From a bacterium (GTDB lineage Bacteria > Zhuqueibacterota > QNDG01 > JAFGCO01): a DNA stretch of 64,000 bases. Positions within the stretch are counted from its first letter, which is position 1, and each line of letters begins with the position of its first letter. Below are positions 1 through 64,000 of this stretch, one piece after another. The notes beneath the pieces were generated by a model. That model was not told the DNA's origin. It did no database searches and worked only from the letters and a program-made list of their open reading frames with translations. A program made the translations under genes and the position numbers. The stretch is from the NCBI GenBank assembly GCA_016932575.1, contig JAFGCO010000067.1, forward strand, positions 1-64,000, given 5' to 3'.

Positions 1-493
1 CGGGATCGGTCCAGCTCCAGTCGAAAAACACACCGTCAAATATCGTAAAGTCAATGTCTTCGGGCAGCAGGTCCAGACAGTGGTCAATGAACTGCTTGGG
101 TCCATGGCCGTCCCCGAGATCCACATAGGGACAGAGGGTGGTCAGATTCATCAGATAGTAATCGTTAAATAGAGGGATCAGACCGCCGTCTGCTTTATGG
201 TAGAACCATTCTTCCGGAGTTTCAGAGTTTTGATACGCCCAGAAACAGCCCGATGTCGCCAGAATGGGACGATCCGGCCTCAATGCTTTATGGGCCAGTG
301 CAGCATTGGATGAGCTCGGAAAACAGATGATATCAAAATCTTTCAATATATCCACATGCGCTTCCATGGTCTCGTTCACACCTGTGGTGAAAGTAAATCC
401 CCCGATCCTGGGATACGGCGGATTAAAATCCTGCGCGAATATTGAAATGTCAAGAATTAAAAACAGAATGAGAAATTTGCGATTATATTGCAA
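1..493 (-). CDS. Secreted putative glycoside hydrolase (GHL15-like), 3' part cut by window edge
   Basis: The reading frame stays open to the window edge, so only the first ~164 residues are seen. A TTG start is chosen because GGGAG lies about 7 bases upstream and the frame then opens with a signal peptide (hydrophobic FLILFLILDISIFA, likely cut before QDF). The mature part contains FDIICFPSSSNAALAHKAL and, near the break, DFTIFDGVFFDWSW. An aspartate-rich beta-strand of this kind is typical of TIM-barrel 'hypothetical glycoside hydrolase' families such as GHL15. The family assignment is inferred from the motif and general layout; substrate unknown. It lies downstream of, and on the same strand as, other secreted carbohydrate- or protein-degrading genes. 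Confidence 0.6.
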   Translation of the reverse strand, partial: MQYNRKFLILFLILDISIFAQDFNPPYPRIGGFTFTTGVNETMEAHVDILKDFDIICFPSSSNAALAHKALRPDRPILATSGCFWAYQNSETPEEWFYHKADGGLIPLFNDYYLMNLTTLCPYVDLGDGHGPKQFIDHCLDLLPEDIDFTIFDGVFFDWSWTDP

Positions 494-706
494 TCCCTGT
501 CTCCCTTTGATTTAAATCCGTCCAGTCACGCTGGATATAAACCGGCTTTAAAAATCCGGTTGCAGTGTTATGAAGATCATCTTGAAATTTCCAAAGCTCG
601 AATACGTATCCAAATCCAGATAAAAGCCCGCTTCTTTCAATCCTTCACACGATTCAAACTTTGAACCAGAAAATGTGTCAATAAGTATGCCAGATCGGAA
701 GAGATG

Positions 707-3076
707 TCAGCGGGTGAGTGTCTGCGGTTCAGCGCTCATCACGGACAGGTGATTGCGGTGATGAATCACAAGATAATAGGCTCCGTCCTCCGCGTCAAAC
801 AGCACCCCCTGGGTGCCGCTCATATTGCATAGGTAGCCGTTCCTGCTGAGCAGCGCGCTGCGCTGTTCCACGGCCGGTCCGGCCGGGTCGGTGCGCAGCT
901 CCACCAGCACCCAGTCCGCGATGCTGTCCGGTATGGCCGTGCAGGTGGCCGGCGCTTCCAGATAGGGGGACTCGGACGGCAGATGTCCGCCCGAATTCAA
1001 ATCCAGGCGCAGCGTGTCCCCGCCCGCCTCATACGCGCCCCCGATGAGCACCCGGGCATGCACTTCGAGTGCGTTGACCGTGACAGCTTCGAAATTGGAC
1101 CAGTTCCACCACTGGCCGTCCGCTTCCGCCCGCACACGGAACGCATAATGGCCGCTTTCCGAAAACTGCACATTCTCACTTTCCGAGGTGATCGAATTAT
1201 CGTAAGTCGTCCACTCGGATATATACGCATTGTTGATACTAAAATCATCAAAAAAGAATCTGCCATTTACATAACCAATATCCCATGCGTTTATTTCGTT
1301 AATACTCCATCGAAGCATGACCGATCGATTATGATACGCTGCAAGCTCCGAAGAAGGGATCGACTCATAAATCCAGACCTGATCTGTGGTATTGTAACTC
1401 TTTAATGTTTCCCATTCCACTCCGTCAAGTGAAATTTCCAATCTTGCTTCCAGACCATCAAACCATACTGTTGCCCAATAATAATTAATTGTTGATGTAT
1501 TACTGATATATATTGCTTTCTTAAGTGTTAATGAGCTAAATTCAGAATATACATAATCGCTGCCGCTCAGTCTTATAAACCACCCGCAAAATGAAGACGG
1601 AGAACTTTTTTTAATACTTGTATTGATTTCCCACTGTTTCCATACATCCCAGTCATTAAAATTCTCAGCATAATCAGTAAAATTCGGACTGTAATCATTA
1701 AAATTTACAGACTGCAAATCATAACTTGTTGCATTTAAGAAACCAGAAACATCCCATGATAGTGTGGTATCACTGCTTATAATTGTTTCTGACAATTCAT
1801 TCATAACCGGCGACGGGAGAATGTCCACTATTGCATTCGGTATTAAATAATAAGTATTTCCGGTAGTCACAATGGGCTCTTCAAGGTTGTACCACCCCTC
1901 CGGATTGCTCGCGGGATATCCATATCCACGCCATCCAAGATTGATATGAAAATACTTGTCTTCCCCTGTATTGTGCCGGACGCCGTCCACAACCACACTG
2001 TGTCCGCCACCTGAGCGGCGGATGGACAGGATAGCGGAACGCGAATCTTCCATATTTGAATACAGTTTATCAAGAAATGTCGCAGAGCTGTCCAGATATT
2101 CCCCTGAGTAACGAAAAAACCTCTGTAAGGCCTGATCGATTAATTTCGGAGAGGCCGACGATCCGGATGCTGCATAATCCATTTCCACTGCGATCCCGCA
2201 ATGCGATGTCAGCAACCCTGCTGCCTGCCTCTGGATTTCCGTGCCGCCGCTCTGATAACTGTCTAACATATTCGCCCAGTCATAGGCAGCCGCTGAAAAA
2301 TCAGCGGACAGCACTTCGGCAGGATCACTGCCGTTGTCCCAGGTATAGGAGTAGGAATTGGTCCCGGTGGGCGGCCATTCATAATAATTCATCACCTGGG
2401 CCATGGCTGTCGCGACACATCCGCACACGTAATTCCCGGCGCTGCCTTCCGCGTACGGGGGGGTATAATAATTCCATACTGCCAGACCATGGACAAAATC
2501 ATTATTGTGCGTGCCCTGCCCCCAGGTCGAAGCCAGGAACGGTCCGAATTCCACGTCATACTGCAATTTCGAGAGTCCTGCTTTTTCGAGCCCCCGAAGC
2601 TGGCCGCTGCCGGCCGATTCGAGTGCCTGCCTTTTGCCGCGTGCGCGGTCGATACGATCCTGCGGTACCGCGCCGTCGCGAAGCGCGCGCATGCGCTCCG
2701 GAATATCCGCGCGCAGCAGGTGCAGCAGAACATTTTGTTCTGTTTCCTCGGCCATAAACCGGGATTCCGTGGAATAAGCAATCACAGGAGTCATGCGGTC
2801 ATCCGGAGACACGACTACATAGCCTGTGGGTTCCAGGTCCACTACATAGGCAACAATTTCCTCCCCTTTCTCGTCTGTCACCTCGAGCACCGCTTCTCCG
2901 GCTTTGAACGGCTTCTTCGCCTGTTCCGCGCGTACATAGGGCGGGCTGGTTTTCAGCCAGCCTTTGGCAATATTCTTAATATTTGTTTTTTCTGTACTTG
3001 CGGCATTGCTGTATTGAAGCGTGAATACGGATAAAAAGAGAGTTGTTAAACATGTCCATCGAAATAAAAAAGACAT
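707..3076 (-). CDS. Secreted C10-family (streptopain-like) cysteine protease with C-terminal HRNHL module
   Basis: The start is taken at the second Met (MSFLFRW), nine codons inside the longest frame. It gives a clean signal peptide (to about residue 25) and has GGGGAT upstream. Residues ~30-130 resemble the Spi/streptopain inhibitory propeptide (DEKGEEIVAYVVDLEPTGY). The catalytic Cys sits in GCVATAMAQVMNYYEWP (about C220). The catalytic His sits in GGHSVVVDG (about H359), followed by HINLGWRG, which corresponds to the NWGWGG segment of streptopain. A beta-sandwich region of ~300 residues follows. The last ~115 residues form a module shared with two neighbours, ending VIHHRNHLSVMSAEPQ. It probably degrades extracellular protein; self-activation by propeptide cleavage is inferred from the family. 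No dockerin-like repeats follow the module in this copy. Confidence 0.85.
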   Translation of the reverse strand: MSFLFRWTCLTTLFLSVFTLQYSNAASTEKTNIKNIAKGWLKTSPPYVRAEQAKKPFKAGEAVLEVTDEKGEEIVAYVVDLEPTGYVVVSPDDRMTPVIAYSTESRFMAEETEQNVLLHLLRADIPERMRALRDGAVPQDRIDRARGKRQALESAGSGQLRGLEKAGLSKLQYDVEFGPFLASTWGQGTHNNDFVHGLAVWNYYTPPYAEGSAGNYVCGCVATAMAQVMNYYEWPPTGTNSYSYTWDNGSDPAEVLSADFSAAAYDWANMLDSYQSGGTEIQRQAAGLLTSHCGIAVEMDYAASGSSASPKLIDQALQRFFRYSGEYLDSSATFLDKLYSNMEDSRSAILSIRRSGGGHSVVVDGVRHNTGEDKYFHINLGWRGYGYPASNPEGWYNLEEPIVTTGNTYYLIPNAIVDILPSPVMNELSETIISSDTTLSWDVSGFLNATSYDLQSVNFNDYSPNFTDYAENFNDWDVWKQWEINTSIKKSSPSSFCGWFIRLSGSDYVYSEFSSLTLKKAIYISNTSTINYYWATVWFDGLEARLEISLDGVEWETLKSYNTTDQVWIYESIPSSELAAYHNRSVMLRWSINEINAWDIGYVNGRFFFDDFSINNAYISEWTTYDNSITSESENVQFSESGHYAFRVRAEADGQWWNWSNFEAVTVNALEVHARVLIGGAYEAGGDTLRLDLNSGGHLPSESPYLEAPATCTAIPDSIADWVLVELRTDPAGPAVEQRSALLSRNGYLCNMSGTQGVLFDAEDGAYYLVIHHRNHLSVMSAEPQTLTR

Positions 3077-3156
3077 TTCTATATCCCCGTTTGTCTCATG
3101 CATGAATATATATTATAAAAGGCAAATGCTGTGCCGGGAATGTTATTTTTATAACT

Positions 3157-3285
3157 AGACTGTCGATAAAGTCGTAAATTTAACCTCCCGGAGGTTTTAA
3201 AATTAAAATTGCATATTGAAAATATTAAGCTTATTTAACCTCCCGGAGGTTATAAATACCGTTTACAAAGGTTTTTCGACAGTCT
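3157..3285. repeat. MITE-like element with two copies of a 15-bp palindrome
   Basis: The 129-bp stretch is bounded by perfect 10-bp terminal inverted repeats, AGACTGTCGA (3157-3166) and TCGACAGTCT (3276-3285). Inside are two identical copies of the palindrome AACCTCCCGGAGGTT (3182-3196 and 3237-3251). No coding frame is present. This structure fits a non-autonomous transposable element. It lies between the start of the C10 protease gene and the terminator of the FG-GAP gene. Confidence 0.7.
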
Positions 3286-3304
3286 CAACAGATGTTTTAA
3301 TGTA

Positions 3305-3336
3305 AAAAAAAGGCTGGCGTTGGGCCAGCCTTTTTT
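3305..3336 (-). terminator. Rho-independent terminator after the FG-GAP protein gene
   Basis: The hairpin AAGGCTGGC / GCCAGCCTT is flanked by A and T runs. On the minus strand it is followed by a run of about eight T. It lies about 30 bp past the stop codon at 3365. Confidence 0.85.
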
Positions 3337-3364
3337 ATTAAATACGCTATTTAAATAAAAGCAT

Positions 3365-5650
3365 CTATGGAACCGGGGAACTCTGACCATTGTTTGGACG
3401 CCATACAAGATTTTTATCAACCGCAGTTACTGCTCCATCAATATTCATATCCGCATCCAAGTAACCGATATTGCCGTTATCTGGCCTCCAAACAAGATTT
3501 TTGTCAATCGCAGTCACGGCCCCGTCATTGTTCGCATCCCCAGCATACATACCATATACACCTGTATCCACTGTTTTTGCGTAATTATTATAATTATTAG
3601 TGATATTGTTGGTAAAATTGTATACTGTTGAACTGATATCACTCATTGGATGGGCCGTGGACGACATCGTTTTCAAATGATTCCGATGATCAACTTCAAT
3701 ATAATAACTGCTGCCTGATGTCGCATTCATAAAAATATATTCGGTCACACCGTCATCCGCGACGACCATGCCGTCATTTCTCAATAACGCGCTGATGGAA
3801 TCCACGTATGCCAACCCCGGAGACTGCCTTAACTTCACATATACCCAGTCCACAATATCATCAGAAGGAATTTCCTCGACCTCCCGGTTATCGGGATAAG
3901 GAGATGTGATCGGTAAAAATCCATATCCATTCATTGTTGTTTTCATGCTGTCACCGGTCGCGTCATAGGGCCCTTCAAGAAAAACCTTCAGGGCGACCCG
4001 GACATCTGTTGTATTGATAGTGATGGTCTGGTCCGCAGACACATTACGGCTGGTGGCGCGGCGGCCGCATACAAATTCCACGGTCACATCCACAGCCGTG
4101 TGGGTTCCCAGCCCGAAATGCAGCACCGGATCATTCTGCCCAAGGTAACCGATAGCGCCGCATGCTTCCCTGAGCCCGATTTGAGTCAGATTGCCTCCCC
4201 GTTTGGGGTAAATCCCCCCCTGATTCTCGGGAGACACATAGACCTTGGCCCCGAAAGCGCCCGCCTGGCCCTGGGGAGAGACAAGCTTGACTTTCAGAAA
4301 ATGATAGGATGTGCTCAGCTGGTTCTTGATCACATGGGCCCACGAAAGTTTTCCGGTCATGACAAAATCAAGGTCACCATCATTGTCCAGATCTGCGAGC
4401 GCCACGCTTCTGGGATCATCCACATCCGCGTTGGGAATGCTCACCGTGGACGAGGGGCTTAATGAGCCGGAACCGTTGTTCATAAAAGGCGCGGAATATC
4501 CAGAAACCACGAGATCCAGCCAGCCGTCATTGTCCAGATCGCCGAACGCGCCACAATAGCCGTCCACCTCGCTCCATCCCTGGAATTCCTTGAAATAGGT
4601 GCCCGGCTGAATCGGATCCGGATTGTACAGATTGTTCGTAAACAGATGGGAATCGTTCCCGTTCACTTCAATACAGAAAAGGTCAAAATCACCGTCATTG
4701 TCAATATCCGCCAATGTGGCGCCTTCACCCATCACGCCCGACGAAGTATCGCCGCTGACCGTGCTCACAAAGAATCCGGTAATCGAGGAATCGTCGATGG
4801 CCGTGTACGTTCCGTTTCCGTCACTATTTTGAAGCACATACGGTTTCCCGTTACGGTTTCCGGCAAACAGATCCATGTCTCCGTCATTATCATAATCAGA
4901 GGATGTGGCTCCCTGAGCCACCTTCGCCGTGACCAGCTGACCTCCGGTAATGCTCGAATAGCTCCAGCTTCCTGCATCCTTTTGATAAAATTCATCGGGA
5001 TGCGAGGTGGCATAAGGAACGTCAATATCCCCTCCCCGGTAACCGGCCACGCCATAAATATCCAGATCCCCGTCACCGTCTTTATCCAAAGCGATCACAC
5101 CGCGCGTTTTCTTCAACGTGCCTGAAATGTCCGAATCGATCATTTCGGTAAAATAAGAGGGGCCGTCATTCCTGTAGAGCTGAATGGGTTCACCGGTGCT
5201 TCCGCCTGACGCGATCGTTCCTCCGTTAATTAAATCATAATCTCCGTCATTGTCCAGATCCGCCCAGCATGCCCCGTGTGTGCCATAGTCGACATCTTCG
5301 ATATGATAGGTATAGCTCATTTTTGTAAACTGAAAATCACCATCGTTGATGAAAAACCGTTCGTGGCAATTCTGATTGTGATAGATTGTAATATACATGT
5401 CGGTACGTCCGTCCCCGTTCACATCCGCAAAACAGACGCCATGGGGCCAGAGCGTATAGGTTTCGCTTTTCACTTCGGCACAGGTGCTGTCCACAAAGCT
5501 CAGGGCTGAAAGCGACGGCGGCGAAACGCCTTCGGTTTTCCTCGGCGCGCTGCTGTTCTGCAATTCCGCCCTGCCGTGTACCGTAAAAAGCCAGAATCCG
5601 GCCATGATGAACAGCATGGCACACACAATTTTTTGTAGCTGCCTGCTCAT
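3365..5650 (-). CDS. Secreted FG-GAP/VCBS repeat protein with ASPIC/UnbV domain, HRNHL module and dockerin-like repeats
   Basis: ATG start with GAGGGGGG a few bases upstream. A signal peptide covers about residues 1-28. Residues ~40-440 hold repeated DLDNDGDxD calcium-binding FG-GAP/VCBS motifs, which form a beta-propeller in integrin-like proteins. Residues ~445-545 match the ASPIC/UnbV (CRTAC1) pattern (HFLKVKL, GAFGAKVYV, LHFGLG). The HRNHL module shared with the two flanking genes follows. The last ~60 residues contain two dockerin-like calcium loops, DANNDGAVTAID and DMNIDGAVTAVD, each followed by KNLVWRPxNG, ending SSPVP. It is likely a secreted or surface-displayed binding protein. It is the only protein here with both the module and the paired loops, so it may show the ancestral C-terminus. 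Ligand unknown. Confidence 0.85.
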   Translation of the reverse strand: MSRQLQKIVCAMLFIMAGFWLFTVHGRAELQNSSAPRKTEGVSPPSLSALSFVDSTCAEVKSETYTLWPHGVCFADVNGDGRTDMYITIYHNQNCHERFFINDGDFQFTKMSYTYHIEDVDYGTHGACWADLDNDGDYDLINGGTIASGGSTGEPIQLYRNDGPSYFTEMIDSDISGTLKKTRGVIALDKDGDGDLDIYGVAGYRGGDIDVPYATSHPDEFYQKDAGSWSYSSITGGQLVTAKVAQGATSSDYDNDGDMDLFAGNRNGKPYVLQNSDGNGTYTAIDDSSITGFFVSTVSGDTSSGVMGEGATLADIDNDGDFDLFCIEVNGNDSHLFTNNLYNPDPIQPGTYFKEFQGWSEVDGYCGAFGDLDNDGWLDLVVSGYSAPFMNNGSGSLSPSSTVSIPNADVDDPRSVALADLDNDGDLDFVMTGKLSWAHVIKNQLSTSYHFLKVKLVSPQGQAGAFGAKVYVSPENQGGIYPKRGGNLTQIGLREACGAIGYLGQNDPVLHFGLGTHTAVDVTVEFVCGRRATSRNVSADQTITINTTDVRVALKVFLEGPYDATGDSMKTTMNGYGFLPITSPYPDNREVEEIPSDDIVDWVYVKLRQSPGLAYVDSISALLRNDGMVVADDGVTEYIFMNATSGSSYYIEVDHRNHLKTMSSTAHPMSDISSTVYNFTNNITNNYNNYAKTVDTGVYGMYAGDANNDGAVTAIDKNLVWRPDNGNIGYLDADMNIDGAVTAVDKNLVWRPNNGQSSPVP

Positions 5651-5740
5651 AATACCCCCCTCAAAAAATATGGCGACATGAAATCATGCATCCCTGTTTG
5701 CCTGATTTAAATACGCTTGAAAACCCCTGCCACTTGTCTT

Positions 5741-7663
5741 TTATTCCAGGCCGACCGGATCTGCGCTCATCACAGGCAAATGATTCCGGTGGTTAATTAC
5801 AATATAATAATTTCCGGGATCAATTTCCAGCCAAATCTGTCCGGTGATGCCGTCATCGGCCACGACCCTTCCGTCCTGGTGCAGAAAAGAGCTTCTCGAA
5901 ATAACAGCGTCTCCGGATGCGGTTTCGCGCAGCTGCACGAGTACCCAGTCCACAACTCCCGACGGAATCTCTTCCACAGTCCGAAGATCTTCCTCATAGG
6001 GCGCCGTAAGCGGCACCTCGTCCCCGGTATTCAGGTCAAGTCGCATCTGGGAAGAAGAGGACTCGTACGCGCCTTCCAGAAAGATCCTGGATTTCAGGGT
6101 GCAGCCAAATCCCACTGCCACCGCCCAGTCCGATTGTGAAGGCAGTGTCACGGTCTGATTCTGTGCCTCAAGCCATCCGAGCCCGATTTCTGCGTAGGGC
6201 GCCAAAGCATTGACAGCTATAGCAAATCTCGGGCCAGGCATGCCTGACAAATCCATATCAACAGAGGAAGCGTCTTTGATGTAAAAGATGTAATCCAGGA
6301 GGTTCGGACGTTTCAGGCAGTATCCGTCGGTGATGGTGTTGTCCCGGACCATATCCTGATGAAACCGGTCCTGCATGAATGTGGCATAGGTCTTAATGCA
6401 GGCCGCGCTGTCATAGGGCAGCGAAGAATACCCCGGGCCTTCTTCATAGACCCAGCTGCTGTTCATGAAATTACCCCAGATATTCGCCACGCCGCCGGCC
6501 ATCGTGGAATAATAAAGCCCCCGGATGGTCATTAACTCAGTATAATCTTTTTCTGGACTAAATCCGCGGATTCGAAACCGGTCTTCAGAAAAAACAGGCT
6601 GGTTTGGAATGGCGTCAAAAGCGGCCATATACACATTTATATCCGGCAGATGATGTTCATAGCTTGAATAATCGAGCCCGTCATTCCAGGAAATGTAAGG
6701 GCTGTGATCTGTGCCTGTATTTGGCCCGGCCGGTCGTCCGCCTAAAAAATGGGGCCAGCCTCCGAAATACTGATGCAGATGAAAATGCCAATATTCAAGT
6801 TCTTCTTCATCACCCCAAATTTCCCCCTCATATTCCTCAGTACCAAGATCGAAGCCATACCCCATGGACCATCCGGGCAGGGGCCCCAGCCGCCCCGCGA
6901 TGTACCGCAAAAGGCGGTGATGAACATCACTGTCATATCCCCATCGCGAAATAGACGCACGATGCTGTGCATCACCCCACTGCCAGATATGGACCATGCC
7001 GCCCGCCGCATGGGTTTCGGCAATCACATATTCCACGCACTGAAAGGTTTCAGGATCCGGATTGGGATCTTCACTCAGATTGTCCCATGTGCCTTCACCG
7101 AGCTGAAACCACTGGCAGGCGCATGTAAAATGAAATCCGCTGAATCCGTGTCCGGCAATAAAGGTCTGAATTCTCTCATCCGTGGATACCTGATCCTGAT
7201 ACGCCGGATTGGGAAACATGACCAGCTGCGGCACAAAGGCGGTTTCAGTTCCCTGCCAGCCCCATCTGTTGCCGAAATTCCTGAGAAATCCATGGGTGCC
7301 GGGATCCGGATTCTCATTGATGGTTACGGATCCGGCCCGTCTGTCTAAATCCGCATTGTCGCTGAATGATTCATAATTCCAGGTTCCGGTTTTTGTTCCG
7401 GTAAACCGGAACTTCCAGCCCTCCCAGGTATCGGTCGAATCGTAAAACATGAGTGTTCTGACCGTATCTCCGCTTCCCGAATGGGTAAATTTTACAGCGG
7501 CAATGACATCAAAGTGATTTCCGGAATAGGAGACATCGGATTCAGGGATTTCCCACTCCATATACGGAGACCACTGCGTGCCTGTCTGGCCGAATAACTG
7601 CATGAAAGTACATAAGATCCCTCCGATCATCACCTTATTTACTGCCCGGGTCCGCAAGCGCAT
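5741..7663 (-). CDS. Secreted DUF5060/DUF4038-type glycoside hydrolase with HRNHL module
   Basis: ATG start, AGGAT about nine bases upstream, signal peptide to about residue 27 (ends LFGQ). Residues ~30-120 look like the DUF5060 beta-sandwich (WEGWKFRFTGTKTGTWNYES). The next ~380 residues look like a TIM-barrel glycosidase of the DUF4038/apiosidase-like group (GFSGFHFTCACQWFQLGEGTWDN, PVFSEDRFRIRGFSP, YYSTMAGGVANIWG). The glutamate in PVFSED and the acids in GYDFDLGTEEYEGE-like segments are candidate catalytic residues, not proven. The C-terminal ~115 residues form the shared module (VINHRNHLPVMSADP) and stop there, as in the C10 protease. Substrate unknown; probably a plant or microbial polysaccharide. 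Confidence 0.75.
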   Translation of the reverse strand: MRLRTRAVNKVMIGGILCTFMQLFGQTGTQWSPYMEWEIPESDVSYSGNHFDVIAAVKFTHSGSGDTVRTLMFYDSTDTWEGWKFRFTGTKTGTWNYESFSDNADLDRRAGSVTINENPDPGTHGFLRNFGNRWGWQGTETAFVPQLVMFPNPAYQDQVSTDERIQTFIAGHGFSGFHFTCACQWFQLGEGTWDNLSEDPNPDPETFQCVEYVIAETHAAGGMVHIWQWGDAQHRASISRWGYDSDVHHRLLRYIAGRLGPLPGWSMGYGFDLGTEEYEGEIWGDEEELEYWHFHLHQYFGGWPHFLGGRPAGPNTGTDHSPYISWNDGLDYSSYEHHLPDINVYMAAFDAIPNQPVFSEDRFRIRGFSPEKDYTELMTIRGLYYSTMAGGVANIWGNFMNSSWVYEEGPGYSSLPYDSAACIKTYATFMQDRFHQDMVRDNTITDGYCLKRPNLLDYIFYIKDASSVDMDLSGMPGPRFAIAVNALAPYAEIGLGWLEAQNQTVTLPSQSDWAVAVGFGCTLKSRIFLEGAYESSSSQMRLDLNTGDEVPLTAPYEEDLRTVEEIPSGVVDWVLVQLRETASGDAVISRSSFLHQDGRVVADDGITGQIWLEIDPGNYYIVINHRNHLPVMSADPVGLE

Positions 7664-7994
7664 ACTGAATTATCCTGATATTTGTTTGATCTTAAAATCA
7701 TTTTATCCTTTTTCATCTGGCACGGCTGCCGCTCTTTTTGACCCCTTCATTTGACCGCATCATTTTGATGACACCCGGATCAAGTTTGATAAATGCCGCA
7801 AACACAACGCCTGAGACTGAAATGTGACAAAAACTTAAAAACCGGCCTCTCATCCGGTAAAATCTGGTTGCACGAAACCGGTAAACACCCATCCGGTGAT
7901 GACCAATTTTTCATTTCAGCAGGATTCATGCTGTATCTTCCCGAAATTTATGCCGCGCCTTGCGGCATTTTCCGTGTTCCCATTAAGGTAAATA

Positions 7995-8030
7995 AAAAAG
8001 CCGCCGGAGCACTCTCTCCGGCGGCTTTTT
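7995..8030 (-). terminator. Rho-independent terminator for the cohesin-like gene
   Basis: Perfect 15-bp inverted repeat (7995-8009 with 8016-8030, core GCCGCCGGAG) around a 6-base loop, with a T6 run on the minus strand. It lies 215 bp past the stop at 8245, with the heptamer repeats between. The rest of 7664-8244 shows no gene. Confidence 0.85.
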
Positions 8031-8164
8031 ATCATATTTATATCACTGTTGTTTTCATATTGTTCGGGCATTATCATTTTCACCATTTTTGCCCTTTTAC
8101 TCTATCGAACCTGATTCTCCCGCCTTATCGTTTACTGATTTGTTTTTCTCTGCTTTTATGTCTT

Positions 8165-8241
8165 TTCCTTGTTTCTTGCTTCTTATTTCTTGTTTCTTGT
8201 TTCTTATTTCTTGATTCCTGTTTCCTGATTCCTGTTTCTTG
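8165..8241. repeat. Tandem heptanucleotide repeat, about 11 units of WTTCYTG
   Basis: Eleven consecutive 7-bp units read (A/T/C)TTC(C/T)T(G/A) on the plus strand. On the minus strand they read CAAGAAA or CAGGAAT. The array starts three bases past the stop codon of the cohesin-like gene and lies in its predicted 3' untranslated region. Units differ at one or two positions. Confidence 0.9.
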
Positions 8242-8244
8242 TCT

Positions 8245-9330
8245 CTATCTTATCAGCGTCATCTTCCGCATCTGGACAAAATCGGCGGCCTGCATGCGCA
8301 GAAAATACACACCACTGGCCAGTTTCTGACCTCTGTTATTCGTGCCGTCCCAGGTTTCTGTGTACCTTCCGGGCATTTGCTGCTTGCTGTAAATAGTTGT
8401 TACCTCCTTGCCCAGCAGGCTGTACACCTTGATGGTTACATCCGCAATTTCAGGCACGTCATAGGTGAATGTGGTCAGCGGATTAAACGGATTGGGATAA
8501 TTCTGTTCCAGAGCGAACACTTCGGGAATAATCCTGGCTTCGACCGAAATGGGACCGTACTGCTGACTGCTGCCGTCCGCGCCTTTTTCTTCGATCTTGT
8601 AATATAACGTGCCGTTTGTTTCAACATTCGCATCCACGAATGTGTATTCCGCGCCGGAAGAATTGTTGCCCTGGCTCGAAATGAGGCTTGTGGTTAAGAG
8701 CTCGTATTCGCCGTCTTCCGTATCCGAACGCCATACATGAAATCCCATGCTGTTCACTTCACTTTGCGTGGTCCAGCTGAGTTCGATGCCTTCCACTGTG
8801 GATTCAGCCTGAATATCAGTCATCTGGACGGGCAGTGAAACATCAAGGTTATTTAAAACACCCGGATCCAATAATGTTGTATTATCATCATCAAAAGCAG
8901 AAAATGTTACATCAGAACCAAGCCAAACAAGATTCGATGATTGACCCGCATCATCTACATCAAACCGAACGGTTGCTACATCCATCCAACCTGTGGTGAC
9001 ATCTATACCATTATCAGCAATTAAAAGCTCAATATTGACAGATGCATTGCTGGGATTAGTCACAGTCATTGTTTCATAAAAAGTACCACTGAAATTATGG
9101 GCGACAAGCAGTGATGCGTTACTTAATGCTGACGTATTATAATCAAAAGAAAAGTTTGCGTCGCCCAGCTTATCCCAATCTGTATTATTTCGCTTGATCT
9201 GTACTTTTACGTCAAAATGAACTTGATCATTCGTAATCACCACAAATTGAAGATCAAAATCATCGGCTGCAAATAAACTGACAGTCATTATTGCCAGCAA
9301 TATACAAATCACTTTACCTTTATGTGCCAT
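8245..9330 (-). CDS. Secreted cohesin-like protein with T9SS-type C-terminal sorting domain
   Basis: ATG start with GGGAG upstream and a signal peptide to about residue 22 (SLFAADDF). Residues ~25-165 form an all-beta domain whose layout recalls cohesins (QVHFDVKVQIKR, LGDANFSFDYNTSAL, WMDVATVRFDV). This is an inference from pattern, not a close match. Residues ~170-265 look like an Fn3-type segment (ELSWTTQSEVNSMGFHVWRS), common in FCB secreted proteins. The last ~90 residues are a FlgD-Ig-like/T9SS type A domain (NYPNPFNPLTTF, GVYFLRM, ending KMTLIR). The gene starts 20 bp after the stop of the dockerin-like gene, so the two are probably co-transcribed. The T9SS machinery itself is not in the window. 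Confidence 0.7.
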   Translation of the reverse strand: MAHKGKVICILLAIMTVSLFAADDFDLQFVVITNDQVHFDVKVQIKRNNTDWDKLGDANFSFDYNTSALSNASLLVAHNFSGTFYETMTVTNPSNASVNIELLIADNGIDVTTGWMDVATVRFDVDDAGQSSNLVWLGSDVTFSAFDDDNTTLLDPGVLNNLDVSLPVQMTDIQAESTVEGIELSWTTQSEVNSMGFHVWRSDTEDGEYELLTTSLISSQGNNSSGAEYTFVDANVETNGTLYYKIEEKGADGSSQQYGPISVEARIIPEVFALEQNYPNPFNPLTTFTYDVPEIADVTIKVYSLLGKEVTTIYSKQQMPGRYTETWDGTNNRGQKLASGVYFLRMQAADFVQMRKMTLIR

Positions 9331-9350
9331 TTTTTTTCTCCCATATTATT

Positions 9351-9821
9351 TTAAGGAACAACCGTACTTAAACCATTATTTGGACGCCAGTATAAATTCT
9401 TGTCAACCGCAGTTACGGCTCCGTCCAAATTTAAATCTGCATCAAGATATCCAATCAAACCATTATTCGGCCGCCAATATAAATTTTTGTCAACTGCCGT
9501 AATAGCGCCATCACCATTTGCATCGCCACAAATCATCCCCCACACACCCGGTTCCAGTTCCTTGGCACCGCTCGCACCCCCGTAAATACTGTCCACTACC
9601 GTAAAATCATAGAGTGTCACGGCCGATGTGCTGCGATTGGGCATATGACTTGTCAAAATATAAGTACTATTTTTATGTTTGGCAAGCGGTTTTTGAACTT
9701 CGTTCTGATCCTGATTCTGAGTGACGGATTTATCTTCCGGCGGGGTTTGCGCCAAGCATACGCCGCTGATCAGCACGAGTATTAAAGTGACACAACACAT
9801 AACACGATCTCTTTTTATCAT
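9351..9821 (-). CDS. Short secreted protein carrying paired dockerin-like calcium loops
   Basis: 156 residues. ATG start preceded by AAAGGACAGGGGT, and a signal peptide to about residue 25 (GVCLA|QT). After a polar linker (~25-60), the segment ILTSHMPNRSTSAVTLYDFT resembles the end of the HRNHL module. The final ~55 residues hold two EF-hand-like loops, DANGDGAITAVD and DLNLDGAVTAVD. Acidic residues sit at loop positions 1, 3, 5 and 12 as in dockerins. Each loop is followed by KNLYWRPNNG, and the protein ends STVVP. It has no catalytic domain. It appears to be a stand-alone docking module made with the cohesin-like protein; that pairing is an inference. Confidence 0.7.
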   Translation of the reverse strand: MIKRDRVMCCVTLILVLISGVCLAQTPPEDKSVTQNQDQNEVQKPLAKHKNSTYILTSHMPNRSTSAVTLYDFTVVDSIYGGASGAKELEPGVWGMICGDANGDGAITAVDKNLYWRPNNGLIGYLDADLNLDGAVTAVDKNLYWRPNNGLSTVVP

Positions 9822-10044
9822 ACCCCTGTCCTTTCCCTGTTTAATTTAACCGATAAAAATCCTCAATTTTTAATGCATAAATCATTCCAAACGAACTGGT
9901 AAGCATCCATTTAAACATGTTTTCTGACATTAGGCTCAAATGAAACGTTTGAATATACTAAAAATATTGTTAAAAAACCACCCATAATAATCAGATTTCC
10001 GGAAAAAACTTCCCTGTCCGGCTGATATTGCCCTTTCCTGGCTG

Positions 10045-10079
10045 AGACCTTGCGAAGGTCAACCACCTTCGCAAGGTCT
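10045..10079. terminator. Strong hairpin in the divergent gap, possible terminator of an unannotated transcript
   Basis: A perfect 15-bp stem (AGACCTTGCGAAGGT, 10045-10059, pairing with 10065-10079) has a 5-base loop and is followed on the plus strand by TTCTATTCTTA. No recognised gene ends here; the genes on either side run away from it. Confidence 0.5.
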
Positions 10080-10205
10080 TTCTATTCTTAAAATATCTCA
10101 ATCGTTCTGCCGGATTTATCCGCCGGGTCATTTTCCTTTTGAATTTCATGGGAAATTTAATTAAGTTAATGATCGAGCTTTGGTAAATTCTGAGTTTGTA
10201 AAATC

Positions 10206-10325
10206 ATTTTAGAAGGTAACCTTTTAAAACAAATACGTAACCTTTAAAGACCATGTATCATTTATAATGAATACCATGAATTTATAAGAAATAATCTCTA
10301 TAAAAATAAGGTTGCCTTCTAAAAT
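10206..10325. repeat. MITE-like element with 18-bp terminal inverted repeats
   Basis: The outer arms ATTTTAGAAGGTAACCTT (10206-10223) and AAGGTTGCCTTCTAAAAT (10308-10325) are inverted copies with one mismatch. The AT-rich centre has no coding frame. The element lies about 100 bp upstream of prmC. The rest of 9822-10427 shows only the hairpin at 10045. Confidence 0.65.
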
Positions 10326-10427
10326 AACCATCCACCCGCCAGAAGTGGATGACATAATTTTCCTGTCATTAAAATTTATCGAAGTTCGGGGTGTCATTGA
10401 TTATTATTATTTTTTAAAGAGGTTTTC

Positions 10428-11318
10428 TTGTCAGATCCGTCCAGACATCAGCACTGGCGTCTCATCGATGTGCTTCAGGAGGCTGTGGCTTATCTCGAAT
10501 CCAGACACATCGAACATGCCCGGCTCAATGCGGAACGGCTGCTGGCCCATATTCTGGGTGTATCGCGGATGGATCTTTACCTGCAGTTCGAAAAACCCCT
10601 GAAAACAGAAGAAAGGGAGGCTTACAAACATCTGCTCAGGCGGCGGGCCGGCCGGGAACCCCTGCAGACCATTCTGGGCGAGACTGAATTCATGTCTTTG
10701 CCTTTTAATGTGACCGAGAATGTCCTGATTCCCCGCCCGGAAACTGAAATACTCGTTGAAAATGCCATCGAAATCACAAAAACCCGGTTTGGAAACAAAT
10801 CCTCCATTCATATTCTGGATATCGGCACCGGAAGCGGGTGTATCGCCGTCAGTCTGGCCAGATATCTGAAAAACGCCCGGATTCTGGCCGTGGATCAGCA
10901 TCCGGCCGCACTGAATCTGGCCCGGAAAAACGCTGAACTAAACGCCGTGAATGATCAGATCGAATTCATCCGAATGAATATTATAGAGTCATCCGGGATG
11001 CCCGGAAAAATCCGGTTTGATCTGATTGTATCCAATCCGCCGTATATCCGCACCCCTGACCTGCCAACCCTGCCGCCTGAAATCAGGGACCATGAGCCTG
11101 TCGATGCACTGGACGGAGGCCCTGACGGTCTGCGATATTACCGAAGCTTTCAAAGCATTCTGCCGGACTGGCTTAATGAATCCGGCGCTGTGCTTCTGGA
11201 AATCGGGGCGGATCAGGCGAAGGATGTTCAGAATATTTTCAGTCAAAGCCCCTGGACTTCCATCCGGCTTCTTCAGGATCTGGCCGGATTAGACCGGGTG
11301 ATCATATTAAGCAAGTGA
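10428..11318 (+). CDS. prmC: Peptide chain release factor N5-glutamine methyltransferase
   Basis: 296 residues, the usual size. TTG start preceded by AGAGG about 6 bases upstream. The N-terminal helical domain (~1-85) is followed by a Rossmann methyltransferase domain with the SAM-binding motif ILDIGTGSGCIAVSLA. The family signature NPPYI (in IVSNPPYIRTP) binds the glutamine of the GGQ loop of release factors 1 and 2. It methylates that glutamine in the cytoplasm and so supports translation termination. prfA, the usual upstream partner, is not present; the gene stands alone behind a MITE-like element. Confidence 0.93.
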   Translation: MSDPSRHQHWRLIDVLQEAVAYLESRHIEHARLNAERLLAHILGVSRMDLYLQFEKPLKTEEREAYKHLLRRRAGREPLQTILGETEFMSLPFNVTENVLIPRPETEILVENAIEITKTRFGNKSSIHILDIGTGSGCIAVSLARYLKNARILAVDQHPAALNLARKNAELNAVNDQIEFIRMNIIESSGMPGKIRFDLIVSNPPYIRTPDLPTLPPEIRDHEPVDALDGGPDGLRYYRSFQSILPDWLNESGAVLLEIGADQAKDVQNIFSQSPWTSIRLLQDLAGLDRVIILSK

Positions 11319-11468
11319 TTTTTCCCTTGAGATCGAACATACGGTTCAAGTTTAAAAAAAGGCCGGCATAGGACTTCGATAACAAGTAACATAAACCGGC
11401 CGGCAAGTTCGGAGTGAATTTAAAATGGCTTCTGACACGGCCCGGAAAATACAATGACACTTTTTTTA

Positions 11469-11497
11469 TTGACATTTAATACCATGAAAATTATATT
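11469..11497 (+). promoter_or_regulatory. Sigma-70-type promoter for the phosphohexomutase genes
   Basis: TTGACA (11469-11474), 17-bp spacer, TATATT (11492-11497). It sits about 30 bp upstream of the ATG at 11530 and predicts a short leader of about 27 bases holding an AAAGGGAT ribosome site. Confidence 0.7.
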
Positions 11498-11529
11498 TCC
11501 CATCCATAAAAAGATAAAAGGGATCCTTG

Positions 11530-12897
11530 ATGAAACCACTTAACCGCAGCGTTGCCGGCATCCGTGGCATCTGGGGTGAAAACCTGACACCGGACGTGGC
11601 CGTTAAATTCGCAGCCGCGTTTGGCACCTATCTGAAAAAGGGCAAAGTTATCATCGGCCGGGACACGCGCGCGTCCGGTGAAATTCTCACACAGGCCGCG
11701 CTGACAGGACTGGCCTCTTCAGGTTGTGATGTCACCGACATCGGCATTGTACCCACGCCGACATGCCAGCTGGCTGTGGAAAATAATGTGGTGGACGGCG
11801 GTATCGTGCTCACGGCCAGCCACAATCCCGGAGAATGGAACGGCCTGAAATTTATAAACAGGGAAGGCCACTTTTTAAGTCAGACGGAATACGAAACATT
11901 AATACGGATTTTTGACAACAACACAATCGAATACGTTCAGCATCCCGGCTTTTGTAATCTGCAGCAGGGACCGGACTTTAACCGGGATGCGATTGATATG
12001 CACATCCACAATTTAATGAAGCACATCAATGTGCAAAACATTCGAGAAAAAAAGTTTAAAGTGGTTCTGGACGCTGTCAATGGCGCCGGTTCCCGTCTGC
12101 TCATTCCCCTCCTGGAACAATTGGGATGCACAGTCATCACGCTTTACTGTGATGAATCCGGTGATTTTCCCCGCGGCCCGGAACCTATGCCGGAACATCT
12201 TGGAGCGCTTTGCAGCCGGGTAACAAAAGAAAAAGCGGATATCGGATTTGCCGTGGATCCTGATGCGGACAGGCTGAGCCTGGTTACCGAGACCGGACGT
12301 GCGCTTGGCGAAGAAATGACCCTGCCGCTCGTTGCCCGTCATGTGCTGTCGCGCAGTCCGGAAGGCAGTATTGTCACCAATCTCAGCACATCCATGGCCA
12401 TCGATCACGTGGCCCGTGAATATCGGGTGCCTGTCATACGCACAAAAATCGGGGAAGCCTATGTGGTAGATGGCATGAAAAAAAACCAGTGCCTGATCGG
12501 TGGCGAAGGAAACGGCGGCGTGATTTTTCCTGCTGTGCATTACGCCCGGGACACCGGTGTGGGAGTGGCACTCATCCTCGACAGTCTGGCAGCATCCCGG
12601 CAATCCCTTTCACAAACAGCGCAGTCAATCCCGGCCTTTGTCATGATCAAGAAAAAAATGGAAGTTCCTCTTGAAAAAATTGCCCCAGTCCAGGAAGCCC
12701 TGAAAACCCGTTACACAGATGCTGAAATCGACACACTCGACGGTGTAAAAGCCGTCTGGAAAGACCGGTGGCTGCACGTCCGCAAGTCCGGCACCGAAGG
12801 GTTGCTGAGGATATTCACAGAGGCAAGTGATCAGAAAAAAGCCGATGAACTGGCCATTCAGGCAATTCAACTGATCGAATCAATATTAAAAACCTGA
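11530..12897 (+). CDS. glmM: Phosphoglucosamine mutase-like alpha-D-phosphohexomutase
   Basis: 455 residues. The ATG is preferred over the TTG just before it because of its spacing from AAAGGGAT. All four phosphohexomutase domain signatures are present: the catalytic phosphoserine loop TASHNP (about S97), the metal loop DPDADRL, the sugar-binding loop GGEGNGG, and the phosphate-binding loop RKSGTEGLLRI near the end. The N-terminus (SVAGIRGIWGENLTP) and TASHNPGEWNGLKF resemble the archaeal/Bacteroidota-type GlmM rather than the enterobacterial one. The probable reaction is glucosamine-6-P to glucosamine-1-P for UDP-GlcNAc and peptidoglycan synthesis. A glucose or mannose phosphate substrate cannot be excluded. 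It is followed 66 bp later by a second mutase. Confidence 0.8.
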   Translation: MKPLNRSVAGIRGIWGENLTPDVAVKFAAAFGTYLKKGKVIIGRDTRASGEILTQAALTGLASSGCDVTDIGIVPTPTCQLAVENNVVDGGIVLTASHNPGEWNGLKFINREGHFLSQTEYETLIRIFDNNTIEYVQHPGFCNLQQGPDFNRDAIDMHIHNLMKHINVQNIREKKFKVVLDAVNGAGSRLLIPLLEQLGCTVITLYCDESGDFPRGPEPMPEHLGALCSRVTKEKADIGFAVDPDADRLSLVTETGRALGEEMTLPLVARHVLSRSPEGSIVTNLSTSMAIDHVAREYRVPVIRTKIGEAYVVDGMKKNQCLIGGEGNGGVIFPAVHYARDTGVGVALILDSLAASRQSLSQTAQSIPAFVMIKKKMEVPLEKIAPVQEALKTRYTDAEIDTLDGVKAVWKDRWLHVRKSGTEGLLRIFTEASDQKKADELAIQAIQLIESILKT

Positions 12898-12963
12898 AAT
12901 TGTTACTTCAGATGATTTATTTTGATAAAATGAAGTCTGGTTAATGATAGAGAGGAGCATGTT

Positions 12964-14349
12964 TTGATCAATCCCAATATATTTCGCATGTATGATATAC
13001 GCGGCATTGCTGACCAGGATTTAAGCAACGAAGCCGTTGTCCGGATAGGAAAAGCCTATGGCACATTTGTGAAGCGCCGGAACTGCAAAACCATATCTGT
13101 CGGACGCGATGTCCGGCTGACCTCGGAGCGCATTAAAAACGCCCTTGCAGATGGCGTGCGCTCCACAGGGATCAACATCATCGATATTGGTGTATGCCCG
13201 ACCCCGGTCGTCTATTATTCTCTTGAACATTTAAAAACCGACGGTTCGGTCATGATCACAGGCAGCCACAATCCAATTGAATTCAACGGCCTGAAAATGA
13301 ACCTCGGCATGCTTTCGATTTATGGCGACGACATCCTGCATATAAAATCCCTCATTGAACAGAATGATTTTGAAACCGGCCGGGGCTCACTTAAAGAAAA
13401 AAACATTTTACCCGAATACCAGACCATGCTGAAAAAGAAAATTAAACTGAACCAACCGTTCAAAGTCGTGATGGACGCAGGCAACGGCACGGCCGGTCCT
13501 GTTGCACCTGAAATTTTTCGAGCCCTGGGATGTGAAGTCATTGAACTCTATACAGAACCGGACGGCCGGTTCCCCAATCACCTGCCCGATCCGACAGTGA
13601 TGAAAAATATTCGGGATCTTCAAAAAAAAGTTGTGGAAGAAAAAGCCGCATTCGGCCTGGGATACGACGGAGATTCTGACCGTGTGGGTTTGATTGACGA
13701 AACGGGAAATCCGGTATATGCAGATAAAATTCTGGCTCTGCTCGCCAGAGACGTGCTGGAACGGAATCCGGGTGATACCATTATATTTGATGTAAAATGT
13801 TCTCAAATGCTCCCGGAAGAAATCGAAAGACTCGGCGGTAAACCTCTCATGTGGATGACCGGTCATTCGTTGATTAAAAAGAAGATGAAAGAAGAAGGCG
13901 CGCCCCTGGCTGGAGAAATGTCCGGTCATATATTCTTTAAAGATGGTTATTTTGGATTTGACGACGGAATTTATGTGTCTCTTCGGTTCGCAGCATTTTT
14001 ATCGCGTCAGCAAAAAACTGTCAGCCAGCTGGTTGATGAGCTGCCAGTATTTATGTCCACACCTGAAATTCGCGTATCCTGTCCGGATGCAGAAAAATTC
14101 AGTATAGTAAAACAGTTGGTGTCGGATTTCAGGAAGGATTATCCGGTCATCGATGTGGATGGCGCACGCGTTCAATTTGGCGACGGATGGGGACTGGTTC
14201 GTGCATCAAATACACAACCGGCCATGGTTATGCGTTTCGAGGCCAAAACGGAAAAACGAATGAATGAAATTCGACAGATTTTTCGAAAAGAACTATTGAA
14301 ATATCCATCCGTGCAAATGAATGAAACAGACGAAGACTCGGGCCATTAA
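12964..14349 (+). CDS. Phosphomannomutase/phosphoglucomutase (AlgC/ManB type)
   Basis: 461 residues. TTG start with AGAGGAG 7 bases upstream; the nearby ATG at 12959 hits a stop at once. The N-terminus NIFRMYDIRGIAD is typical of AlgC-type PMM/PGM. The phosphoserine loop is TGSHNP (about S101), the metal loop GYDGDSDRVG, the sugar loop GEMSGHIFF, and the phosphate loop RASNTQPAMVMRFE. It interconverts mannose- or glucose-6-phosphate and the 1-phosphate, supplying NDP-sugars for surface polysaccharides. It is probably co-transcribed with the upstream mutase; the two have different loop sequences and so probably different substrates. Confidence 0.85.
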   Translation: MINPNIFRMYDIRGIADQDLSNEAVVRIGKAYGTFVKRRNCKTISVGRDVRLTSERIKNALADGVRSTGINIIDIGVCPTPVVYYSLEHLKTDGSVMITGSHNPIEFNGLKMNLGMLSIYGDDILHIKSLIEQNDFETGRGSLKEKNILPEYQTMLKKKIKLNQPFKVVMDAGNGTAGPVAPEIFRALGCEVIELYTEPDGRFPNHLPDPTVMKNIRDLQKKVVEEKAAFGLGYDGDSDRVGLIDETGNPVYADKILALLARDVLERNPGDTIIFDVKCSQMLPEEIERLGGKPLMWMTGHSLIKKKMKEEGAPLAGEMSGHIFFKDGYFGFDDGIYVSLRFAAFLSRQQKTVSQLVDELPVFMSTPEIRVSCPDAEKFSIVKQLVSDFRKDYPVIDVDGARVQFGDGWGLVRASNTQPAMVMRFEAKTEKRMNEIRQIFRKELLKYPSVQMNETDEDSGH

Positions 14350-14529
14350 ATAAATTCATCCTTCCGATGATTTTGGCATAGAGTTGGCAGAATTTTTGTT
14401 AACTTTGAGTGATATTAATTGATATATAATGACAACGTATTGATATTTTTAAGTTTATTAATGGCTGATGAACTAATATTATATGGATGATTCTGCACAA
14501 TTTTAATCCAGTATCTTTATGGATATCGT

Positions 14530-17500
14530 ATGAAAAAACTTCTCATTTCCATATTTCTCATTCTGACAGCTTTGACCCTGAAAGCACAATGGTCGGAACC
14601 GATCACCATCTCTGACGGATATGTGCCGGATTTTGATATTGATCCGGCTAACGGACATCTGCATATCGTCTCTATATGGGGTAAAGACTTAAAAGGTGTG
14701 ATCTATACGGAAACCGATGAATGGGGCAATATCGTCTCACCCCAGGCAGTGATTCCGGGAACCGCGGCCGATGCCGATTATTTTAATTTCGGGGCCACTG
14801 TCGCTGTTGATCACAACGGATTTCCCCATGTCTGTTTTCGCGTTCCCAAAGGGGATAATGTCTATGATGTTTACTACACACGAAAAAACTATTCCGGATG
14901 GCTGAAAAATCCGCTTTTGATCACAGCCAACAAAAAGCGGGGCTACGTGGTTCGCATGGCCATTGACAGTCAAAACAAGGTCCATATCGCCGTCGGCTAC
15001 CTTAAACCAGGGGGCACCAACATTGACGGGCCTATCGCTTATTTTCGGGTGAACAATACCTATGTTGAACATTCCATTATGGATCTCAATACATATATAA
15101 CCTATTTCCGTCTGGACAACCGCTGTGAATTAACAGTGGGAGACGACGACGCCATTCATATTATTGCCGGCTGCCCGGGCGTTCCAAGCGTTTCATACGA
15201 AGGCCCAATCACCTATTTTCGTTCCACGGATGGCGGCGATACATTTGAGACTGTGGCAGACGTACACAATTCAAAATGCACCCATCGCAACGGCGCCCCC
15301 GATATCGCAGTGGATGATTTTGGATATGTTCATATACTCTATGGTGCAAAAATAGACGGAGATTGTAACGAACAGCCCTCACTGCGTTATGTTCGTATGA
15401 ATGACGATAAAAAATTAATTGACAAACCCATTACCTATGCGGGTCAGATCCTGCCCTGGGGTTACGGGGAAGGGGTTGATCCCAAACATGGAAAAAATTA
15501 CGGACTCGGTTCTATTGCTGTCAGCGATGACGGCACCATTGTCATGGCTGCCTACACCACCCGTCCCACTTTTCATCAGGACGGATCGCTTCAAGAAGGC
15601 GACTTGTATGTCACATTATCCTCAGACAACGGTGTCACCTGGTCCTCACGGCAGCTTCTGGCTGAAATCGTCGATAATAACGAAGACAGTGAAGGCCGCA
15701 ATTTACATCTCATTCGCTCCTATAAAAATCATTTCTATGTTATCTATCCTGATTTCAATCCGTCAAACCGTTTAAAAAAGATCCGGCTTCAGTATCTCAG
15801 AAATTACGGGGACAATCCGCCGGTTGCTCATGCAGGGGGACCCTACAACAACATGGAAGGATCTCCGCTGGTGCTGAATGCTTCGGGTACAACAGACAGC
15901 GGACAAAATCCCGGCATCGTCAAATATGAATGGGATCTCGATAATGACGGCGAATACGAGCTGTCCAATTCTCAGCCTGTACTTGAAACCACGGTTGACG
16001 ATGATTATTATGCCACAATCCGGCTGCGCGTTACAGACCATGCCGGATACACAGACGAGGCGGCAACCACACTACTGGTTGAAAATGTTCCCCCGGGCGT
16101 CAACGCGGGCCCGGACACCACCATTGACGAGGCCCAGACACTGGATTTTCATTGCACCGTGAACGACCCCGGAACTGAAGACAGCCATACTTTTTTATGG
16201 GATTTCGGAGACGGAAGTACAGATCACAATCAATCTGTTTCTCATACTTATATAAACGATGGAGAATTCCAGGTCACTGTGGTAGTGACCGATAATAACG
16301 GGGGGAGTGGCACAGACACATTAACCGTAACCGTCAATAATATTCCTCCTGTTGCCGATGCCGGCGGCCCCTACCACGGACCGCTGTTTACCTCCATTCA
16401 ATTTTCAGGCAGTGCAACTGATGCCAGTGTGGACGACATGCAAAGTCTGACCTTCCAATGGGATTTGGATAATGACAGTTACTTTGAAACCCAGGGCCAG
16501 ACATGTTTGCATTCATTTAATACAGAAGGCGAGTTTATTGTCTGGCTGAAAGTGCTGGACAACAAAGATACAGATGTCGACAGCGCCGTCGTGACGATCT
16601 CCAATGATCCCCCGGTAATATCGTCCATTGAGAACCAGACCATTACGGAGGGCAACCTTTTTAATCCGGTCGAGCTGGATCATTTTGTGGACGATCCGGA
16701 TCAGGAAGATACTGAACTGGTATGGGGTGTTTCCGGTCAAGATCAATTGCAGGCTTCAATCCTGAACCGTATTTTAAACCTATCAGCGCCTGATGAAGAC
16801 TGGTTTGGCTCAGAAAAACTGCTGCTCACAGTGACAGATACCGGAGGATTAACAGACACAACCCATGTCCGGTTCACCATCACGCCCGTGAATGACCCGC
16901 CGGTATGGACGACACATATCCCTGATTTTGTCACCGATGAAGATGATCCTTTCTACGTCTCTCTGGATTCATTGTGGAAATGGGCCACAGATGTCGATGA
17001 TCCCGATACCCAATTGTCATTCTCTATATCAACTCAGGATCCGGTCGATATTATGATGGAACCTGAAAATCATCGGATGAAATTACAGGGCAAGCAGGAC
17101 TGGAACGGAGAAGCCATGCTTGTATCTTCAGTCTTTGATACATCCGGTTTAAGCGATAATGACACATCCCGGATAACCATACGATCCGTACCGGACAAGC
17201 CGGCTGAATTTCGGCTGATTGAGCCCATGCTCCTCGACAGTACCGACAAATCCTGGCCGGATTCCATCGCTTTCCGGTGGCATGCGACCTATGATCCGGA
17301 CAATCCTCAGGGAATCATTTATTATACCTGGTCCATGAACCATCTGGACGGATTTAATCTCCGCACACTCACTGTTTTTGACACCACAGCAGTTTATTAT
17401 CCTGAACCGTCACTTTTGGACGGCCGGTATCTCTGGTACATCACGGCCTATACATCCGGCGGTCTGTCCATCCGCAGTCAAAACAGTGGATTTATTATTG

Positions 17501-17832
17501 TGGGAAAAATTGATACGGGTACTGTATCTGTCATGAACCAGGCTGAAATTCCTGAAACCTTCGATCTGAAACAAAACTATCCGAATCCGTTCAATCCTGT
17601 CACACGGATAGTATATCAGATTCCGAAAACATGTGATGTTAAAATCAGCATCTACAACAGCCTGGGACAAAAAATTCGCGAACTGGTTCAGGACAGCAAT
17701 ACACCCGGCGTCTATACCATTTTCTGGAATGGCCATAACGACCTGGGACAAAAAGTCCCTACCGGCATCTACATCTGCCGGATGAGTGCTTCCGGTCATA
17801 TCATTTACCGAAAAATGATGCTGATTCAGTAA
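14530..17832 (+). CDS. Large secreted BNR-like/PKD-repeat protein with T9SS-type sorting domain
   Basis: 1100 residues. Signal peptide 1-19 (ALTLKA|QW). Residues ~20-420 hold sialidase/BNR-like repeats (FRSTDGGDTFE, LSSDNGVTWSSRQ) expected to form a beta-propeller. Three PKD domains follow at ~426-520, ~520-607 and ~607-695 (AGGPY, WDLDNDGE, WDFGDGS, HTYINDGEF). Two cadherin/Ig-like segments (~695-900, ITPVNDPPVW) and an Fn3-like segment come next. The C-terminus from ~1010 is a FlgD-Ig-like sorting domain (NYPNPFNPVTRI, GIYICRMSASG, KMMLIQ). It is probably exported and displayed on, or released from, the cell surface. The catalytic residues of true sialidases were not identified, so a binding role is as likely as an enzymatic one. 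Confidence 0.8.
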   Translation: MKKLLISIFLILTALTLKAQWSEPITISDGYVPDFDIDPANGHLHIVSIWGKDLKGVIYTETDEWGNIVSPQAVIPGTAADADYFNFGATVAVDHNGFPHVCFRVPKGDNVYDVYYTRKNYSGWLKNPLLITANKKRGYVVRMAIDSQNKVHIAVGYLKPGGTNIDGPIAYFRVNNTYVEHSIMDLNTYITYFRLDNRCELTVGDDDAIHIIAGCPGVPSVSYEGPITYFRSTDGGDTFETVADVHNSKCTHRNGAPDIAVDDFGYVHILYGAKIDGDCNEQPSLRYVRMNDDKKLIDKPITYAGQILPWGYGEGVDPKHGKNYGLGSIAVSDDGTIVMAAYTTRPTFHQDGSLQEGDLYVTLSSDNGVTWSSRQLLAEIVDNNEDSEGRNLHLIRSYKNHFYVIYPDFNPSNRLKKIRLQYLRNYGDNPPVAHAGGPYNNMEGSPLVLNASGTTDSGQNPGIVKYEWDLDNDGEYELSNSQPVLETTVDDDYYATIRLRVTDHAGYTDEAATTLLVENVPPGVNAGPDTTIDEAQTLDFHCTVNDPGTEDSHTFLWDFGDGSTDHNQSVSHTYINDGEFQVTVVVTDNNGGSGTDTLTVTVNNIPPVADAGGPYHGPLFTSIQFSGSATDASVDDMQSLTFQWDLDNDSYFETQGQTCLHSFNTEGEFIVWLKVLDNKDTDVDSAVVTISNDPPVISSIENQTITEGNLFNPVELDHFVDDPDQEDTELVWGVSGQDQLQASILNRILNLSAPDEDWFGSEKLLLTVTDTGGLTDTTHVRFTITPVNDPPVWTTHIPDFVTDEDDPFYVSLDSLWKWATDVDDPDTQLSFSISTQDPVDIMMEPENHRMKLQGKQDWNGEAMLVSSVFDTSGLSDNDTSRITIRSVPDKPAEFRLIEPMLLDSTDKSWPDSIAFRWHATYDPDNPQGIIYYTWSMNHLDGFNLRTLTVFDTTAVYYPEPSLLDGRYLWYITAYTSGGLSIRSQNSGFIIVGKIDTGTVSVMNQAEIPETFDLKQNYPNPFNPVTRIVYQIPKTCDVKISIYNSLGQKIRELVQDSNTPGVYTIFWNGHNDLGQKVPTGIYICRMSASGHIIYRKMMLIQ

Positions 17833-17860
17833 ACCCTTTGACAGAATTACTTTCAATAAG

Positions 17861-17887
17861 AAAGCCCGGATTGTCTATTCGGGCTTT
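17861..17887. terminator. Bidirectional terminator between convergent genes
   Basis: The stem AAAGCCCG / CGGGCTTT with an 11-base loop is followed by T-rich sequence on both strands. It lies between the PKD protein gene (ends 17832) and the GNAT gene (ends 17961 on the other strand). Confidence 0.75.
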
Positions 17888-17960
17888 TGATTTTTTCCCC
17901 GAGTTTTTCAGGGACAATATATTCAAATCTCTATTGAATAAACGGGTCCTTTGATCTGTC

Positions 17961-18779
17961 TCAGCCGGATTTTCTTTTTTTATACTCTGTCGGCATTGCC
18001 GCTCCGAATGTTTTTTTCTCTTCTTTGCGAATGGCTTTACGAATATAGCGTTTGAATTGCCATCCAAACATGGGCTTGGCCGGCGCCATTTTTCCAAAGA
18101 CATAAAAACCCGGTGTCACATTGGAAGCTTTGGCCCTGGCCTCTTCGAGATTCATTTCTTTGACAGGCGCATATTGTTTAAACGATTCTGCGGCTTTTTT
18201 TTGAATTTGCCATACATGCAGCATAAAGGGACAATACCCGCCCCGTATCAAAGTGAACGGCTTCACATAATCCCATTCCAGTTCCGGTTCATAAAATTTC
18301 ACATGAACATTTTCCCGCTTAACAGGCAAATAACCGATTTTCCAGAAATCATGTGAATGTATCATCTTAAATCCAAAGCGCTCAAACTGTTGAAAGGGCA
18401 TATACATTCGGGATTTTGTACAGAGAATCAACAGACCCGGAATATCCGGAAAGGCACTCCTGACAGCATCGATTAATGATCTGCCAATCCCCTTTTTCCC
18501 ATATCCGCGCTTCACGTAGGTGCATAAAATTACAGGTGCATCCGGCTGAACCAGTATGGGTATTCCCAATGCATGCACCGTTCCCATGAGAAGATGCCCT
18601 GCCGGCTTCTCCTCTTCTACAGCCACAAAATTGAAGACATCTCTGCCCACATGGTCTTTCAAACCGGACAGCATGGATTTCCGATACGGCTGTGGATGAC
18701 GCACATAGATATTCCCGCGCATCATGCAGCCATAACCGTACTTATCAGAATTGCTCTGAGTCAGTTGAATAATTTTCAT
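17961..18779 (-). CDS. GNAT-family N-acetyltransferase with a C-terminal extension
   Basis: 272 residues. The N-terminal ~150 residues show a GNAT fold. The acetyl-CoA loop is in CTYVKRGYGKKGIGRSLIDAV, followed by LILCTKSRMYMPFQQFERFGF, the usual beta5-alpha4 part. Residues ~155-272 are an extra domain with GGYCPF, a conserved-looking VTPGFYVFGKM strand and a basic tail (RKAIRKEEKKT). Its layout recalls the thioredoxin-like YoaP C-terminal domain, but the match is weak. Substrate unknown; the long second domain makes a simple antibiotic or polyamine acetyltransferase less likely. It is encoded head to tail with the CocE-like hydrolase gene upstream, with a 49-bp gap. Confidence 0.65.
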   Translation of the reverse strand: MKIIQLTQSNSDKYGYGCMMRGNIYVRHPQPYRKSMLSGLKDHVGRDVFNFVAVEEEKPAGHLLMGTVHALGIPILVQPDAPVILCTYVKRGYGKKGIGRSLIDAVRSAFPDIPGLLILCTKSRMYMPFQQFERFGFKMIHSHDFWKIGYLPVKRENVHVKFYEPELEWDYVKPFTLIRGGYCPFMLHVWQIQKKAAESFKQYAPVKEMNLEEARAKASNVTPGFYVFGKMAPAKPMFGWQFKRYIRKAIRKEEKKTFGAAMPTEYKKRKSG

Positions 18780-18828
18780 GATCCGTCCCCACGCATTTGA
18801 TCTATTAAAACTTGTATCCGTTTATCTG

Positions 18829-20784
18829 TTATTTGAGCAGCACCGTCTTTCGGATCTGTTGAAATTTGTCACCGGCAAGCTGAATCATATAGACGCCTGT
18901 TGGCGCCCTGTGTCCCTGATGGTCTTCACCGTTCCAGACAATGCGCAGCCTGCCGGACATGCCGTCAAGCTTCCATTGCCGCACCGTGCGCCCGAGAACA
19001 TCTGTAATTTTCAGAGAACAGAATTTTGTCCCGGATGGCAGCAGAACAGGGATGACTGTATGTGCATTAAAAGGATTAGGAAAATTTTGATCCAGCCGGT
19101 CCGTGACTGGCATGGCAGAAATTTTGTCTCGTATGTCCGTATCGATCCCGCTCACCACCGGCAGATTCAGAAAAGAAGGTAACTCCGATGTATGGTAGAT
19201 TTTTTGATGAGCAACAATCTGTGCGCTGGCCTGCCGAAACGGTTCCCCCGTATTGGGATTGACCGAGAACCGGGGATAGTTAGAACTGGAGACATCCACA
19301 CGGATGGCATGACCCGGCGCAAAGGCAATGGCTGTAGACCAAAGGTCAATGTCAAACTCGGCCACCTCGCCGGGAACAAGAAATTCCTCCTCACGAATGG
19401 ACCGCCGATGACGGGCCCGAACAATTCCGTCTGCCACCAGCATAGACCGGCCGTCTGGATACACATCACATAATCGGGCTGAAAAATCCGTGTCCACGGC
19501 ATCGGAGCTGGCATAAATTGTTACGGAAACAGGCCCTGTCACGATCACGGAATCATCCAAAAAAGGTGTTGTATACACAAGCACATCATTGCGGGACTCC
19601 AACTCACGCTGATCCATAGAGCCGGCCGGGATATTGAGGTTCCGGCCCCCTGCAGTAGGTACCGGATCGTCCGGATCAAAAGCAAACTCTTCGGGCAGTT
19701 CATTGTCCTCGGGCGGATCGAGGGATAATAAACCGCCGGATCTTAAATAAAAAGGGATCTCTTGATAATCGGGAGGCCAGTGTTCCGAAAAAATCCAGCG
19801 ATTGCCCGGCCCTTCAGAAAGATCCGGATCCCCCATCAAATAATACTGTACGGCCGGCATATGAATTACAGATTCTTCTTTCTGATCCTTTAAATAATAA
19901 TCAAACCAGTCAATCATCACGCCAATCCAATTCATGGCATCGCTTTCCGGAAAACGCAGCTCTCCGGTCCACTTGGAAGCGATATCATGAACCCAGGGTC
20001 CGATGATCAGTTTTTGCCTGCCCTGCGCGCCTGATCCGCCTTCTCTTTGAAGACCGTCAAACGCATTGATTTGTCCCTGGATAAAAATATCATGCCAGCC
20101 GCCGACATGCAGAATCGGAACACGCACACTGTCGAGTCGTGTCAGAAAATTCAATCGGTCATACATTGGGCTGTACAGGGGATGTTCAGAAAAAAAATCA
20201 ATGAGATGTTCCGCCCGGTTTCCTCCCAGCCAGCCATCTACAAGAGATTCCCGGTACACGCCGCCATAAAACAATGCATCCTCATATATATTACTTGCCG
20301 CTACTATAACCAGACAACAGTCCAGAGCCGGCGGTGCCGCACCGGCCATGAAATACTGCGTCATTCCCAAAGCCGAGGCTCCAAACGATCCGATTTTTCC
20401 ATTACACCAGGATTGAGATTCAATCCACCCGACAGTATCATACCCATCCTGGATGTCTCCCCAGCCATCCGAAAAATAAAGCGAATCTGTACCTTCGGAT
20501 TGAAACCGTCCCCGCGTATTTTGTACTACAAGGGTATAATGCATAAAGTTGCACACGATGAGCGCAAGGGTCGGATCCACAGCGGAGGAACGTTTATAAG
20601 GGGTACGCATCAGAATCACCGGCCATGGAGGCTTTGAAGTCACCGGCTGGTAAATATCTGTAGCCAGCCTGACACTGTCACGCATAGCGACCATTTCCGT
20701 CTGGACTGTATAAGCATTAACAAGACATGAAAAAATAAAAATGGATATTAAAATGGACAGAGTCACTTGAGGTTTGTGTTCCAT
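18829..20784 (-). CDS. Secreted CocE/NonD-family hydrolase (S15-like) with T9SS-type tail
   Basis: 651 residues. Signal peptide to about residue 24. The alpha/beta-hydrolase domain has the nucleophile motif GASALG (about S137). Family segments VGGWHDIFIQGQ and LIIGPWVHD provide the acid/His region. The X-Pro dipeptidyl-peptidase C-terminal jelly-roll follows (VTGPVSVTIYASSDAVDTDF, HAIRVDVSSSNYPRF). The last ~85 residues are a sorting domain (NFPNPFNAHTVI, GVYMIQLAG, KTVLLK). Family members cleave esters or amides such as glutaryl-7-ACA, cocaine or proline dipeptides; the true substrate here is unknown. The tail indicates export through the outer membrane. Confidence 0.85.
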   Translation of the reverse strand: MEHKPQVTLSILISIFIFSCLVNAYTVQTEMVAMRDSVRLATDIYQPVTSKPPWPVILMRTPYKRSSAVDPTLALIVCNFMHYTLVVQNTRGRFQSEGTDSLYFSDGWGDIQDGYDTVGWIESQSWCNGKIGSFGASALGMTQYFMAGAAPPALDCCLVIVAASNIYEDALFYGGVYRESLVDGWLGGNRAEHLIDFFSEHPLYSPMYDRLNFLTRLDSVRVPILHVGGWHDIFIQGQINAFDGLQREGGSGAQGRQKLIIGPWVHDIASKWTGELRFPESDAMNWIGVMIDWFDYYLKDQKEESVIHMPAVQYYLMGDPDLSEGPGNRWIFSEHWPPDYQEIPFYLRSGGLLSLDPPEDNELPEEFAFDPDDPVPTAGGRNLNIPAGSMDQRELESRNDVLVYTTPFLDDSVIVTGPVSVTIYASSDAVDTDFSARLCDVYPDGRSMLVADGIVRARHRRSIREEEFLVPGEVAEFDIDLWSTAIAFAPGHAIRVDVSSSNYPRFSVNPNTGEPFRQASAQIVAHQKIYHTSELPSFLNLPVVSGIDTDIRDKISAMPVTDRLDQNFPNPFNAHTVIPVLLPSGTKFCSLKITDVLGRTVRQWKLDGMSGRLRIVWNGEDHQGHRAPTGVYMIQLAGDKFQQIRKTVLLK

Positions 20785-20979
20785 ATCTGGCTCCCGACGA
20801 ATCGCTATTCAATGCATACAGAAAGACCGCATCTGTAAGCAATCTCTCCTTTCATCCTTCACACCTCAATTCCCTCCTCAATACTATGAAGACAATAACA
20901 CACAATTATTCAATTAAAAAATAACTCAGGGATCCGATAAATCATCTTATACATAAACATTCAAATGATCAATGCAGGA

Positions 20980-22389
20980 TCATTCCTTTCGCTGCAAGGC
21001 ACACACCACTTCAATATGTTTGGTCTGAGGAAACATATCCACAGGCTGAACAGTGCGAACCGTGTAAGCAGACTGCAGCTCAGCCAGATCTTTTGCCAGC
21101 ATTGGCGGATTGCAGCTCATATAAATCAGACGCGGAGGAAGCCACTGCAGCAGGTCACGGATCGTATCAGGATGGGTGCCGCCCCTGGGAGGATCCAAAA
21201 TAACCGTATCAGCCCGGCCGTATTGCTGAATCAGGGGAGCGGCTTCATGAATGGCATGTTTCATGTCCCCCTGGATGAACACAATATTATCGAGATTGTT
21301 CAGAGACGCATTACGCCGGCCATCTTCCACAGCCGAAGAAATCACTTCAATGCCTACCACTTGTTTCACATGATTGGCAATATAAAGACCAATCGGTCCT
21401 GTCCCGCAATACAAATCGTATACAATTTCATTACCTGAAAAATCGGCCAATTCGAGAATGGTGTCGAACAAAACCTCAGTCTGATAAGTGTTGGTCTGAA
21501 AAAATGCATTGGAAGATATTTCAAACAAACATGAACCAATCTTCTCTCTCAGTTTGCCGTCTCCCAAAATCACAGACTCTTCATCGGAATAAGCCACCTG
21601 GGCTTTCTTGTTGCTGATACCGTGAACCACAGATGTGAGTTCAAGATGTTTCCAGAATAATTTGTGCATCAGCCATTTGAATACAGGATCTCCTTTTTCA
21701 GGAGCCTGACTGGAAGTAATGATCTGAACCATCAATTCCTGTGTATTCATCCCTTCACGAAAAACCAAAAATCGCCAGAATCCCTGGTGGTTCCGAATAT
21801 GGTAAGACGGCTGCCCGGTCTGACAAATCAGGGATTTGATGTCCACGAGCAGTTGGTTGGCCGTTTCAGATTGCAGCAGACAGCGATCAATATCGATAAC
21901 TTTATCAAAACGGCCCGGTGCATGCAATCCCAGAGCAAAATCCACAGGCTTTTCATCATCGAGTCCATGGATCACCCACCGACGGGGCGAAAAAGTAAAC
22001 TCCATTTTGTTACGATATCCATATTGAATTTTCGCGGTTTTTATCGGACGAAAATCGCAATCAGTAACATGCCCGACGCGTTGAATTAATTCCTGAACCT
22101 GCCGGAATTTGGACTCCGCCTGCGCCTCATATTTTAAATGCTGCAGCTGACACCCGCCGCACACGCCAAAATACGGACAGGGGGCCTCAATCTGATCCGG
22201 ACCTGGTGTAATGATTTCATGAATCCGTGCTTCACCGTAATGTTTTCTTTTTCTCCGAATGACCGCCTGTACTTTCTGTCCGGGAATTCCGCCCTCAACA
22301 AACCATACAAAACCATCCTGTCTCGCCACTCCCCTTGCGCCGAACGCCAGGTCGTCAATGGTTAATTCAATAAAATCCCCTTTTCTCAT
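20980..22389 (-). CDS. rlmD: 23S rRNA (uracil-5-)-methyltransferase, RumA/RlmD type
   Basis: The inner ATG (MRKGDFIEL) is chosen over an in-frame GTG six codons upstream because AAGG is suitably placed and the TRAM domain begins at once. The N-terminal TRAM RNA-binding domain (~1-58) is followed by the iron-sulfur ligands in CPYFGVCGGCQLQH, the SAM-binding segment VYDLYCGTGPIGL, and the catalytic Cys region LIYMSCNPPML near the end. It methylates uridine in 23S rRNA (or a related RNA; RlmC/RlmD/TrmA paralogues are hard to separate by sequence). It is a single gene, divergent from the DUF3467 gene. Confidence 0.85.
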   Translation of the reverse strand: MRKGDFIELTIDDLAFGARGVARQDGFVWFVEGGIPGQKVQAVIRRKRKHYGEARIHEIITPGPDQIEAPCPYFGVCGGCQLQHLKYEAQAESKFRQVQELIQRVGHVTDCDFRPIKTAKIQYGYRNKMEFTFSPRRWVIHGLDDEKPVDFALGLHAPGRFDKVIDIDRCLLQSETANQLLVDIKSLICQTGQPSYHIRNHQGFWRFLVFREGMNTQELMVQIITSSQAPEKGDPVFKWLMHKLFWKHLELTSVVHGISNKKAQVAYSDEESVILGDGKLREKIGSCLFEISSNAFFQTNTYQTEVLFDTILELADFSGNEIVYDLYCGTGPIGLYIANHVKQVVGIEVISSAVEDGRRNASLNNLDNIVFIQGDMKHAIHEAAPLIQQYGRADTVILDPPRGGTHPDTIRDLLQWLPPRLIYMSCNPPMLAKDLAELQSAYTVRTVQPVDMFPQTKHIEVVCALQRKE

Positions 22390-22565
22390 GCCATTCAACC
22401 TTTGCACACTTCACTTTGCGTCATCGGCTCGCAGCAGTTCAAAGGATTACCGAAATTAAAACAATGTAAAATTTTAAGCGCCAGAACCTTTGTTTCCTTC
22501 AATATGCTGACAGTTAAAATTAATCTAAATACCTGAAAATCCAAAATCAAGCCTTAATTTGCAAC

Positions 22566-22594
22566 TTGACAAATACTCTGAAAATGTGTATACT
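22566..22594 (+). promoter_or_regulatory. Consensus sigma-70 promoter of the DUF3467 gene
   Basis: TTGACA (22566-22571), 17-bp spacer, TATACT (22589-22594). Transcription would begin near 22601, leaving a leader of about 147 bases before the ATG at 22748. The leader holds a small hairpin (ATCCTAA / TTAGGAT near 22634-22661). The rest of the 22390-22747 gap shows nothing else. Confidence 0.75.
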
Positions 22595-22747
22595 AAACAC
22601 CGCTAATCATTTCGAACACTTCTCATGAACATTATCCTAAAAGATGTGTGAACAATTAGGATGGATCATGATGAATCATTGATTGGTCGGCGGAAATTTT
22701 TAAATGATTAATTTTTACAATCGCATCCATTAGTTATCGGAGGCATG

Positions 22748-23071
22748 ATGAATGCACCACCACAGCAAATTAATCTGGAACTGGGTGAAAAAGAAGCCGA
22801 AGGTATTTATGCCAATTTTGCTGTTATCAGCCATTCACCGGCAGAATTTGTCATGGATTTCACCCGTATACTTCCGGGTGTGCCTAAAACAAAAGTATAT
22901 GCCCGATTGATTATGGCCCCGCAACATGTAAAATCCTTGGCCAGGGCCCTGAATGACAATATTGAAAAGTACGAAAAGCAATACGGTGAAATTAAATTGT
23001 TTGGACAGGACCAGAATAAACCATTCGGTTTTCAGCAGAGTGCATCACCGGCTCCCAAACCCAAAACATGA
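22748..23071 (+). CDS. DUF3467 family protein
   Basis: 107 residues. The second of two adjacent ATGs is preferred because GGAGG lies only one base before the first. The protein matches the DUF3467 pattern: NLELGEKEAEGIYANFAVISHSPAEFVMDF, PKTKVYARLIMAPQHVKSLARALNDNI, ending with a short Pro/Lys-rich tail. The family is small, cytoplasmic and common in FCB and many other bacteria; its function is unknown. The strong promoter and long leader suggest good expression. The downstream barrel gene begins directly after its stop and may be in the same transcript. Confidence 0.85.
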   Translation: MNAPPQQINLELGEKEAEGIYANFAVISHSPAEFVMDFTRILPGVPKTKVYARLIMAPQHVKSLARALNDNIEKYEKQYGEIKLFGQDQNKPFGFQQSASPAPKPKT

Positions 23072-23095
23072 ATGGCAAGGCGTACCGGAACATCG

Positions 23096-23713
23096 ATGAT
23101 CAAAAATAAAAAAACATGGATGGCAGTCTTTCTGATACTTGGTTTGCTCTATCAGCGTGTTTACAGCCGGGGCAGCAATCTTTCGGAACGATGGGCTTTC
23201 AATATTGAGATCGGCAACTGGCAGCCTCACAGTCTGAACGATGAACCTCGTTTCGATACCTTCGGCGCAGCCGGCGCGACGCCTTTCATGGGATTGGGTT
23301 TCTCAATTCCCGCATTAAAGGATTTAACCATGAAATTAAGCCTCGGATTTTGGTCGCTGCGCGACCTGGACGAGGTGGTTAATATTCATACACTCGTGAT
23401 TCATCCGCTCATGCTTGATTTTAAATATTGGCTGGTGCCCGATGCACTGTTATCGGCCTATGTCTCCTACGGGGGGGGTATCTTTTGGGGAGCAGAAAAT
23501 GAAACCTTGCCTTTCGGAGAAAAACTGCATACGTCCCAGCATGGATGGGGAATTAATCTTGGCGCAGGTTTTGATGTTGCATTTTCGGCCCATATGGGAC
23601 TGGGCATGAACTTCCAATATCATTACGTTATTTTCAAGTATCCTCTGGGCGGAGTGGAAGATTTCAGCGGTCCGAAAATCAACGCAGGCCTGATTATTTA
23701 TCTGGGCCACTGA
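23096..23713 (+). CDS. Putative outer-membrane beta-barrel protein
   Basis: 205 residues from the chosen ATG. An in-frame ATG at 23072 directly follows the previous stop and is an alternative; the later one has GGAA upstream and gives a standard signal peptide (MIKNKKTWMAVFLILGLLYQ). The mature protein is rich in Gly, aromatic residues and alternating strands (FMGLGFSIPALKDLTMKLSLGFWSL, NLGAGFDVAFSAHMGLGMNFQYHYV) and ends in a hydrophobic strand, LIIYLGH, as small barrels do. No family recognised. It is probably translated from the DUF3467 transcript. Confidence 0.6.
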   Translation: MIKNKKTWMAVFLILGLLYQRVYSRGSNLSERWAFNIEIGNWQPHSLNDEPRFDTFGAAGATPFMGLGFSIPALKDLTMKLSLGFWSLRDLDEVVNIHTLVIHPLMLDFKYWLVPDALLSAYVSYGGGIFWGAENETLPFGEKLHTSQHGWGINLGAGFDVAFSAHMGLGMNFQYHYVIFKYPLGGVEDFSGPKINAGLIIYLGH

Positions 23714-23732
23714 AAAAATATTTCTTATCAAT

Positions 23733-24080
23733 TTATTCCTGATTCGATTTTTTCCCCAATTTACTTGCGATATAATAAAACAGAAGCAATCCGGAACCCG
23801 CCAAAATGAACATTGCACCCACAACGACTTCCTCCTGAACATCAACAGGAAGCAGCTGGCCAATGAGCAATGCCAGACCCAGGCCAATCAAAACAAATCC
23901 CCACTTGAGGGATGATAAGGTTCTGGATGTAGAGTTTGAATAGAGATACTTAACCTTCTCTCCCAGTTCACCCTTATCAATCAGTTTTTGACGGATTCGA
24001 TTGTCCGAAATGACTTTCACCACGCCGACAAATGAAAAAAATACAATCGCGACGATAAAAACATCAGAATAGTTATCCAT
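23733..24080 (-). CDS. DUF6249-like small membrane protein
   Basis: 115 residues with three predicted membrane segments (FIVAIVFFSFVGVVKV, WGFVLIGLGLALLIGQLL, VVGAMFILAGSGLLLFYYIA). A cytoplasmic stretch of ~40 residues lies between the first two (RIRQKLIDKGELGEKVKYL). The pattern fits the DUF6249 group found beside ECF sigma factor genes in FCB genomes. It is divergent from the sigma factor gene, sharing a 148-bp intergenic region that contains a long inverted repeat. It may be a target of, or a modulator for, that sigma factor; this is inferred from position only. Confidence 0.65.
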   Translation of the reverse strand: MDNYSDVFIVAIVFFSFVGVVKVISDNRIRQKLIDKGELGEKVKYLYSNSTSRTLSSLKWGFVLIGLGLALLIGQLLPVDVQEEVVVGAMFILAGSGLLLFYYIASKLGKKSNQE

Positions 24081-24133
24081 GAGAGCCTCCTTTGTTTTGC
24101 TTCAATGATTCCTGTCTTATCAGACACGCCTAA

Positions 24134-24225
24134 TTTAAAAATGTTGCAGATGATTCACCACTGCCAATACGGTATCTCACGCTTTTTAAACCGGCGGGTG
24201 TGATGGTAAATGCAACATATTTAAA
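24134..24225. promoter_or_regulatory. Inverted repeat pair in the DUF6249/ECF sigma divergent region
   Basis: TTTAAAAATGTTGCA (24134-24148) and TGCAACATATTTAAA (24211-24225) are inverted copies with one mismatch, 62 bp apart. The right copy ends three bases before the first possible ATG of the sigma gene. They could be two half-operators of one regulator or the arms of a small mobile element. Confidence 0.5.
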
Positions 24226-24228
24226 AAA

Positions 24229-24831
24229 ATGGTGTCTAATAAAGAAATGAATGAATCAATTGAAAATCGCGGACTGATTTGTATACAAAAGATATTGGCA
24301 GGCGAGCAGGAAGCCTTCCGTGATTTCATTCTGTTGTTTCAACGTCTTGTATATAGCATAACCTCCAAATTAATTGTCTGCCAGGAAGACCAGGATGATA
24401 TTTGCCAGACTATTTTTATTAAAGCCTATCAAAACCTGGATCAGTTCCGCGGAGACAGTAAAATCTCCACATGGATCGGGAAAATGACTTATAATACCTG
24501 TTTAAACTATCTCCGCAGGAAAAAACATCTGTGTCTCGAAGATCATCATATCGATCATTATTCCAACAAGCATCAGAATACACGGGATACACCGGATCAT
24601 TTGACTGAAACGCAGGATATGTCAATCCGGCTGCATCATGAAATGAACCGACTGCCGGCGCAAATGCGAACAGCCCTTACCCTGTATCATATTCAGGGAT
24701 TAACCTACGACGAGATTGCTTCTGTCATGAGCTGTCCGGAAGGCACTGTAAAAAGCCACTTGTATCGCGCCAGGCAATTATTAAAAAAAAGACTGCTGGA
24801 AAAATATCAGAAAGAGGAATTGATTGGATGA
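24229..24831 (+). CDS. ECF-type RNA polymerase sigma factor
   Basis: 200 residues at most. Another in-frame ATG (24247) is possible; neither has a good Shine-Dalgarno site. Region 2 is clear (LFQRLVYSITSKLIV, DDICQTIFIKAYQNLDQFRGDSKISTWI), as is the region-4 helix-turn-helix (LPAQMRTALTLYHIQGLTYDEIASVMSCPEGTVKSHLYRAR). It directs RNA polymerase to a stress or surface regulon. It overlaps the anti-sigma gene by 4 bp (ATGA), so the two are translationally coupled. Control by the downstream membrane anti-sigma factor is expected from this arrangement. Confidence 0.92.
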   Translation: MVSNKEMNESIENRGLICIQKILAGEQEAFRDFILLFQRLVYSITSKLIVCQEDQDDICQTIFIKAYQNLDQFRGDSKISTWIGKMTYNTCLNYLRRKKHLCLEDHHIDHYSNKHQNTRDTPDHLTETQDMSIRLHHEMNRLPAQMRTALTLYHIQGLTYDEIASVMSCPEGTVKSHLYRARQLLKKRLLEKYQKEELIG

Positions 24832-25346
24832 AACACTTAACCGATCATGAAATTCAGGCGTGGATAGATGGTGATCCCGGCATGAATCGATTTTTAATCG
24901 AAGCGCACCTGCACCAATGCAGGGAATGCCGGGATTGTTTAAAGTCCTACCAGACACTTTACACTGTCATGGAAACAGCGGAAAAACCATTGAATATTCC
25001 AGTTGATTTTGCCGATCGGATCATGGCGCAACTGCCAGAGAAATCATTCAAGAGAAGGCACGCCTCTCTCTGGAAAATAATCGGACTGTTTGCAGCGGCC
25101 ACGTTTGCGACAGGAATTATGATAATGACGAGCCCCTGGACTCAATATTTTAATGAAAGCAGCGAATGGGCTCAACGTCTCAACCGAATCTTTCACGCCA
25201 TCCGGATTTCTTTACACTGGATGACAAATCGTTTCTATGGAACGATGATTTGGCTGATTTGCGGCATATGCATTCTTTTCTGCCTGATGACCCTGGACAA
25301 ATTGTTTTCCTGCAAATGGCGTGTTCATTTCAACACAAATCAGTAA
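24828..25346 (+). CDS. Zinc-binding membrane anti-sigma factor
   Basis: 172 residues. The start ATG overlaps the sigma gene stop. The N-terminal domain has the HxxxCxxC zinc anti-sigma motif (HLHQCREC, about residues 27-34). A first membrane segment lies at ~82-102 (LWKIIGLFAAATFATGIMIM) and a second at ~138-158 (MIWLICGICILFCLMTL). It should hold the sigma factor at the inner membrane until a signal releases it. The two membrane spans place the stretch between them in the periplasm, where the signal may act. Confidence 0.85.
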   Translation: MKHLTDHEIQAWIDGDPGMNRFLIEAHLHQCRECRDCLKSYQTLYTVMETAEKPLNIPVDFADRIMAQLPEKSFKRRHASLWKIIGLFAAATFATGIMIMTSPWTQYFNESSEWAQRLNRIFHAIRISLHWMTNRFYGTMIWLICGICILFCLMTLDKLFSCKWRVHFNTNQ

Positions 25347-25519
25347 TCGATTGCATCTTCTGTTAATATAAATGTGGTTTGCTGAAAGACTCCTCAAAGA
25401 TTCAAACCGATATTTCTCACCAAACCGATCAGACAGGTAAATAAGACCTGCTTAATATTATACTCTTTATTTTCCGTAAAATCCCGATGATCATGATTGC
25501 TTATCCCGGATATTCTTCA

Positions 25520-25548
25520 TTGACTTAGGCACCAAAATTCAATATATT
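25520..25548 (+). promoter_or_regulatory. Promoter that predicts a leaderless lepA mRNA
   Basis: TTGACT (25520-25525), 17-bp spacer, TATATT (25543-25548). A transcript start 6-8 bases later falls at 25554-25556, directly at the lepA ATG (25557). No Shine-Dalgarno sequence lies before that ATG. Confidence 0.65.
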
Positions 25549-25556
25549 GATTGCCT

Positions 25557-27353
25557 ATGTTAAAGCAGAGTATTCGAAATTTTTGTATCATAGCGCATAT
25601 AGATCACGGCAAATCGACTCTGGCAGATCGGCTGCTTGAAATGACGCATACTGTAACGCCTCAAGCCATGATGAATCAGATGCTGGATAATATGGATCTG
25701 GAAAGGGAGCGGGGCATCACTATCAAAGCCCATGCCGTAACCATGCATTATTCTCATAAAGATGGCAATATCTATCATCTGAATTTAATCGACACACCCG
25801 GCCATGTGGATTTTTCTTATGAAGTTTCCAGAAGTTTGGCCGCCTGCGAAGGAGCGCTTCTCATCATTGATGCTGCCCAGGGGATCGAAGCGCAAACCGT
25901 GAGTAATATCTATCTGGCTATGGAACACGATTTAATCCTGATCCCGGTCATCAACAAAATCGACCTGCCCAGTGCCCGGATCGATGAAGTCAAACATCAG
26001 GTCATGGATTTTCTTGGCGTAAGTGAAAATGAAATAATCCTCGCAAGCGCCAAAGAGGGGATTGGTATTACTGATATTCTTGAAGAAATTATCCTTAAAA
26101 TCCCTGCCCCCCGGGGAGACATCCATGCTCCCTTGCGTGCTTTGATTTTCGATTCCGTATTCGATTACTACCGGGGGGCGATCGCGTATGTCCGTATCAT
26201 GGATGGTCAGATTCATCAGGGAGACATCATTCAATTTCTGTCGACCGGAAAGACCTTCGAAGCAGACGAAATCGGAACGCTTCGTTTAAAGCGTCATCCC
26301 GCAGATCAATTACGCGCAGGAGAAGTCGGTTATATCATTGCCAATGTGAAAAATTTAAAAGATTCAAAAGTTGGTGATACCGTCACACTGGCTAAAAATC
26401 CTGCGTCGAAACCTTTACCCGGATTTCGGGAGCCCAAGCCCATGGTCTTTTCCGGATTGTTTCCTACAAACGCTGATGATTTGCCGGAATTACGCAACGC
26501 GCTTGAACGTCTGCAATTGAACGATTCGGCAATGATTTACGAACCGGAAAGTTCCACAGCATTGGGATTTGGATTTCGTGTGGGATTTTTGGGACTTCTC
26601 CATATGGAGATTGTACAGGAACGGCTGGAACGCGAATATGACCAGAGTCTGATTACGACCATCCCCAATGTGGAAATACGGGTCAAGCTGAAAGACGGCT
26701 CTGTACTGATCATCGACAACCCGGCTCAGCTTCCTGAAACCATGAAGATTGATTTTGTCGAAGAGCCTTTTATCGATGCCCAAATCATTACCCCCTCCGA
26801 ATATGTCGGAAATTTAATGAAACTGTCTCAGGATCGAAGGGGCATTTATAAAAACACATCCTATCTGGATACGTATCGGGCCTGCCTGCATTATGAATTT
26901 CCTCTTTCAGAAATTATTTTTGATTTCTATGACAAATTAAAATCGCTTTCCCGGGGATATGCCTCGTTCGATTACGAACTTGTTGGCATGCGGCAATCCG
27001 ATCTGGTCAAGCTTGATGTGCTGATTAACGGCGATCCCGTGGATGCTTTATCGATGATCATCCATCGGGATAAAGCGTATGAATGGGGGCAAAAGCTGAC
27101 CAGCAAATTAAAAGAGCTGATTCCCCGGCAGATGTACGAAGTCGCCATTCAGGCGGCACTCGGATCCAAAGTGATTGCCCGAACCACAGTCAAGGCATTA
27201 CGAAAAAATGTGACTGCCAAATGTTATGGAGGGGACATTACACGAAAACGCAAACTTCTTGAAAAACAAAAAGAAGGCAAAAAACGCATGAAGCAGGTCG
27301 GAAAGATCGAAATCCCCCAGGAAGCCTTTTTGGCGGTTCTGCAGATCAAATAA
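25557..27353 (+). CDS. lepA: Elongation factor 4 (LepA), ribosome-associated GTPase
   Basis: 598 residues, the normal length. The ATG giving [22 protein letters not shown] is chosen over the TTG two codons upstream. The G1 loop is [10 protein letters not shown]3 is DTPGHVDF, G4 is NKIDLP, and the switch region has ERERGITIK. Domain II, the EF-G-like domains and the LepA-specific C-terminal domain follow ([34 protein letters not shown], ending [17 protein letters not shown]). The enzyme binds ribosomes and is linked to translation initiation or back-translocation. It has its own promoter, separate from the sigma/anti-sigma operon. Confidence 0.96.
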
Positions 27354-27889
27354 ATCCAATCCCTCATCGTTTAAAACACCCTCCATGTCACTCACCATAA
27401 TCTGATTATCCCACAGTAAGGATCATCATATTCATCATCATGAAATGACTGCTTTCCTGGTGCTTGCAAATGGACGGCAGGGAATAATACAAAGCAGCAA
27501 CTATATTCGTTTTTTAATATCGCAATTTAACTCGAATTCAAAACCGGTCCATACACAATTCCAATCATCTATATCATTATTAATCTAATAATCTATATTA
27601 TTCTCATTATTTAACTTTTTAATTATATCAAAATGCTGATTATTTCTTTTTTATAACATATTTTTGATAAAATTTACTTGATTTTCATTCATTTTGAAAA
27701 TACCTTAAAAAGTACGGACCTGAATAACCTAAAAATGGAATAGGAACCATGAAATCATCCTATTCTCTAAATACAGTGATTCATTCCCCCTTGCAGTACT
27801 TTCATCATTGTATATTCATTATTTTTTCCGTTCAGCCAAACATCAAAGGCTTTACTTTCCACGAATAATACAAAGAGGAGAACAATCAA
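27354..27889. other. AT-rich intergenic region with no recognised gene
   Basis: These 536 bp hold no credible reading frame. The middle (about 27580-27720) is very AT-rich (ATCTATATTATTCTCATTAT) and probably contains promoter elements for the porin gene, but no clear -35/-10 pair or terminator was found. Confidence 0.5.
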
Positions 27890-29176
27890 ATGAAAAGACT
27901 TCTTTTATTGTGTATGCTCATTGTGATTTTTGGGTGCTTCGAATCCGGTATGGCACAGCTCCAGGTGAGTGTCCATGGATTCATCAGTCAGGGATACATA
28001 AAATCCACAGAAAATAATTATCTTTTGGACAGCAAAAACGGCAGTTTCGAATTCAATGAAACCGCTGTGAACTTTATTACTCTGGTCTCGGACAACATGC
28101 GCCTGGGCCTTCAATTTTTGGCCCGTGATTTCGGAGACGAGGGCAACCATACCGTGCTTCTGGACTGGGCGTACGGAGATTATAATATCAGTTCCGCCCT
28201 GGGTGTCCGGATGGGAAAAATCAAGCTGCGTCGGGGATTGTTTAATCAGGGACGGGATATCGACCTGCTTCGCACCCCCATTTTACTGCCTCAGGGGGTC
28301 TATGACGAAAGCATGCGCTCATTCTCTCTGGCAATGCTGGGAATAAGTCTCTATGGAAACACATCGCTGTTTTCTTTCGGTGAAACCGATTATGAAATCT
28401 TCGGGGGTTCATTGAGCATCCCCGATTCCAAATCCGGCTATTGGAAATGGGTTCTCAATGATCTGTTAGGTTACAGCGAAGGCAGCCTCCTGCCGGAAGG
28501 CACATACAGCCAGGTCCTTGATCAAAAAGTCAAAGGCGAATATATCATGGGAGGAGCCATTCACTGGGAAACGCCCCTGGAGGGATTAAAACTGAGTTTC
28601 GATAAAATATACGGCAAATTGAACATGACCTCAAGAGTCACTGCAGCAATCCCTGTTCATGCAATGGACGATTATCCTCTGCTTCAAATACCGGTGGATA
28701 TCGGGATTGATGTAACAATCGATGAATATGATACATACGCATTGCAATATAATTTTGGCAACCTGTCTTTAATTGGGGAATATTATCGCAGTGTATATAT
28801 CACCGACGTGATGTTTGATGCGACAAGCATGAAATTTAATACCAAACTTGACTGGAAAGCCGACAGTTACTACGGACAGGTTGCCTACCGGTTCACGGAC
28901 TGGCTGGAAGCGGCCAGTTATTATTCTGAATTTTATCCGGATAGAAACGACAGAAACGGTAAAAAACGGCTTCGAAAGGGATATCTTGAATATAATTATC
29001 AGGGCTGGCAGAAAGATTTGAGCCTGACCTTACGGTTCGACCTGACACAAAACTGGCTTTTAAAGTGCGAGGTCCATCAGATCGATGGGATTGCCCAGGT
29101 GAGATCTTTTCTTGATTCGAGCAGCAAAGAACGTTTCTGGCAGCTTTTTTTACTGAAGGCCACCTATAACTTTTAA
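27890..29176 (+). CDS. Putative outer-membrane porin
   Basis: 428 residues. ATG start with GAGGAG about 9 bases upstream. Signal peptide to about residue 23 (ESGMA|QLQ). The mature N-terminus, QLQVSVHGFISQGYI, is typical of porin-like barrels. The chain alternates polar and hydrophobic residues with many aromatic girdle positions. It contains the conserved-looking GVRMGKIKLRRGLFNQGRDIDLLRTPI and ends in a barrel strand with terminal aromatic residue (LFLLKATYNF). No peptidoglycan-binding domain is seen. It is followed after 17 bp by a small phosphate-binding-like protein, so the pair may take up an anion or oxyanion. Substrate unproven. Confidence 0.75.
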   Translation: MKRLLLLCMLIVIFGCFESGMAQLQVSVHGFISQGYIKSTENNYLLDSKNGSFEFNETAVNFITLVSDNMRLGLQFLARDFGDEGNHTVLLDWAYGDYNISSALGVRMGKIKLRRGLFNQGRDIDLLRTPILLPQGVYDESMRSFSLAMLGISLYGNTSLFSFGETDYEIFGGSLSIPDSKSGYWKWVLNDLLGYSEGSLLPEGTYSQVLDQKVKGEYIMGGAIHWETPLEGLKLSFDKIYGKLNMTSRVTAAIPVHAMDDYPLLQIPVDIGIDVTIDEYDTYALQYNFGNLSLIGEYYRSVYITDVMFDATSMKFNTKLDWKADSYYGQVAYRFTDWLEAASYYSEFYPDRNDRNGKKRLRKGYLEYNYQGWQKDLSLTLRFDLTQNWLLKCEVHQIDGIAQVRSFLDSSSKERFWQLFLLKATYNF

Positions 29177-29193
29177 TCGTGAGGAACAAAAGC

Positions 29194-29622
29194 ATGTGTA
29201 CCCATAAAAAAATATGGCTGATATCGGGTTTTGTTTTTCTTCTTGCTGTCCAGATACTGGCAGGAGAATATCAGATTGTTGTCAATGCCTCTTTTGAAAA
29301 CCAGACAATCACAGAAAAAATGCTGAAGAATATTTTTCTCGGCAAACAGACCAAATGGGGCAACGGGCAGAGGGTTCTTCCGGTCATGCTTCAGGAAGGC
29401 GAAGCCAGAAATGCTTTCATTAAAAATATTATCAAAAAAACACCCATCGCGTTTAAAAACTACTGGAATACGGCCCTTTTCACCGGTCGTGGAGTTCCGC
29501 CGGTTGCATTCGAAAATGAAGAAGATCTGATTCATTATATCCAGAAGAATCCCGGTGCGATTGGTTTTATATCTGAAGAAACTTCAGCCGAAAATGTGAA
29601 AGTGCTTCAAATCGAACCGTGA
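29194..29622 (+). CDS. Short PstS-like periplasmic phosphate-binding protein
   Basis: 142 residues. The ATG at 29194 is chosen because GAGGA lies 8 bases upstream; an earlier in-frame GTG is part of that site. Signal peptide to about residue 23 (VQILA|GEYQ). The pattern IVVNASFENQTITEKMLKNIFLGKQTKWGNGQRVLPVM, a later KNYWNTALFTG and NPGAIGFISEE are hallmarks of the PBP-like domain found in short phosphate ABC-type receptors. It is half the length of full PstS and no transporter genes lie near, so it may be a sensor or scavenger working with the adjacent porin. Confidence 0.8.
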   Translation: MCTHKKIWLISGFVFLLAVQILAGEYQIVVNASFENQTITEKMLKNIFLGKQTKWGNGQRVLPVMLQEGEARNAFIKNIIKKTPIAFKNYWNTALFTGRGVPPVAFENEEDLIHYIQKNPGAIGFISEETSAENVKVLQIEP

Positions 29623-29869
29623 TGATACATCCATGCATAATTGATATGGCGAACTATAGACAATAGCTGCATTAAAATGAGCAACTTGATTCTTTTCAAC
29701 AACAGAGAAGCGCGAGCAGGCATAGATGCAAATCCTGCACGAACCATCATTGCCTGTGGCACGATTATGTGCAGCCCTTCTCAAATGTATTCTTTTCTCA
29801 CCAATCATCCTTTGAATTTTCTTTTAAACGCCCCCTTTTGCATCATCCGTAAGAGAAGGAGCACCCCTT

Positions 29870-32233
29870 ATGAATCCGATTATCACCACCTATCATTCAA
29901 TACAGGACCTGCCCCATGAATCCTGGAACCGCATGGCCCGGCATATTTCTTCACCATTTTTGGAAACAGCGCACCTGCAAGCCGTTGAAGCTTCAAAAAT
30001 TAATCAGCTCGATCACTTTTATTTGACCGGCAAGGTTAACGGATCGATCGACATCATTTCATATTTCTTCATCATGAATTTTGATGTATCTTCCCTGAAA
30101 TCCGACATTGATGAGAAGACCAAAAAAATTCTTCGAACCTGGTTTCCCCGTTTTATGAAAACGAAAATGCTGGAATGCGGCCTGATATCCGGAATCGGTC
30201 AGACCATTTTCGGCTATCAACTGGATGACTCGCTATACATTCCGCCCGCTCTGGATCAAATCGACACGATTGCCAGAGAACACAATGTTGATTTTATCCT
30301 GATCCGCGATATCGAGCTTGACACATATCAAAAAGCACAATCCTGTTTCTCTGCATTCAATTATAAACCCATGGTTGGCTATCCCATTGCCTGGATGGCA
30401 CTGCCCTGGAATTCGTTCGATGACTATCTGGGCAGCTTGAAAAGTCAAACTTTCAGGAAAACAAAAACTCGTCTAAACAAGCTCAATCAGCCCGGAATTA
30501 GAATAGAGATCATCGAAGATTTTGGAGACCATGCCGAAACATTGTTTGCATTGTGGCAGCAGGTGAACGCCAGAGGCAGCTATGAGCATGAAATGCTGTC
30601 TGTCCGGTATTTTCAGGAAATCAACCGGAATATGCCAAAGAACAGTTACATTCATGCCATCAAAAAAGACGGCCAAATCATTGCTTTCGCGCTTTGCATG
30701 ACCAGCAAAGATGAATTGATACTCCTTTATGGCGGCATCGATTATCAGTGGAATGAAAAATATCATCTCTACTTCAATCTTCATTTTCTCGCCATCGAGG
30801 AAGCCATCCGCCTGAAAAAAAGCAGGATCAATTTAGGAATTACCTCCTATGATTTTAAAATGCATATCGGATGCGAACTGAAATCCGTGATCTATCTGCT
30901 CAAACATATCCGGCAACCCGAAGCGACCGGTACGCTGGTCAGCATGCTGGAAGACTCGATTCACTATCCGGAGAATCTGCACCGGCCGTTCAGAAATCAG
31001 GATATTTCCCACAGGATTCAGCCGGCAAGTATTCGCAGCCGGCTGAACATTCCTCGAAAAGATATTTTTCAAAAAGCTTTAAATTACAAACGCGGTCACG
31101 AGCTGCGCCTGATCGACTTTCATACATTCTTCGAACCGTTCGAGAGCGCTCAGTCGCCTGAAATTGAATTTAACGGCAGTCCGGTTATTATGATCGGCAG
31201 CAACTCGTACTTAGGCTTATCCACGCACCCGGATTTGAAAAATGCCTCCAAAGCCGCCATTGATCAATATGGAACCGGATGTTCCGGATCACCTTTCCTG
31301 AACGGCACACTGGATATTCATGAAGAATTAAGAAAAGCACTGGCTGCTTTTATGAAAAAAGAGGAAGCCATTATATTCAGTACCGGATATCAGACCAATC
31401 TCGGTATTATCAGCGCTTTATGCGGCCGTCATGATATTTTAATTCTGGATACATCGGATCATGCCAGTATTTATGACGGGGCGCGATATGCATCGGGAAA
31501 AATTGAACGGTACAAACACAACGACATGAATTCACTGGAAAGCATCCTGAAATCATATATTGACAAACCAAAACTCATTATCGCGGATTCGGTTTTCAGT
31601 ATGGAAGGCACCATATGCAATCTGCCGGATATGGTGTTTCTGAAAAACAAATATCACGCCCGGCTCATGCTGGACGAGGCGCATGGGATCGGCGTTCTGG
31701 GAGCGGGCGGCCGGGGAGTCGCGGAACATTTTGATCTTTTGGATGAAGTGGATATTATTATGGGAACCTTCAGCAAATCCTTTGCTGCCGTCGGAGGATT
31801 CGTGGCCGGAAATTCATATGTCATCGATTATTTGCGCCATGCCTCAAGGGCATATATGTTTTCCGCCTCATTGCCGCCGAGCGTGGTAATGACCGTTCGA
31901 AAGGCCCTTGACATTATTATCAAGGAGCCGGAGCGGCGGAAAAATTTGATTGACAATGCCAGATTTATGGCCGAGGGATTGATCAGACTGGGATATGGGG
32001 CCAGATTCCTGGGCACACCTATTGTGCCGGTTCACTGCGGCAATGAACTGCTGACCCTCGGATTGTACAAAAAACTGTTTGAAGAAGGCGTTTATGTCAA
32101 TCCCGTGCTTTCACCAGCAGTTCCAAAAAATCAGGAAATGTTACGGACCAGTTATATGGCCACCCACACCCGAGTAATTCTGCAGAAAGCTCTGGACGCT
32201 TTTGAACGTGTTAAAACACCGGATTTCCCCTGA
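29870..32233 (+). CDS. Fusion: FemAB/GNAT-like acyltransferase plus AONS-type PLP-dependent acyl-CoA synthase
   Basis: 787 residues. AAGGAG lies about 9 bases before the ATG. Residues ~1-345 fit the FemAB-like/GNAT fold (YLGSLKSQTFRKTKTRLNKL, HAIKKDGQIIAFALCM, LLYGGIDYQWNEKYHLYFNLHFLAIEEAI). Residues ~385-787 are a complete alpha-oxoamine synthase (BioF/KBL/serine palmitoyltransferase group): GSNSYLGLSTHP, GTGCSGSPFLNG, DEAHGIG and the PLP lysine in GTFSKSFAAVGG (K636). The PLP half would condense an amino acid with an acyl-CoA or acyl-ACP. The N-terminal half could then acylate the amine, as in sphingoid-like or sulfonolipid synthesis, but that is inference. Both catalytic halves appear intact. 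Confidence 0.8.
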   Translation: MNPIITTYHSIQDLPHESWNRMARHISSPFLETAHLQAVEASKINQLDHFYLTGKVNGSIDIISYFFIMNFDVSSLKSDIDEKTKKILRTWFPRFMKTKMLECGLISGIGQTIFGYQLDDSLYIPPALDQIDTIAREHNVDFILIRDIELDTYQKAQSCFSAFNYKPMVGYPIAWMALPWNSFDDYLGSLKSQTFRKTKTRLNKLNQPGIRIEIIEDFGDHAETLFALWQQVNARGSYEHEMLSVRYFQEINRNMPKNSYIHAIKKDGQIIAFALCMTSKDELILLYGGIDYQWNEKYHLYFNLHFLAIEEAIRLKKSRINLGITSYDFKMHIGCELKSVIYLLKHIRQPEATGTLVSMLEDSIHYPENLHRPFRNQDISHRIQPASIRSRLNIPRKDIFQKALNYKRGHELRLIDFHTFFEPFESAQSPEIEFNGSPVIMIGSNSYLGLSTHPDLKNASKAAIDQYGTGCSGSPFLNGTLDIHEELRKALAAFMKKEEAIIFSTGYQTNLGIISALCGRHDILILDTSDHASIYDGARYASGKIERYKHNDMNSLESILKSYIDKPKLIIADSVFSMEGTICNLPDMVFLKNKYHARLMLDEAHGIGVLGAGGRGVAEHFDLLDEVDIIMGTFSKSFAAVGGFVAGNSYVIDYLRHASRAYMFSASLPPSVVMTVRKALDIIIKEPERRKNLIDNARFMAEGLIRLGYGARFLGTPIVPVHCGNELLTLGLYKKLFEEGVYVNPVLSPAVPKNQEMLRTSYMATHTRVILQKALDAFERVKTPDFP

Positions 32234-32453
32234 TACGGACAAGCTGTAACAAATGTACCCGTATGAGCGCCTGGTATATTCTAACCGCCTGTAAAAACCG
32301 CATTTTGTTGATTTTTTTGCCCCGATATCTCCCCGTCTGAATAAGGGCAACCTTTTTAATCATTCATTAAGACTTGCAACTTACCGGTTGTGATTTGTAA
32401 CTTATTGATGCTGTCAAAGATATGTGCATAACAGGCACCAATGGTCACAACCC

Positions 32454-33548
32454 ATGTCGTCTCTTTATATCCATATCCCATTTTGCAGGCGAAAATGCGC
32501 CTATTGTGATTTTTACTCATCGGTCAATCCTGGTCAGATTCGCCGCTTTATTCAGGCAATGTCTCTGGAAACGATGCTCTATTCCGCTCAGATGTCCAGT
32601 GCAGAATTTACAAGCCTTTATCTCGGCGGCGGCACACCCTCTTTACTTCGGCCCGAACAGATCCGGGATATTATCCGGATGATAATACAGCATGTTCATT
32701 TTTCCCGTGAACCGGAATGGTCCCTGGAAGTCAATCCGGGCACGGTTTCAAGAGAAAAACTGAACACTTACATTCAATTGGGATTTAACCGCCTGAACAT
32801 CGGGGCCCAGTCGTTCCGGAAAGAAGAACTGGCCCTTTTGGAACGCATCCATGGTCCGGAGGATATTAAAAAGGCCGTGCAGATGGCCCGTTCCGCCGGA
32901 TTTCAAAATATCGGCCTGGATCTTATTTTCGGGCTCCCGGGACAGTCTCTGAAAGCGTGGGAAGCCAGTGTCAAAGCAAGCCTGACGCTGGAACCGGCAC
33001 ATATATCCGTTTATGCTTTGTCCTGGAGTGATAAGACACCTCTCGGCCGTTCAATTCTGCGTGGCACCCTGTCTGTGCCTGATGATGAACGGGTGTCTGA
33101 CCTGTTTTTACAAACGCATGACTGGCTTTCAGAAGAGGGGTATATCCATTATGAAATCAGCAACTATGCAAAGCCCGGATATGAATGCAGGCATAACTGG
33201 CAGTACTGGAACGGAACACCCTATCTAGGAATGGGACCCTCAGCGCATTCATTTTGGAATCATCAGCGCTGGTGGAATATCGCCGATGTTGATAAATATT
33301 GCCGTCGTCTGGAAAAAGGCGTGTTTCCGGTTGAAGGCAGCGAACGGCTGTCGGAAAAAGAGTTGCGGCGTGAAAGGATTGCCCTGGGCTTAAGAACAAT
33401 TCTTGGGATCCCTGTGGACGATCTTACTTACAAAGATAATATCAAGAGATTGTCCGCGGAAGGGCTGGGAGAAACTCAAGGAAACCGATGGAAACTGACC
33501 CCGCGCGGCATGCTGCTCGCGGATGAAATTGCCGTGCAATTAATTTAG
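32454..33548 (+). CDS. hemW: Radical SAM heme chaperone HemW (coproporphyrinogen oxidase-like)
   Basis: 364 residues. The ATG giving MSSLYIHIPFC is chosen to match the family start; an in-frame GTG ten codons earlier is possible. The iron-sulfur motif is CRRKCAYC (C11, C15, C18), the form with a following Asp-Phe (CDF) seen in HemW. Other family segments are YLGGGTPS, LEVNPGT, NRLNIGAQSF, and DLIFGLPGQS, plus the HemW C-terminal domain (YWNGTPYLGMGPSAHSF). HemW binds heme and passes it to target proteins; it is not a true HemN. A short 42-bp convergent gap separates it from the aldo/keto reductase. Confidence 0.9.
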   Translation: MSSLYIHIPFCRRKCAYCDFYSSVNPGQIRRFIQAMSLETMLYSAQMSSAEFTSLYLGGGTPSLLRPEQIRDIIRMIIQHVHFSREPEWSLEVNPGTVSREKLNTYIQLGFNRLNIGAQSFRKEELALLERIHGPEDIKKAVQMARSAGFQNIGLDLIFGLPGQSLKAWEASVKASLTLEPAHISVYALSWSDKTPLGRSILRGTLSVPDDERVSDLFLQTHDWLSEEGYIHYEISNYAKPGYECRHNWQYWNGTPYLGMGPSAHSFWNHQRWWNIADVDKYCRRLEKGVFPVEGSERLSEKELRRERIALGLRTILGIPVDDLTYKDNIKRLSAEGLGETQGNRWKLTPRGMLLADEIAVQLI

Positions 33549-33589
33549 ACAGCATATTCCATTTAATCAGATATATACCGAAGCTTTCT

Positions 33590-34420
33590 TTAAAAATTAA
33601 AATGATCCGGATGCTCACCAAAACGTTGATTCCTATCCAGACCATCCAAAAGAGCCATATCTTCTCCAGACAATTCAAAATCAAAAATGTCCGCATTCGA
33701 CCGGATACGGTCTTTGTTGGAAGATTTGGGAATGGTGGCCACACCGTGCTGTAAATCCCACCGCAGGACGACCTGCACTTTGGTTTTATCAACCCTTTCC
33801 GCCGTTCGTTGAATTTCGGGAATCCGGAGGATCCTTCCCTGCATTAAGGGGCTCCATGCCTGTATGTGTATACCTTTGCTTTCACAATATTGAAGAAGCT
33901 CAGGCTGACGCAGATAAGGATGAAACTCAATCTGATTCACTGCAGGCGGTATCTGGCACGCCGACAGCAGGGATTCTAAATGGTGCTTTAAAAAATTACT
34001 TACACCAATGGCTTTGACCCGCCCACTCTGATAAATCGTCTCAAAATCCTTCCAGACATGAATGAATCCTTCGACCGGCCAGTGAACCAGCAGCAGGTCC
34101 ACATACTCCAGATCCAGTCGTGAAAAACTCTCTTCAAATGCCGCGATTGTCCGTCCGCTTCGCATATCGGAATTCCAGATCTTTGTGGTAACAAATATTT
34201 CCTTTCTTCGTATGCCGCTTTCCCGGATTGCTTTTCCCACGCCTTTTTCGTTGCCATACATGGCCGCCGTGTCAATCAGCCGGTATCCGCATTCCAGTGC
34301 CCAGCGGACTGCTTGTTCAACTTCCCGGCCTTCCCGGGATAAAAAGACGCCCAATCCAAACCAGGGCATCTTGACATTGTTATTTAATGTTATCCGTTCT
34401 GAAATAGATTTTACGGCCAT
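33590..34420 (-). CDS. Aldo/keto reductase
   Basis: 276 residues. The inner ATG (MAVKSISERI) is chosen because AGAAGGA lies just upstream; a start 12 codons earlier is possible. The catalytic tetrad is complete: D50 and Y55 in DTAAMYGNE, K80 in VTTKIW and H113 in LLVHWP. The C-terminal NADPH-binding segment IPKSSNKDRIRSNADIFDFELS is typical of the AKR5-like bacterial 2,5-diketo-D-gluconate/methylglyoxal reductases. It reduces small aldehydes or ketones with NADPH in the cytoplasm; its true substrate is unknown. It appears to be a single gene. Confidence 0.9.
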   Translation of the reverse strand: MAVKSISERITLNNNVKMPWFGLGVFLSREGREVEQAVRWALECGYRLIDTAAMYGNEKGVGKAIRESGIRRKEIFVTTKIWNSDMRSGRTIAAFEESFSRLDLEYVDLLLVHWPVEGFIHVWKDFETIYQSGRVKAIGVSNFLKHHLESLLSACQIPPAVNQIEFHPYLRQPELLQYCESKGIHIQAWSPLMQGRILRIPEIQRTAERVDKTKVQVVLRWDLQHGVATIPKSSNKDRIRSNADIFDFELSGEDMALLDGLDRNQRFGEHPDHFNF

Positions 34421-34620
34421 TAATCCTTCTCTGATCCTGTTTCCATTGAATGACATCCGATGGTTGAACGGCAGGACGGGGTACTATTAAGTCGACTTTT
34501 GAATGAACAATCGGATTTCGATTTCATCGGTCAATGTGAATACGGTATCTACAGTCATGAAAAACCGTCGTATCGCACGGGACCGTACAAAAAGCAGGAA
34601 AACTTGACGTACCACCAGGT

Positions 34621-34696
34621 TCACAGAGAAAAAACAGAGGACACAAAGAATCGAAAATATTTTATCATCTTTGTGTCCTTTATGTATTCTTCGTGA
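34621..34696. repeat. Palindromic element with 29-bp imperfect inverted arms
   Basis: The left arm 34621-34649 (core GAGGACACAAAGA) and right arm 34668-34696 (core TCTTTGTGTCCT) are imperfect inverted copies around an AT-rich loop. The sequence resembles the ACACAAAG/CTTTGTGT repeats scattered in many environmental genomes. As a hairpin followed by T-rich sequence it may also terminate transcription from the TPR gene. Confidence 0.6.
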
Positions 34697-34748
34697 GATT
34701 TATGGTGCGCTTTTAAGCTTATAATCCATTCTCTTGAAAATGATCCGG

Positions 34749-35522
34749 TTATTTTAATTTTTCCAAAAGTTTATTTGCTTCCAGCTTATGTTCTTCATCA
34801 TCCGGCTCAATGGCAGGCAGTTCAAGCACAGTTTCGAGAGGCTCTCTCATCAGTTCTTTCTTTCCCATTTCCTGATAAGTTTTGGCCAGCTCCAAATGAT
34901 GATTGATATGATCGGGGTTGATTTCAATGGCTTTTTTCAGGGCCACGACAGCTTCCGCATTGGATCCGGGAGGCACCCCGCCATATAAAATTTTTGCGAA
35001 TGATTTCAGGATCCAGCTCAAATTGGCCAGATTGCGATGCCAGAGTGCGACCACATGATAAGCGTAATCATTCTCAGGATTAAGCGCGATTGCCAGGTCG
35101 GCTTCTGCTTTTATGCGTTTGGAAAGGTTGATTTTTTCTTTACCCCCACGGAATAATGCCAGACGCCCAAGTGCAATCGCCAGATAGGTATGACCCTCCC
35201 AGCCTGCAGAATCAACGGCAATCGCTTTTTCGCAATACTGCCGGCCCAGGTCAAATTTTTCTTCTTTTGCTTCTTTGGCGTCATCCGGCAAATATTTAGC
35301 GACCTCCGTATACTGATCACCTGTCTTCCAGAGAGCAGTGTAATTTAATGAATCCACATCAAGCACCTTGAGATACACCTTCAACGCGCCTTCATGATCA
35401 CCCAGCTCGTCCAGTGAATCACCAGCGGTCAGATACATTTCAATACTGCCCGCTTCTGCCCGGGCAAAACCCATTCCGGAAACCAGGAAACCCATCAATA
35501 AAAACGATCGAAATTGTAACAT
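34749..35522 (-). CDS. Exported TPR protein resembling eukaryotic RMDN (regulator of microtubule dynamics) proteins
   Basis: 257 residues. The ATG is chosen because AAGGAGG lies 9 bases upstream; a TTG two codons earlier is too close. Signal peptide to about residue 22 (GMGFARA|EAG). Several TPR helices follow (DHEGALKVYLKVLDVDSLNYTAL, AVVALKKAIEINPDHINHHLELAKTYQEMG). The central ALWHRNLANLSWILKSFAKILYGGVPPGS is strikingly like the RMDN1/3 core (NLSW.xK..A..L.G.PP). It is likely periplasmic, a scaffold for protein contacts; the partner is unknown. It is divergent from uvrA with an 85-bp gap. Confidence 0.7.
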   Translation of the reverse strand: MLQFRSFLLMGFLVSGMGFARAEAGSIEMYLTAGDSLDELGDHEGALKVYLKVLDVDSLNYTALWKTGDQYTEVAKYLPDDAKEAKEEKFDLGRQYCEKAIAVDSAGWEGHTYLAIALGRLALFRGGKEKINLSKRIKAEADLAIALNPENDYAYHVVALWHRNLANLSWILKSFAKILYGGVPPGSNAEAVVALKKAIEINPDHINHHLELAKTYQEMGKKELMREPLETVLELPAIEPDDEEHKLEANKLLEKLK

Positions 35523-35607
35523 TTGCAAGTCCCTCCTTGATTTTTACATAAAATTCATTTAAACTTACTTTACTGAATTTTTTGTTGAATGACAAGGATT
35601 TTTTTGT

Positions 35608-38433
35608 ATGGCAGACCACAATCTCATCATCCGGGGCGCCCGCGAACATAACCTGAAAAATATCGATCTTGAAATTCCCAGAGACAGACTGGTCGTAATC
35701 ACCGGCCTGTCCGGATCTGGAAAATCATCTCTGGCTTTTGACACCATTTATGCCGAAGGTCAGCGGCGTTATGTAGAATCACTTTCTGCATATGCCCGGC
35801 AATTTCTGGGCTTAATGGAAAAACCCGATGTGGACGCCATCGAAGGATTGTCACCGGCCATATCCATAGAACAAAAAACCACCGGACGGAATCCACGTTC
35901 TACAGTGGGCACGGTCACCGAGATTTATGATTATCTTCGCCTGCTGTTTGCACGGGTAGGCACGCCTTTTTGTTACAGCTGCGGACGAAAAATTGAAAAA
36001 CAAACTGTACAGCAAATTGTGGATTCCATTTTACAATTGGAGGAAGGCACACGTTTTCAGATACTGGCACCGGTTATTCGGGGCAGGAAAGGCGAATACC
36101 GGGAAGTCTTTTCACAAATTCAAAAAGATGGATTCCTTAGGGTTCGTGTGGATGGAAAACTCCATCAGCTTGATGAAACAATCAAACTGGACAAATATAA
36201 AAAACATAACATAGAAGTGGTCGTAGACCGGCTGGTTTCCGGATCTGATATCCGTGAGCGCCTGACCGATTCCCTGGAAACGGCTTTAAATTTGGCTTCG
36301 GGCATCGTTCTGATCGATCTGGGAGAAAAGGGAGAGCAATTGTATTCGGAGCATTACGCCTGTGTGCATTGCGGAATCAGTTACGAAGAACCGGCACCGC
36401 GTCTCTTTTCATTTAATTCCCCCTTTGGAGCCTGCCCCACATGCAATGGTCTGGGCACATTGATGAAAATAGATCCCGATCTGGTAATCCCTGATAAAAA
36501 TAAAACCATACGTGAGGGTGCCATCCTGCCATGGGGAGAAGAACGGGACGGCTGGTATTTCAGCATGCTGCGCACTGTGGCCAAGACCTACAATTTCAGT
36601 CTGGATACACCCTTTATCAACCTCACTCCTGAACAGCAGCGTATTGTGCTTTACGGTTCCGGAGACCATGAAATCCGGTTTGAATATCAATCGCAGAGCC
36701 GTAAAGCGCAGGGAGTGTTTATCAACCGATATGAAGGTATCATTCCTAATCTGGAGCGGCGGTATCATCAAACCACATCCCAGGGCGTCCGTACCTGGAT
36801 TGAAGGATTTATGAATACAGCGCCCTGTTATGAATGCAACGGGGCACGATTAAAACAGGAAGCCCTTTCTGTAAAAATCACGGATAAAAGTATTTATGAA
36901 ATCACCTGCCTTTCTGTCAGAAAACTGCGTCCATTGTTTGAAAACATTAAATTATCCGGCCGTCAAAAGAAAATTGCCCGCCAGATTCTCAATGAAATCA
37001 GAAGCCGGCTCGACTTTTTGGAAAACGTGGGTCTCGGTTATCTGACACTGGATCGAACCGCCGGAACCCTTTCCGGGGGAGAAGCCCAGCGAATTCGGCT
37101 GGCTACCCAGATTGGCTCGCAACTGGTCGGTGTGCTTTACATACTGGACGAACCTTCGATCGGGCTGCATCAGCGGGACAATGGACGGCTGATTCAAACA
37201 TTGACTGCATTACGCGATCTGGGCAATACAGTTCTCGTGGTGGAACATGACCGGGAAACCATTGAATCTGCAGATTTCGTCGTGGATCTGGGACCGGGAG
37301 CCGGCGTTCATGGCGGCGAAGTTGTGGCCATCGGTACTCCCTCAGATATCCGCAAGAACGGACAATCGATCACCGGTCAGTATCTTTCAGGGAAAAAAGC
37401 CATTTTGGTTCCCGAAACCCGGCGTTCGTTCAATGACCGCTCGATCATTATTCGTGGCGCCAGTGGTAATAATTTAAAATCCATGACTGCTGAAATCCCG
37501 GTGGGTTTGTTTGTGTGCGTGACCGGCGTTTCCGGGTCAGGTAAATCCACTCTGATAAATGAAACACTGTACCCGATTCTGATTCGGCATTTTTATCAGA
37601 GCAAGAAAAATCCGCTTCCCTATGAATCTATTGAAGGTCTGGAGCATCTTGATAAAGTGATTGATATTGATCAATCACCCATCGGCCGAACCCCGCGTTC
37701 CAATCCGGCCACATATACAGGTGTATTTACACCCATTCGTGATCTGTTTTCACAATTGCCTGAATCGAAAATCCGGGGTTATCGGCCCGGACGGTTCAGT
37801 TTTAACGTGAAGGGCGGACGATGTGAAGCATGCGAAGGAGGCGGAATTATAAAAATCGAAATGCATTTTCTGCCGGATGTGTATGTTCCCTGTGAAGTGT
37901 GTAAAGGCAAACGATACAACCGGGAAACCCTTGAAATCAAGTATCGAGGTAAATCCATCGCCGATGTGCTGGACATGACTGTCGAAGAAGCACTTCACTT
38001 CTTTCAGAGAATCCCCAGCATTCAGCGAAAACTGAATACTCTGAATGATGTGGGCCTCGGATATATACATCTGGGCCAGCAGGCCACCACACTTTCCGGA
38101 GGTGAAGCTCAGCGGGTAAAACTCTCCACAGAATTAAGCAAAGTATCCACTGGCAACACACTCTATATCCTGGATGAACCGACCACCGGTCTTCATTTTG
38201 AAGATATTCAAATGCTGCTCCGCGTGTTGAACCGGCTGGTGGAAAAAGGAAATACAATTCTGGTAATCGAGCATAATCCGGACGTCATCAAGACCGCCGA
38301 CTGGATAATCGATCTCGGCCCGGAAGGTGGGGACGATGGTGGGCGCGTCATTGCCACCGGCCCGCCGGAACAGGTGGCGGCATCCGATATTTCATATACG
38401 GGACAATTGCTGAAGAAGGAGTTGGGATTGTAA
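35608..38433 (+). CDS. uvrA: Excinuclease ABC subunit A
   Basis: 941 residues, normal for the family. Two ABC ATPase halves: Walker [10 protein letters not shown] (about 31) and GVSGSGKST (about 640); signatures [12 protein letters not shown] (about 488) and [12 protein letters not shown] (about 828); Walker [11 protein letters not shown] and [10 protein letters not shown]. Zinc-finger cysteines are in CVHCG...CPTC and CEACEGGG...CEVCKGKR. UvrA dimers find bulky DNA lesions and load UvrB for nucleotide excision repair. It is a single gene, divergent from the TPR gene. No LexA-like box was recognised upstream. Confidence 0.97.
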
Positions 38434-38520
38434 GCCTTTCTTTTACCTAAAACTTAAAGATAGATTGCAAGCTATCAATCAAGCCCGATCGGGTATATTT
38501 CTGTGTAATTATTTTAAATG

Positions 38521-38582
38521 TATACCTTTCCGGGTATAGTTATTAAAAATTACTTGACATTATACCCGAAAAGGTATACATT
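38521..38582 (+). promoter_or_regulatory. hipBST promoter with two inverted HipB-type operators
   Basis: TTGACA (38554-38559) and a -10 at TACATT (38577-38582) or TATACA (38575-38580) drive the operon. Two palindromes overlap the region: TATACCTTTCCGGGTATA (38521-38538) and TATACCCGAAAAGGTATA (38561-38578). The second, read on the other strand, matches the first at 17 of 18 positions. It lies between -35 and -10, so HipB binding there should block RNA polymerase. A lone half-site, TCGGGTATA (38489-38497), lies further upstream. Confidence 0.8.
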
Positions 38583-38622
38583 TGTAGTAATCTATTATTA
38601 ATAAACCCAATCAGGTGTAATA

Positions 38623-38838
38623 ATGTCTTCAGAACTGGCCAAATTTGTAAAAAACCGTCGAAAACTTCTCAACCTGACACAACCAGAGTTAGCAGACCGA
38701 GCTGGAGTTGGTCTGCGCTTTCTACGCGAGCTGGAACAGGGTAAAAAAACCCTGCGCCTTGATAAAGTGAATCAGGTTCTGGCACTTTTCGGGCATAAGG
38801 CAGGTCCTGTTCCCATAAAGAGGCATATCAATGAATAG
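38623..38838 (+). CDS. hipB: HipB-like XRE-family DNA-binding antitoxin/repressor
   Basis: 71 residues, almost all one Cro/C1-type helix-turn-helix (RRKLLNLTQPELADRAGVGLRFLRELEQGKKTLRLDKVNQVLALFG). AGGTG lies 6 bases before the ATG. It probably binds the two 18-bp palindromes over its own promoter and represses the operon. It overlaps hipS by 8 bp, so the two are translationally coupled. In tripartite HipBST systems HipB mainly acts as DNA-binding partner while HipS neutralises the kinase; that role split is inferred from the gene order. Confidence 0.85.
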   Translation: MSSELAKFVKNRRKLLNLTQPELADRAGVGLRFLRELEQGKKTLRLDKVNQVLALFGHKAGPVPIKRHINE

Positions 38839-39166
38839 GAAAGCTCGTATTTTCATGCATGGAGAAATAGCCGGGCAACTCGAAGAGACCGGAGATGGGT
38901 ATATGTTCGAGTATGCGAAATCCTATCTGCAATCGGCGGAGGCCAAACCAATCAGCCTGACACTGCCCTTGTCGGATCAGACCTATAAAAACGAGACGCT
39001 TTTCGCCTTTTTTGATGGATTGATTCCTGAAGGCTGGCTGCTTGATATCGCAGAAAAAACCTGGAAGCTCGATCCCAGAGACCGGATGGGCCTTCTGCTG
39101 GCATGCTGCAGAGATTGTATTGGTGCAGTGAGTGTGGAATCCCTCGAAAGCGAGATTCAATTATGA
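38831..39166 (+). CDS. hipS: HipS-like protein: stand-alone HipA N-terminal subdomain (antitoxin)
   Basis: 111 residues equal to the N-subdomain 1 of HipA (RKARIFMHGEIAGQLEETGDGYMFEYA, PISLTLPLSDQTYKNETLFAFFDGLIPEGWLLD, RDRMGLLLACCRDCIGAVSV). In classic HipA this domain is fused to the kinase; here it is separate. GAGG lies 8 bases upstream of the ATG, which overlaps the end of hipB. In the E. coli O127 HipBST system the equivalent protein binds and inhibits HipT, so this is the likely antitoxin. It overlaps hipT by 4 bp (ATGA). Confidence 0.85.
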   Translation: MNRKARIFMHGEIAGQLEETGDGYMFEYAKSYLQSAEAKPISLTLPLSDQTYKNETLFAFFDGLIPEGWLLDIAEKTWKLDPRDRMGLLLACCRDCIGAVSVESLESEIQL

Positions 39167-40116
39167 AGCGCTGCCTGATCTGCTATCAGCCCATGGAGGA
39201 ATCAACCGGAAATTATCATAAAACTTGCTGTCGGTCGGTTTTTGACAGAATCGAACCTCCCGAGCTTCCCTATTGCCTCGATGAACTGGATCGGTTGGCC
39301 GAGCAGGTCATTTACAGCCATGTGACTGTTCCCGGCGTACAGGCAAAATTATCCTTGCATTTGGATCACCGGCAGCCAAATGCTCCCAGATTTACTTTGG
39401 TCGGCTTATGGGGAAATTTTATCCTTAAACCTCCGGTACCACAATATCCGCAAATGCCGGAGATTGAGGATCTGACCATGCATCTGGCAGAATTTTTTAA
39501 AATTGACGTTGTACCTCACGCGTTGATTCCATTAAAATCCGGGGAATTGGCCTACATTACAAAACGAATCGATCGCACATATGATCAAGCAAAAATCCAT
39601 ATGGAAGATATGTGTCAGTTGACAGGACGGATGACCGAAAATAAGTATCGCGGATCCATGGAACAGATCGGAAAGGTCATTCTGAAATGGTCATCTAATC
39701 CGCTTTTGGATGTCCTGCGGTTTTTTGAGGTGACCCTGTTTTCCTTTCTGACCGGTAATGCGGATATGCATCTTAAAAATTATTCTTTAATGTATCAGTC
39801 AAATGGTATGATTCAGCTTTCTCCGGCATATGATCTGCTCTCGACAAGGCTTTTGATTCCAGAGGAAAAGGATGCAGAAGAACTGGCGCTGACATTGAAC
39901 GGAAAAAAATTGAATTTAAAACACAGTGATTTTACTGAATTTGCTCAGATCCTGGGTCTCAACGAAAAACAGATTGAAAATGTCTGGAGACGATTTCAAA
40001 AAGGCTACCCTGAGGCAATCAAGTTTGTTGATGACAGCTTGATTTCTGACGACTTAAAGCCAGTGTATCAGCATCTGCTGGCCGAGCGTGCCGACAGATT
40101 AAATATCAAGCATTAA
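39163..40116 (+). CDS. hipT: HipT-like serine/threonine kinase toxin
   Basis: 317 residues. The ATG in ATGA is chosen because it overlaps the hipS stop and starts the family N-terminus (KRCLICYQPMEES, with further Cys/His residues at 19, 22 and 23). The kinase core is intact: catalytic loop GNADMHLKN (D201, N206) and metal-binding D224 in SPAYDLLS. The spacing between the two Asp matches E. coli HipT. The Gly-rich loop reads HVTVPGVQAK, so the two regulatory serines of HipT (SxS) are Thr55 and Pro57 here. HipA/HipT kinases halt growth by phosphorylating an aminoacyl-tRNA synthetase; the target here (GltX, TrpS or another) is unknown. No Phe-rich N-subdomain is fused. Confidence 0.88.
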   Translation: MKRCLICYQPMEESTGNYHKTCCRSVFDRIEPPELPYCLDELDRLAEQVIYSHVTVPGVQAKLSLHLDHRQPNAPRFTLVGLWGNFILKPPVPQYPQMPEIEDLTMHLAEFFKIDVVPHALIPLKSGELAYITKRIDRTYDQAKIHMEDMCQLTGRMTENKYRGSMEQIGKVILKWSSNPLLDVLRFFEVTLFSFLTGNADMHLKNYSLMYQSNGMIQLSPAYDLLSTRLLIPEEKDAEELALTLNGKKLNLKHSDFTEFAQILGLNEKQIENVWRRFQKGYPEAIKFVDDSLISDDLKPVYQHLLAERADRLNIKH

Positions 40117-40165
40117 TGATCCAATGAGGAGTATAACTGCAAAAAAAACGCAGTTGAAATAAGAT

Positions 40166-41707
40166 ATGAATACATTCATGAACCTGCTTCGCTTTCTTTT
40201 TCATGCCCCAAAGTCAGACTGGATGCAATTTGCTGTTTTTCTTGCAGGTCTGCTGCTTTTTGTTCTGCCCTTTGAATGGGTTCGTAAAAAAATTGGCTGG
40301 ACACAGGAGGTCAGCCGAAAAATGATTCATATCGGTGTTGGCATGCTGGTGGTGTTCACACCTTATTATTTTCAATCCAACAGGCCCATTATCTGGCTGG
40401 CATTGATTTTCATTATTGTTAACTTCACAGCCGTTCGTTCCGGCAGGCTGAAAGGCATGCATGGAACCGACCGTTTCAGTTATGGAACGATCTTTTATCC
40501 GCTGAGTATCCTGATACTGCTGCTTGTATGCTGGACCGGCCATAAAGTGATCTTTATGACCAGTGTACTCATCATGACACTGCCGGACGCTCTTGCTGCC
40601 ATTATCGGAGAAAATATGAAAGCTCCGCATCGCTATTGGCTGGGTCAGGATGAAAAATCGCTTGAAGGATCAGCCGCCATGTTCTTCAGCGCATGGATCT
40701 GTGTCGTTGTCGCTCTTTCTGCATTTGGCCCCTTGGATGATCTTAAATTTGGCCTTGCACAAATTATCTGGATCGGATGTGTCACAGCCTGCATGGCGAC
40801 CGCTTTTGAATCCATCTCCTCCATGGGTTCCGATAATTTCACCGTACCTTTGGGATCCGCGTTCATTTTGTATTTTATGTTATCCCAGTCTCATTCAGGA
40901 ATCATTCAATTGTCGCTCGGAATTATTCTGGCACTGTTCATTGCCGTTGTTTCCTGCCGTATCCGCTTTCTCAGCATCAGCGGGAGTGTCTGTGCATTTA
41001 TTCTGGCGGCGATTATTTTCGGTGCTGGCGGATGGACCTGGGCACTCCCCATTTTAGCCTTTTATATTTCTTCAAGCATTTTATCTAAAACCGGCAAGGT
41101 TCGTAAAAGGAAATTCGATACTGTATTTGAAAAATCCAGTCTTCGGGATGCCGGTCAAGTGCTGGCCAACGGCGGGCTGCCCGGTCTGTTGATCATTCTG
41201 CACACTCTTTTCCCGCATCCGGTCTGGTATTATAGTTACCTGGGGGCTCTGGCTGCCGTGAATGCTGATACCTGGGCTACTGAAATCGGTGTATTATCAA
41301 AAACGCGGCCCCGGCTCATTACGACAGGTCAGCCGGTTGATCACGGGATTTCCGGCGGAATCACGATTACAGGACTTATCGGTGCATTTTTGGGAGCCTG
41401 GATTATTGTCTGCAGTGGACTGCCGCTTCAACCTGAAAACGCGGGTCTTTCAATTGTTCATCCTCTTTTTTGGTGGATTGCCGGTGCAGGTTTCATAGCC
41501 ACTTTAATAGACAGTTGTCTGGGAGCATCCCTGCAAGGACAATATGTATGTACCATTTGCCGGCAGACAACTGAGAAAAAAACACACTGCGGTCATCCTG
41601 CCAAACCTGTTTCAGGTTTCATATGGATGAATAATGACCGAGTGAATCTGATTTGTGCCATTTTCGGTGTTTTTTTTGTAATTTTTGGATGGATCATTGG
41701 CATTTGA
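40166..41707 (+). CDS. Fused isoprenoid-alcohol kinase: VTE5-like (dolichol/phytol kinase) plus VTE6-like (DUF92)
   Basis: 513 residues with about 13 membrane segments. The N-terminal half (~1-255) has the RKMIHIGVGML motif and GHKVIF...TLPDALAAIIGE, DEKSLEGSAAMF and GSDNFTVPL of CTP-dependent dolichol/phytol kinases. The C-terminal half (~265-513) has the DUF92 signatures SSLRDAGQVLANGG, AVNADTWATEIGVLS and VDHGISGGITITG, as in VTE6/TMEM19 phytyl-phosphate kinases. Together they could turn an isoprenoid alcohol into its diphosphate in two steps at the inner membrane. A CxxC/H-rich loop (CTICRQTTEKKTHCG) lies before the last helix. Substrate not known. It is 49 bp after hipT with only a weak ribosome site. 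Confidence 0.8.
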   Translation: MNTFMNLLRFLFHAPKSDWMQFAVFLAGLLLFVLPFEWVRKKIGWTQEVSRKMIHIGVGMLVVFTPYYFQSNRPIIWLALIFIIVNFTAVRSGRLKGMHGTDRFSYGTIFYPLSILILLLVCWTGHKVIFMTSVLIMTLPDALAAIIGENMKAPHRYWLGQDEKSLEGSAAMFFSAWICVVVALSAFGPLDDLKFGLAQIIWIGCVTACMATAFESISSMGSDNFTVPLGSAFILYFMLSQSHSGIIQLSLGIILALFIAVVSCRIRFLSISGSVCAFILAAIIFGAGGWTWALPILAFYISSSILSKTGKVRKRKFDTVFEKSSLRDAGQVLANGGLPGLLIILHTLFPHPVWYYSYLGALAAVNADTWATEIGVLSKTRPRLITTGQPVDHGISGGITITGLIGAFLGAWIIVCSGLPLQPENAGLSIVHPLFWWIAGAGFIATLIDSCLGASLQGQYVCTICRQTTEKKTHCGHPAKPVSGFIWMNNDRVNLICAIFGVFFVIFGWIIGI

Positions 41708-41839
41708 CAATAATTTATATTAAATTACATCCGTAAGATGGATCAAAGAGCATAATAAAAATGATTACAATAAAACCGTAAACCGATTCTCTCTGATTCC
41801 ATATGATGTGATATTTATTTTTTAATTAAAGGAGGATAA

Positions 41840-43138
<1,299 letters not shown>

Positions 43139-43205
43139 AAGCTTTGAAATATTTTATACGATCGCAGGCGTCTGGCAGTGATATGAAATATGAATAATTA
43201 CCCAA

Positions 43206-43344
43206 GAGCTGTATCAAAAGGTACAAATTAGCTTGTTCCGAATTTTCTGTGTCCGAAACTGACTTGATGGATTTTTTAAAAAAATACATTTCATCACAGC
43301 TCAGCAAAATAACGAGATTCGATCAGGCACTTTTGATACAGCTC
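43206..43344. repeat. MITE-like element with perfect 15-bp terminal inverted repeats
   Basis: GAGCTGTATCAAAAG (43206-43220) and CTTTTGATACAGCTC (43330-43344) are exact inverted copies bounding 139 bp without a gene. The ends resemble those of several transposon families, so this is probably a non-autonomous element. It lies between eno and the divIC/ftsB-like gene. No clear target-site duplication was found. Confidence 0.75.
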
Positions 43345-43420
43345 AGATGACAGAGCAGCCTGCTTGTTTGATGACTTTCCATTCACCCCGGGCAATAAAA
43401 CGCTTTGGGAGAGCAGGACT

Positions 43421-43717
43421 ATGGCAAAGAGAAAAAAGGGGAAAAGCCGGGGACTGTTAATTCTGCTGATTTTTATCGCATTCCTGGCACTTTTAATGCC
43501 CGGTAAGCGGGGTATTTTAAACCAGATTCGTATCCGCTTACAGGAGCGGCAACTGGCAAAAGAAATACAGGAATTAACTGAAACCAAAGAACGGCTTGAA
43601 GAAAAAAAAGAAGCCCTGAAAGAGCCGGAAACCGTTGAAAAAATCGCCAGGGAAGAATACGGTATGGCAAAAAAGGATGAGAAAGTGTACCATGTCGTGC
43701 CAAAGGAGAACGATTAA
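43421..43717 (+). CDS. Septum formation initiator (FtsB/DivIC family)
   Basis: 98 residues from the ATG giving MAKRKKGKSRG; a longer frame runs upstream but lacks support. It has a basic cytoplasmic tail, one membrane helix (~10-30, LLILLIFIAFLALLM), then a coiled coil (ERQLAKEIQELTETKERLEEKKEALKE) and the family end EKIAREEYGMAKKDEKVYHV. FtsB/DivIC joins FtsL and FtsQ in the divisome. It overlaps the next gene by one base (TAATG). Its promoter must lie in or near the MITE-like element. Confidence 0.85.
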   Translation: MAKRKKGKSRGLLILLIFIAFLALLMPGKRGILNQIRIRLQERQLAKEIQELTETKERLEEKKEALKEPETVEKIAREEYGMAKKDEKVYHVVPKEND

Positions 43718-44403
43718 TGTTGTCAAAGTTAAGAAAAATCTTTATCACAGGTCTTCTGGTGCTTACTCCTATTGTACTGACAGTCTATATTCTTTATATC
43801 TCTTTCAGGTTTTTTGACGGATTATTAAAAAATGTTGTCTCTCAGTTTCTAACTGACACATTCGGCATCAGCCAGACAATCACCTCAATTCCGGGATTGG
43901 GACTGCTTGTACTTTTGGCACTTGTATTACTCACAGGATCGCTTGCCCGAAATTTTATAGGACGCAAATTATTTGACATTAGTGATTTTATTGTTACACG
44001 CATTCCTCTGGCCAACCGGATTTATATTGCAATCCAGGAAATCAGCGAAGCGCTTTTGTCTGAAAAAAGGGAAATTTTCAAGAACGCAGTGCTCATCGAA
44101 TACCCCAGAAAAGGTCTGTACACCATGGCCTTCTTCACACAGGATACCCGGGGACCGATTCAGGATACGCTTCAGGAAGATGTTGTCAGTGTCTTTGTTC
44201 CCACATCGCCCAATCCGACATCGGGTTATCTTCTCTTTGTACCTAAAACACAAGTCACAGACCTTGACATGTCCGTGGAAGATGCCATGAAGCTGGTAAT
44301 CTCCGGGGGATCTGTACATTTAAAAGAACGCAACGCTTTCCCGATAAAACAGCAGCGCAAAAGAGAAAATAAAACGAAATCCAGTCCTTCAACTCCAAAT
44401 TGA
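43717..44403 (+). CDS. DUF502 family membrane protein
   Basis: 228 residues. Two membrane helices (FITGLLVLTPIVLTVYILYI and ITSIPGLGLLVLLALVLLTGSL) are followed by the DUF502 pattern: LFDISDFIVTRIPLANRIYIAIQEI, FKNAVLIEYPRKGLYTMAFFTQDT, VSVFVPTSPNPTSGYLLFVPKTQV, DAMKLVISGG. The C-terminus is basic. The family is found in many bacteria and plants (LIKE-COV), and its role is unknown though it is linked to membrane trafficking in plants. Overlap with the ftsB-like gene and one-base spacing to the next gene show one operon. Confidence 0.88.
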   Translation: MLSKLRKIFITGLLVLTPIVLTVYILYISFRFFDGLLKNVVSQFLTDTFGISQTITSIPGLGLLVLLALVLLTGSLARNFIGRKLFDISDFIVTRIPLANRIYIAIQEISEALLSEKREIFKNAVLIEYPRKGLYTMAFFTQDTRGPIQDTLQEDVVSVFVPTSPNPTSGYLLFVPKTQVTDLDMSVEDAMKLVISGGSVHLKERNAFPIKQQRKRENKTKSSPSTPN

Positions 44404-44404
44404 G

Positions 44405-46243
44405 ATGAAGTATCAACCTTTCTTGATTGTATGGATAATGAGTCTGATGATGACCCAAAGGTGTCTTGCTGTTTCCAATGATTCATTGCGTACTCAATAT
44501 CAGCACGGATTAAACACCGATACCTGGCGAGTTCAACTGAATTATCAGTCTCAACTTACACCCCGGACATTCGCGCAAATCATTGAGGATGCAGGTGCCT
44601 CGCGTCTAAAAGTGGCCCCCGGTCAAAATAAATGGAAAGATCAGCATTCTTTACTGGCGCGATCCATGTTTTCATTACGCCCCGACTTACTCCTGCATGT
44701 TGAAGGTTCCCATGATATCTTTATGGATCGCCAGTCCGGATTTCAAAACGACATCCGGACTCAATTTATGCGTATGGGATTTACACTCAATCGCGGTAAT
44801 TTTAACGCACCAATGATGGTTGGTATCAAACAAGATAAAAGAATGCAACAATCAGACACCGGAGTTACGTATACCATGTCACTGCAAATCCCGCGAATTC
44901 AATTCCAGGAGTACATGCACCGTATTCACTGCATGCTGGATGGAGACAATCTTGACCACAGAAAAAATCACACTCGTATGATTCAATATCAGGTACACCG
45001 GCGGTTTTATCAGGAGACAGCGGACACCTTAAATCTTCGATACCGGATATTGCGACGCGATTATTATATTTCACCGGCAGGTGATATGGAAAGTCGTGAA
45101 GATCACACGCAAAGCGCTGAAAACCGGTTGACGTACCAAATCGATTCACGTACTCAGGTATATCTTCTGGGGCGCGCTGCCATGCACCGTTTGAAAATTG
45201 ATCTGCTTACGGGGCCGTCTCAGGGACTCAAGCGGGAACGTAAAGACTTGGAACTGTTCGGTTCGATTCACTTCCGATGGCAGAGAGACTGGATGGAGGG
45301 TGATTTTCATTTTAAACATTTATCAGAAGATCAGAAGTATAAATTAGCTGAAATCCTGCCTTCATCTCCTTATTCAGGCAGCAACCTGCTCAAAACACCC
45401 GACAATCAAAGCGGCATTTCATCATATAGCTTGAAGACGCAGTTTCCTTTGGGATTAACCGATACACTCCTGTTAGTCACACACTTTCAAAAATTGCAGT
45501 ATGATACACCGGATGAAGAGAACTTCGATGACCGGGATGAACTCCGATGGCATATCGATCTTACCCATCAGCATCGTATTTCACCAACGATCACTCTGGA
45601 AACCCAGATTTCATCACATCTGATGCATCTGGTGTATATTTACGGAGAAAAGAGCGCAGATAACAACTGGACCCGTATATTTCGATTGAAACCGGAGATC
45701 AGCTGGCAGCCGTCATCAAAAATTCGATGGAAACAGTCGGTTTCTGTACTGGCCAATTATGTGGATTACGATTTCGATTCCAAGCTGGCGGGTGTTCGCA
45801 GCTTTCTCTACAGAAAATTTCAGCTGGAAGATTCTGTCTTTATCGGCCTGTCCGGCCGAACAGCCGCATTGATCAGTTACCGGCTTGAATTGGACGAAAA
45901 CGGCAAACTCATCTGGAATGAATGGCTTGAGCAAAAAATAAGCGACCGTCAAAGCCACACATTTACATTACGAATGAATTATATGCCTTACGCCGGATGG
46001 CACATTCGTCCGGGATATACTTTCTTTATTCGGACAGGATATCAATATATATCTCAACCTGAAGGTTCGCAGCAGAAAAAAAAACATCTGGATTTTCACA
46101 GTCATGGTCCCTTGCTGATTTGGCATTACCATGGAAAACGCCTGCAACTTAACTTTTCCGCGCATACCATCAGGACGAAAACACTGATGGTGAAACGCCA
46201 AATCTATACACAACTCGATTTCGAAATGCGCTGGATTTTTTAA
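44405..46243 (+). CDS. Putative outer-membrane beta-barrel protein
   Basis: 612 residues. ATG begins one base after the DUF502 stop. Signal peptide to about residue 22 (MMTQRCLA|VSN). The rest is built from alternating strands with many Tyr/Trp/Arg residues (FSLRPDLLLHVEGSHDIFM, YQVHRRFYQETADTLNLRYRILRRDYYIS, HFRWQRDWMEGDFHFKHL) and ends in a strand with terminal Phe (LDFEMRWIF), the pattern that BAM recognises. No family recognised. It may be a porin or assembly factor; its operon link to cell-division genes is unusual. Confidence 0.7.
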   Translation: MKYQPFLIVWIMSLMMTQRCLAVSNDSLRTQYQHGLNTDTWRVQLNYQSQLTPRTFAQIIEDAGASRLKVAPGQNKWKDQHSLLARSMFSLRPDLLLHVEGSHDIFMDRQSGFQNDIRTQFMRMGFTLNRGNFNAPMMVGIKQDKRMQQSDTGVTYTMSLQIPRIQFQEYMHRIHCMLDGDNLDHRKNHTRMIQYQVHRRFYQETADTLNLRYRILRRDYYISPAGDMESREDHTQSAENRLTYQIDSRTQVYLLGRAAMHRLKIDLLTGPSQGLKRERKDLELFGSIHFRWQRDWMEGDFHFKHLSEDQKYKLAEILPSSPYSGSNLLKTPDNQSGISSYSLKTQFPLGLTDTLLLVTHFQKLQYDTPDEENFDDRDELRWHIDLTHQHRISPTITLETQISSHLMHLVYIYGEKSADNNWTRIFRLKPEISWQPSSKIRWKQSVSVLANYVDYDFDSKLAGVRSFLYRKFQLEDSVFIGLSGRTAALISYRLELDENGKLIWNEWLEQKISDRQSHTFTLRMNYMPYAGWHIRPGYTFFIRTGYQYISQPEGSQQKKKHLDFHSHGPLLIWHYHGKRLQLNFSAHTIRTKTLMVKRQIYTQLDFEMRWIF

Positions 46244-46374
46244 TGCCGATATACGGAATCAATGGCGGCTGTTTATTTCGGCCATGTTTCTACTGGCAGA
46301 TGATGTCAAACATTTCATTAAAAGATCGTAAATAAGGTGTGATAAATGTCTCATAGATCACACATTGTATTAAA

Positions 46375-46791
46375 ATGACAAAGCATCAAAGAAATATGAA
46401 ATGCACTCTGCCCAGTCAACTGGGTGAACTCCATTGCGCAGATGATTTAACAGAAAAGGTCGCTCAAGAACTGTCCCTGAACCAGGACCAGAAGAACAAT
46501 CTGGCAATTGCGGTTACCGAAGCCGTCGGCAATGCCATCATACACGGCAATAAGAAGGATCCAAATAAAAAAGTGCATTTACAATTCAGGACCGGCAAAG
46601 ATAAAATTATCATCACTGTTCAGGACGAGGGAGAAGGATTTGATCCGGAATCCATCCAAAATCCCCTGTTACCCAAAAATCTCATGAAAGAAAGCGGGCG
46701 CGGCATTTTTATCCTGACAGAATTAATGGACGAAGTGGATTATCAGTTTTCCAAAAAAGGGACCACACTGAAGATGGTCATGCGGTTATAA
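46375..46791 (+). CDS. RsbW-like anti-sigma/serine kinase (HATPase) protein
   Basis: 138 residues. Complete small GHKL ATPase domain: N box TEAVGNAIIHGN, G1 box DEGEGFDP and G2 box GRGIFILTELMDEV. Family members phosphorylate an antagonist (STAS) protein or bind a sigma factor. No STAS, PP2C or sigma partner lies in the immediate neighbourhood, so its partner must be encoded elsewhere. Start uncertain: an ATG 18 bases later (MKCTLPSQ) is possible. The gap upstream has a 7-bp inverted repeat (GTGTGAT / ATCACAC) near 46338-46365. Confidence 0.85.
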   Translation: MTKHQRNMKCTLPSQLGELHCADDLTEKVAQELSLNQDQKNNLAIAVTEAVGNAIIHGNKKDPNKKVHLQFRTGKDKIIITVQDEGEGFDPESIQNPLLPKNLMKESGRGIFILTELMDEVDYQFSKKGTTLKMVMRL

Positions 46792-46931
46792 CCATGCAAC
46801 AATGTCAATGAATAATCGTCGTTCCAGGTATTTTATAATTTGTGGGATGATATACTATGATACAGAACGATTAGATTTTCTATAGGCTCTTGCCTGCATT
46901 CAATAGTTCCTTTGGTTTGAAACAGGAATAC

Positions 46932-47978
46932 ATGTCAAAAATCAACTTAAAATCCCTGTCTTATCATGAACTCTCGGACTGGATTCTGTCGCTTGGTGAA
47001 AAATCATTCCGGGCATCTCAAATCTGGTTATGGCTTTATCATAAAAATTTATCGGAATTTACTGGAATGACCAATATTTCACGTCAGTTTCAAAATACAC
47101 TGAAAGAAAGGGCCTTTATCTTCACTTTACCGTTAAGTAAAACAACAAATTCCAGAACCAGTCAAACCCGAAAGTATTTATGGAAACTAAATGACGGTAA
47201 CCATATTGAATCCGTGTATATTCCTGAGGGAAAGCGAAAAACATTTTGCATTTCATCACAGGTCGGATGTGCTGTAGGATGCCGATTCTGTGCTACTGCA
47301 GAAATGGGATTTATCCGCAATCTTGAGGTCCATGAAATTGTAGAGCAGGTTTTAGCCATGCAGAGGCATACCGGTATCAGGCCAACCAATCTGGTCGTCA
47401 TGGGCATGGGAGAACCGCTGCTGAATTATAACAATGTGATGAAGGCGCTCTGGATATTAAACCACCAGGATGGTCTGGCCATAGGTCATCGGAAAGTCAC
47501 TGTTTCAACTTCGGGTATCGTGCCGATAATTGAACAATACATTCGCGACCGCCATCCCTTTAATCTGGCCGTTTCTCTGAATGCAGCAGACAATGAAACA
47601 CGATCCGGAATTATGCCGATCAATCGCAAATATCCTCTGGACAGTTTAATCAGGGCAGTAAAATTATATGCCCGCCAGTCGCGAAAACGGGTAACATTTG
47701 AGTATGTTTTAATTAAAGGGGTGAATGATTCACCTGAAGACGCACATCGTCTTCTCAATCTGCTGAGCGGAATCCGCTGTAAAGTCAATCTGATCGCATA
47801 TAACCCTGTCAGAGGCCCGTGGAGCCGACCCGATGATCAATGCATCCACGCTTTTGCAGAAATCATCCGTCCCCTATGCGCTCCTGTAACCCTGCGTCTG
47901 AGCAAAGGTGACGACATCAACGCGGCCTGCGGCCAGCTGGCTACAACTGCCACAGACAGACACGGTTATAACCTGTAA
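46932..47978 (+). CDS. rlmN: 23S rRNA/tRNA adenine C2-methyltransferase RlmN
   Basis: 348 residues. The ATG with AGGA five bases upstream gives MSKINLKSLSYHEL, the normal family start; a TTG 14 codons earlier is unlikely. The radical SAM cysteines are in CAVGCRFCAT, and the substrate-linked Cys is in KGDDINAACGQL at the end. Other family segments are VVMGMGEPLLNY, VSTSGIVPII, LAVSLNA and MPINRKYPL. The enzyme methylates A2503 of 23S rRNA and A37 of some tRNAs. Confidence 0.95.
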   Translation: MSKINLKSLSYHELSDWILSLGEKSFRASQIWLWLYHKNLSEFTGMTNISRQFQNTLKERAFIFTLPLSKTTNSRTSQTRKYLWKLNDGNHIESVYIPEGKRKTFCISSQVGCAVGCRFCATAEMGFIRNLEVHEIVEQVLAMQRHTGIRPTNLVVMGMGEPLLNYNNVMKALWILNHQDGLAIGHRKVTVSTSGIVPIIEQYIRDRHPFNLAVSLNAADNETRSGIMPINRKYPLDSLIRAVKLYARQSRKRVTFEYVLIKGVNDSPEDAHRLLNLLSGIRCKVNLIAYNPVRGPWSRPDDQCIHAFAEIIRPLCAPVTLRLSKGDDINAACGQLATTATDRHGYNL

Positions 47979-48089
47979 ACAGGTGATTTCAATCTTGTCA
48001 ATTTCATGTTTTGCAACCAATGATCATCCCGAGCGTAAAAGAGTATTGGTGGTTCAAGTCATCCAGGCATATTTTAAGGAGGATTCATA

Positions 48090-49589
48090 ATGAAACGAAC
48101 AGGGACATTTTTACCATTTGTGTTCATATTTATTATGATTCCCTGTCTTTTGCTCTCACAGGGATATCTGAATCTCGAGAAGCATGTGGTCAAACATACG
48201 CTGCCGAACGGTCTTCGTGTATTGATTTTAGAGCGGCATGAAGCCCCGGTGGTTTCGTTCATCACCTGGGCGGATGTCGGCGCTGCCAATGAAGTGACAG
48301 GAATCACAGGTATAGCTCATCTGTTTGAACATATGGCATTCAAGGGAACAGAAACCATCGGCACCACGGATATTGAAAAAGAAAGAAAAGCGATGGCCAG
48401 AGAGGATGAAACATTTGAAGCCTGGCTGACAGAATATCGCAAGGGCGTCATGGCGGATTCAGCCACACTGCACCAGTTAAAAGCCGCTCATCAGGAAGCG
48501 GTCGACGCAGCCCGAGAGTATGTGGTCAGCAATGAATTGGGGGAAGTAATCGAAATCGAAGGAGGACGGGGCCTCAACGCGGGTACCGGTTATGATGCCA
48601 CTGTTTATTTCTACAATCTTCCGAGCAACAAGGTGGAATTGTGGATGTCTCTTGAATCAGACCGATTTTTAAATCCGGTGCTGAGGGAATTTTTTACGGA
48701 AAAAGAAGTGGTCATGGAAGAAAGACGAATGCGTACGGAAAGCAATCCAACCGGTAAATTGATCGAGGAATTTATTGCCGCCGCATATAAGGCCCACCCA
48801 TACGGCCATCCGGTTGTCGGGCATATGTCTGATTTGGTTCCGCTTCGCCGGCAGGAAGCAGATAACTTTTTTCAGACACATTACACACCACAAAATCTGG
48901 TAGTTGCCATCGTGGGTGATGTCAACGCCAAAAACGTCATCGATTTGGCGGAAACCTATTGGGGACGTATTCCCAGAGGTCCCGAACGGGAACCCGTGAA
49001 AACCGTAGAACCCCCCCAGCTCGGTGAAAAACGAATCGAAGTGGAAGATCATGCCCAGCCGCTCATACTCATCGGGTATCACCGTCCGGATGTGTATCAT
49101 AAAGATTCAGCCGTACTGGATGCCATTACCGATGTGGTCGGTCAGGGGCGTACTTCCCGATTATATAAAAGTCTGGTTAAAGAGAAAAAAATTGCGCTTG
49201 CCACAGGCGCAATCTCAGGTTGGACCATGGGTAAATATCCGGGACTCTTTCTGTTCTATGCATTCCCTGCTCAGGGGCATACCCTTGAAGAATGCGAAGC
49301 AGCCATGTACGAAGAAATTGAACGGTTGAAGAATGAACCGATATCCGAAGAAGAGCTGATCGCCCTAAAAACCCGGGCAAAAGTGAACTTTCTTGAAGGA
49401 CTTGATTCCAATCAGGGACTGGCCATGCAGCTGGCCTGGGCTGAAAGTTTCTTTGATGATTACCGGGCACTTTTTCATGAAGTGGAAAAGATTGAAGCGA
49501 TAACAGCAGAGGACATTCAGAAAGTCATGAAAGTGTATTTCAGGGGAAAAAACCGAACCGTAGGAATGATTGTGCCCCCGGAAGCATAG
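48090..49589 (+). CDS. Periplasmic M16-family zinc protease
   Basis: 499 residues. AAGGAGG lies before the ATG; signal peptide to about residue 23 (CLLLS|QG). The inverted zinc motif is HLFEH (H77, E80, H81), followed by the downstream EERRMRTESNP region with the second Glu. Residues ~95-160 form an inserted Glu/Lys-rich coiled coil (REDETFEAWLTEYRKGVMADS). The C-terminal half has the usual GQGRTSRLYKSL...KKIALATGAISG. It probably cleaves small peptides together with the downstream inactive M16 homologue; such pairs form one chamber. The next gene starts 49 bp later. Confidence 0.88.
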   Translation: MKRTGTFLPFVFIFIMIPCLLLSQGYLNLEKHVVKHTLPNGLRVLILERHEAPVVSFITWADVGAANEVTGITGIAHLFEHMAFKGTETIGTTDIEKERKAMAREDETFEAWLTEYRKGVMADSATLHQLKAAHQEAVDAAREYVVSNELGEVIEIEGGRGLNAGTGYDATVYFYNLPSNKVELWMSLESDRFLNPVLREFFTEKEVVMEERRMRTESNPTGKLIEEFIAAAYKAHPYGHPVVGHMSDLVPLRRQEADNFFQTHYTPQNLVVAIVGDVNAKNVIDLAETYWGRIPRGPEREPVKTVEPPQLGEKRIEVEDHAQPLILIGYHRPDVYHKDSAVLDAITDVVGQGRTSRLYKSLVKEKKIALATGAISGWTMGKYPGLFLFYAFPAQGHTLEECEAAMYEEIERLKNEPISEEELIALKTRAKVNFLEGLDSNQGLAMQLAWAESFFDDYRALFHEVEKIEAITAEDIQKVMKVYFRGKNRTVGMIVPPEA

Positions 49590-49638
49590 TCGTCTTTGTC
49601 CGTTCAAAATCTGTACAGATAATCGAAAGGGATCCGAA

Positions 49639-51765
49639 ATGAATAGAAAAATTTTACGGGGATTTATTTTTGTAGTTTTTCTGATACCCTTTGTTTTGTG
49701 GGGTCAGAAACATTATAAAGAGCTAACCTACCCTTCCCTGGGCACCATTGAAATGCCGGAAAAAACCACCGTCACATTGAATAACGGAATGAAACTGATC
49801 TTGATCGAAGATCACGAATTGCCCTTTATTAAAATGCGGGCCGAATTTTTTACGGGAAGCTACTGGGGAGATCCCGATGATCAAGCAGGCCTTGCCTGTA
49901 TAACCGGAGAAGTCATGCGGACCGGAGGGAGCACTCAAATGTCGGGTGATGAAATCGATGAGGAACTCGAATCCATAGCCGCCAGTATTGAAACATGGAT
50001 CAATCAGGTCAGCGGAGGAGCATCGGTGTCGGCATTAAAAGATCATTTTGACAAGGTGGCGGAAATTTTTGCGGATGTTCTGCGTGATCCTGAGTTTCCC
50101 GATGATAAAATCGAACTCGCCAAAGTTCAGGAAAAAAGTGCGATTTCACGCCGGAATGACAATCCGGGTGAAATCGCACAACGCGAATTTTACAAGCTGA
50201 TTTATAAAAATTGCGCCTTGTACCGGGATGAAGAATATGCAACCATTGATGCGATTACACGGGATGATATCGTGAATTTCCATAAAAAATGGGTTCGGCC
50301 GAACGGTATGGTGATCGGGATCTGGGGAGATTTTAAAACCGGGACAATGATCAGCAAACTGAAAAACCTGTTTGAAGACTGGCAGCCTGTTCCGGATCCG
50401 GTTGAAAAAAAAGTGACAGTGCCTTATCAATACGAATATTCGGTAAATCTGGTGGAAAAAACCGATGTTAATCAAAGCAATATCTACATCGGTCATCTGG
50501 GCGGCACAAAAAAGATCGGACCGAATAATCACAGCGAAGATTATGCAGCCATATTAATGATGAATCAAATTTTAGGCGGAGGCCTCTCGAGCCGTCTGTT
50601 TTCCAGAGTACGATCGGATCAGGGCCTGGCATATGCTGTTTATGGCGGATGTGAAACGCGCTTTTTATATCCGGGTGCATTTTACACCCACTCAAGTACC
50701 CAATCCGGCCGTACAGTGGAGGCCATTCGTGCCATGCTGAAAGAAATCCGTCTTATGACCGAAAAACCAGTTACCGAAGAAGAACTCACCCGAGCGAAAG
50801 AGGGATGGCTGAATTCATATGTATTTAACTTTGATCAGGTCGGAGAAATAGCCGCCCGTCTTGTTCAATATGCCTATAACAATTATCCTGATGATTTCCT
50901 CCAGCAGGCCAGGCAGAATGTTGAAAAAGTTACCCGGGAAGACGTGCTCCGGGTAGCTCAGACCTATCTCAAGCCGGATCAGGTGCATATTCTTGTGGTT
51001 GGAAATTCATCTGATTTTGACGAGCCCCTGTCCGTGCTTGGCAATGTGAACACAATCGACATCACCATCCCGGCACCTGAAGAAAAGATAGAAGACGCTT
51101 CGGCGGAAAATTTGGAAAAAGGGAAGCAGTTGATATTAAAAATGGCAGAAGCCATGGGGGGACTGGATAAAATTACTGCCGTTCAAAATACATACAGCAG
51201 GGCAAAAATCGCACAAACATCCCCGATGGGTGAAATGGCCATGGATGTGCAGCGCACCGTTGTGTACCCTGACAAGGTGTTCATGGAATTGAACATGCCA
51301 ATGGGCCTCATTACAATGGTTCTTGAAGGCGGGAACGCCCGGATGTCCGGTCCCCAGGGCACCATGCCCGCTCCTGAGGCCGTGGAAAACCAGTTAACTG
51401 AAGATTTTTTCCGTGATACAATCGTACTTCTGAAAAATCTGAATGAACGGGATATTCAGTTTGTGGAGGAAGCCTCTTTTTCTGAAAAAAAGGCTCTCGA
51501 AATAATCATCAGAAAGGATGACATGATGTACCGCCTGTTTTTAGACGGGGAAACCATGCTTCCACTGGGCATGAAATACAACACTGTCACTCAGCAGGGC
51601 CCGGCCCGGGTGACTGAATACTTTCATGATTATCGCGACGTCGACGGTATTCAAACTGCCTTCAAGGTAACCGCCTATACCAATGATGAAAAATCGTCTG
51701 ACATGCTTGTAACAGAGTTTCAATACAATGCAGATGTAGATATGTCGGTATTCTCAGAAAAATAA
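49639..51765 (+). CDS. Inactive M16-family partner with C-terminal LolA-like domain
   Basis: 708 residues from the ATG preceded by AAAGGGAT. Signal peptide to about residue 22 (FVLWG|QKH). Residues ~25-470 are M16 peptidase domains but HxxEH is replaced (ITGEVMRTGG), while the R/Y substrate motif is kept (GGGLSSRLFSRVRSDQGLAYAVYGG). This is the usual division of labour in M16 heterodimers. Residues ~500-708 form an extra domain (MAEAMGGLDKITAVQNTYSRAKI, DVQRTVVYPDKVFMEL, PLGMKYNTVTQQGPARVTEYFHDYRDVDGIQTAF) that resembles LolA/outer-membrane lipoprotein-sorting proteins. The same tail is known as a stand-alone protein in FCB genomes. Confidence 0.85.
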   Translation: MNRKILRGFIFVVFLIPFVLWGQKHYKELTYPSLGTIEMPEKTTVTLNNGMKLILIEDHELPFIKMRAEFFTGSYWGDPDDQAGLACITGEVMRTGGSTQMSGDEIDEELESIAASIETWINQVSGGASVSALKDHFDKVAEIFADVLRDPEFPDDKIELAKVQEKSAISRRNDNPGEIAQREFYKLIYKNCALYRDEEYATIDAITRDDIVNFHKKWVRPNGMVIGIWGDFKTGTMISKLKNLFEDWQPVPDPVEKKVTVPYQYEYSVNLVEKTDVNQSNIYIGHLGGTKKIGPNNHSEDYAAILMMNQILGGGLSSRLFSRVRSDQGLAYAVYGGCETRFLYPGAFYTHSSTQSGRTVEAIRAMLKEIRLMTEKPVTEEELTRAKEGWLNSYVFNFDQVGEIAARLVQYAYNNYPDDFLQQARQNVEKVTREDVLRVAQTYLKPDQVHILVVGNSSDFDEPLSVLGNVNTIDITIPAPEEKIEDASAENLEKGKQLILKMAEAMGGLDKITAVQNTYSRAKIAQTSPMGEMAMDVQRTVVYPDKVFMELNMPMGLITMVLEGGNARMSGPQGTMPAPEAVENQLTEDFFRDTIVLLKNLNERDIQFVEEASFSEKKALEIIIRKDDMMYRLFLDGETMLPLGMKYNTVTQQGPARVTEYFHDYRDVDGIQTAFKVTAYTNDEKSSDMLVTEFQYNADVDMSVFSEK

Positions 51766-51820
51766 GCATCTATCAGTGTCGTCCGTATTCATGACACAGG
51801 TAGAAATACATGACTTAAGA

Positions 51821-51850
51821 AAAAAGTCCGGCTATTTCGCCGGACTTTTT
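51821..51850 (+). terminator. Rho-independent terminator of the M16 operon
   Basis: 12-bp stem AAAAAGTCCGGC / GCCGGACTTTTT, six-base loop, then more T. It lies 55 bp after the stop codon. Confidence 0.9.
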
Positions 51851-51936
51851 TTATTGTCGCATTCAAAGCTGACTCTGTCTGAAAAACAATAAAAATTTAC
51901 TGATAGTTCATATCAACCAGGATATTTTTATATGCC

Positions 51937-52033
51937 TGTCATCTCGACCGAAGGGAGAGATCTTAAATGGTACGTCTTGTCTCATACTATGAACCATTTA
52001 AGATCTCTCGCTGAAAAAATGCTCGAAATGACA
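51937..52033. repeat. Palindromic repeat with 17-bp perfect inner arms
   Basis: The inner arms GAGAGATCTTAAATGGT (51955-51971) and ACCATTTAAGATCTCTC (51993-52009) are exact inverses. The outer ends TGTCATCTCGA and TCGAAATGACA are also inverse with one mismatch. It resembles the TGTCATTTCGA-type intergenic repeats found in many copies in FCB genomes. The rest of the 51766-52140 gap holds only the M16 terminator. Confidence 0.7.
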
Positions 52034-52140
52034 AAAAGAATTCTTAGGTTGTAAATATTACACTTGCTTCATTTTGAAACTTGAAAACAAACAAAAATAA
52101 CTATAGGTGCCGCACCTGGGTTGGTGGATATGAAGAATAA

Positions 52141-53289
52141 TTATTCACACTTCAACAGCTTCTTCACATCCAATAGACCTTGATTTGAACTCAGCCTTGC
52201 AAAATAAATCCCGGAAGGCACAAGCATGCCGGCCGTATTCTGACCGGACCAGGGTATTAAATACTTGCCTGCTTTAAAAATTCTGTCAGCCAATGTGATG
52301 ATCTTTTGGCCACGGACATTAAAGACATCCAGCGTTATACATCCTGCATTCTCTTCTGACAGCTGAAATTCGATCTGAGTACATGGATTGAATGGATTGG
52401 GGAAATTACCGGCAATGCACGATTGATCCGGCATCCGTTTCCGGGCGTACGCATGAACCGGTACGGTTCCCAAAACCACATGTTCGCCGGACTCCGTGAT
52501 TTCTTCCAGCCGATACCATACGGGTTCATCGATCTTTTCCGGATAAACAGGATAGGAATATACGGCTCCGGCGGATTGATTGCCCCGGCCGGCGATCATG
52601 GCAGTCGTCACCGGTTCAAAAGGACCATGTTCTGCATTAGAGCTCAAAATATGAAATCCCAGGGTCCCCGTTTCACTCTCTGTACGCCATTCAATCAAAT
52701 GACTGTCACGAAGGGGACAAACCGTAAATTCGCTCAGTGAGACTGCAAGAGAGGCATCCAAATAAAATTCAGCATCATCCGCATAAACAATATCGCCGCC
52801 AATTCCGGACTGCTGATATGCACGAATACGAATTCTGGCAATTGTGGCCTCTGACGGAGCAGCGGCATTATTGATTTTTAATTGCTGCCATGATCCGGAA
52901 TCTGAAGAGTGAGAAGAATTTATCCAGCCCAGGCTCCCTCCGGCATGACGCCAATTGATGATCAGGCCGATCTCACTAAAAGGTTCATTGTCATAAATCC
53001 AGCAGGCAAATGAACAGATATTGCCCCCCGAGACGGAAATGTCCTGTGACAATTCTGCTGTTGTACTTGTTGTCGGTACTTGAAATTCCACACTGTGGCC
53101 GCCGCCATGAACAGGACCGGAGGATTCAGACAGATACGAACTTCCGGAATAATTCCAGTCATCCGGGATCCCCCCGCTCCAGGCTTCCATTCCCGGATTT
53201 AAAATCAAATTGACCTGTGCCACTGCCAGCGATACATACAACAGCCCGGTCAGACACGCATAATGTTGAATTTTCTTCAGATACTGCAT
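52141..53289 (-). CDS. Secreted protein with CBM-like domain and T9SS-type tail
   Basis: 382 residues. The inner ATG is chosen because AAAAGGAGG lies just upstream and the signal peptide then starts (MQYLKKIQHYACLTGLLYV). The mature N-terminus, NLILNPGMEAWSGGIPDDWNYSG, is the usual opening of carbohydrate-binding jelly-roll modules (~25-180). An Fn3-like segment (~185-290, LIEWRTESETGTLGFHILSS) and a FlgD-Ig-like sorting domain follow (NFPNPFNPCTQIEF, GIYFARLSSN). No catalytic domain. Probably a surface-displayed or released binding protein; ligand unknown. It lies downstream of the Wzi-like gene, beyond a terminator. Confidence 0.75.
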   Translation of the reverse strand: MQYLKKIQHYACLTGLLYVSLAVAQVNLILNPGMEAWSGGIPDDWNYSGSSYLSESSGPVHGGGHSVEFQVPTTSTTAELSQDISVSGGNICSFACWIYDNEPFSEIGLIINWRHAGGSLGWINSSHSSDSGSWQQLKINNAAAPSEATIARIRIRAYQQSGIGGDIVYADDAEFYLDASLAVSLSEFTVCPLRDSHLIEWRTESETGTLGFHILSSNAEHGPFEPVTTAMIAGRGNQSAGAVYSYPVYPEKIDEPVWYRLEEITESGEHVVLGTVPVHAYARKRMPDQSCIAGNFPNPFNPCTQIEFQLSEENAGCITLDVFNVRGQKIITLADRIFKAGKYLIPWSGQNTAGMLVPSGIYFARLSSNQGLLDVKKLLKCE

Positions 53290-53468
53290 ACTTTCCTCCT
53301 TTTCAATGATGGCTGGATAATCATTCAATTCAGGGATCAAAGGGAATAAGAAATTCTGGAATCGTGGTGCCAAACGGCAAGGGTGATGCCTTTAATAATA
53401 ACAAATTATTTAAATAAATCAAGCTAAAATAATTATAATTTACGAAAATTCGTATATTTTACAATAAA

Positions 53469-53500
53469 AAAGCCATATAATACAATGATTATACGGCTTT
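53469..53500 (-). terminator. Rho-independent terminator after the Wzi-like gene
   Basis: Stem AAAGCCATATAAT / ATTATACGGCTTT (13 bp, one mismatch), six-base loop; on the minus strand followed by a T6 run. It lies 26 bp past the stop at 53526. Confidence 0.8.
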
Positions 53501-53525
53501 AAAGACAGATTTATTGGAAATCAAT

Positions 53526-55088
53526 TTATTTCATATGAAATACTGTCCCTCCGTCCACCCAGACTCCCAGTTTCCAGAACAATTTGTTTTCATTCTCATC
53601 CTTAATATGTTGATAATTTTGATATTCGATCGACTGAAATTCTGCTTTCAATCCCCAATGAGCCGATGCATAATAATTCATTTTTAAATGGAACCGGCTT
53701 TGTTTTTCAACGACCCCTGTCGGAAACGGTTCTGAATATCCCTGTTTGACAGTATAGTTCATCCACGGGGTGTCAAATGGTGTGAACAGATCTCCTTCTC
53801 CTTTTCGTACCTGGCCATAGGTGATTTCACCCCGGAACTTACTGCCTATCCATTGTGTCCACCCCGCCTGCCATAAGTCGAAATCATTGCCCTGCGGATG
53901 CCCCAGAGGAACGCCCCGATGCACAAAAGTTTCCCAAGAATTGGGTGTTTTATACGTACGGTTGGTAATCCGAACATATTCTGCGGACACAGTTGTTCCT
54001 GCGATCGGCGACCATTGGGTGCCTGTCAGGAATCCGGTCTCATTGGGCTCTAAATCACCGGGACCCGTTTTTTCAATTTGAATATCATCGATCATCAGAC
54101 TCCCGTAAACCTGCCAGCGCTGAGCCGGATATCCGAGAATATCAATGCTTCCGAACGTATTGGTCTTACCGCTCTCATTGAGCTGAGCCCCATGGTAAAA
54201 AACAAACGGATTGAGATAGGTCCATTCCGGCGAGCGGTTAACACCGCCATATGTGACGGCTTCTGTAACAGCGCATTGAAGCCGCCCTTTAAAAAACCGG
54301 GCATCGAGACGATGGCACGAAATGTACCGGCGGGCCCGGCTGCCGCCGAGAGAATCCTGCAGAGCTGCTGATAATTTCCAATCATCCAGCCGGGACAGGC
54401 AGTAGCTGAACCGGAACGGCCCCACATCCAGACTGCCTGAAAAATGGTCAAGGGGACGGGCAATGTCAGAAAATATCAACGTGCCCGATTGCCCGGGGCC
54501 CCATTTTAAAAAGTCACGGCCGAATCGGACACGAAACCGGCCGAATCGGGCATTGACATACGCCTGCTCGGTATACCCTGTGATGCCCCGCCATTCTTTC
54601 CCGGTATAATCCGGATCATCCACAAGATACTGATCAAAACTAATGCCGTTGTACAGGGCAATATTCCTGCCGACCGGCACATGAATTCGGCTGCGATACA
54701 CACCCCTGAATTTCACATTTTCATCTGAATGCTGCACAACGTCCTCAATCAGATGTCCGCCGAGCTCCAGAACATCGACAGAATCAAGCCTGCCCTGAAT
54801 CGAACGGATTTCCTCTGAAAACTCGGATGCCAGACATTTGTAACGTTTCAGATCAGATCTGGACAACTCGATCTGATTTTGCTTGATCTGATATCCGGTT
54901 TCAAGAATCGATTTGGCCGCATCACCCCGGGTCAAGGGCCGGTTCATCTGATACACATCCTGAAAAAATCCTGCTATTTGAAGGCATTCAATATAATCAT
55001 AAGCCCAGTGCCATGAAGGAAGGGTTTCATGCACCGATCCGAAAACCGGAAGCGCGATGAATATGAAAATCATTATCGTGCATTTCAT
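53526..55088 (-). CDS. Wzi-like outer-membrane capsule/polysaccharide assembly protein
   Basis: 520 residues. The inner ATG (MKCTIMIFIF) is chosen because AAGGA lies before it and it avoids overlap with the UXS gene. Signal peptide to about residue 17. Residues ~20-60 resemble an SLH-type segment (PSWHWAYDYIECLQIAGFFQ, RPLTRGDAAKSI). A short coiled coil and a barrel follow, with the Wzi-type motif RFGRDFLKWGPGQSGTLIFSDIARPLDHFS. The chain ends in an aromatic strand. Wzi binds polysaccharide at the cell surface; the position within a polysaccharide locus fits. Confidence 0.78.
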   Translation of the reverse strand: MKCTIMIFIFIALPVFGSVHETLPSWHWAYDYIECLQIAGFFQDVYQMNRPLTRGDAAKSILETGYQIKQNQIELSRSDLKRYKCLASEFSEEIRSIQGRLDSVDVLELGGHLIEDVVQHSDENVKFRGVYRSRIHVPVGRNIALYNGISFDQYLVDDPDYTGKEWRGITGYTEQAYVNARFGRFRVRFGRDFLKWGPGQSGTLIFSDIARPLDHFSGSLDVGPFRFSYCLSRLDDWKLSAALQDSLGGSRARRYISCHRLDARFFKGRLQCAVTEAVTYGGVNRSPEWTYLNPFVFYHGAQLNESGKTNTFGSIDILGYPAQRWQVYGSLMIDDIQIEKTGPGDLEPNETGFLTGTQWSPIAGTTVSAEYVRITNRTYKTPNSWETFVHRGVPLGHPQGNDFDLWQAGWTQWIGSKFRGEITYGQVRKGEGDLFTPFDTPWMNYTVKQGYSEPFPTGVVEKQSRFHLKMNYYASAHWGLKAEFQSIEYQNYQHIKDENENKLFWKLGVWVDGGTVFHMK

Positions 55089-55134
55089 CGGTTTTTCCTT
55101 TTTCTTGGTATGAAAATTCAAGCTTTTGAACCTT

Positions 55135-56082
55135 TTAACCTTCTTCCCGTATGACTCCCTTAAAATATTCAATCGTCTCTTTTAACCCTGATTCAAGGGA
55201 AATGTCGGGCTCCCAGCCGAGCTTTTCTCTGGCCAGCGAAATGTCCGGTCTTCTGCGCACCGGATCATCCGCCGGAAGCGGCCTGAATTCGAGTCTGGAT
55301 TTGGAACCTGTCAGCCGGATGATCAATTCCGCCAGCTCACGAATCGTGGATTCGGCCGGATTCCCCAGATTAACCGGGCCTGTGAAATCAGCCTCGGTCT
55401 GCATCATACGGGACATGCCTTCAATCAAATCACTGACATAGCAGAATGAACGCGTCTGACTCCCGTCTCCGTAAATGGTGATTGGCTCGTTCCTGAGCGC
55501 CTGCATGATAAAATTGGAAACCACGCGTCCGTCACTGGGATGCATGCGGGGTCCGTATGTATTAAAAATCCGGATGACCTTGATCGGCATTCTGTGCTGG
55601 CGATAATAATCGAAGCAGAGGGTTTCGGCGCAGCGCTTGCCTTCATCATAACAGGACCGGAATCCCACCGGATTTACATTGCCCCAGTAACTTTCCTTCT
55701 GCGGATGCTGTTCAGGATCACCGTACACCTCACTGGTTGAAGCCTGAAGAATTTTCGCTTTCACCCGCTTGGCCAGACCCAGCATATTGATGGCGCCGTG
55801 CACCGATGTTTTCGTGGTCTGAACCGGATCACGCTGATAATGAATGGGAGAAGCCGGACAGGCCAGATTGTATATTTCATCCACTTCAATATAGAGGGGA
55901 AAAGTGACGTCATGGCGATACAATTCAAACAGCGGATTTCCGATCAAATGCAGAATGTTCTGTTTTCTTCCCGTAAAAAAATTATCCAGACAAATAACTT
56001 CATAGCCTTCATCAAGCAATCTGTCACAAAGATGGCTGCCTAAAAAACCCGAGCCGCCTGTGACAAGAATTCGTTTTGTCAT
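55135..56082 (-). CDS. UDP-glucuronate decarboxylase (UDP-xylose synthase)
   Basis: 315 residues. NAD-binding [10 protein letters not shown] at the N-terminus and the catalytic YxxxK in YDEGKRCAE. The UXS-specific stretches are clear: [46 protein letters not shown] and [10 protein letters not shown]. It converts UDP-glucuronate to UDP-xylose, a precursor for surface glycans. Its ATG overlaps the stop of a toxin-like nucleotidyltransferase gene by 4 bp, an odd coupling. The gene is 46 bp upstream of the Wzi-like gene. Confidence 0.92.
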
Positions 56083-56522
56083 CGCTGTCCTTTTTTCAGT
56101 TTGAGCAAATACTTTAAATCTTCCTGGTCTTTGGGACGATTGGCCGCTTGTTTCATAGTGATAAGAGAGTCTAATCCGGCATAGAAAACCGGTGTTGAGC
56201 CATAACGGCTCTCAACTTTCTTTTCCCAAATCTCTTGAAATTTCACTCCAGTAACAAACGGATGAATATCTGTCTCTACAATATATTGTCTAAGGAGCAC
56301 TTTATTTGATAATATATCGTTGATATCCAATTCAGAAACATTATAGCCAAATTCTGAAAGCGCCTGTAATGTACGAAAAGCATTTTCTTCTGTTGGCTCA
56401 ATAAAAAGATCAACATCCAGGGTGGCTCGTACAAATCCATGTACCGGAAATGCAGAAGCACCGATAATCACGTATCGCACTTCATGAGCGTTTAATAATT
56501 TCAACAGGTTTTCTGTGTCCAT
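56079..56522 (-). CDS. Nucleotidyltransferase (DUF6036/AbiEii-like), possible toxin
   Basis: 147 residues. Nucleotidyltransferase fold with the [21 protein letters not shown] motif (GA/S...DxD metal site). The C-terminal part, [47 protein letters not shown], is typical of the DUF6036 group, in which such proteins often act in toxin-antitoxin or abortive-infection pairs. A small upstream gene overlaps it by 41 bp and may be its partner. The same family occurs as a truncated copy at 57529-57870. It overlaps the UXS gene by 4 bp (ATGA). Confidence 0.75.
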
Positions 56523-56670
56523 GATCGATCAACTGTTTTAAAAAGTGAATTTTGCGTTCTTCAAGCATGGCAATCCTTTCATCCAGAGTCAAGGATTGGT
56601 GATATGCCAGCTCGAAATCGATTTCTTTTTCTTCATCATGATGTCGGAGTTTCAGAATCACCATTTTCAT
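56482..56670 (-). CDS. Small protein overlapping the nucleotidyltransferase gene, possible antitoxin
   Basis: 62 residues with many charged residues and two likely helices ([34 protein letters not shown]). It overlaps the nucleotidyltransferase gene by 41 bp, which suggests translational coupling. Its size, charge and position fit an antitoxin-like partner, but no family is recognised with certainty. Ribosome site weak (GGGA). Confidence 0.6.
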   Translation of the reverse strand: MKMVILKLRHHDEEKEIDFELAYHQSLTLDERIAMLEERKIHFLKQLIDHGHRKPVEIIKRS

Positions 56671-56802
56671 TCATTCCCATTGAGTATTATTTCAATTTTT
56701 TTTTAAAGCTTGAAAATGATCAAATCTTCAACAGAAATAATATAGGTTTGAAAGTCTTCAATTTCAATCATTTTTCGCCTTTGAAACATGACTTGCTGAA
56801 AA

Positions 56803-57258
56803 TTATCCGGTCTTGTTCAATTGACTGACAAGCTTCTCTATACGCTTATTCAGGCTGATCAATTCGGGTCCATAATGTTTTTTAATATCATCAACAATTC
56901 GGGACTGGGCTTCCGGAAAATATTCATGTACAATCCGATTGCCTACTTCCCGCATTTCTATCCAGGTTTAAACAGAACTTATAAACTTTAATTTTTCCAT
57001 GCGGTTTAACATGTCTCTCAAAGTCTCGGAATTCTCTGCAAAAGAATACCGCTCATAAGTTCGAAACAATCGCAGACTGATCTCAACGGCCCGGATAAAT
57101 CGATCGTTCAACGCATCATACGGTTCCAATTCTTTTAGTGTATAGGATTGTCCGGGATTAAAAGGCTCTATATCATTTATAGAAGCCGAAACAAGATGAA
57201 TGGCGGCTATCGCCTTTTCTGCATTCGAAATCAACAAAGTCATTATGGATTTGATCAT
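56803..57258 (-). pseudogene. HEPN-like (HepT/antitoxin) gene interrupted by one in-frame stop codon
   Basis: The frame starts at 57258 (overlapping the nucleotidyltransferase stop by 4 bp), codes 96 residues, meets TAA at 56968-56970, and continues in the same frame for 54 more residues to a stop at 56803-56805. Without the TAA the protein would be 151 residues. The part after it, TWIEMREVGNRIVHEYFPEAQSRI, is a typical HEPN C-terminal segment, and the part before it ends LRDMLNRMEKLKFISSV, so the two clearly belong together. The usual RNxxxH catalytic pair of HEPN RNases reads GNRIVH (Arg replaced by Gly), so RNase activity is unlikely even if read through. Confidence 0.8.
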
Positions 57259-57539
57259 TGGATTCTCACTTTTTCAATGGAATTGAAAAAAGCCTTCTGT
57301 TCTTTGGTGAGCTGGTTCGGATTGAAAACGATAACATCTATTTTTTCTTCGCAATGCATAAAAAAAGTAACGGCGACTTGTTTTGAAAGCTCATAAGCAT
57401 CCTGTTCTGAAAAAACGAGCAAATCGATATCACCCCCTCGTTTTTCATCATCCAGCCGAGACCCAAAAAGATACACATCACCTTCAACTCGACGAAGTGC
57501 ATTCTGAAGAGCATGTTTTTCAAAGGAATCAAGTCTCAT
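57255..57539 (-). CDS. MNT-type nucleotidyltransferase (MntA-like) of an MNT-HEPN pair
   Basis: 94 residues. The active-site motif is GSRLDDEKRGGDIDLLVF (GS...DxD), in a minimal nucleotidyltransferase domain. In MNT-HEPN systems this protein adds AMP to, and so silences, the HEPN RNase. It overlaps the downstream HEPN-like gene by 4 bp, the usual operon order. Because that partner carries a stop codon and has lost its catalytic Arg, this system is probably decayed or repurposed. It overlaps the upstream fragment by 11 bp. Confidence 0.85.
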   Translation of the reverse strand: MRLDSFEKHALQNALRRVEGDVYLFGSRLDDEKRGGDIDLLVFSEQDAYELSKQVAVTFFMHCEEKIDVIVFNPNQLTKEQKAFFNSIEKVRIQ

Positions 57540-57870
57540 AACATATTTCTTTTTTGATTAGCTTTATTTGGATTTTCAGCCTACTAAATATCGCACCAAC
57601 GTAGCTGACCCCATGACACTCCTCTTCAATGAGAGAATTATTATATAACAACTTTCTTAGATACTTTAAATCATCCAAATCCTTATCCCGACCCGCTGCC
57701 TCTTTATTCGCAATGAGATGTTTCAAATCCATGTAATAGATTGGAATAAATCCCTGCCCTGTATTGATTTTTTTGCAGGCTGCTGATTCCCAGGCTTCAT
57801 GAAACTCCATATCTGAAATTTGATTGATCAAATCGATACGATTGGGCGGCAGACCGAACTGAACAATCAC
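57529..57870 (-). pseudogene. N-terminally truncated DUF6036-like nucleotidyltransferase remnant
   Basis: 113 residues from a GTG; a TAG lies three codons upstream. The sequence VQFGLPPNRIDLINQISDMEFHEAWESAACKK and the following YMDLKHLIANKEAAGRDKDLDDLKYL match the C-terminal half of the family represented in full at 56079-56522. The N-terminal half with GG/GA...DxD is missing. It begins just downstream of the terminator of the polysaccharide operon, which suggests the rest was lost in a rearrangement there. Confidence 0.7.
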
Positions 57871-57890
57871 GCCTTTCTAAAATAAAAAAT

Positions 57891-57908
57891 GTTGCCCTTA
57901 AAGGCAAC
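57891..57908 (-). terminator. Terminator of the polysaccharide operon
   Basis: Small hairpin GTTGCC / GGCAAC with a six-base loop, followed on the minus strand by ATTTTTTATTTT. It lies about 150 bp downstream of the sugar-phosphate transferase stop codon (58059). Confidence 0.65.
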
Positions 57909-58058
57909 ATCATTTCCTATTTTTAAAACGATGAATAAAATTATTTATCGTTCAGTAAAGGACAGTAAACGTTAATCCGGCATCCATAATCTGAAAGACA
58001 AAACACAATGTATTCGAAATAAAAACACCTCAACGTAGTAAAACCACTGCCGAAAAAA

Positions 58059-59462
58059 CTAATAGGCATTTTTATTTATCAATCCTTTCCAAACGGTCAG
58101 CCAGATAATTTTTAAGTCAAATTTAAATGACCAGTTTTCAATATAATAAAGATCGTACTCAAGACGCTTTTCAATGGACGTATCACCCCGAAAACCGTTT
58201 ACCTGCGCCCAGCCTGTAATGCCCGTTTTTACCTGATGCCGAACCATATATTTCGGTACTTCACTCTTGAATTTTTTTGCGAAATGGGGACGTTCAGGCC
58301 TTGGGCCGACCACACTCATATCCCCCTTGAGCACATTCCAGAACTGGGGCAGCTCGTCCAGGCTAGTCTTACGTAAAAATGTTCCGATTTTCGTACATCT
58401 CGAATCATTTTCGGTTGTCCATATGGTATCACTTTGTTTCTCATCGCTCATCGCCATCGTCCGAAATTTGTAAAATATAAAATCCCGCCCGCCCGATCCG
58501 ATCCGGTTCTGTTTAAAAATAACAGGACCGGATGAAGTCAGTTTTATCAGAAGGGCAAATATGAATATCGCCGGACTCAAAACAGCCAGAACAATAATAC
58601 TAAAAAGGATATCAAACAATCTTTTGAAATATATATATAAAATGCTGTCAACCGGTGTTTTTCGAATCCCGATAACCGGCAGGCCGTCAATATCGAATAC
58701 TTTCGTATTCGGTTTAATAAATCCGAATAAATCCGGGACAATATTCACTTCAACCCCGACATAGTCACAAATATCAGCGACTTTTGCCACTTTACGATGC
58801 GATGTCAGCGGCAGCGTAATCATCACACGGTCAATATCATATGCCAGGAGTATTTCCTGAAGTTGTCTGGTGTTGCCAATCACTTCGTACTGGGTTTCCC
58901 TGATCTTTCCAGGAAGCTTTTTATCATCGATAAAACCGATGATTTTCAGACCATACTCCAAATGATCCGATAACCGTAAGGCCAATTCACGACCAATTTT
59001 ACCGGCACCGACAATAAGAATATGCCTCTGATTGTAACCTTTTACCCTGGCATAATTCAAATATATTCTTACAAACTGATGAATAAAACCGATAATCACA
59101 ATCGCAATAAAAGAATAAATAGCCAGCATGATTCTGGACAGATCCAGCGCCTTTAAAACAAAACCAATGGAGGTATATGATATCACGACAGCTGTCTGGG
59201 AATAAAAAATCGGCAGCCAGTCCGCAGAAAACCCGCTCAGCCGTTTTGATTGATAAACGCCAAGCGCATTCGAAAACACCACCCATAATAACAGGAGAAC
59301 AAATAAATTATAAATCAGGTCAGACAACGCACGGGGTTCGGTTACATCCTCGCCCAAAATATCGAAGCGAATCATATATGCGGCAACGAAACTCGCTGCA
59401 TGAAGCGCAATATCACTGATCCGCCAAAGTGAAATAAAAAATATCGCTTTCCTTTTAAGCAT
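58059..59462 (-). CDS. Initiating sugar-phosphate transferase (polyprenyl-phosphate glycosylphosphotransferase)
   Basis: 467 residues. Four to five N-terminal membrane helices (~10-135), a Rossmann-like CoA-binding domain (HILIVGAGKIGRELALRL), one more helix, and the bacterial sugar transferase domain at the end (KRLFDILFSIIVLAVLSPAIFIFALLIKL, FYKFRTMA, GDMSVVGPRPERP, GITGWAQVNGFRGDTSIEKRLEYDLYYIENW). It transfers a sugar-1-phosphate from an NDP-sugar to undecaprenyl phosphate and starts polysaccharide assembly. It overlaps the HAD phosphatase gene by 8 bp. The sugar (glucose, galactose or other) cannot be told from sequence. Confidence 0.92.
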   Translation of the reverse strand: MLKRKAIFFISLWRISDIALHAASFVAAYMIRFDILGEDVTEPRALSDLIYNLFVLLLLWVVFSNALGVYQSKRLSGFSADWLPIFYSQTAVVISYTSIGFVLKALDLSRIMLAIYSFIAIVIIGFIHQFVRIYLNYARVKGYNQRHILIVGAGKIGRELALRLSDHLEYGLKIIGFIDDKKLPGKIRETQYEVIGNTRQLQEILLAYDIDRVMITLPLTSHRKVAKVADICDYVGVEVNIVPDLFGFIKPNTKVFDIDGLPVIGIRKTPVDSILYIYFKRLFDILFSIIVLAVLSPAIFIFALLIKLTSSGPVIFKQNRIGSGGRDFIFYKFRTMAMSDEKQSDTIWTTENDSRCTKIGTFLRKTSLDELPQFWNVLKGDMSVVGPRPERPHFAKKFKSEVPKYMVRHQVKTGITGWAQVNGFRGDTSIEKRLEYDLYYIENWSFKFDLKIIWLTVWKGLINKNAY

Positions 59463-60120
59463 GGGTATTTCTGTTGTTAAAATATTTTAACGTCATTAAA
59501 TCATTGATAGAATGGATAATCACATCTGCTTCAGATAAATATTTCGCAGGCAGGGTGCTGGATATTGCAATGCACTCAATCCCGGCGGCATTGGCCGAAG
59601 CGATACCCAGCGGTGCATTCTCAATAACCAGGCATTCATCGCGATTCAGCTGAAGTTTTTTTCTGGCGATATCATAGGGATCCGGATAGGGCTTGGCCCG
59701 AGGTACATCATCCCCTGTCTGAATAAAATCAAATAACTGGCGATGCTGTTTACTTAATGATTTCCGCATTGTCAGTTGTGAACATGCCGTGACAATCACC
59801 GCCTGTATTTCTCTTTTTTTTACTTCATCAACAACGTCAAGGGCAAATGGATAAAAGCGAACATCGACGATGGATCGATAATAGGCCCTCTTATCGTGAA
59901 TAAATTTTTCATGTTCACTCTCAGGTATATGAACTCCGGATTCTTTCATAAGAACGGGTAAAATCTCAAATGAATTTCTGCCTTCGTGCAGTAAAACCGT
60001 CAGCTCTTTCACATGCCCGCCCCGGTCTGAAAACATTTTTTCCCATGCCAGGTAATGATAATGCAGGGTGTCCACCAATACACCATCCAGGTCAAATAAA
60101 ACTGCCTTTATTCGCGCCAT
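59455..60120 (-). CDS. HAD-family phosphatase (beta-phosphoglucomutase-like)
   Basis: 221 residues. Motif I DLDGVLVDT, motif II in VIVTACS, Lys in RAKPYPDPY and motif IV in VIENAPLGIASANAAG; cap domain of the beta-PGM subclass (WEKMFSDRG). In this position (between HddC-like and sugar transferase genes) it may remove a phosphate from heptose bisphosphate, the job usually done by the unrelated GmhB; this is inference. It starts directly after the HddC-like gene stop. Confidence 0.8.
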   Translation of the reverse strand: MARIKAVLFDLDGVLVDTLHYHYLAWEKMFSDRGGHVKELTVLLHEGRNSFEILPVLMKESGVHIPESEHEKFIHDKRAYYRSIVDVRFYPFALDVVDEVKKREIQAVIVTACSQLTMRKSLSKQHRQLFDFIQTGDDVPRAKPYPDPYDIARKKLQLNRDECLVIENAPLGIASANAAGIECIAISSTLPAKYLSEADVIIHSINDLMTLKYFNNRNTHA

Positions 60121-60840
60121 TTACGCATGCCCTTTGACAACCACATTTCCGATTTCATTCTGTGCTCTTTGATAATCATCAGGGATCCCGATATCAACAA
60201 AATAGCCTTGTGAAATATAACCGTAAATCATATCCTGCTGGCAGTGCTTTTCAAAATAGTCTTTTTCAATCGAAAAGGCGCCTGAAAAATTTTTGGTTTT
60301 TAACACGCCTTTCTGAATCAAATAAATTCCGCCATTAATCCATGTTGTATCATTATTTGTTCGCTTTTCCGCAAACCCTGTAACTCTTGAATTTGAATCG
60401 ATGATGACACCGCCATATCTGTTCGCAGATAATGTCTCTTTAAGGGCAATAGAGCATGCGCTTCTGTTCTTTTGATGAAATCTGTAAAAGTCATACAAAT
60501 CGATATTGAACAATGTGTCTCCATTTAAAATAAATACTTCAGAACCATTGATTTTCTCCATTGCTAACTCGGCTGCACCTCCTGTGCCAAGGGGTTCTGA
60601 TTCAACAGAATATATTATATTTATGTTATTAAATTTGCTTCCGAAATGAGTCATGATTTTTTTATTTAGATAACAAACAGATAAAATAACGCTCGATATC
60701 CCTTGATTTTCAAGAAACATAAATAAATATTCAAGAAAAGGCTTCCCCTGAACAGGGGCCATTGGTTTCGGTATGTCTTTGATAACAGATTGCAGCCTTT
60801 TCCCGAATCCGCCGGCCAAAATAATTGCCTCATTAATCAT
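60121..60840 (-). CDS. HddC-like sugar-1-phosphate guanylyltransferase
   Basis: 239 residues. Nucleotidyltransferase signature LAGGFGKRLQSVIKDIPKPMAPVQGKPFLEYL, metal site in FILNGDTLFNID, and the sugar-binding segment NRYGGVIID, ending YFVDIGIPDDYQRAQNE. The best fit is D-glycero-alpha-D-manno-heptose-1-phosphate guanylyltransferase (HddC), because a HddA-like kinase lies 115 bp upstream. Mannose- or glucose-1-phosphate enzymes of the same fold are the alternative. Confidence 0.78.
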   Translation of the reverse strand: MINEAIILAGGFGKRLQSVIKDIPKPMAPVQGKPFLEYLFMFLENQGISSVILSVCYLNKKIMTHFGSKFNNINIIYSVESEPLGTGGAAELAMEKINGSEVFILNGDTLFNIDLYDFYRFHQKNRSACSIALKETLSANRYGGVIIDSNSRVTGFAEKRTNNDTTWINGGIYLIQKGVLKTKNFSGAFSIEKDYFEKHCQQDMIYGYISQGYFVDIGIPDDYQRAQNEIGNVVVKGHA

Positions 60841-60955
60841 CGTTCAATTATAAAAATATTCAATATCAAACACACAACCAAAGCCATCAACAGGCTTTGT
60901 CATTTTTCATTTTAAAATATAATACATCATTATTGACTGTCGCATGCATGGTTAA

Positions 60956-61960
60956 TTATATCAATTCCGAATTATAATAAATAATTTCACACCCGTTTTT
61001 CTCAAACCGAACAGGAACATAAAGTAAATTTCCAAGCGCTTTTTTAATATTCGAATGTTTTTCGGGCTGTGCAAAAAGCAGTAAAAAGCCGCCTCCGCCT
61101 GCACCTATTAATTTGCCGCCGATGGCTCCTGCTTCTCTCGCCTTATTGTATATATTATCAATCTGAGGTGTTGAAATTTTATCTGATATCTCCTTTTTTC
61201 TGCTCCATGCTTCATGTAATAAATCACCAAAATCAAAAAAATCAACATGCTCTGAGCATAAAATTGAAATGGCCTGCTCTGTCATTTTCTGCAAAGAAAT
61301 AAGCTGCCTGCTCTTTTTATCTGTATTTTCAATCTGTTTTTTCGCAATATGAGATGCGACCCGGGTAAATCCGGTGAAAAAAAATAACAGGTGTTTTTGA
61401 AAATCACTGACACACTCTGGCCGTAATATAACGGGTTCGACTTGAATACTCTCATCCTGATGAAAAATAATCTTATTCAGTCCTCCATAAGCGGCAGCCA
61501 CCTGATCCTGTGAACCCACATTTTCTTTAATGATCTTTTGCTCGACATGGATCGCCTGCATGGCCAGATCCTGTTTGGATATCATCTTTCCCTGATATGC
61601 ATGAAGCGCCTTAATTAAACCAACAGTGAATGCCGAACTTGAACCAAGACCTGAACGGGCGGGTAAATCTGCATCATAATGGATTTCAAGACCGTAATTC
61701 GATTGATCTATTTTAAAATATTGAAAAACACCTCTCACTGCCGGATGTTCAATTTCACATATTTTACTGATATTTTCAATTTTTGAGTAGATAATTCGGT
61801 ACTTATGTTCAAAAAACGGAGGCAATGTTCTGCAGCTGATATAACAATATTTATCAATCGTCGTTGAAAATACGGCGCCTCCATGATTTTTATACCAAAT
61901 CGGATAGTCTGTTCCTCCGCCAAAAAAGGAAATACGAAAAGGTGCCCGTATGATTACCAT
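60956..61960 (-). CDS. GHMP kinase, D-glycero-D-manno-heptose 7-phosphate kinase-like (HddA)
   Basis: 334 residues. GHMP signatures: RAPFRISFFGGGTDYP at the start, LPARSGLGSSSAFTVGLI (ATP loop), and GAIGGKLIGAGGGGFLLLF near the end. The start and the FGGGTDYP form are those of HddA-type sugar kinases. It would phosphorylate the anomeric carbon of heptose 7-phosphate. A GmhA isomerase is not seen in the window and may lie beyond 64000. Confidence 0.82.
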   Translation of the reverse strand: MVIIRAPFRISFFGGGTDYPIWYKNHGGAVFSTTIDKYCYISCRTLPPFFEHKYRIIYSKIENISKICEIEHPAVRGVFQYFKIDQSNYGLEIHYDADLPARSGLGSSSAFTVGLIKALHAYQGKMISKQDLAMQAIHVEQKIIKENVGSQDQVAAAYGGLNKIIFHQDESIQVEPVILRPECVSDFQKHLLFFFTGFTRVASHIAKKQIENTDKKSRQLISLQKMTEQAISILCSEHVDFFDFGDLLHEAWSRKKEISDKISTPQIDNIYNKAREAGAIGGKLIGAGGGGFLLLFAQPEKHSNIKKALGNLLYVPVRFEKNGCEIIYYNSELI

Positions 61961-61966
61961 GACGAT

Positions 61967-62965
61967 CTACAACCTTTCCTCAATGTGTTTGTAAACAGTC
62001 CGGATCCCCTTTTCAAAAGACACTTTTGGTTTCCATCCGTCCAGCAATTCTCTTGCGTATTGACAATCTGCAACCTGTCCCCAAATGTTTGTCTCTTTTG
62101 ATTTATCAAATTCGAGCTTGATTGGTTTTCCAGAAGTTTTTATAACAAGCGATGCGATATCTTTGATCTTTATTCTTTGTTCACTGCCCAGATTAAATGG
62201 GCCGATCAGTGTCATACTGTCTAATTTTTCAATGCTTTTCATAAGACCCTCAACCACATCATCAATGTAACAATAGGATCTTGTCTCTTCTCCCGTCCCC
62301 CAGATACGAAAAGGCTTCCGTTTTGGATATTCAATCGCCCTTCTGCAAAAAGCCGGAATGGCAGAAGCCGTCTCCAGTTCAATATCCTGGTTTTTACCGT
62401 AAGCCCCGATCAGACGAGGGACAGAAAATCTGGCATTTGTATTGCCTTCCTCAATAAGATATTCAATCTGTTTTTCTCCAAACAGCTTTGCCCAGCCATA
62501 AGAAAGCTCCGGTTGTGCAGGAATCGCCTGATTTTCAAGCATCTTTGGAGAATCAGGCCTCATTTGCAAATCAATAGGATAAACATGAGCGCTGCTTGCG
62601 TATAAATACTTTTCCACATTATTCTCAAGAGCTGCGGTTAAAGTCGTCGTATCAATGATGGAATTCTGAACAATGACTTCTCCCGGACTGGAAAGGTAAT
62701 ATCCAATTCCTCCCACTTTTGAGGCCATATGAAAAACCACCTCGATGTTTTTCATGGCTGTTCTTGCGTCCTGCTTTTTACGTAAATCGCCATGGATAAA
62801 TTCAATCTGATCGATTATGGAAGCCAGGTACTCCTTTTTACCACGCTCTAAATTATCAATAATTTTTACCCTGGCGCCCTCACAGACAAGACGCTCGGCG
62901 AGATTTGAGCCAATAAAGCCGGCACCACCTGTTATAAGGACTTTCTTATTCTTCCAATAGTGCAT
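61967..62965 (-). CDS. NAD-dependent NDP-sugar epimerase/dehydratase
   Basis: 332 residues from the ATG that overlaps the upstream gene stop by one base (TGATG). Rossmann motif GGAGFIGSNLAERL, SDR catalytic YGWAK (YxxxK), and RSYCYIDDVVEGL typical of extended SDR sugar enzymes. It probably modifies the GDP-heptose or another NDP-sugar made by the locus (4,6-dehydration or epimerisation). The closest families are GDP-sugar epimerases and UDP-sugar C4 epimerases. Confidence 0.82.
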   Translation of the reverse strand: MHYWKNKKVLITGGAGFIGSNLAERLVCEGARVKIIDNLERGKKEYLASIIDQIEFIHGDLRKKQDARTAMKNIEVVFHMASKVGGIGYYLSSPGEVIVQNSIIDTTTLTAALENNVEKYLYASSAHVYPIDLQMRPDSPKMLENQAIPAQPELSYGWAKLFGEKQIEYLIEEGNTNARFSVPRLIGAYGKNQDIELETASAIPAFCRRAIEYPKRKPFRIWGTGEETRSYCYIDDVVEGLMKSIEKLDSMTLIGPFNLGSEQRIKIKDIASLVIKTSGKPIKLEFDKSKETNIWGQVADCQYARELLDGWKPKVSFEKGIRTVYKHIEERL

Positions 62966-63924
62966 CAAACAGCCCTGTTTTCATGAATGTTGTCCTGATT
63001 TGATTTATACCACTCGATCGTCTTCGACAGTCCTTCTCTCAACGGTGTGTTCGGAACATAACCCAGGACTTTCTTCAGCCTGGACATATCATAATACCGC
63101 CTTGGCTGTCCATCCGGTTTTGTGGAATCCCAAGTGATCTCGCCTGAAAAACCCGCAAGATCCGATATGGTATTGACCAATTCTCGGATACTTGTCTCCA
63201 CGCCTGTCCCTAAATTGAACGGTCCGGATTCAGTTATTTTTTCCGCAGCATCAACAATGACTTTTGCGGTATCTTCAACATATAAAAATTCCCGTGACGC
63301 TTTGCCTGATCCCCAGACAATAACCTCGGGTTGATTTTTCTCAACAGCTTCCACAAATTTTCGGATCAGCGCCGGCACCACATGTGATGTCTCAAGATTA
63401 AAATTATCATGCGGACCATACAGATTGGCGGGCAGTAAAATTGTCGAGTCAAAGCCATATTGATCACGGTAGGTCCAGGACTGAATGATCAGCATCTTTT
63501 TCGCCATGGAATATCCGATTGAATTTTCATCCGGCAGACCCGACCAGAAATCATTTTCTTGATAAGGCACTTTTAGATATTTCGGATATCCGCATCCGGC
63601 AGCCAATGCCACTGTTTTCTTTGCGCCGATTTTTCTTGCATATTCCATGACAAGTGTGCCCATCATCAAATTATCGTAAAAAAACAGTCCCGGTGCTGCT
63701 TTATTGGCTCCAATTCCGCCCACACGGCCTGCCAAATGTAATACAACATCAGGCTGTGTCTCTTCGAAAAGTTCTTTGACCTGTTCCTCTATCGTCAGAT
63801 CGTATTCTTCAATTCCGGGTGTAAAAATCTCCTCCGGTCTTTTCTCTTCTAAGACTTTCAGCACACTATGTCCGACAAATCCCTGGCTTCCGGTGACCAG
63901 CACCTTCTTATCTTGCCAAAACAT
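62965..63924 (-). CDS. GDP-L-fucose synthase-like epimerase/reductase
   Basis: 319 residues. AAGGGG lies before the ATG. Rossmann motif GSQGFVGHSVL, GRVGGIGANKAAPGLFFYDNLMM (as in Fcl/WcaG: GGIxxN...F...N), the Cys in AAGCGYPKYLKVP, YSMAKKM (YxxxK), and GSGKASREFLYVED. Fcl epimerises at C3/C5 and reduces C4 of GDP-4-keto-6-deoxy sugars. With the heptose enzymes downstream it may act on a GDP-6-deoxy-heptose; this substrate is inferred. Confidence 0.85.
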   Translation of the reverse strand: MFWQDKKVLVTGSQGFVGHSVLKVLEEKRPEEIFTPGIEEYDLTIEEQVKELFEETQPDVVLHLAGRVGGIGANKAAPGLFFYDNLMMGTLVMEYARKIGAKKTVALAAGCGYPKYLKVPYQENDFWSGLPDENSIGYSMAKKMLIIQSWTYRDQYGFDSTILLPANLYGPHDNFNLETSHVVPALIRKFVEAVEKNQPEVIVWGSGKASREFLYVEDTAKVIVDAAEKITESGPFNLGTGVETSIRELVNTISDLAGFSGEITWDSTKPDGQPRRYYDMSRLKKVLGYVPNTPLREGLSKTIEWYKSNQDNIHENRAV

Positions 63925-63939
63925 GGATGAACCCCTTAA

Positions 63940-64000
63940 TTAAATATTTGAATAAAAATTTTCTCTGATAACCTGATATCCTTTGACCAGCTCTCTGATG
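63940..64000 (-). CDS. C-terminal end of an upstream gene, cut by window edge
   Basis: The minus-strand frame is open from the edge to TAA at 63940-63942 and encodes IRELVKGYQVIRENFYSNI. It lies 15 bp before the Fcl-like gene, so it is probably the previous gene of the same operon. Too short for a family call. Confidence 0.5.
   Translation of the reverse strand, partial: IRELVKGYQVIRENFYSNI

Follow-up and report, generated by a model that had tools for sequence, protein, structure and literature searches.

A conserved dockerin and cohesin-like gene pair, probably part of a surface-assembly system in a phylum with type IX secretion

Plug-and-socket assemblies of the cellulosome type are known chiefly from Gram-positive anaerobes. 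The closest described relative of the locus reported here is that of Candidatus Stygibacter (Cloacimonadota), for which dockerin-bearing enzymes and a cohesin scaffold sorted by the type IX secretion system (T9SS) were proposed from genomes (PMC8542988). Noncellulosomal cohesin and dockerin modules (Peer et al. 2009, cited in that paper) are likewise cohesin- or dockerin-like and lie outside the cellulolytic Firmicutes.

The present locus lies in the window, by which we mean the whole analysed stretch of 64,000 nucleotides (contig JAFGCO010000067.1, phylum Zhuqueibacterota). It consists of two genes on the minus strand separated by 20 bp, as the initial annotation correctly had it: a gene for a 156-residue secreted free dockerin (9351..9821) and, downstream of it, a gene for a 361-residue anchor protein (8245..9330). 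The reading that we favour, and hold to be probable, is that this pair forms one small transcription unit belonging to a surface-assembly system of cohesin and dockerin, made of an anchor and two dockerin ligands, one tier of which appears to have been dismantled.

The gene pair and the free dockerin

Strong terminator-like hairpins are found on both sides of the pair, a bidirectional one of 15 pairs past the anchor gene (7995..8030, either strand) and one of 16 pairs upstream of the dockerin gene (10044..10080, plus strand), so that the two genes probably form a transcription unit of their own. Short CTTGTTT-like repeats occur just past the anchor gene (8160-8250), and two consecutive genes that read from their sequence as phosphomannomutase/GlmM-like occupy positions 11527-14349.

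The 156-residue protein starts with a Sec-type signal peptide recognised by inspection (residues ~1-25), continues with a linker that holds a remnant of the X-module described below (~26-70) and closes with a two-loop dockerin (~95-156), ending in ...VP. The two calcium loops and the segments after each are encoded at 9354..9540 on the minus strand. This protein had been described as little more than a signal peptide and two loops; both elements are there, but it is more than that because residues 26-70 are linker and X-module remnant. Its calcium loops, DANGDGAITAVD and DLNLDGAVTAVD, are both intact. The Pfam dockerin model PF00404, with a cut-off of 22.9 bits, gives it 16.7 bits and the full-length FG-GAP protein encoded nearby 20.2 bits, both under the cut-off, while the tail of the FG-GAP protein alone, a close match to the dockerin of the 156-residue protein, reaches 23.0 bits and exceeds it. 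A family profile built from 32 relatives retrieves solved dockerins, with a best E-value of 7e-4 and the X-dockerin of CipA (2b59) among them, and a simple loop criterion recognises loop 1 in 53 and loop 2 in 60 of the 67 family members and both loops in the 156-residue and FG-GAP proteins. The two perfect dockerin loops first noticed in the free dockerin are thus borne out.

Repeats 1 and 2 of this dockerin are near-identical as protein, with a dN of 0.13, and their synonymous sites are saturated, which indicates conservation and not a recent copy. At five variable dockerin positions, which were picked by the analyst and not from a contact map, identity amounts to 0.56 between the two repeats of one dockerin versus 0.15 between loci, and none of 5000 shuffles reaches this value. 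In cellulosomal enzymes, a dockerin generally presents two similar faces to which a cohesin can bind (PMC5429695), and by our analysis the repeat match at the variable positions resembles that of such dual-binding dockerins; the symmetry could instead stem from an old history of duplication.

In the relatives that were read, the dockerin comes after a module of ~115 residues with an HRNHL motif, which we call the X-module, and the X-dockerin forms the C-terminal end of the protein. The alignment shows that the 156-residue protein retains just the C-terminal end of that module. This leftover, and the observation that no other dockerin protein was found to lack an X-module (two short candidates for further free dockerins turned out to be contig-end fragments), would suit a gene that is the dying remnant of an in-frame deletion and has no present function. 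Such a fate seems improbable to us for a gene whose signal peptide and both loops are intact, whose repeats and match to the FG-GAP dockerin are strongly conserved in the face of saturated synonymous sites, and which has kept its position directly upstream of the anchor.

X-modules and the arrangement in relatives

The FG-GAP protein (761 residues, FG-GAP / UnbV_ASPIC, 3365..5650, minus strand) ends in an X-module and a dockerin (3368..3985, minus strand) whose motif is that of the free dockerin, and is a candidate cargo; it is the only X-dockerin protein in the window's genome. It had been put forward as the dockerin-bearing neighbour of the pair, and it does carry such a dockerin, but its gene lies two genes off, with that of a 640-residue DUF5060 protein in between (5741..7663, minus strand). 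The DUF5060 protein ends in an X-module without a dockerin, as does a 798-residue C10 peptidase (707..3103, minus strand) whose chain also includes an inhibitor domain of the Spi type (I69). Altogether, 18 X-modules were found in the window's genome; 17 of them end the protein within 0-4 residues, without a dockerin, and the FG-GAP protein alone retains one. No dockerin is hidden past the stop codons of these 17 X-only proteins, which include C10, C25 and C1 peptidases, beta-helix/pectate-lyase-like proteins and lectin-domain proteins. Among relatives, X-only proteins were seen at contig ends only. In a tree of X-modules, which rests on short modules, the X-only modules are scattered among the X-dockerins (parsimony gives 8 changes, against 12 or more in shuffles), and this tentatively suggests several losses of the dockerin.

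Two other regions of the same genome may be mentioned. Eight tandem X-only secreted proteins are encoded at G000:C24:68296-85801 (L193), several of them beta-helix/pectate-lyase-like with lectin-like domains and none with a dockerin or a T9SS tail. A C25 (gingipain-family) peptidase of 1700 residues, encoded at G000:C20:75218-80320 (L197:5219-10321, minus strand), ends in an X-module and not in a T9SS tail. Known members of the C25 family are typically T9SS substrates.

That X-modules stay intact without a dockerin implies a role independent of it. One could imagine that the X-module itself directs sorting or anchoring, as another type of C-terminal domain to which the dockerin is an optional addition, and both the 17 proteins of the window's genome that end in an intact X-module, a C25 peptidase among them, and the conservation of X in the absence of the dockerin would agree with this. 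We find the proposal doubtful, for the X-module has no resemblance to the T9SS tail (a profile comparison gave an E-value of 0.39, and homology with that tail was discarded), in relatives it does not close the protein, being followed there by the dockerin, and its fold brings to mind nothing specific: a structure model of the X-dockerin, made from four window rows, is confident just for residues ~21-110, and its search against the PDB returned weak matches, mostly of Ig/FN3 types, the best with an E-value of 0.37.

Judged by domain make-up, the proteins of relatives are of three kinds: putative cargo, which carries an X-dockerin; an adaptor, with cohesin, X-module and dockerin; and an anchor, with cohesin and T9SS tail. 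In the loci that were read, all 67 X-dockerin proteins end within 5 residues and none has a T9SS tail. The 57 cohesin-family ORFs divide into 38 with a tail, 15 with an X-dockerin, none with both and 4 with neither, three of the latter being fragments or open-ended. The gene order cargo, adaptor, anchor is frequent (e.g. L080, L094, L095, L087 and L085). The gene directly upstream of a relative's anchor usually codes for an X-dockerin protein; adaptors are often found there, and in many cases cargo that has no cohesin. Apparently, relatives use this conserved gene order to build cellulosome-like surface assemblies.

Some loci are worth describing individually. L083 (G009:C29, 869-9592) has four genes in a row. 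Their three dockerins differ in motif, a cohesin-family gene comes after each, and the arrangement has the look of a chain whose links are encoded in sequence. A locus common to three genera (L098, L099 and L177) has a pair of anchors that differ in size, dockerins of two motif classes and an adaptor of ~860 residues whose first dockerin repeat is degenerate; a subtilase is also present in L098 and L099.

The motifs of cargo dockerins within a locus have a mean identity of 0.57, mostly 0.8-0.9, with three loci at 0-0.07, while identity is 0.10 between cargo and adaptor dockerins and 0.16 between different genomes. A motif shared among cargo and differing in the adaptor fits two tiers of dockerin specificity, as far as sequence can indicate this. 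Compared with such an arrangement, the window's genome looks like a reduced version of the relatives' system. The 156-residue gene stands where relatives have their X-dockerin gene; that it descends from an adaptor is a guess, since the X-dockerin protein encoded at that place in relatives is in many cases plain cargo, with no cohesin of its own. It would make sense if the loss of the adaptor's cohesin and the losses of cargo dockerins belonged to one event.

The separation of tail and dockerin raises the question of the route by which tail-less dockerin proteins reach the surface, whether alongside the anchor or on their own. The T9SS channel, SprA, is encoded in the window's genome (SprA_N, E 8.8e-36) and in nearly all relatives, and about 150 proteins of the window's genome bear T9SS tails. 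Since the dockerin proteins have no such tail, export in trans can be proposed: they would bind the tail-bearing cohesin protein in the periplasm and cross the T9SS channel together with the anchor. This is compatible with the reading that we prefer and goes further, in making the cohesin both an anchor and an adaptor for export. It would account for the lack of tails on all 67 X-dockerin proteins of genomes that have SprA, and for the tail of the partner encoded next door in a genome so rich in tail-bearing proteins. On the other hand, the 17 X-only proteins of the window's genome have neither dockerin nor tail and must therefore take another export route or stay in the periplasm, and we think it rather unlikely that export in trans takes place. 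Equally little likelihood is given to the larger scheme in which the tail-bearing cohesin is such an export signal, orthogonal dockerin classes impose a two-tier order of cargo, adaptor and anchor, and the genome has been caught midway through dismantling its cargo tier.

The anchor, its cohesin-like domain and a model for the system

The 361-residue anchor protein comprises a signal peptide, a cohesin-like domain (residues 22-170, 8821..9267, minus strand) which is single-copy in the genome, a linker/Ig-like region and a T9SS type A C-terminal sorting domain (8248..8535, minus strand). The sorting tail recognised from the start is confirmed by TIGR04183, which gives the C-terminus 35.5 bits for a cut-off of 23.

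The designation "cohesin-like" holds at the level of remote profile homology, but the window's domain itself has no match in Pfam, PF00963 included. The family profile, built from relatives, aligns over ~100 columns with 21 Pfam-recognised cohesins of the phylum, which themselves match solved cohesins, with an E-value of 1.2e-4; a profile of anchors only gives 5e-4 against Pfam-type cohesins, and control comparisons with unrelated modules give 0.25-0.44. The probabilities of the comparisons with cohesins are 31-55% and the E-values are modest. Against the PDB, the sole matches of the anchor profile below an E-value of 1 are two cohesins, 1g1k and 2vn5 (E 0.41-0.52, neither significant singly). 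PF00963 matches two of 34 anchors, the best at 9e-5. The N-terminal domains of adaptors belong to the same family as the anchor domains (profile E 1.7e-19); taken alone they match cohesins weakly (E 0.015), and the adaptor of one relative exceeds the PF00963 cut-off, with 38 bits versus 24.1. An AlphaFold2 prediction of the 361-residue protein from its single sequence, without relatives, has a pLDDT of 37. We take the N-domain of the window's protein to be a very divergent cohesin, remotely homologous to those known.

The association with dockerins is strong. When the window's domain was used as sole query, which makes for the least biased count of linkage, 13 other loci were found in the phylum, and in 10 of them a dockerin gene on the same strand ends directly upstream. 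In a search with the family profile, 47 of 75 domains, in 28 genomes, have a dockerin directly upstream, where ~7e-4 is expected per domain by chance; this count leans upward because the search profile included domains found beside dockerins. Order and strand of dockerin and cohesin are kept across many families of the phylum. Of 82 genomes of the phylum, 33 have the cohesin-like family, 33 have the X-module and 31 have both (P 7e-18, too small a value since related genomes are not independent). Ordinary Pfam cohesins were considered as the dockerin's partner and rejected: they are present in most genomes of the phylum yet unlinked to the X-dockerin, occurring in 28 of 33 genomes with it versus 42 of 49 without. 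Three more Pfam-type cohesins lie in the window's genome, at G000:C20:43688-44011 (L114), C14:9176-9499 and C18:261093-261368, and the L114 and C18 proteins carry T9SS-like tails. Genomes without X-dockerins encode proteins of ~2200 residues with several Pfam cohesins (G019:C179, G015:C25, G017:C16, G065:C76 and G070:C336), which are possibly scaffolds or a separate use of cohesins. That the N-domain is some other beta-sandwich, e.g. a carbohydrate-binding one, which binds no dockerin and whose gene is a mere neighbour, would be in keeping with the missing Pfam match, the modest profile scores and the low pLDDT, but is quite unlikely given the strong, specific linkage and co-occurrence with dockerins and the fact that only cohesins appear among the PDB matches below an E-value of 1.

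In the surface-assembly reading that we prefer, the anchor would be exported by the Sec pathway and then by the type IX secretion system via its C-terminal domain, so as to display its single divergent cohesin at the cell surface. Its predicted ligands are the free dockerin and the FG-GAP protein, which would bind in a presumably calcium-dependent manner and either compete for the anchor's cohesin or take turns; with a common motif and near-identical repeats, each dockerin could bind either way round. The adaptor of relatives would gather dockerin-tagged cargo of a second class and dock in turn onto the anchor. In the window's genome, the 156-residue gene has most likely been stripped down to signal peptide and dockerin and, given also the 17 proteins with an X-module and no dockerin, one tier appears to have been dismantled. 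The free dockerin would now most likely occupy the anchor, as a relic adaptor or a cap.

Comparison with described systems

The initial annotation had envisaged a cellulosome-like assembly outside the known Firmicutes and ruminococcal systems. The term "cellulosome-like" claims too much for the window taken by itself, as the full design is found in relatives only. The window's genome has one cohesin-family domain, in single copy, versus a scaffoldin with several cohesins in a cellulosome; its dockerin proteins are the FG-GAP and 156-residue proteins only, with no dockerin-bearing polysaccharide-degrading enzyme among them; no CBM was found in the window's system, and the cargo consists mostly of peptidases, FG-GAP and beta-helix proteins. 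As for its being outside the known systems, those of Firmicutes and ruminococci do differ, but a T9SS-sorted cohesin scaffold has already been proposed for the Cloacimonadota (PMC8542988). In the open-licence papers that were searched, we found no account of a conserved gene pair of dockerin and cohesin, nor of T9SS anchors that have one cohesin and are accompanied by adaptors, nor of X-only proteins.

The conserved pair in a T9SS-bearing phylum points to an outer-membrane version of such assemblies that has an anchor, adaptors and dockerin classes of its own and serves mostly peptidases and adhesin-like proteins. It also supplies new cohesin-dockerin candidates from which assemblies could be designed.

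Like the system described here, the Stygibacter complex combines enzymes with C-terminal dockerins, peptidases among its cargo and a cohesin protein whose C-terminal domain is of the T9SS type, but it is built on one scaffold of 3,755 residues with tandem cohesins and CBM2/CBM3 (PMC8542988), whereas the window's phylum has single-cohesin anchors, cohesin-X-dockerin adaptors and a conserved order of dockerin and cohesin genes. The anchor resembles T9SS type A substrates in its TIGR04183/Por_Secre tail, and the difference is that its apparent partners are tail-less. With the clostridial and ruminococcal cellulosomes (type I/II, CipA X-dockerin), the system shares a dockerin with two calcium loops and symmetric repeats, a module that immediately precedes it (the X-module is likened to the X module of CipA by position and not by common descent) and an adaptor dockerin unlike that of the cargo. 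It departs from them in that a T9SS tail replaces Gram-positive anchoring, each protein has one, very divergent cohesin, and the cargo is mostly made up of peptidases, FG-GAP and beta-helix proteins.
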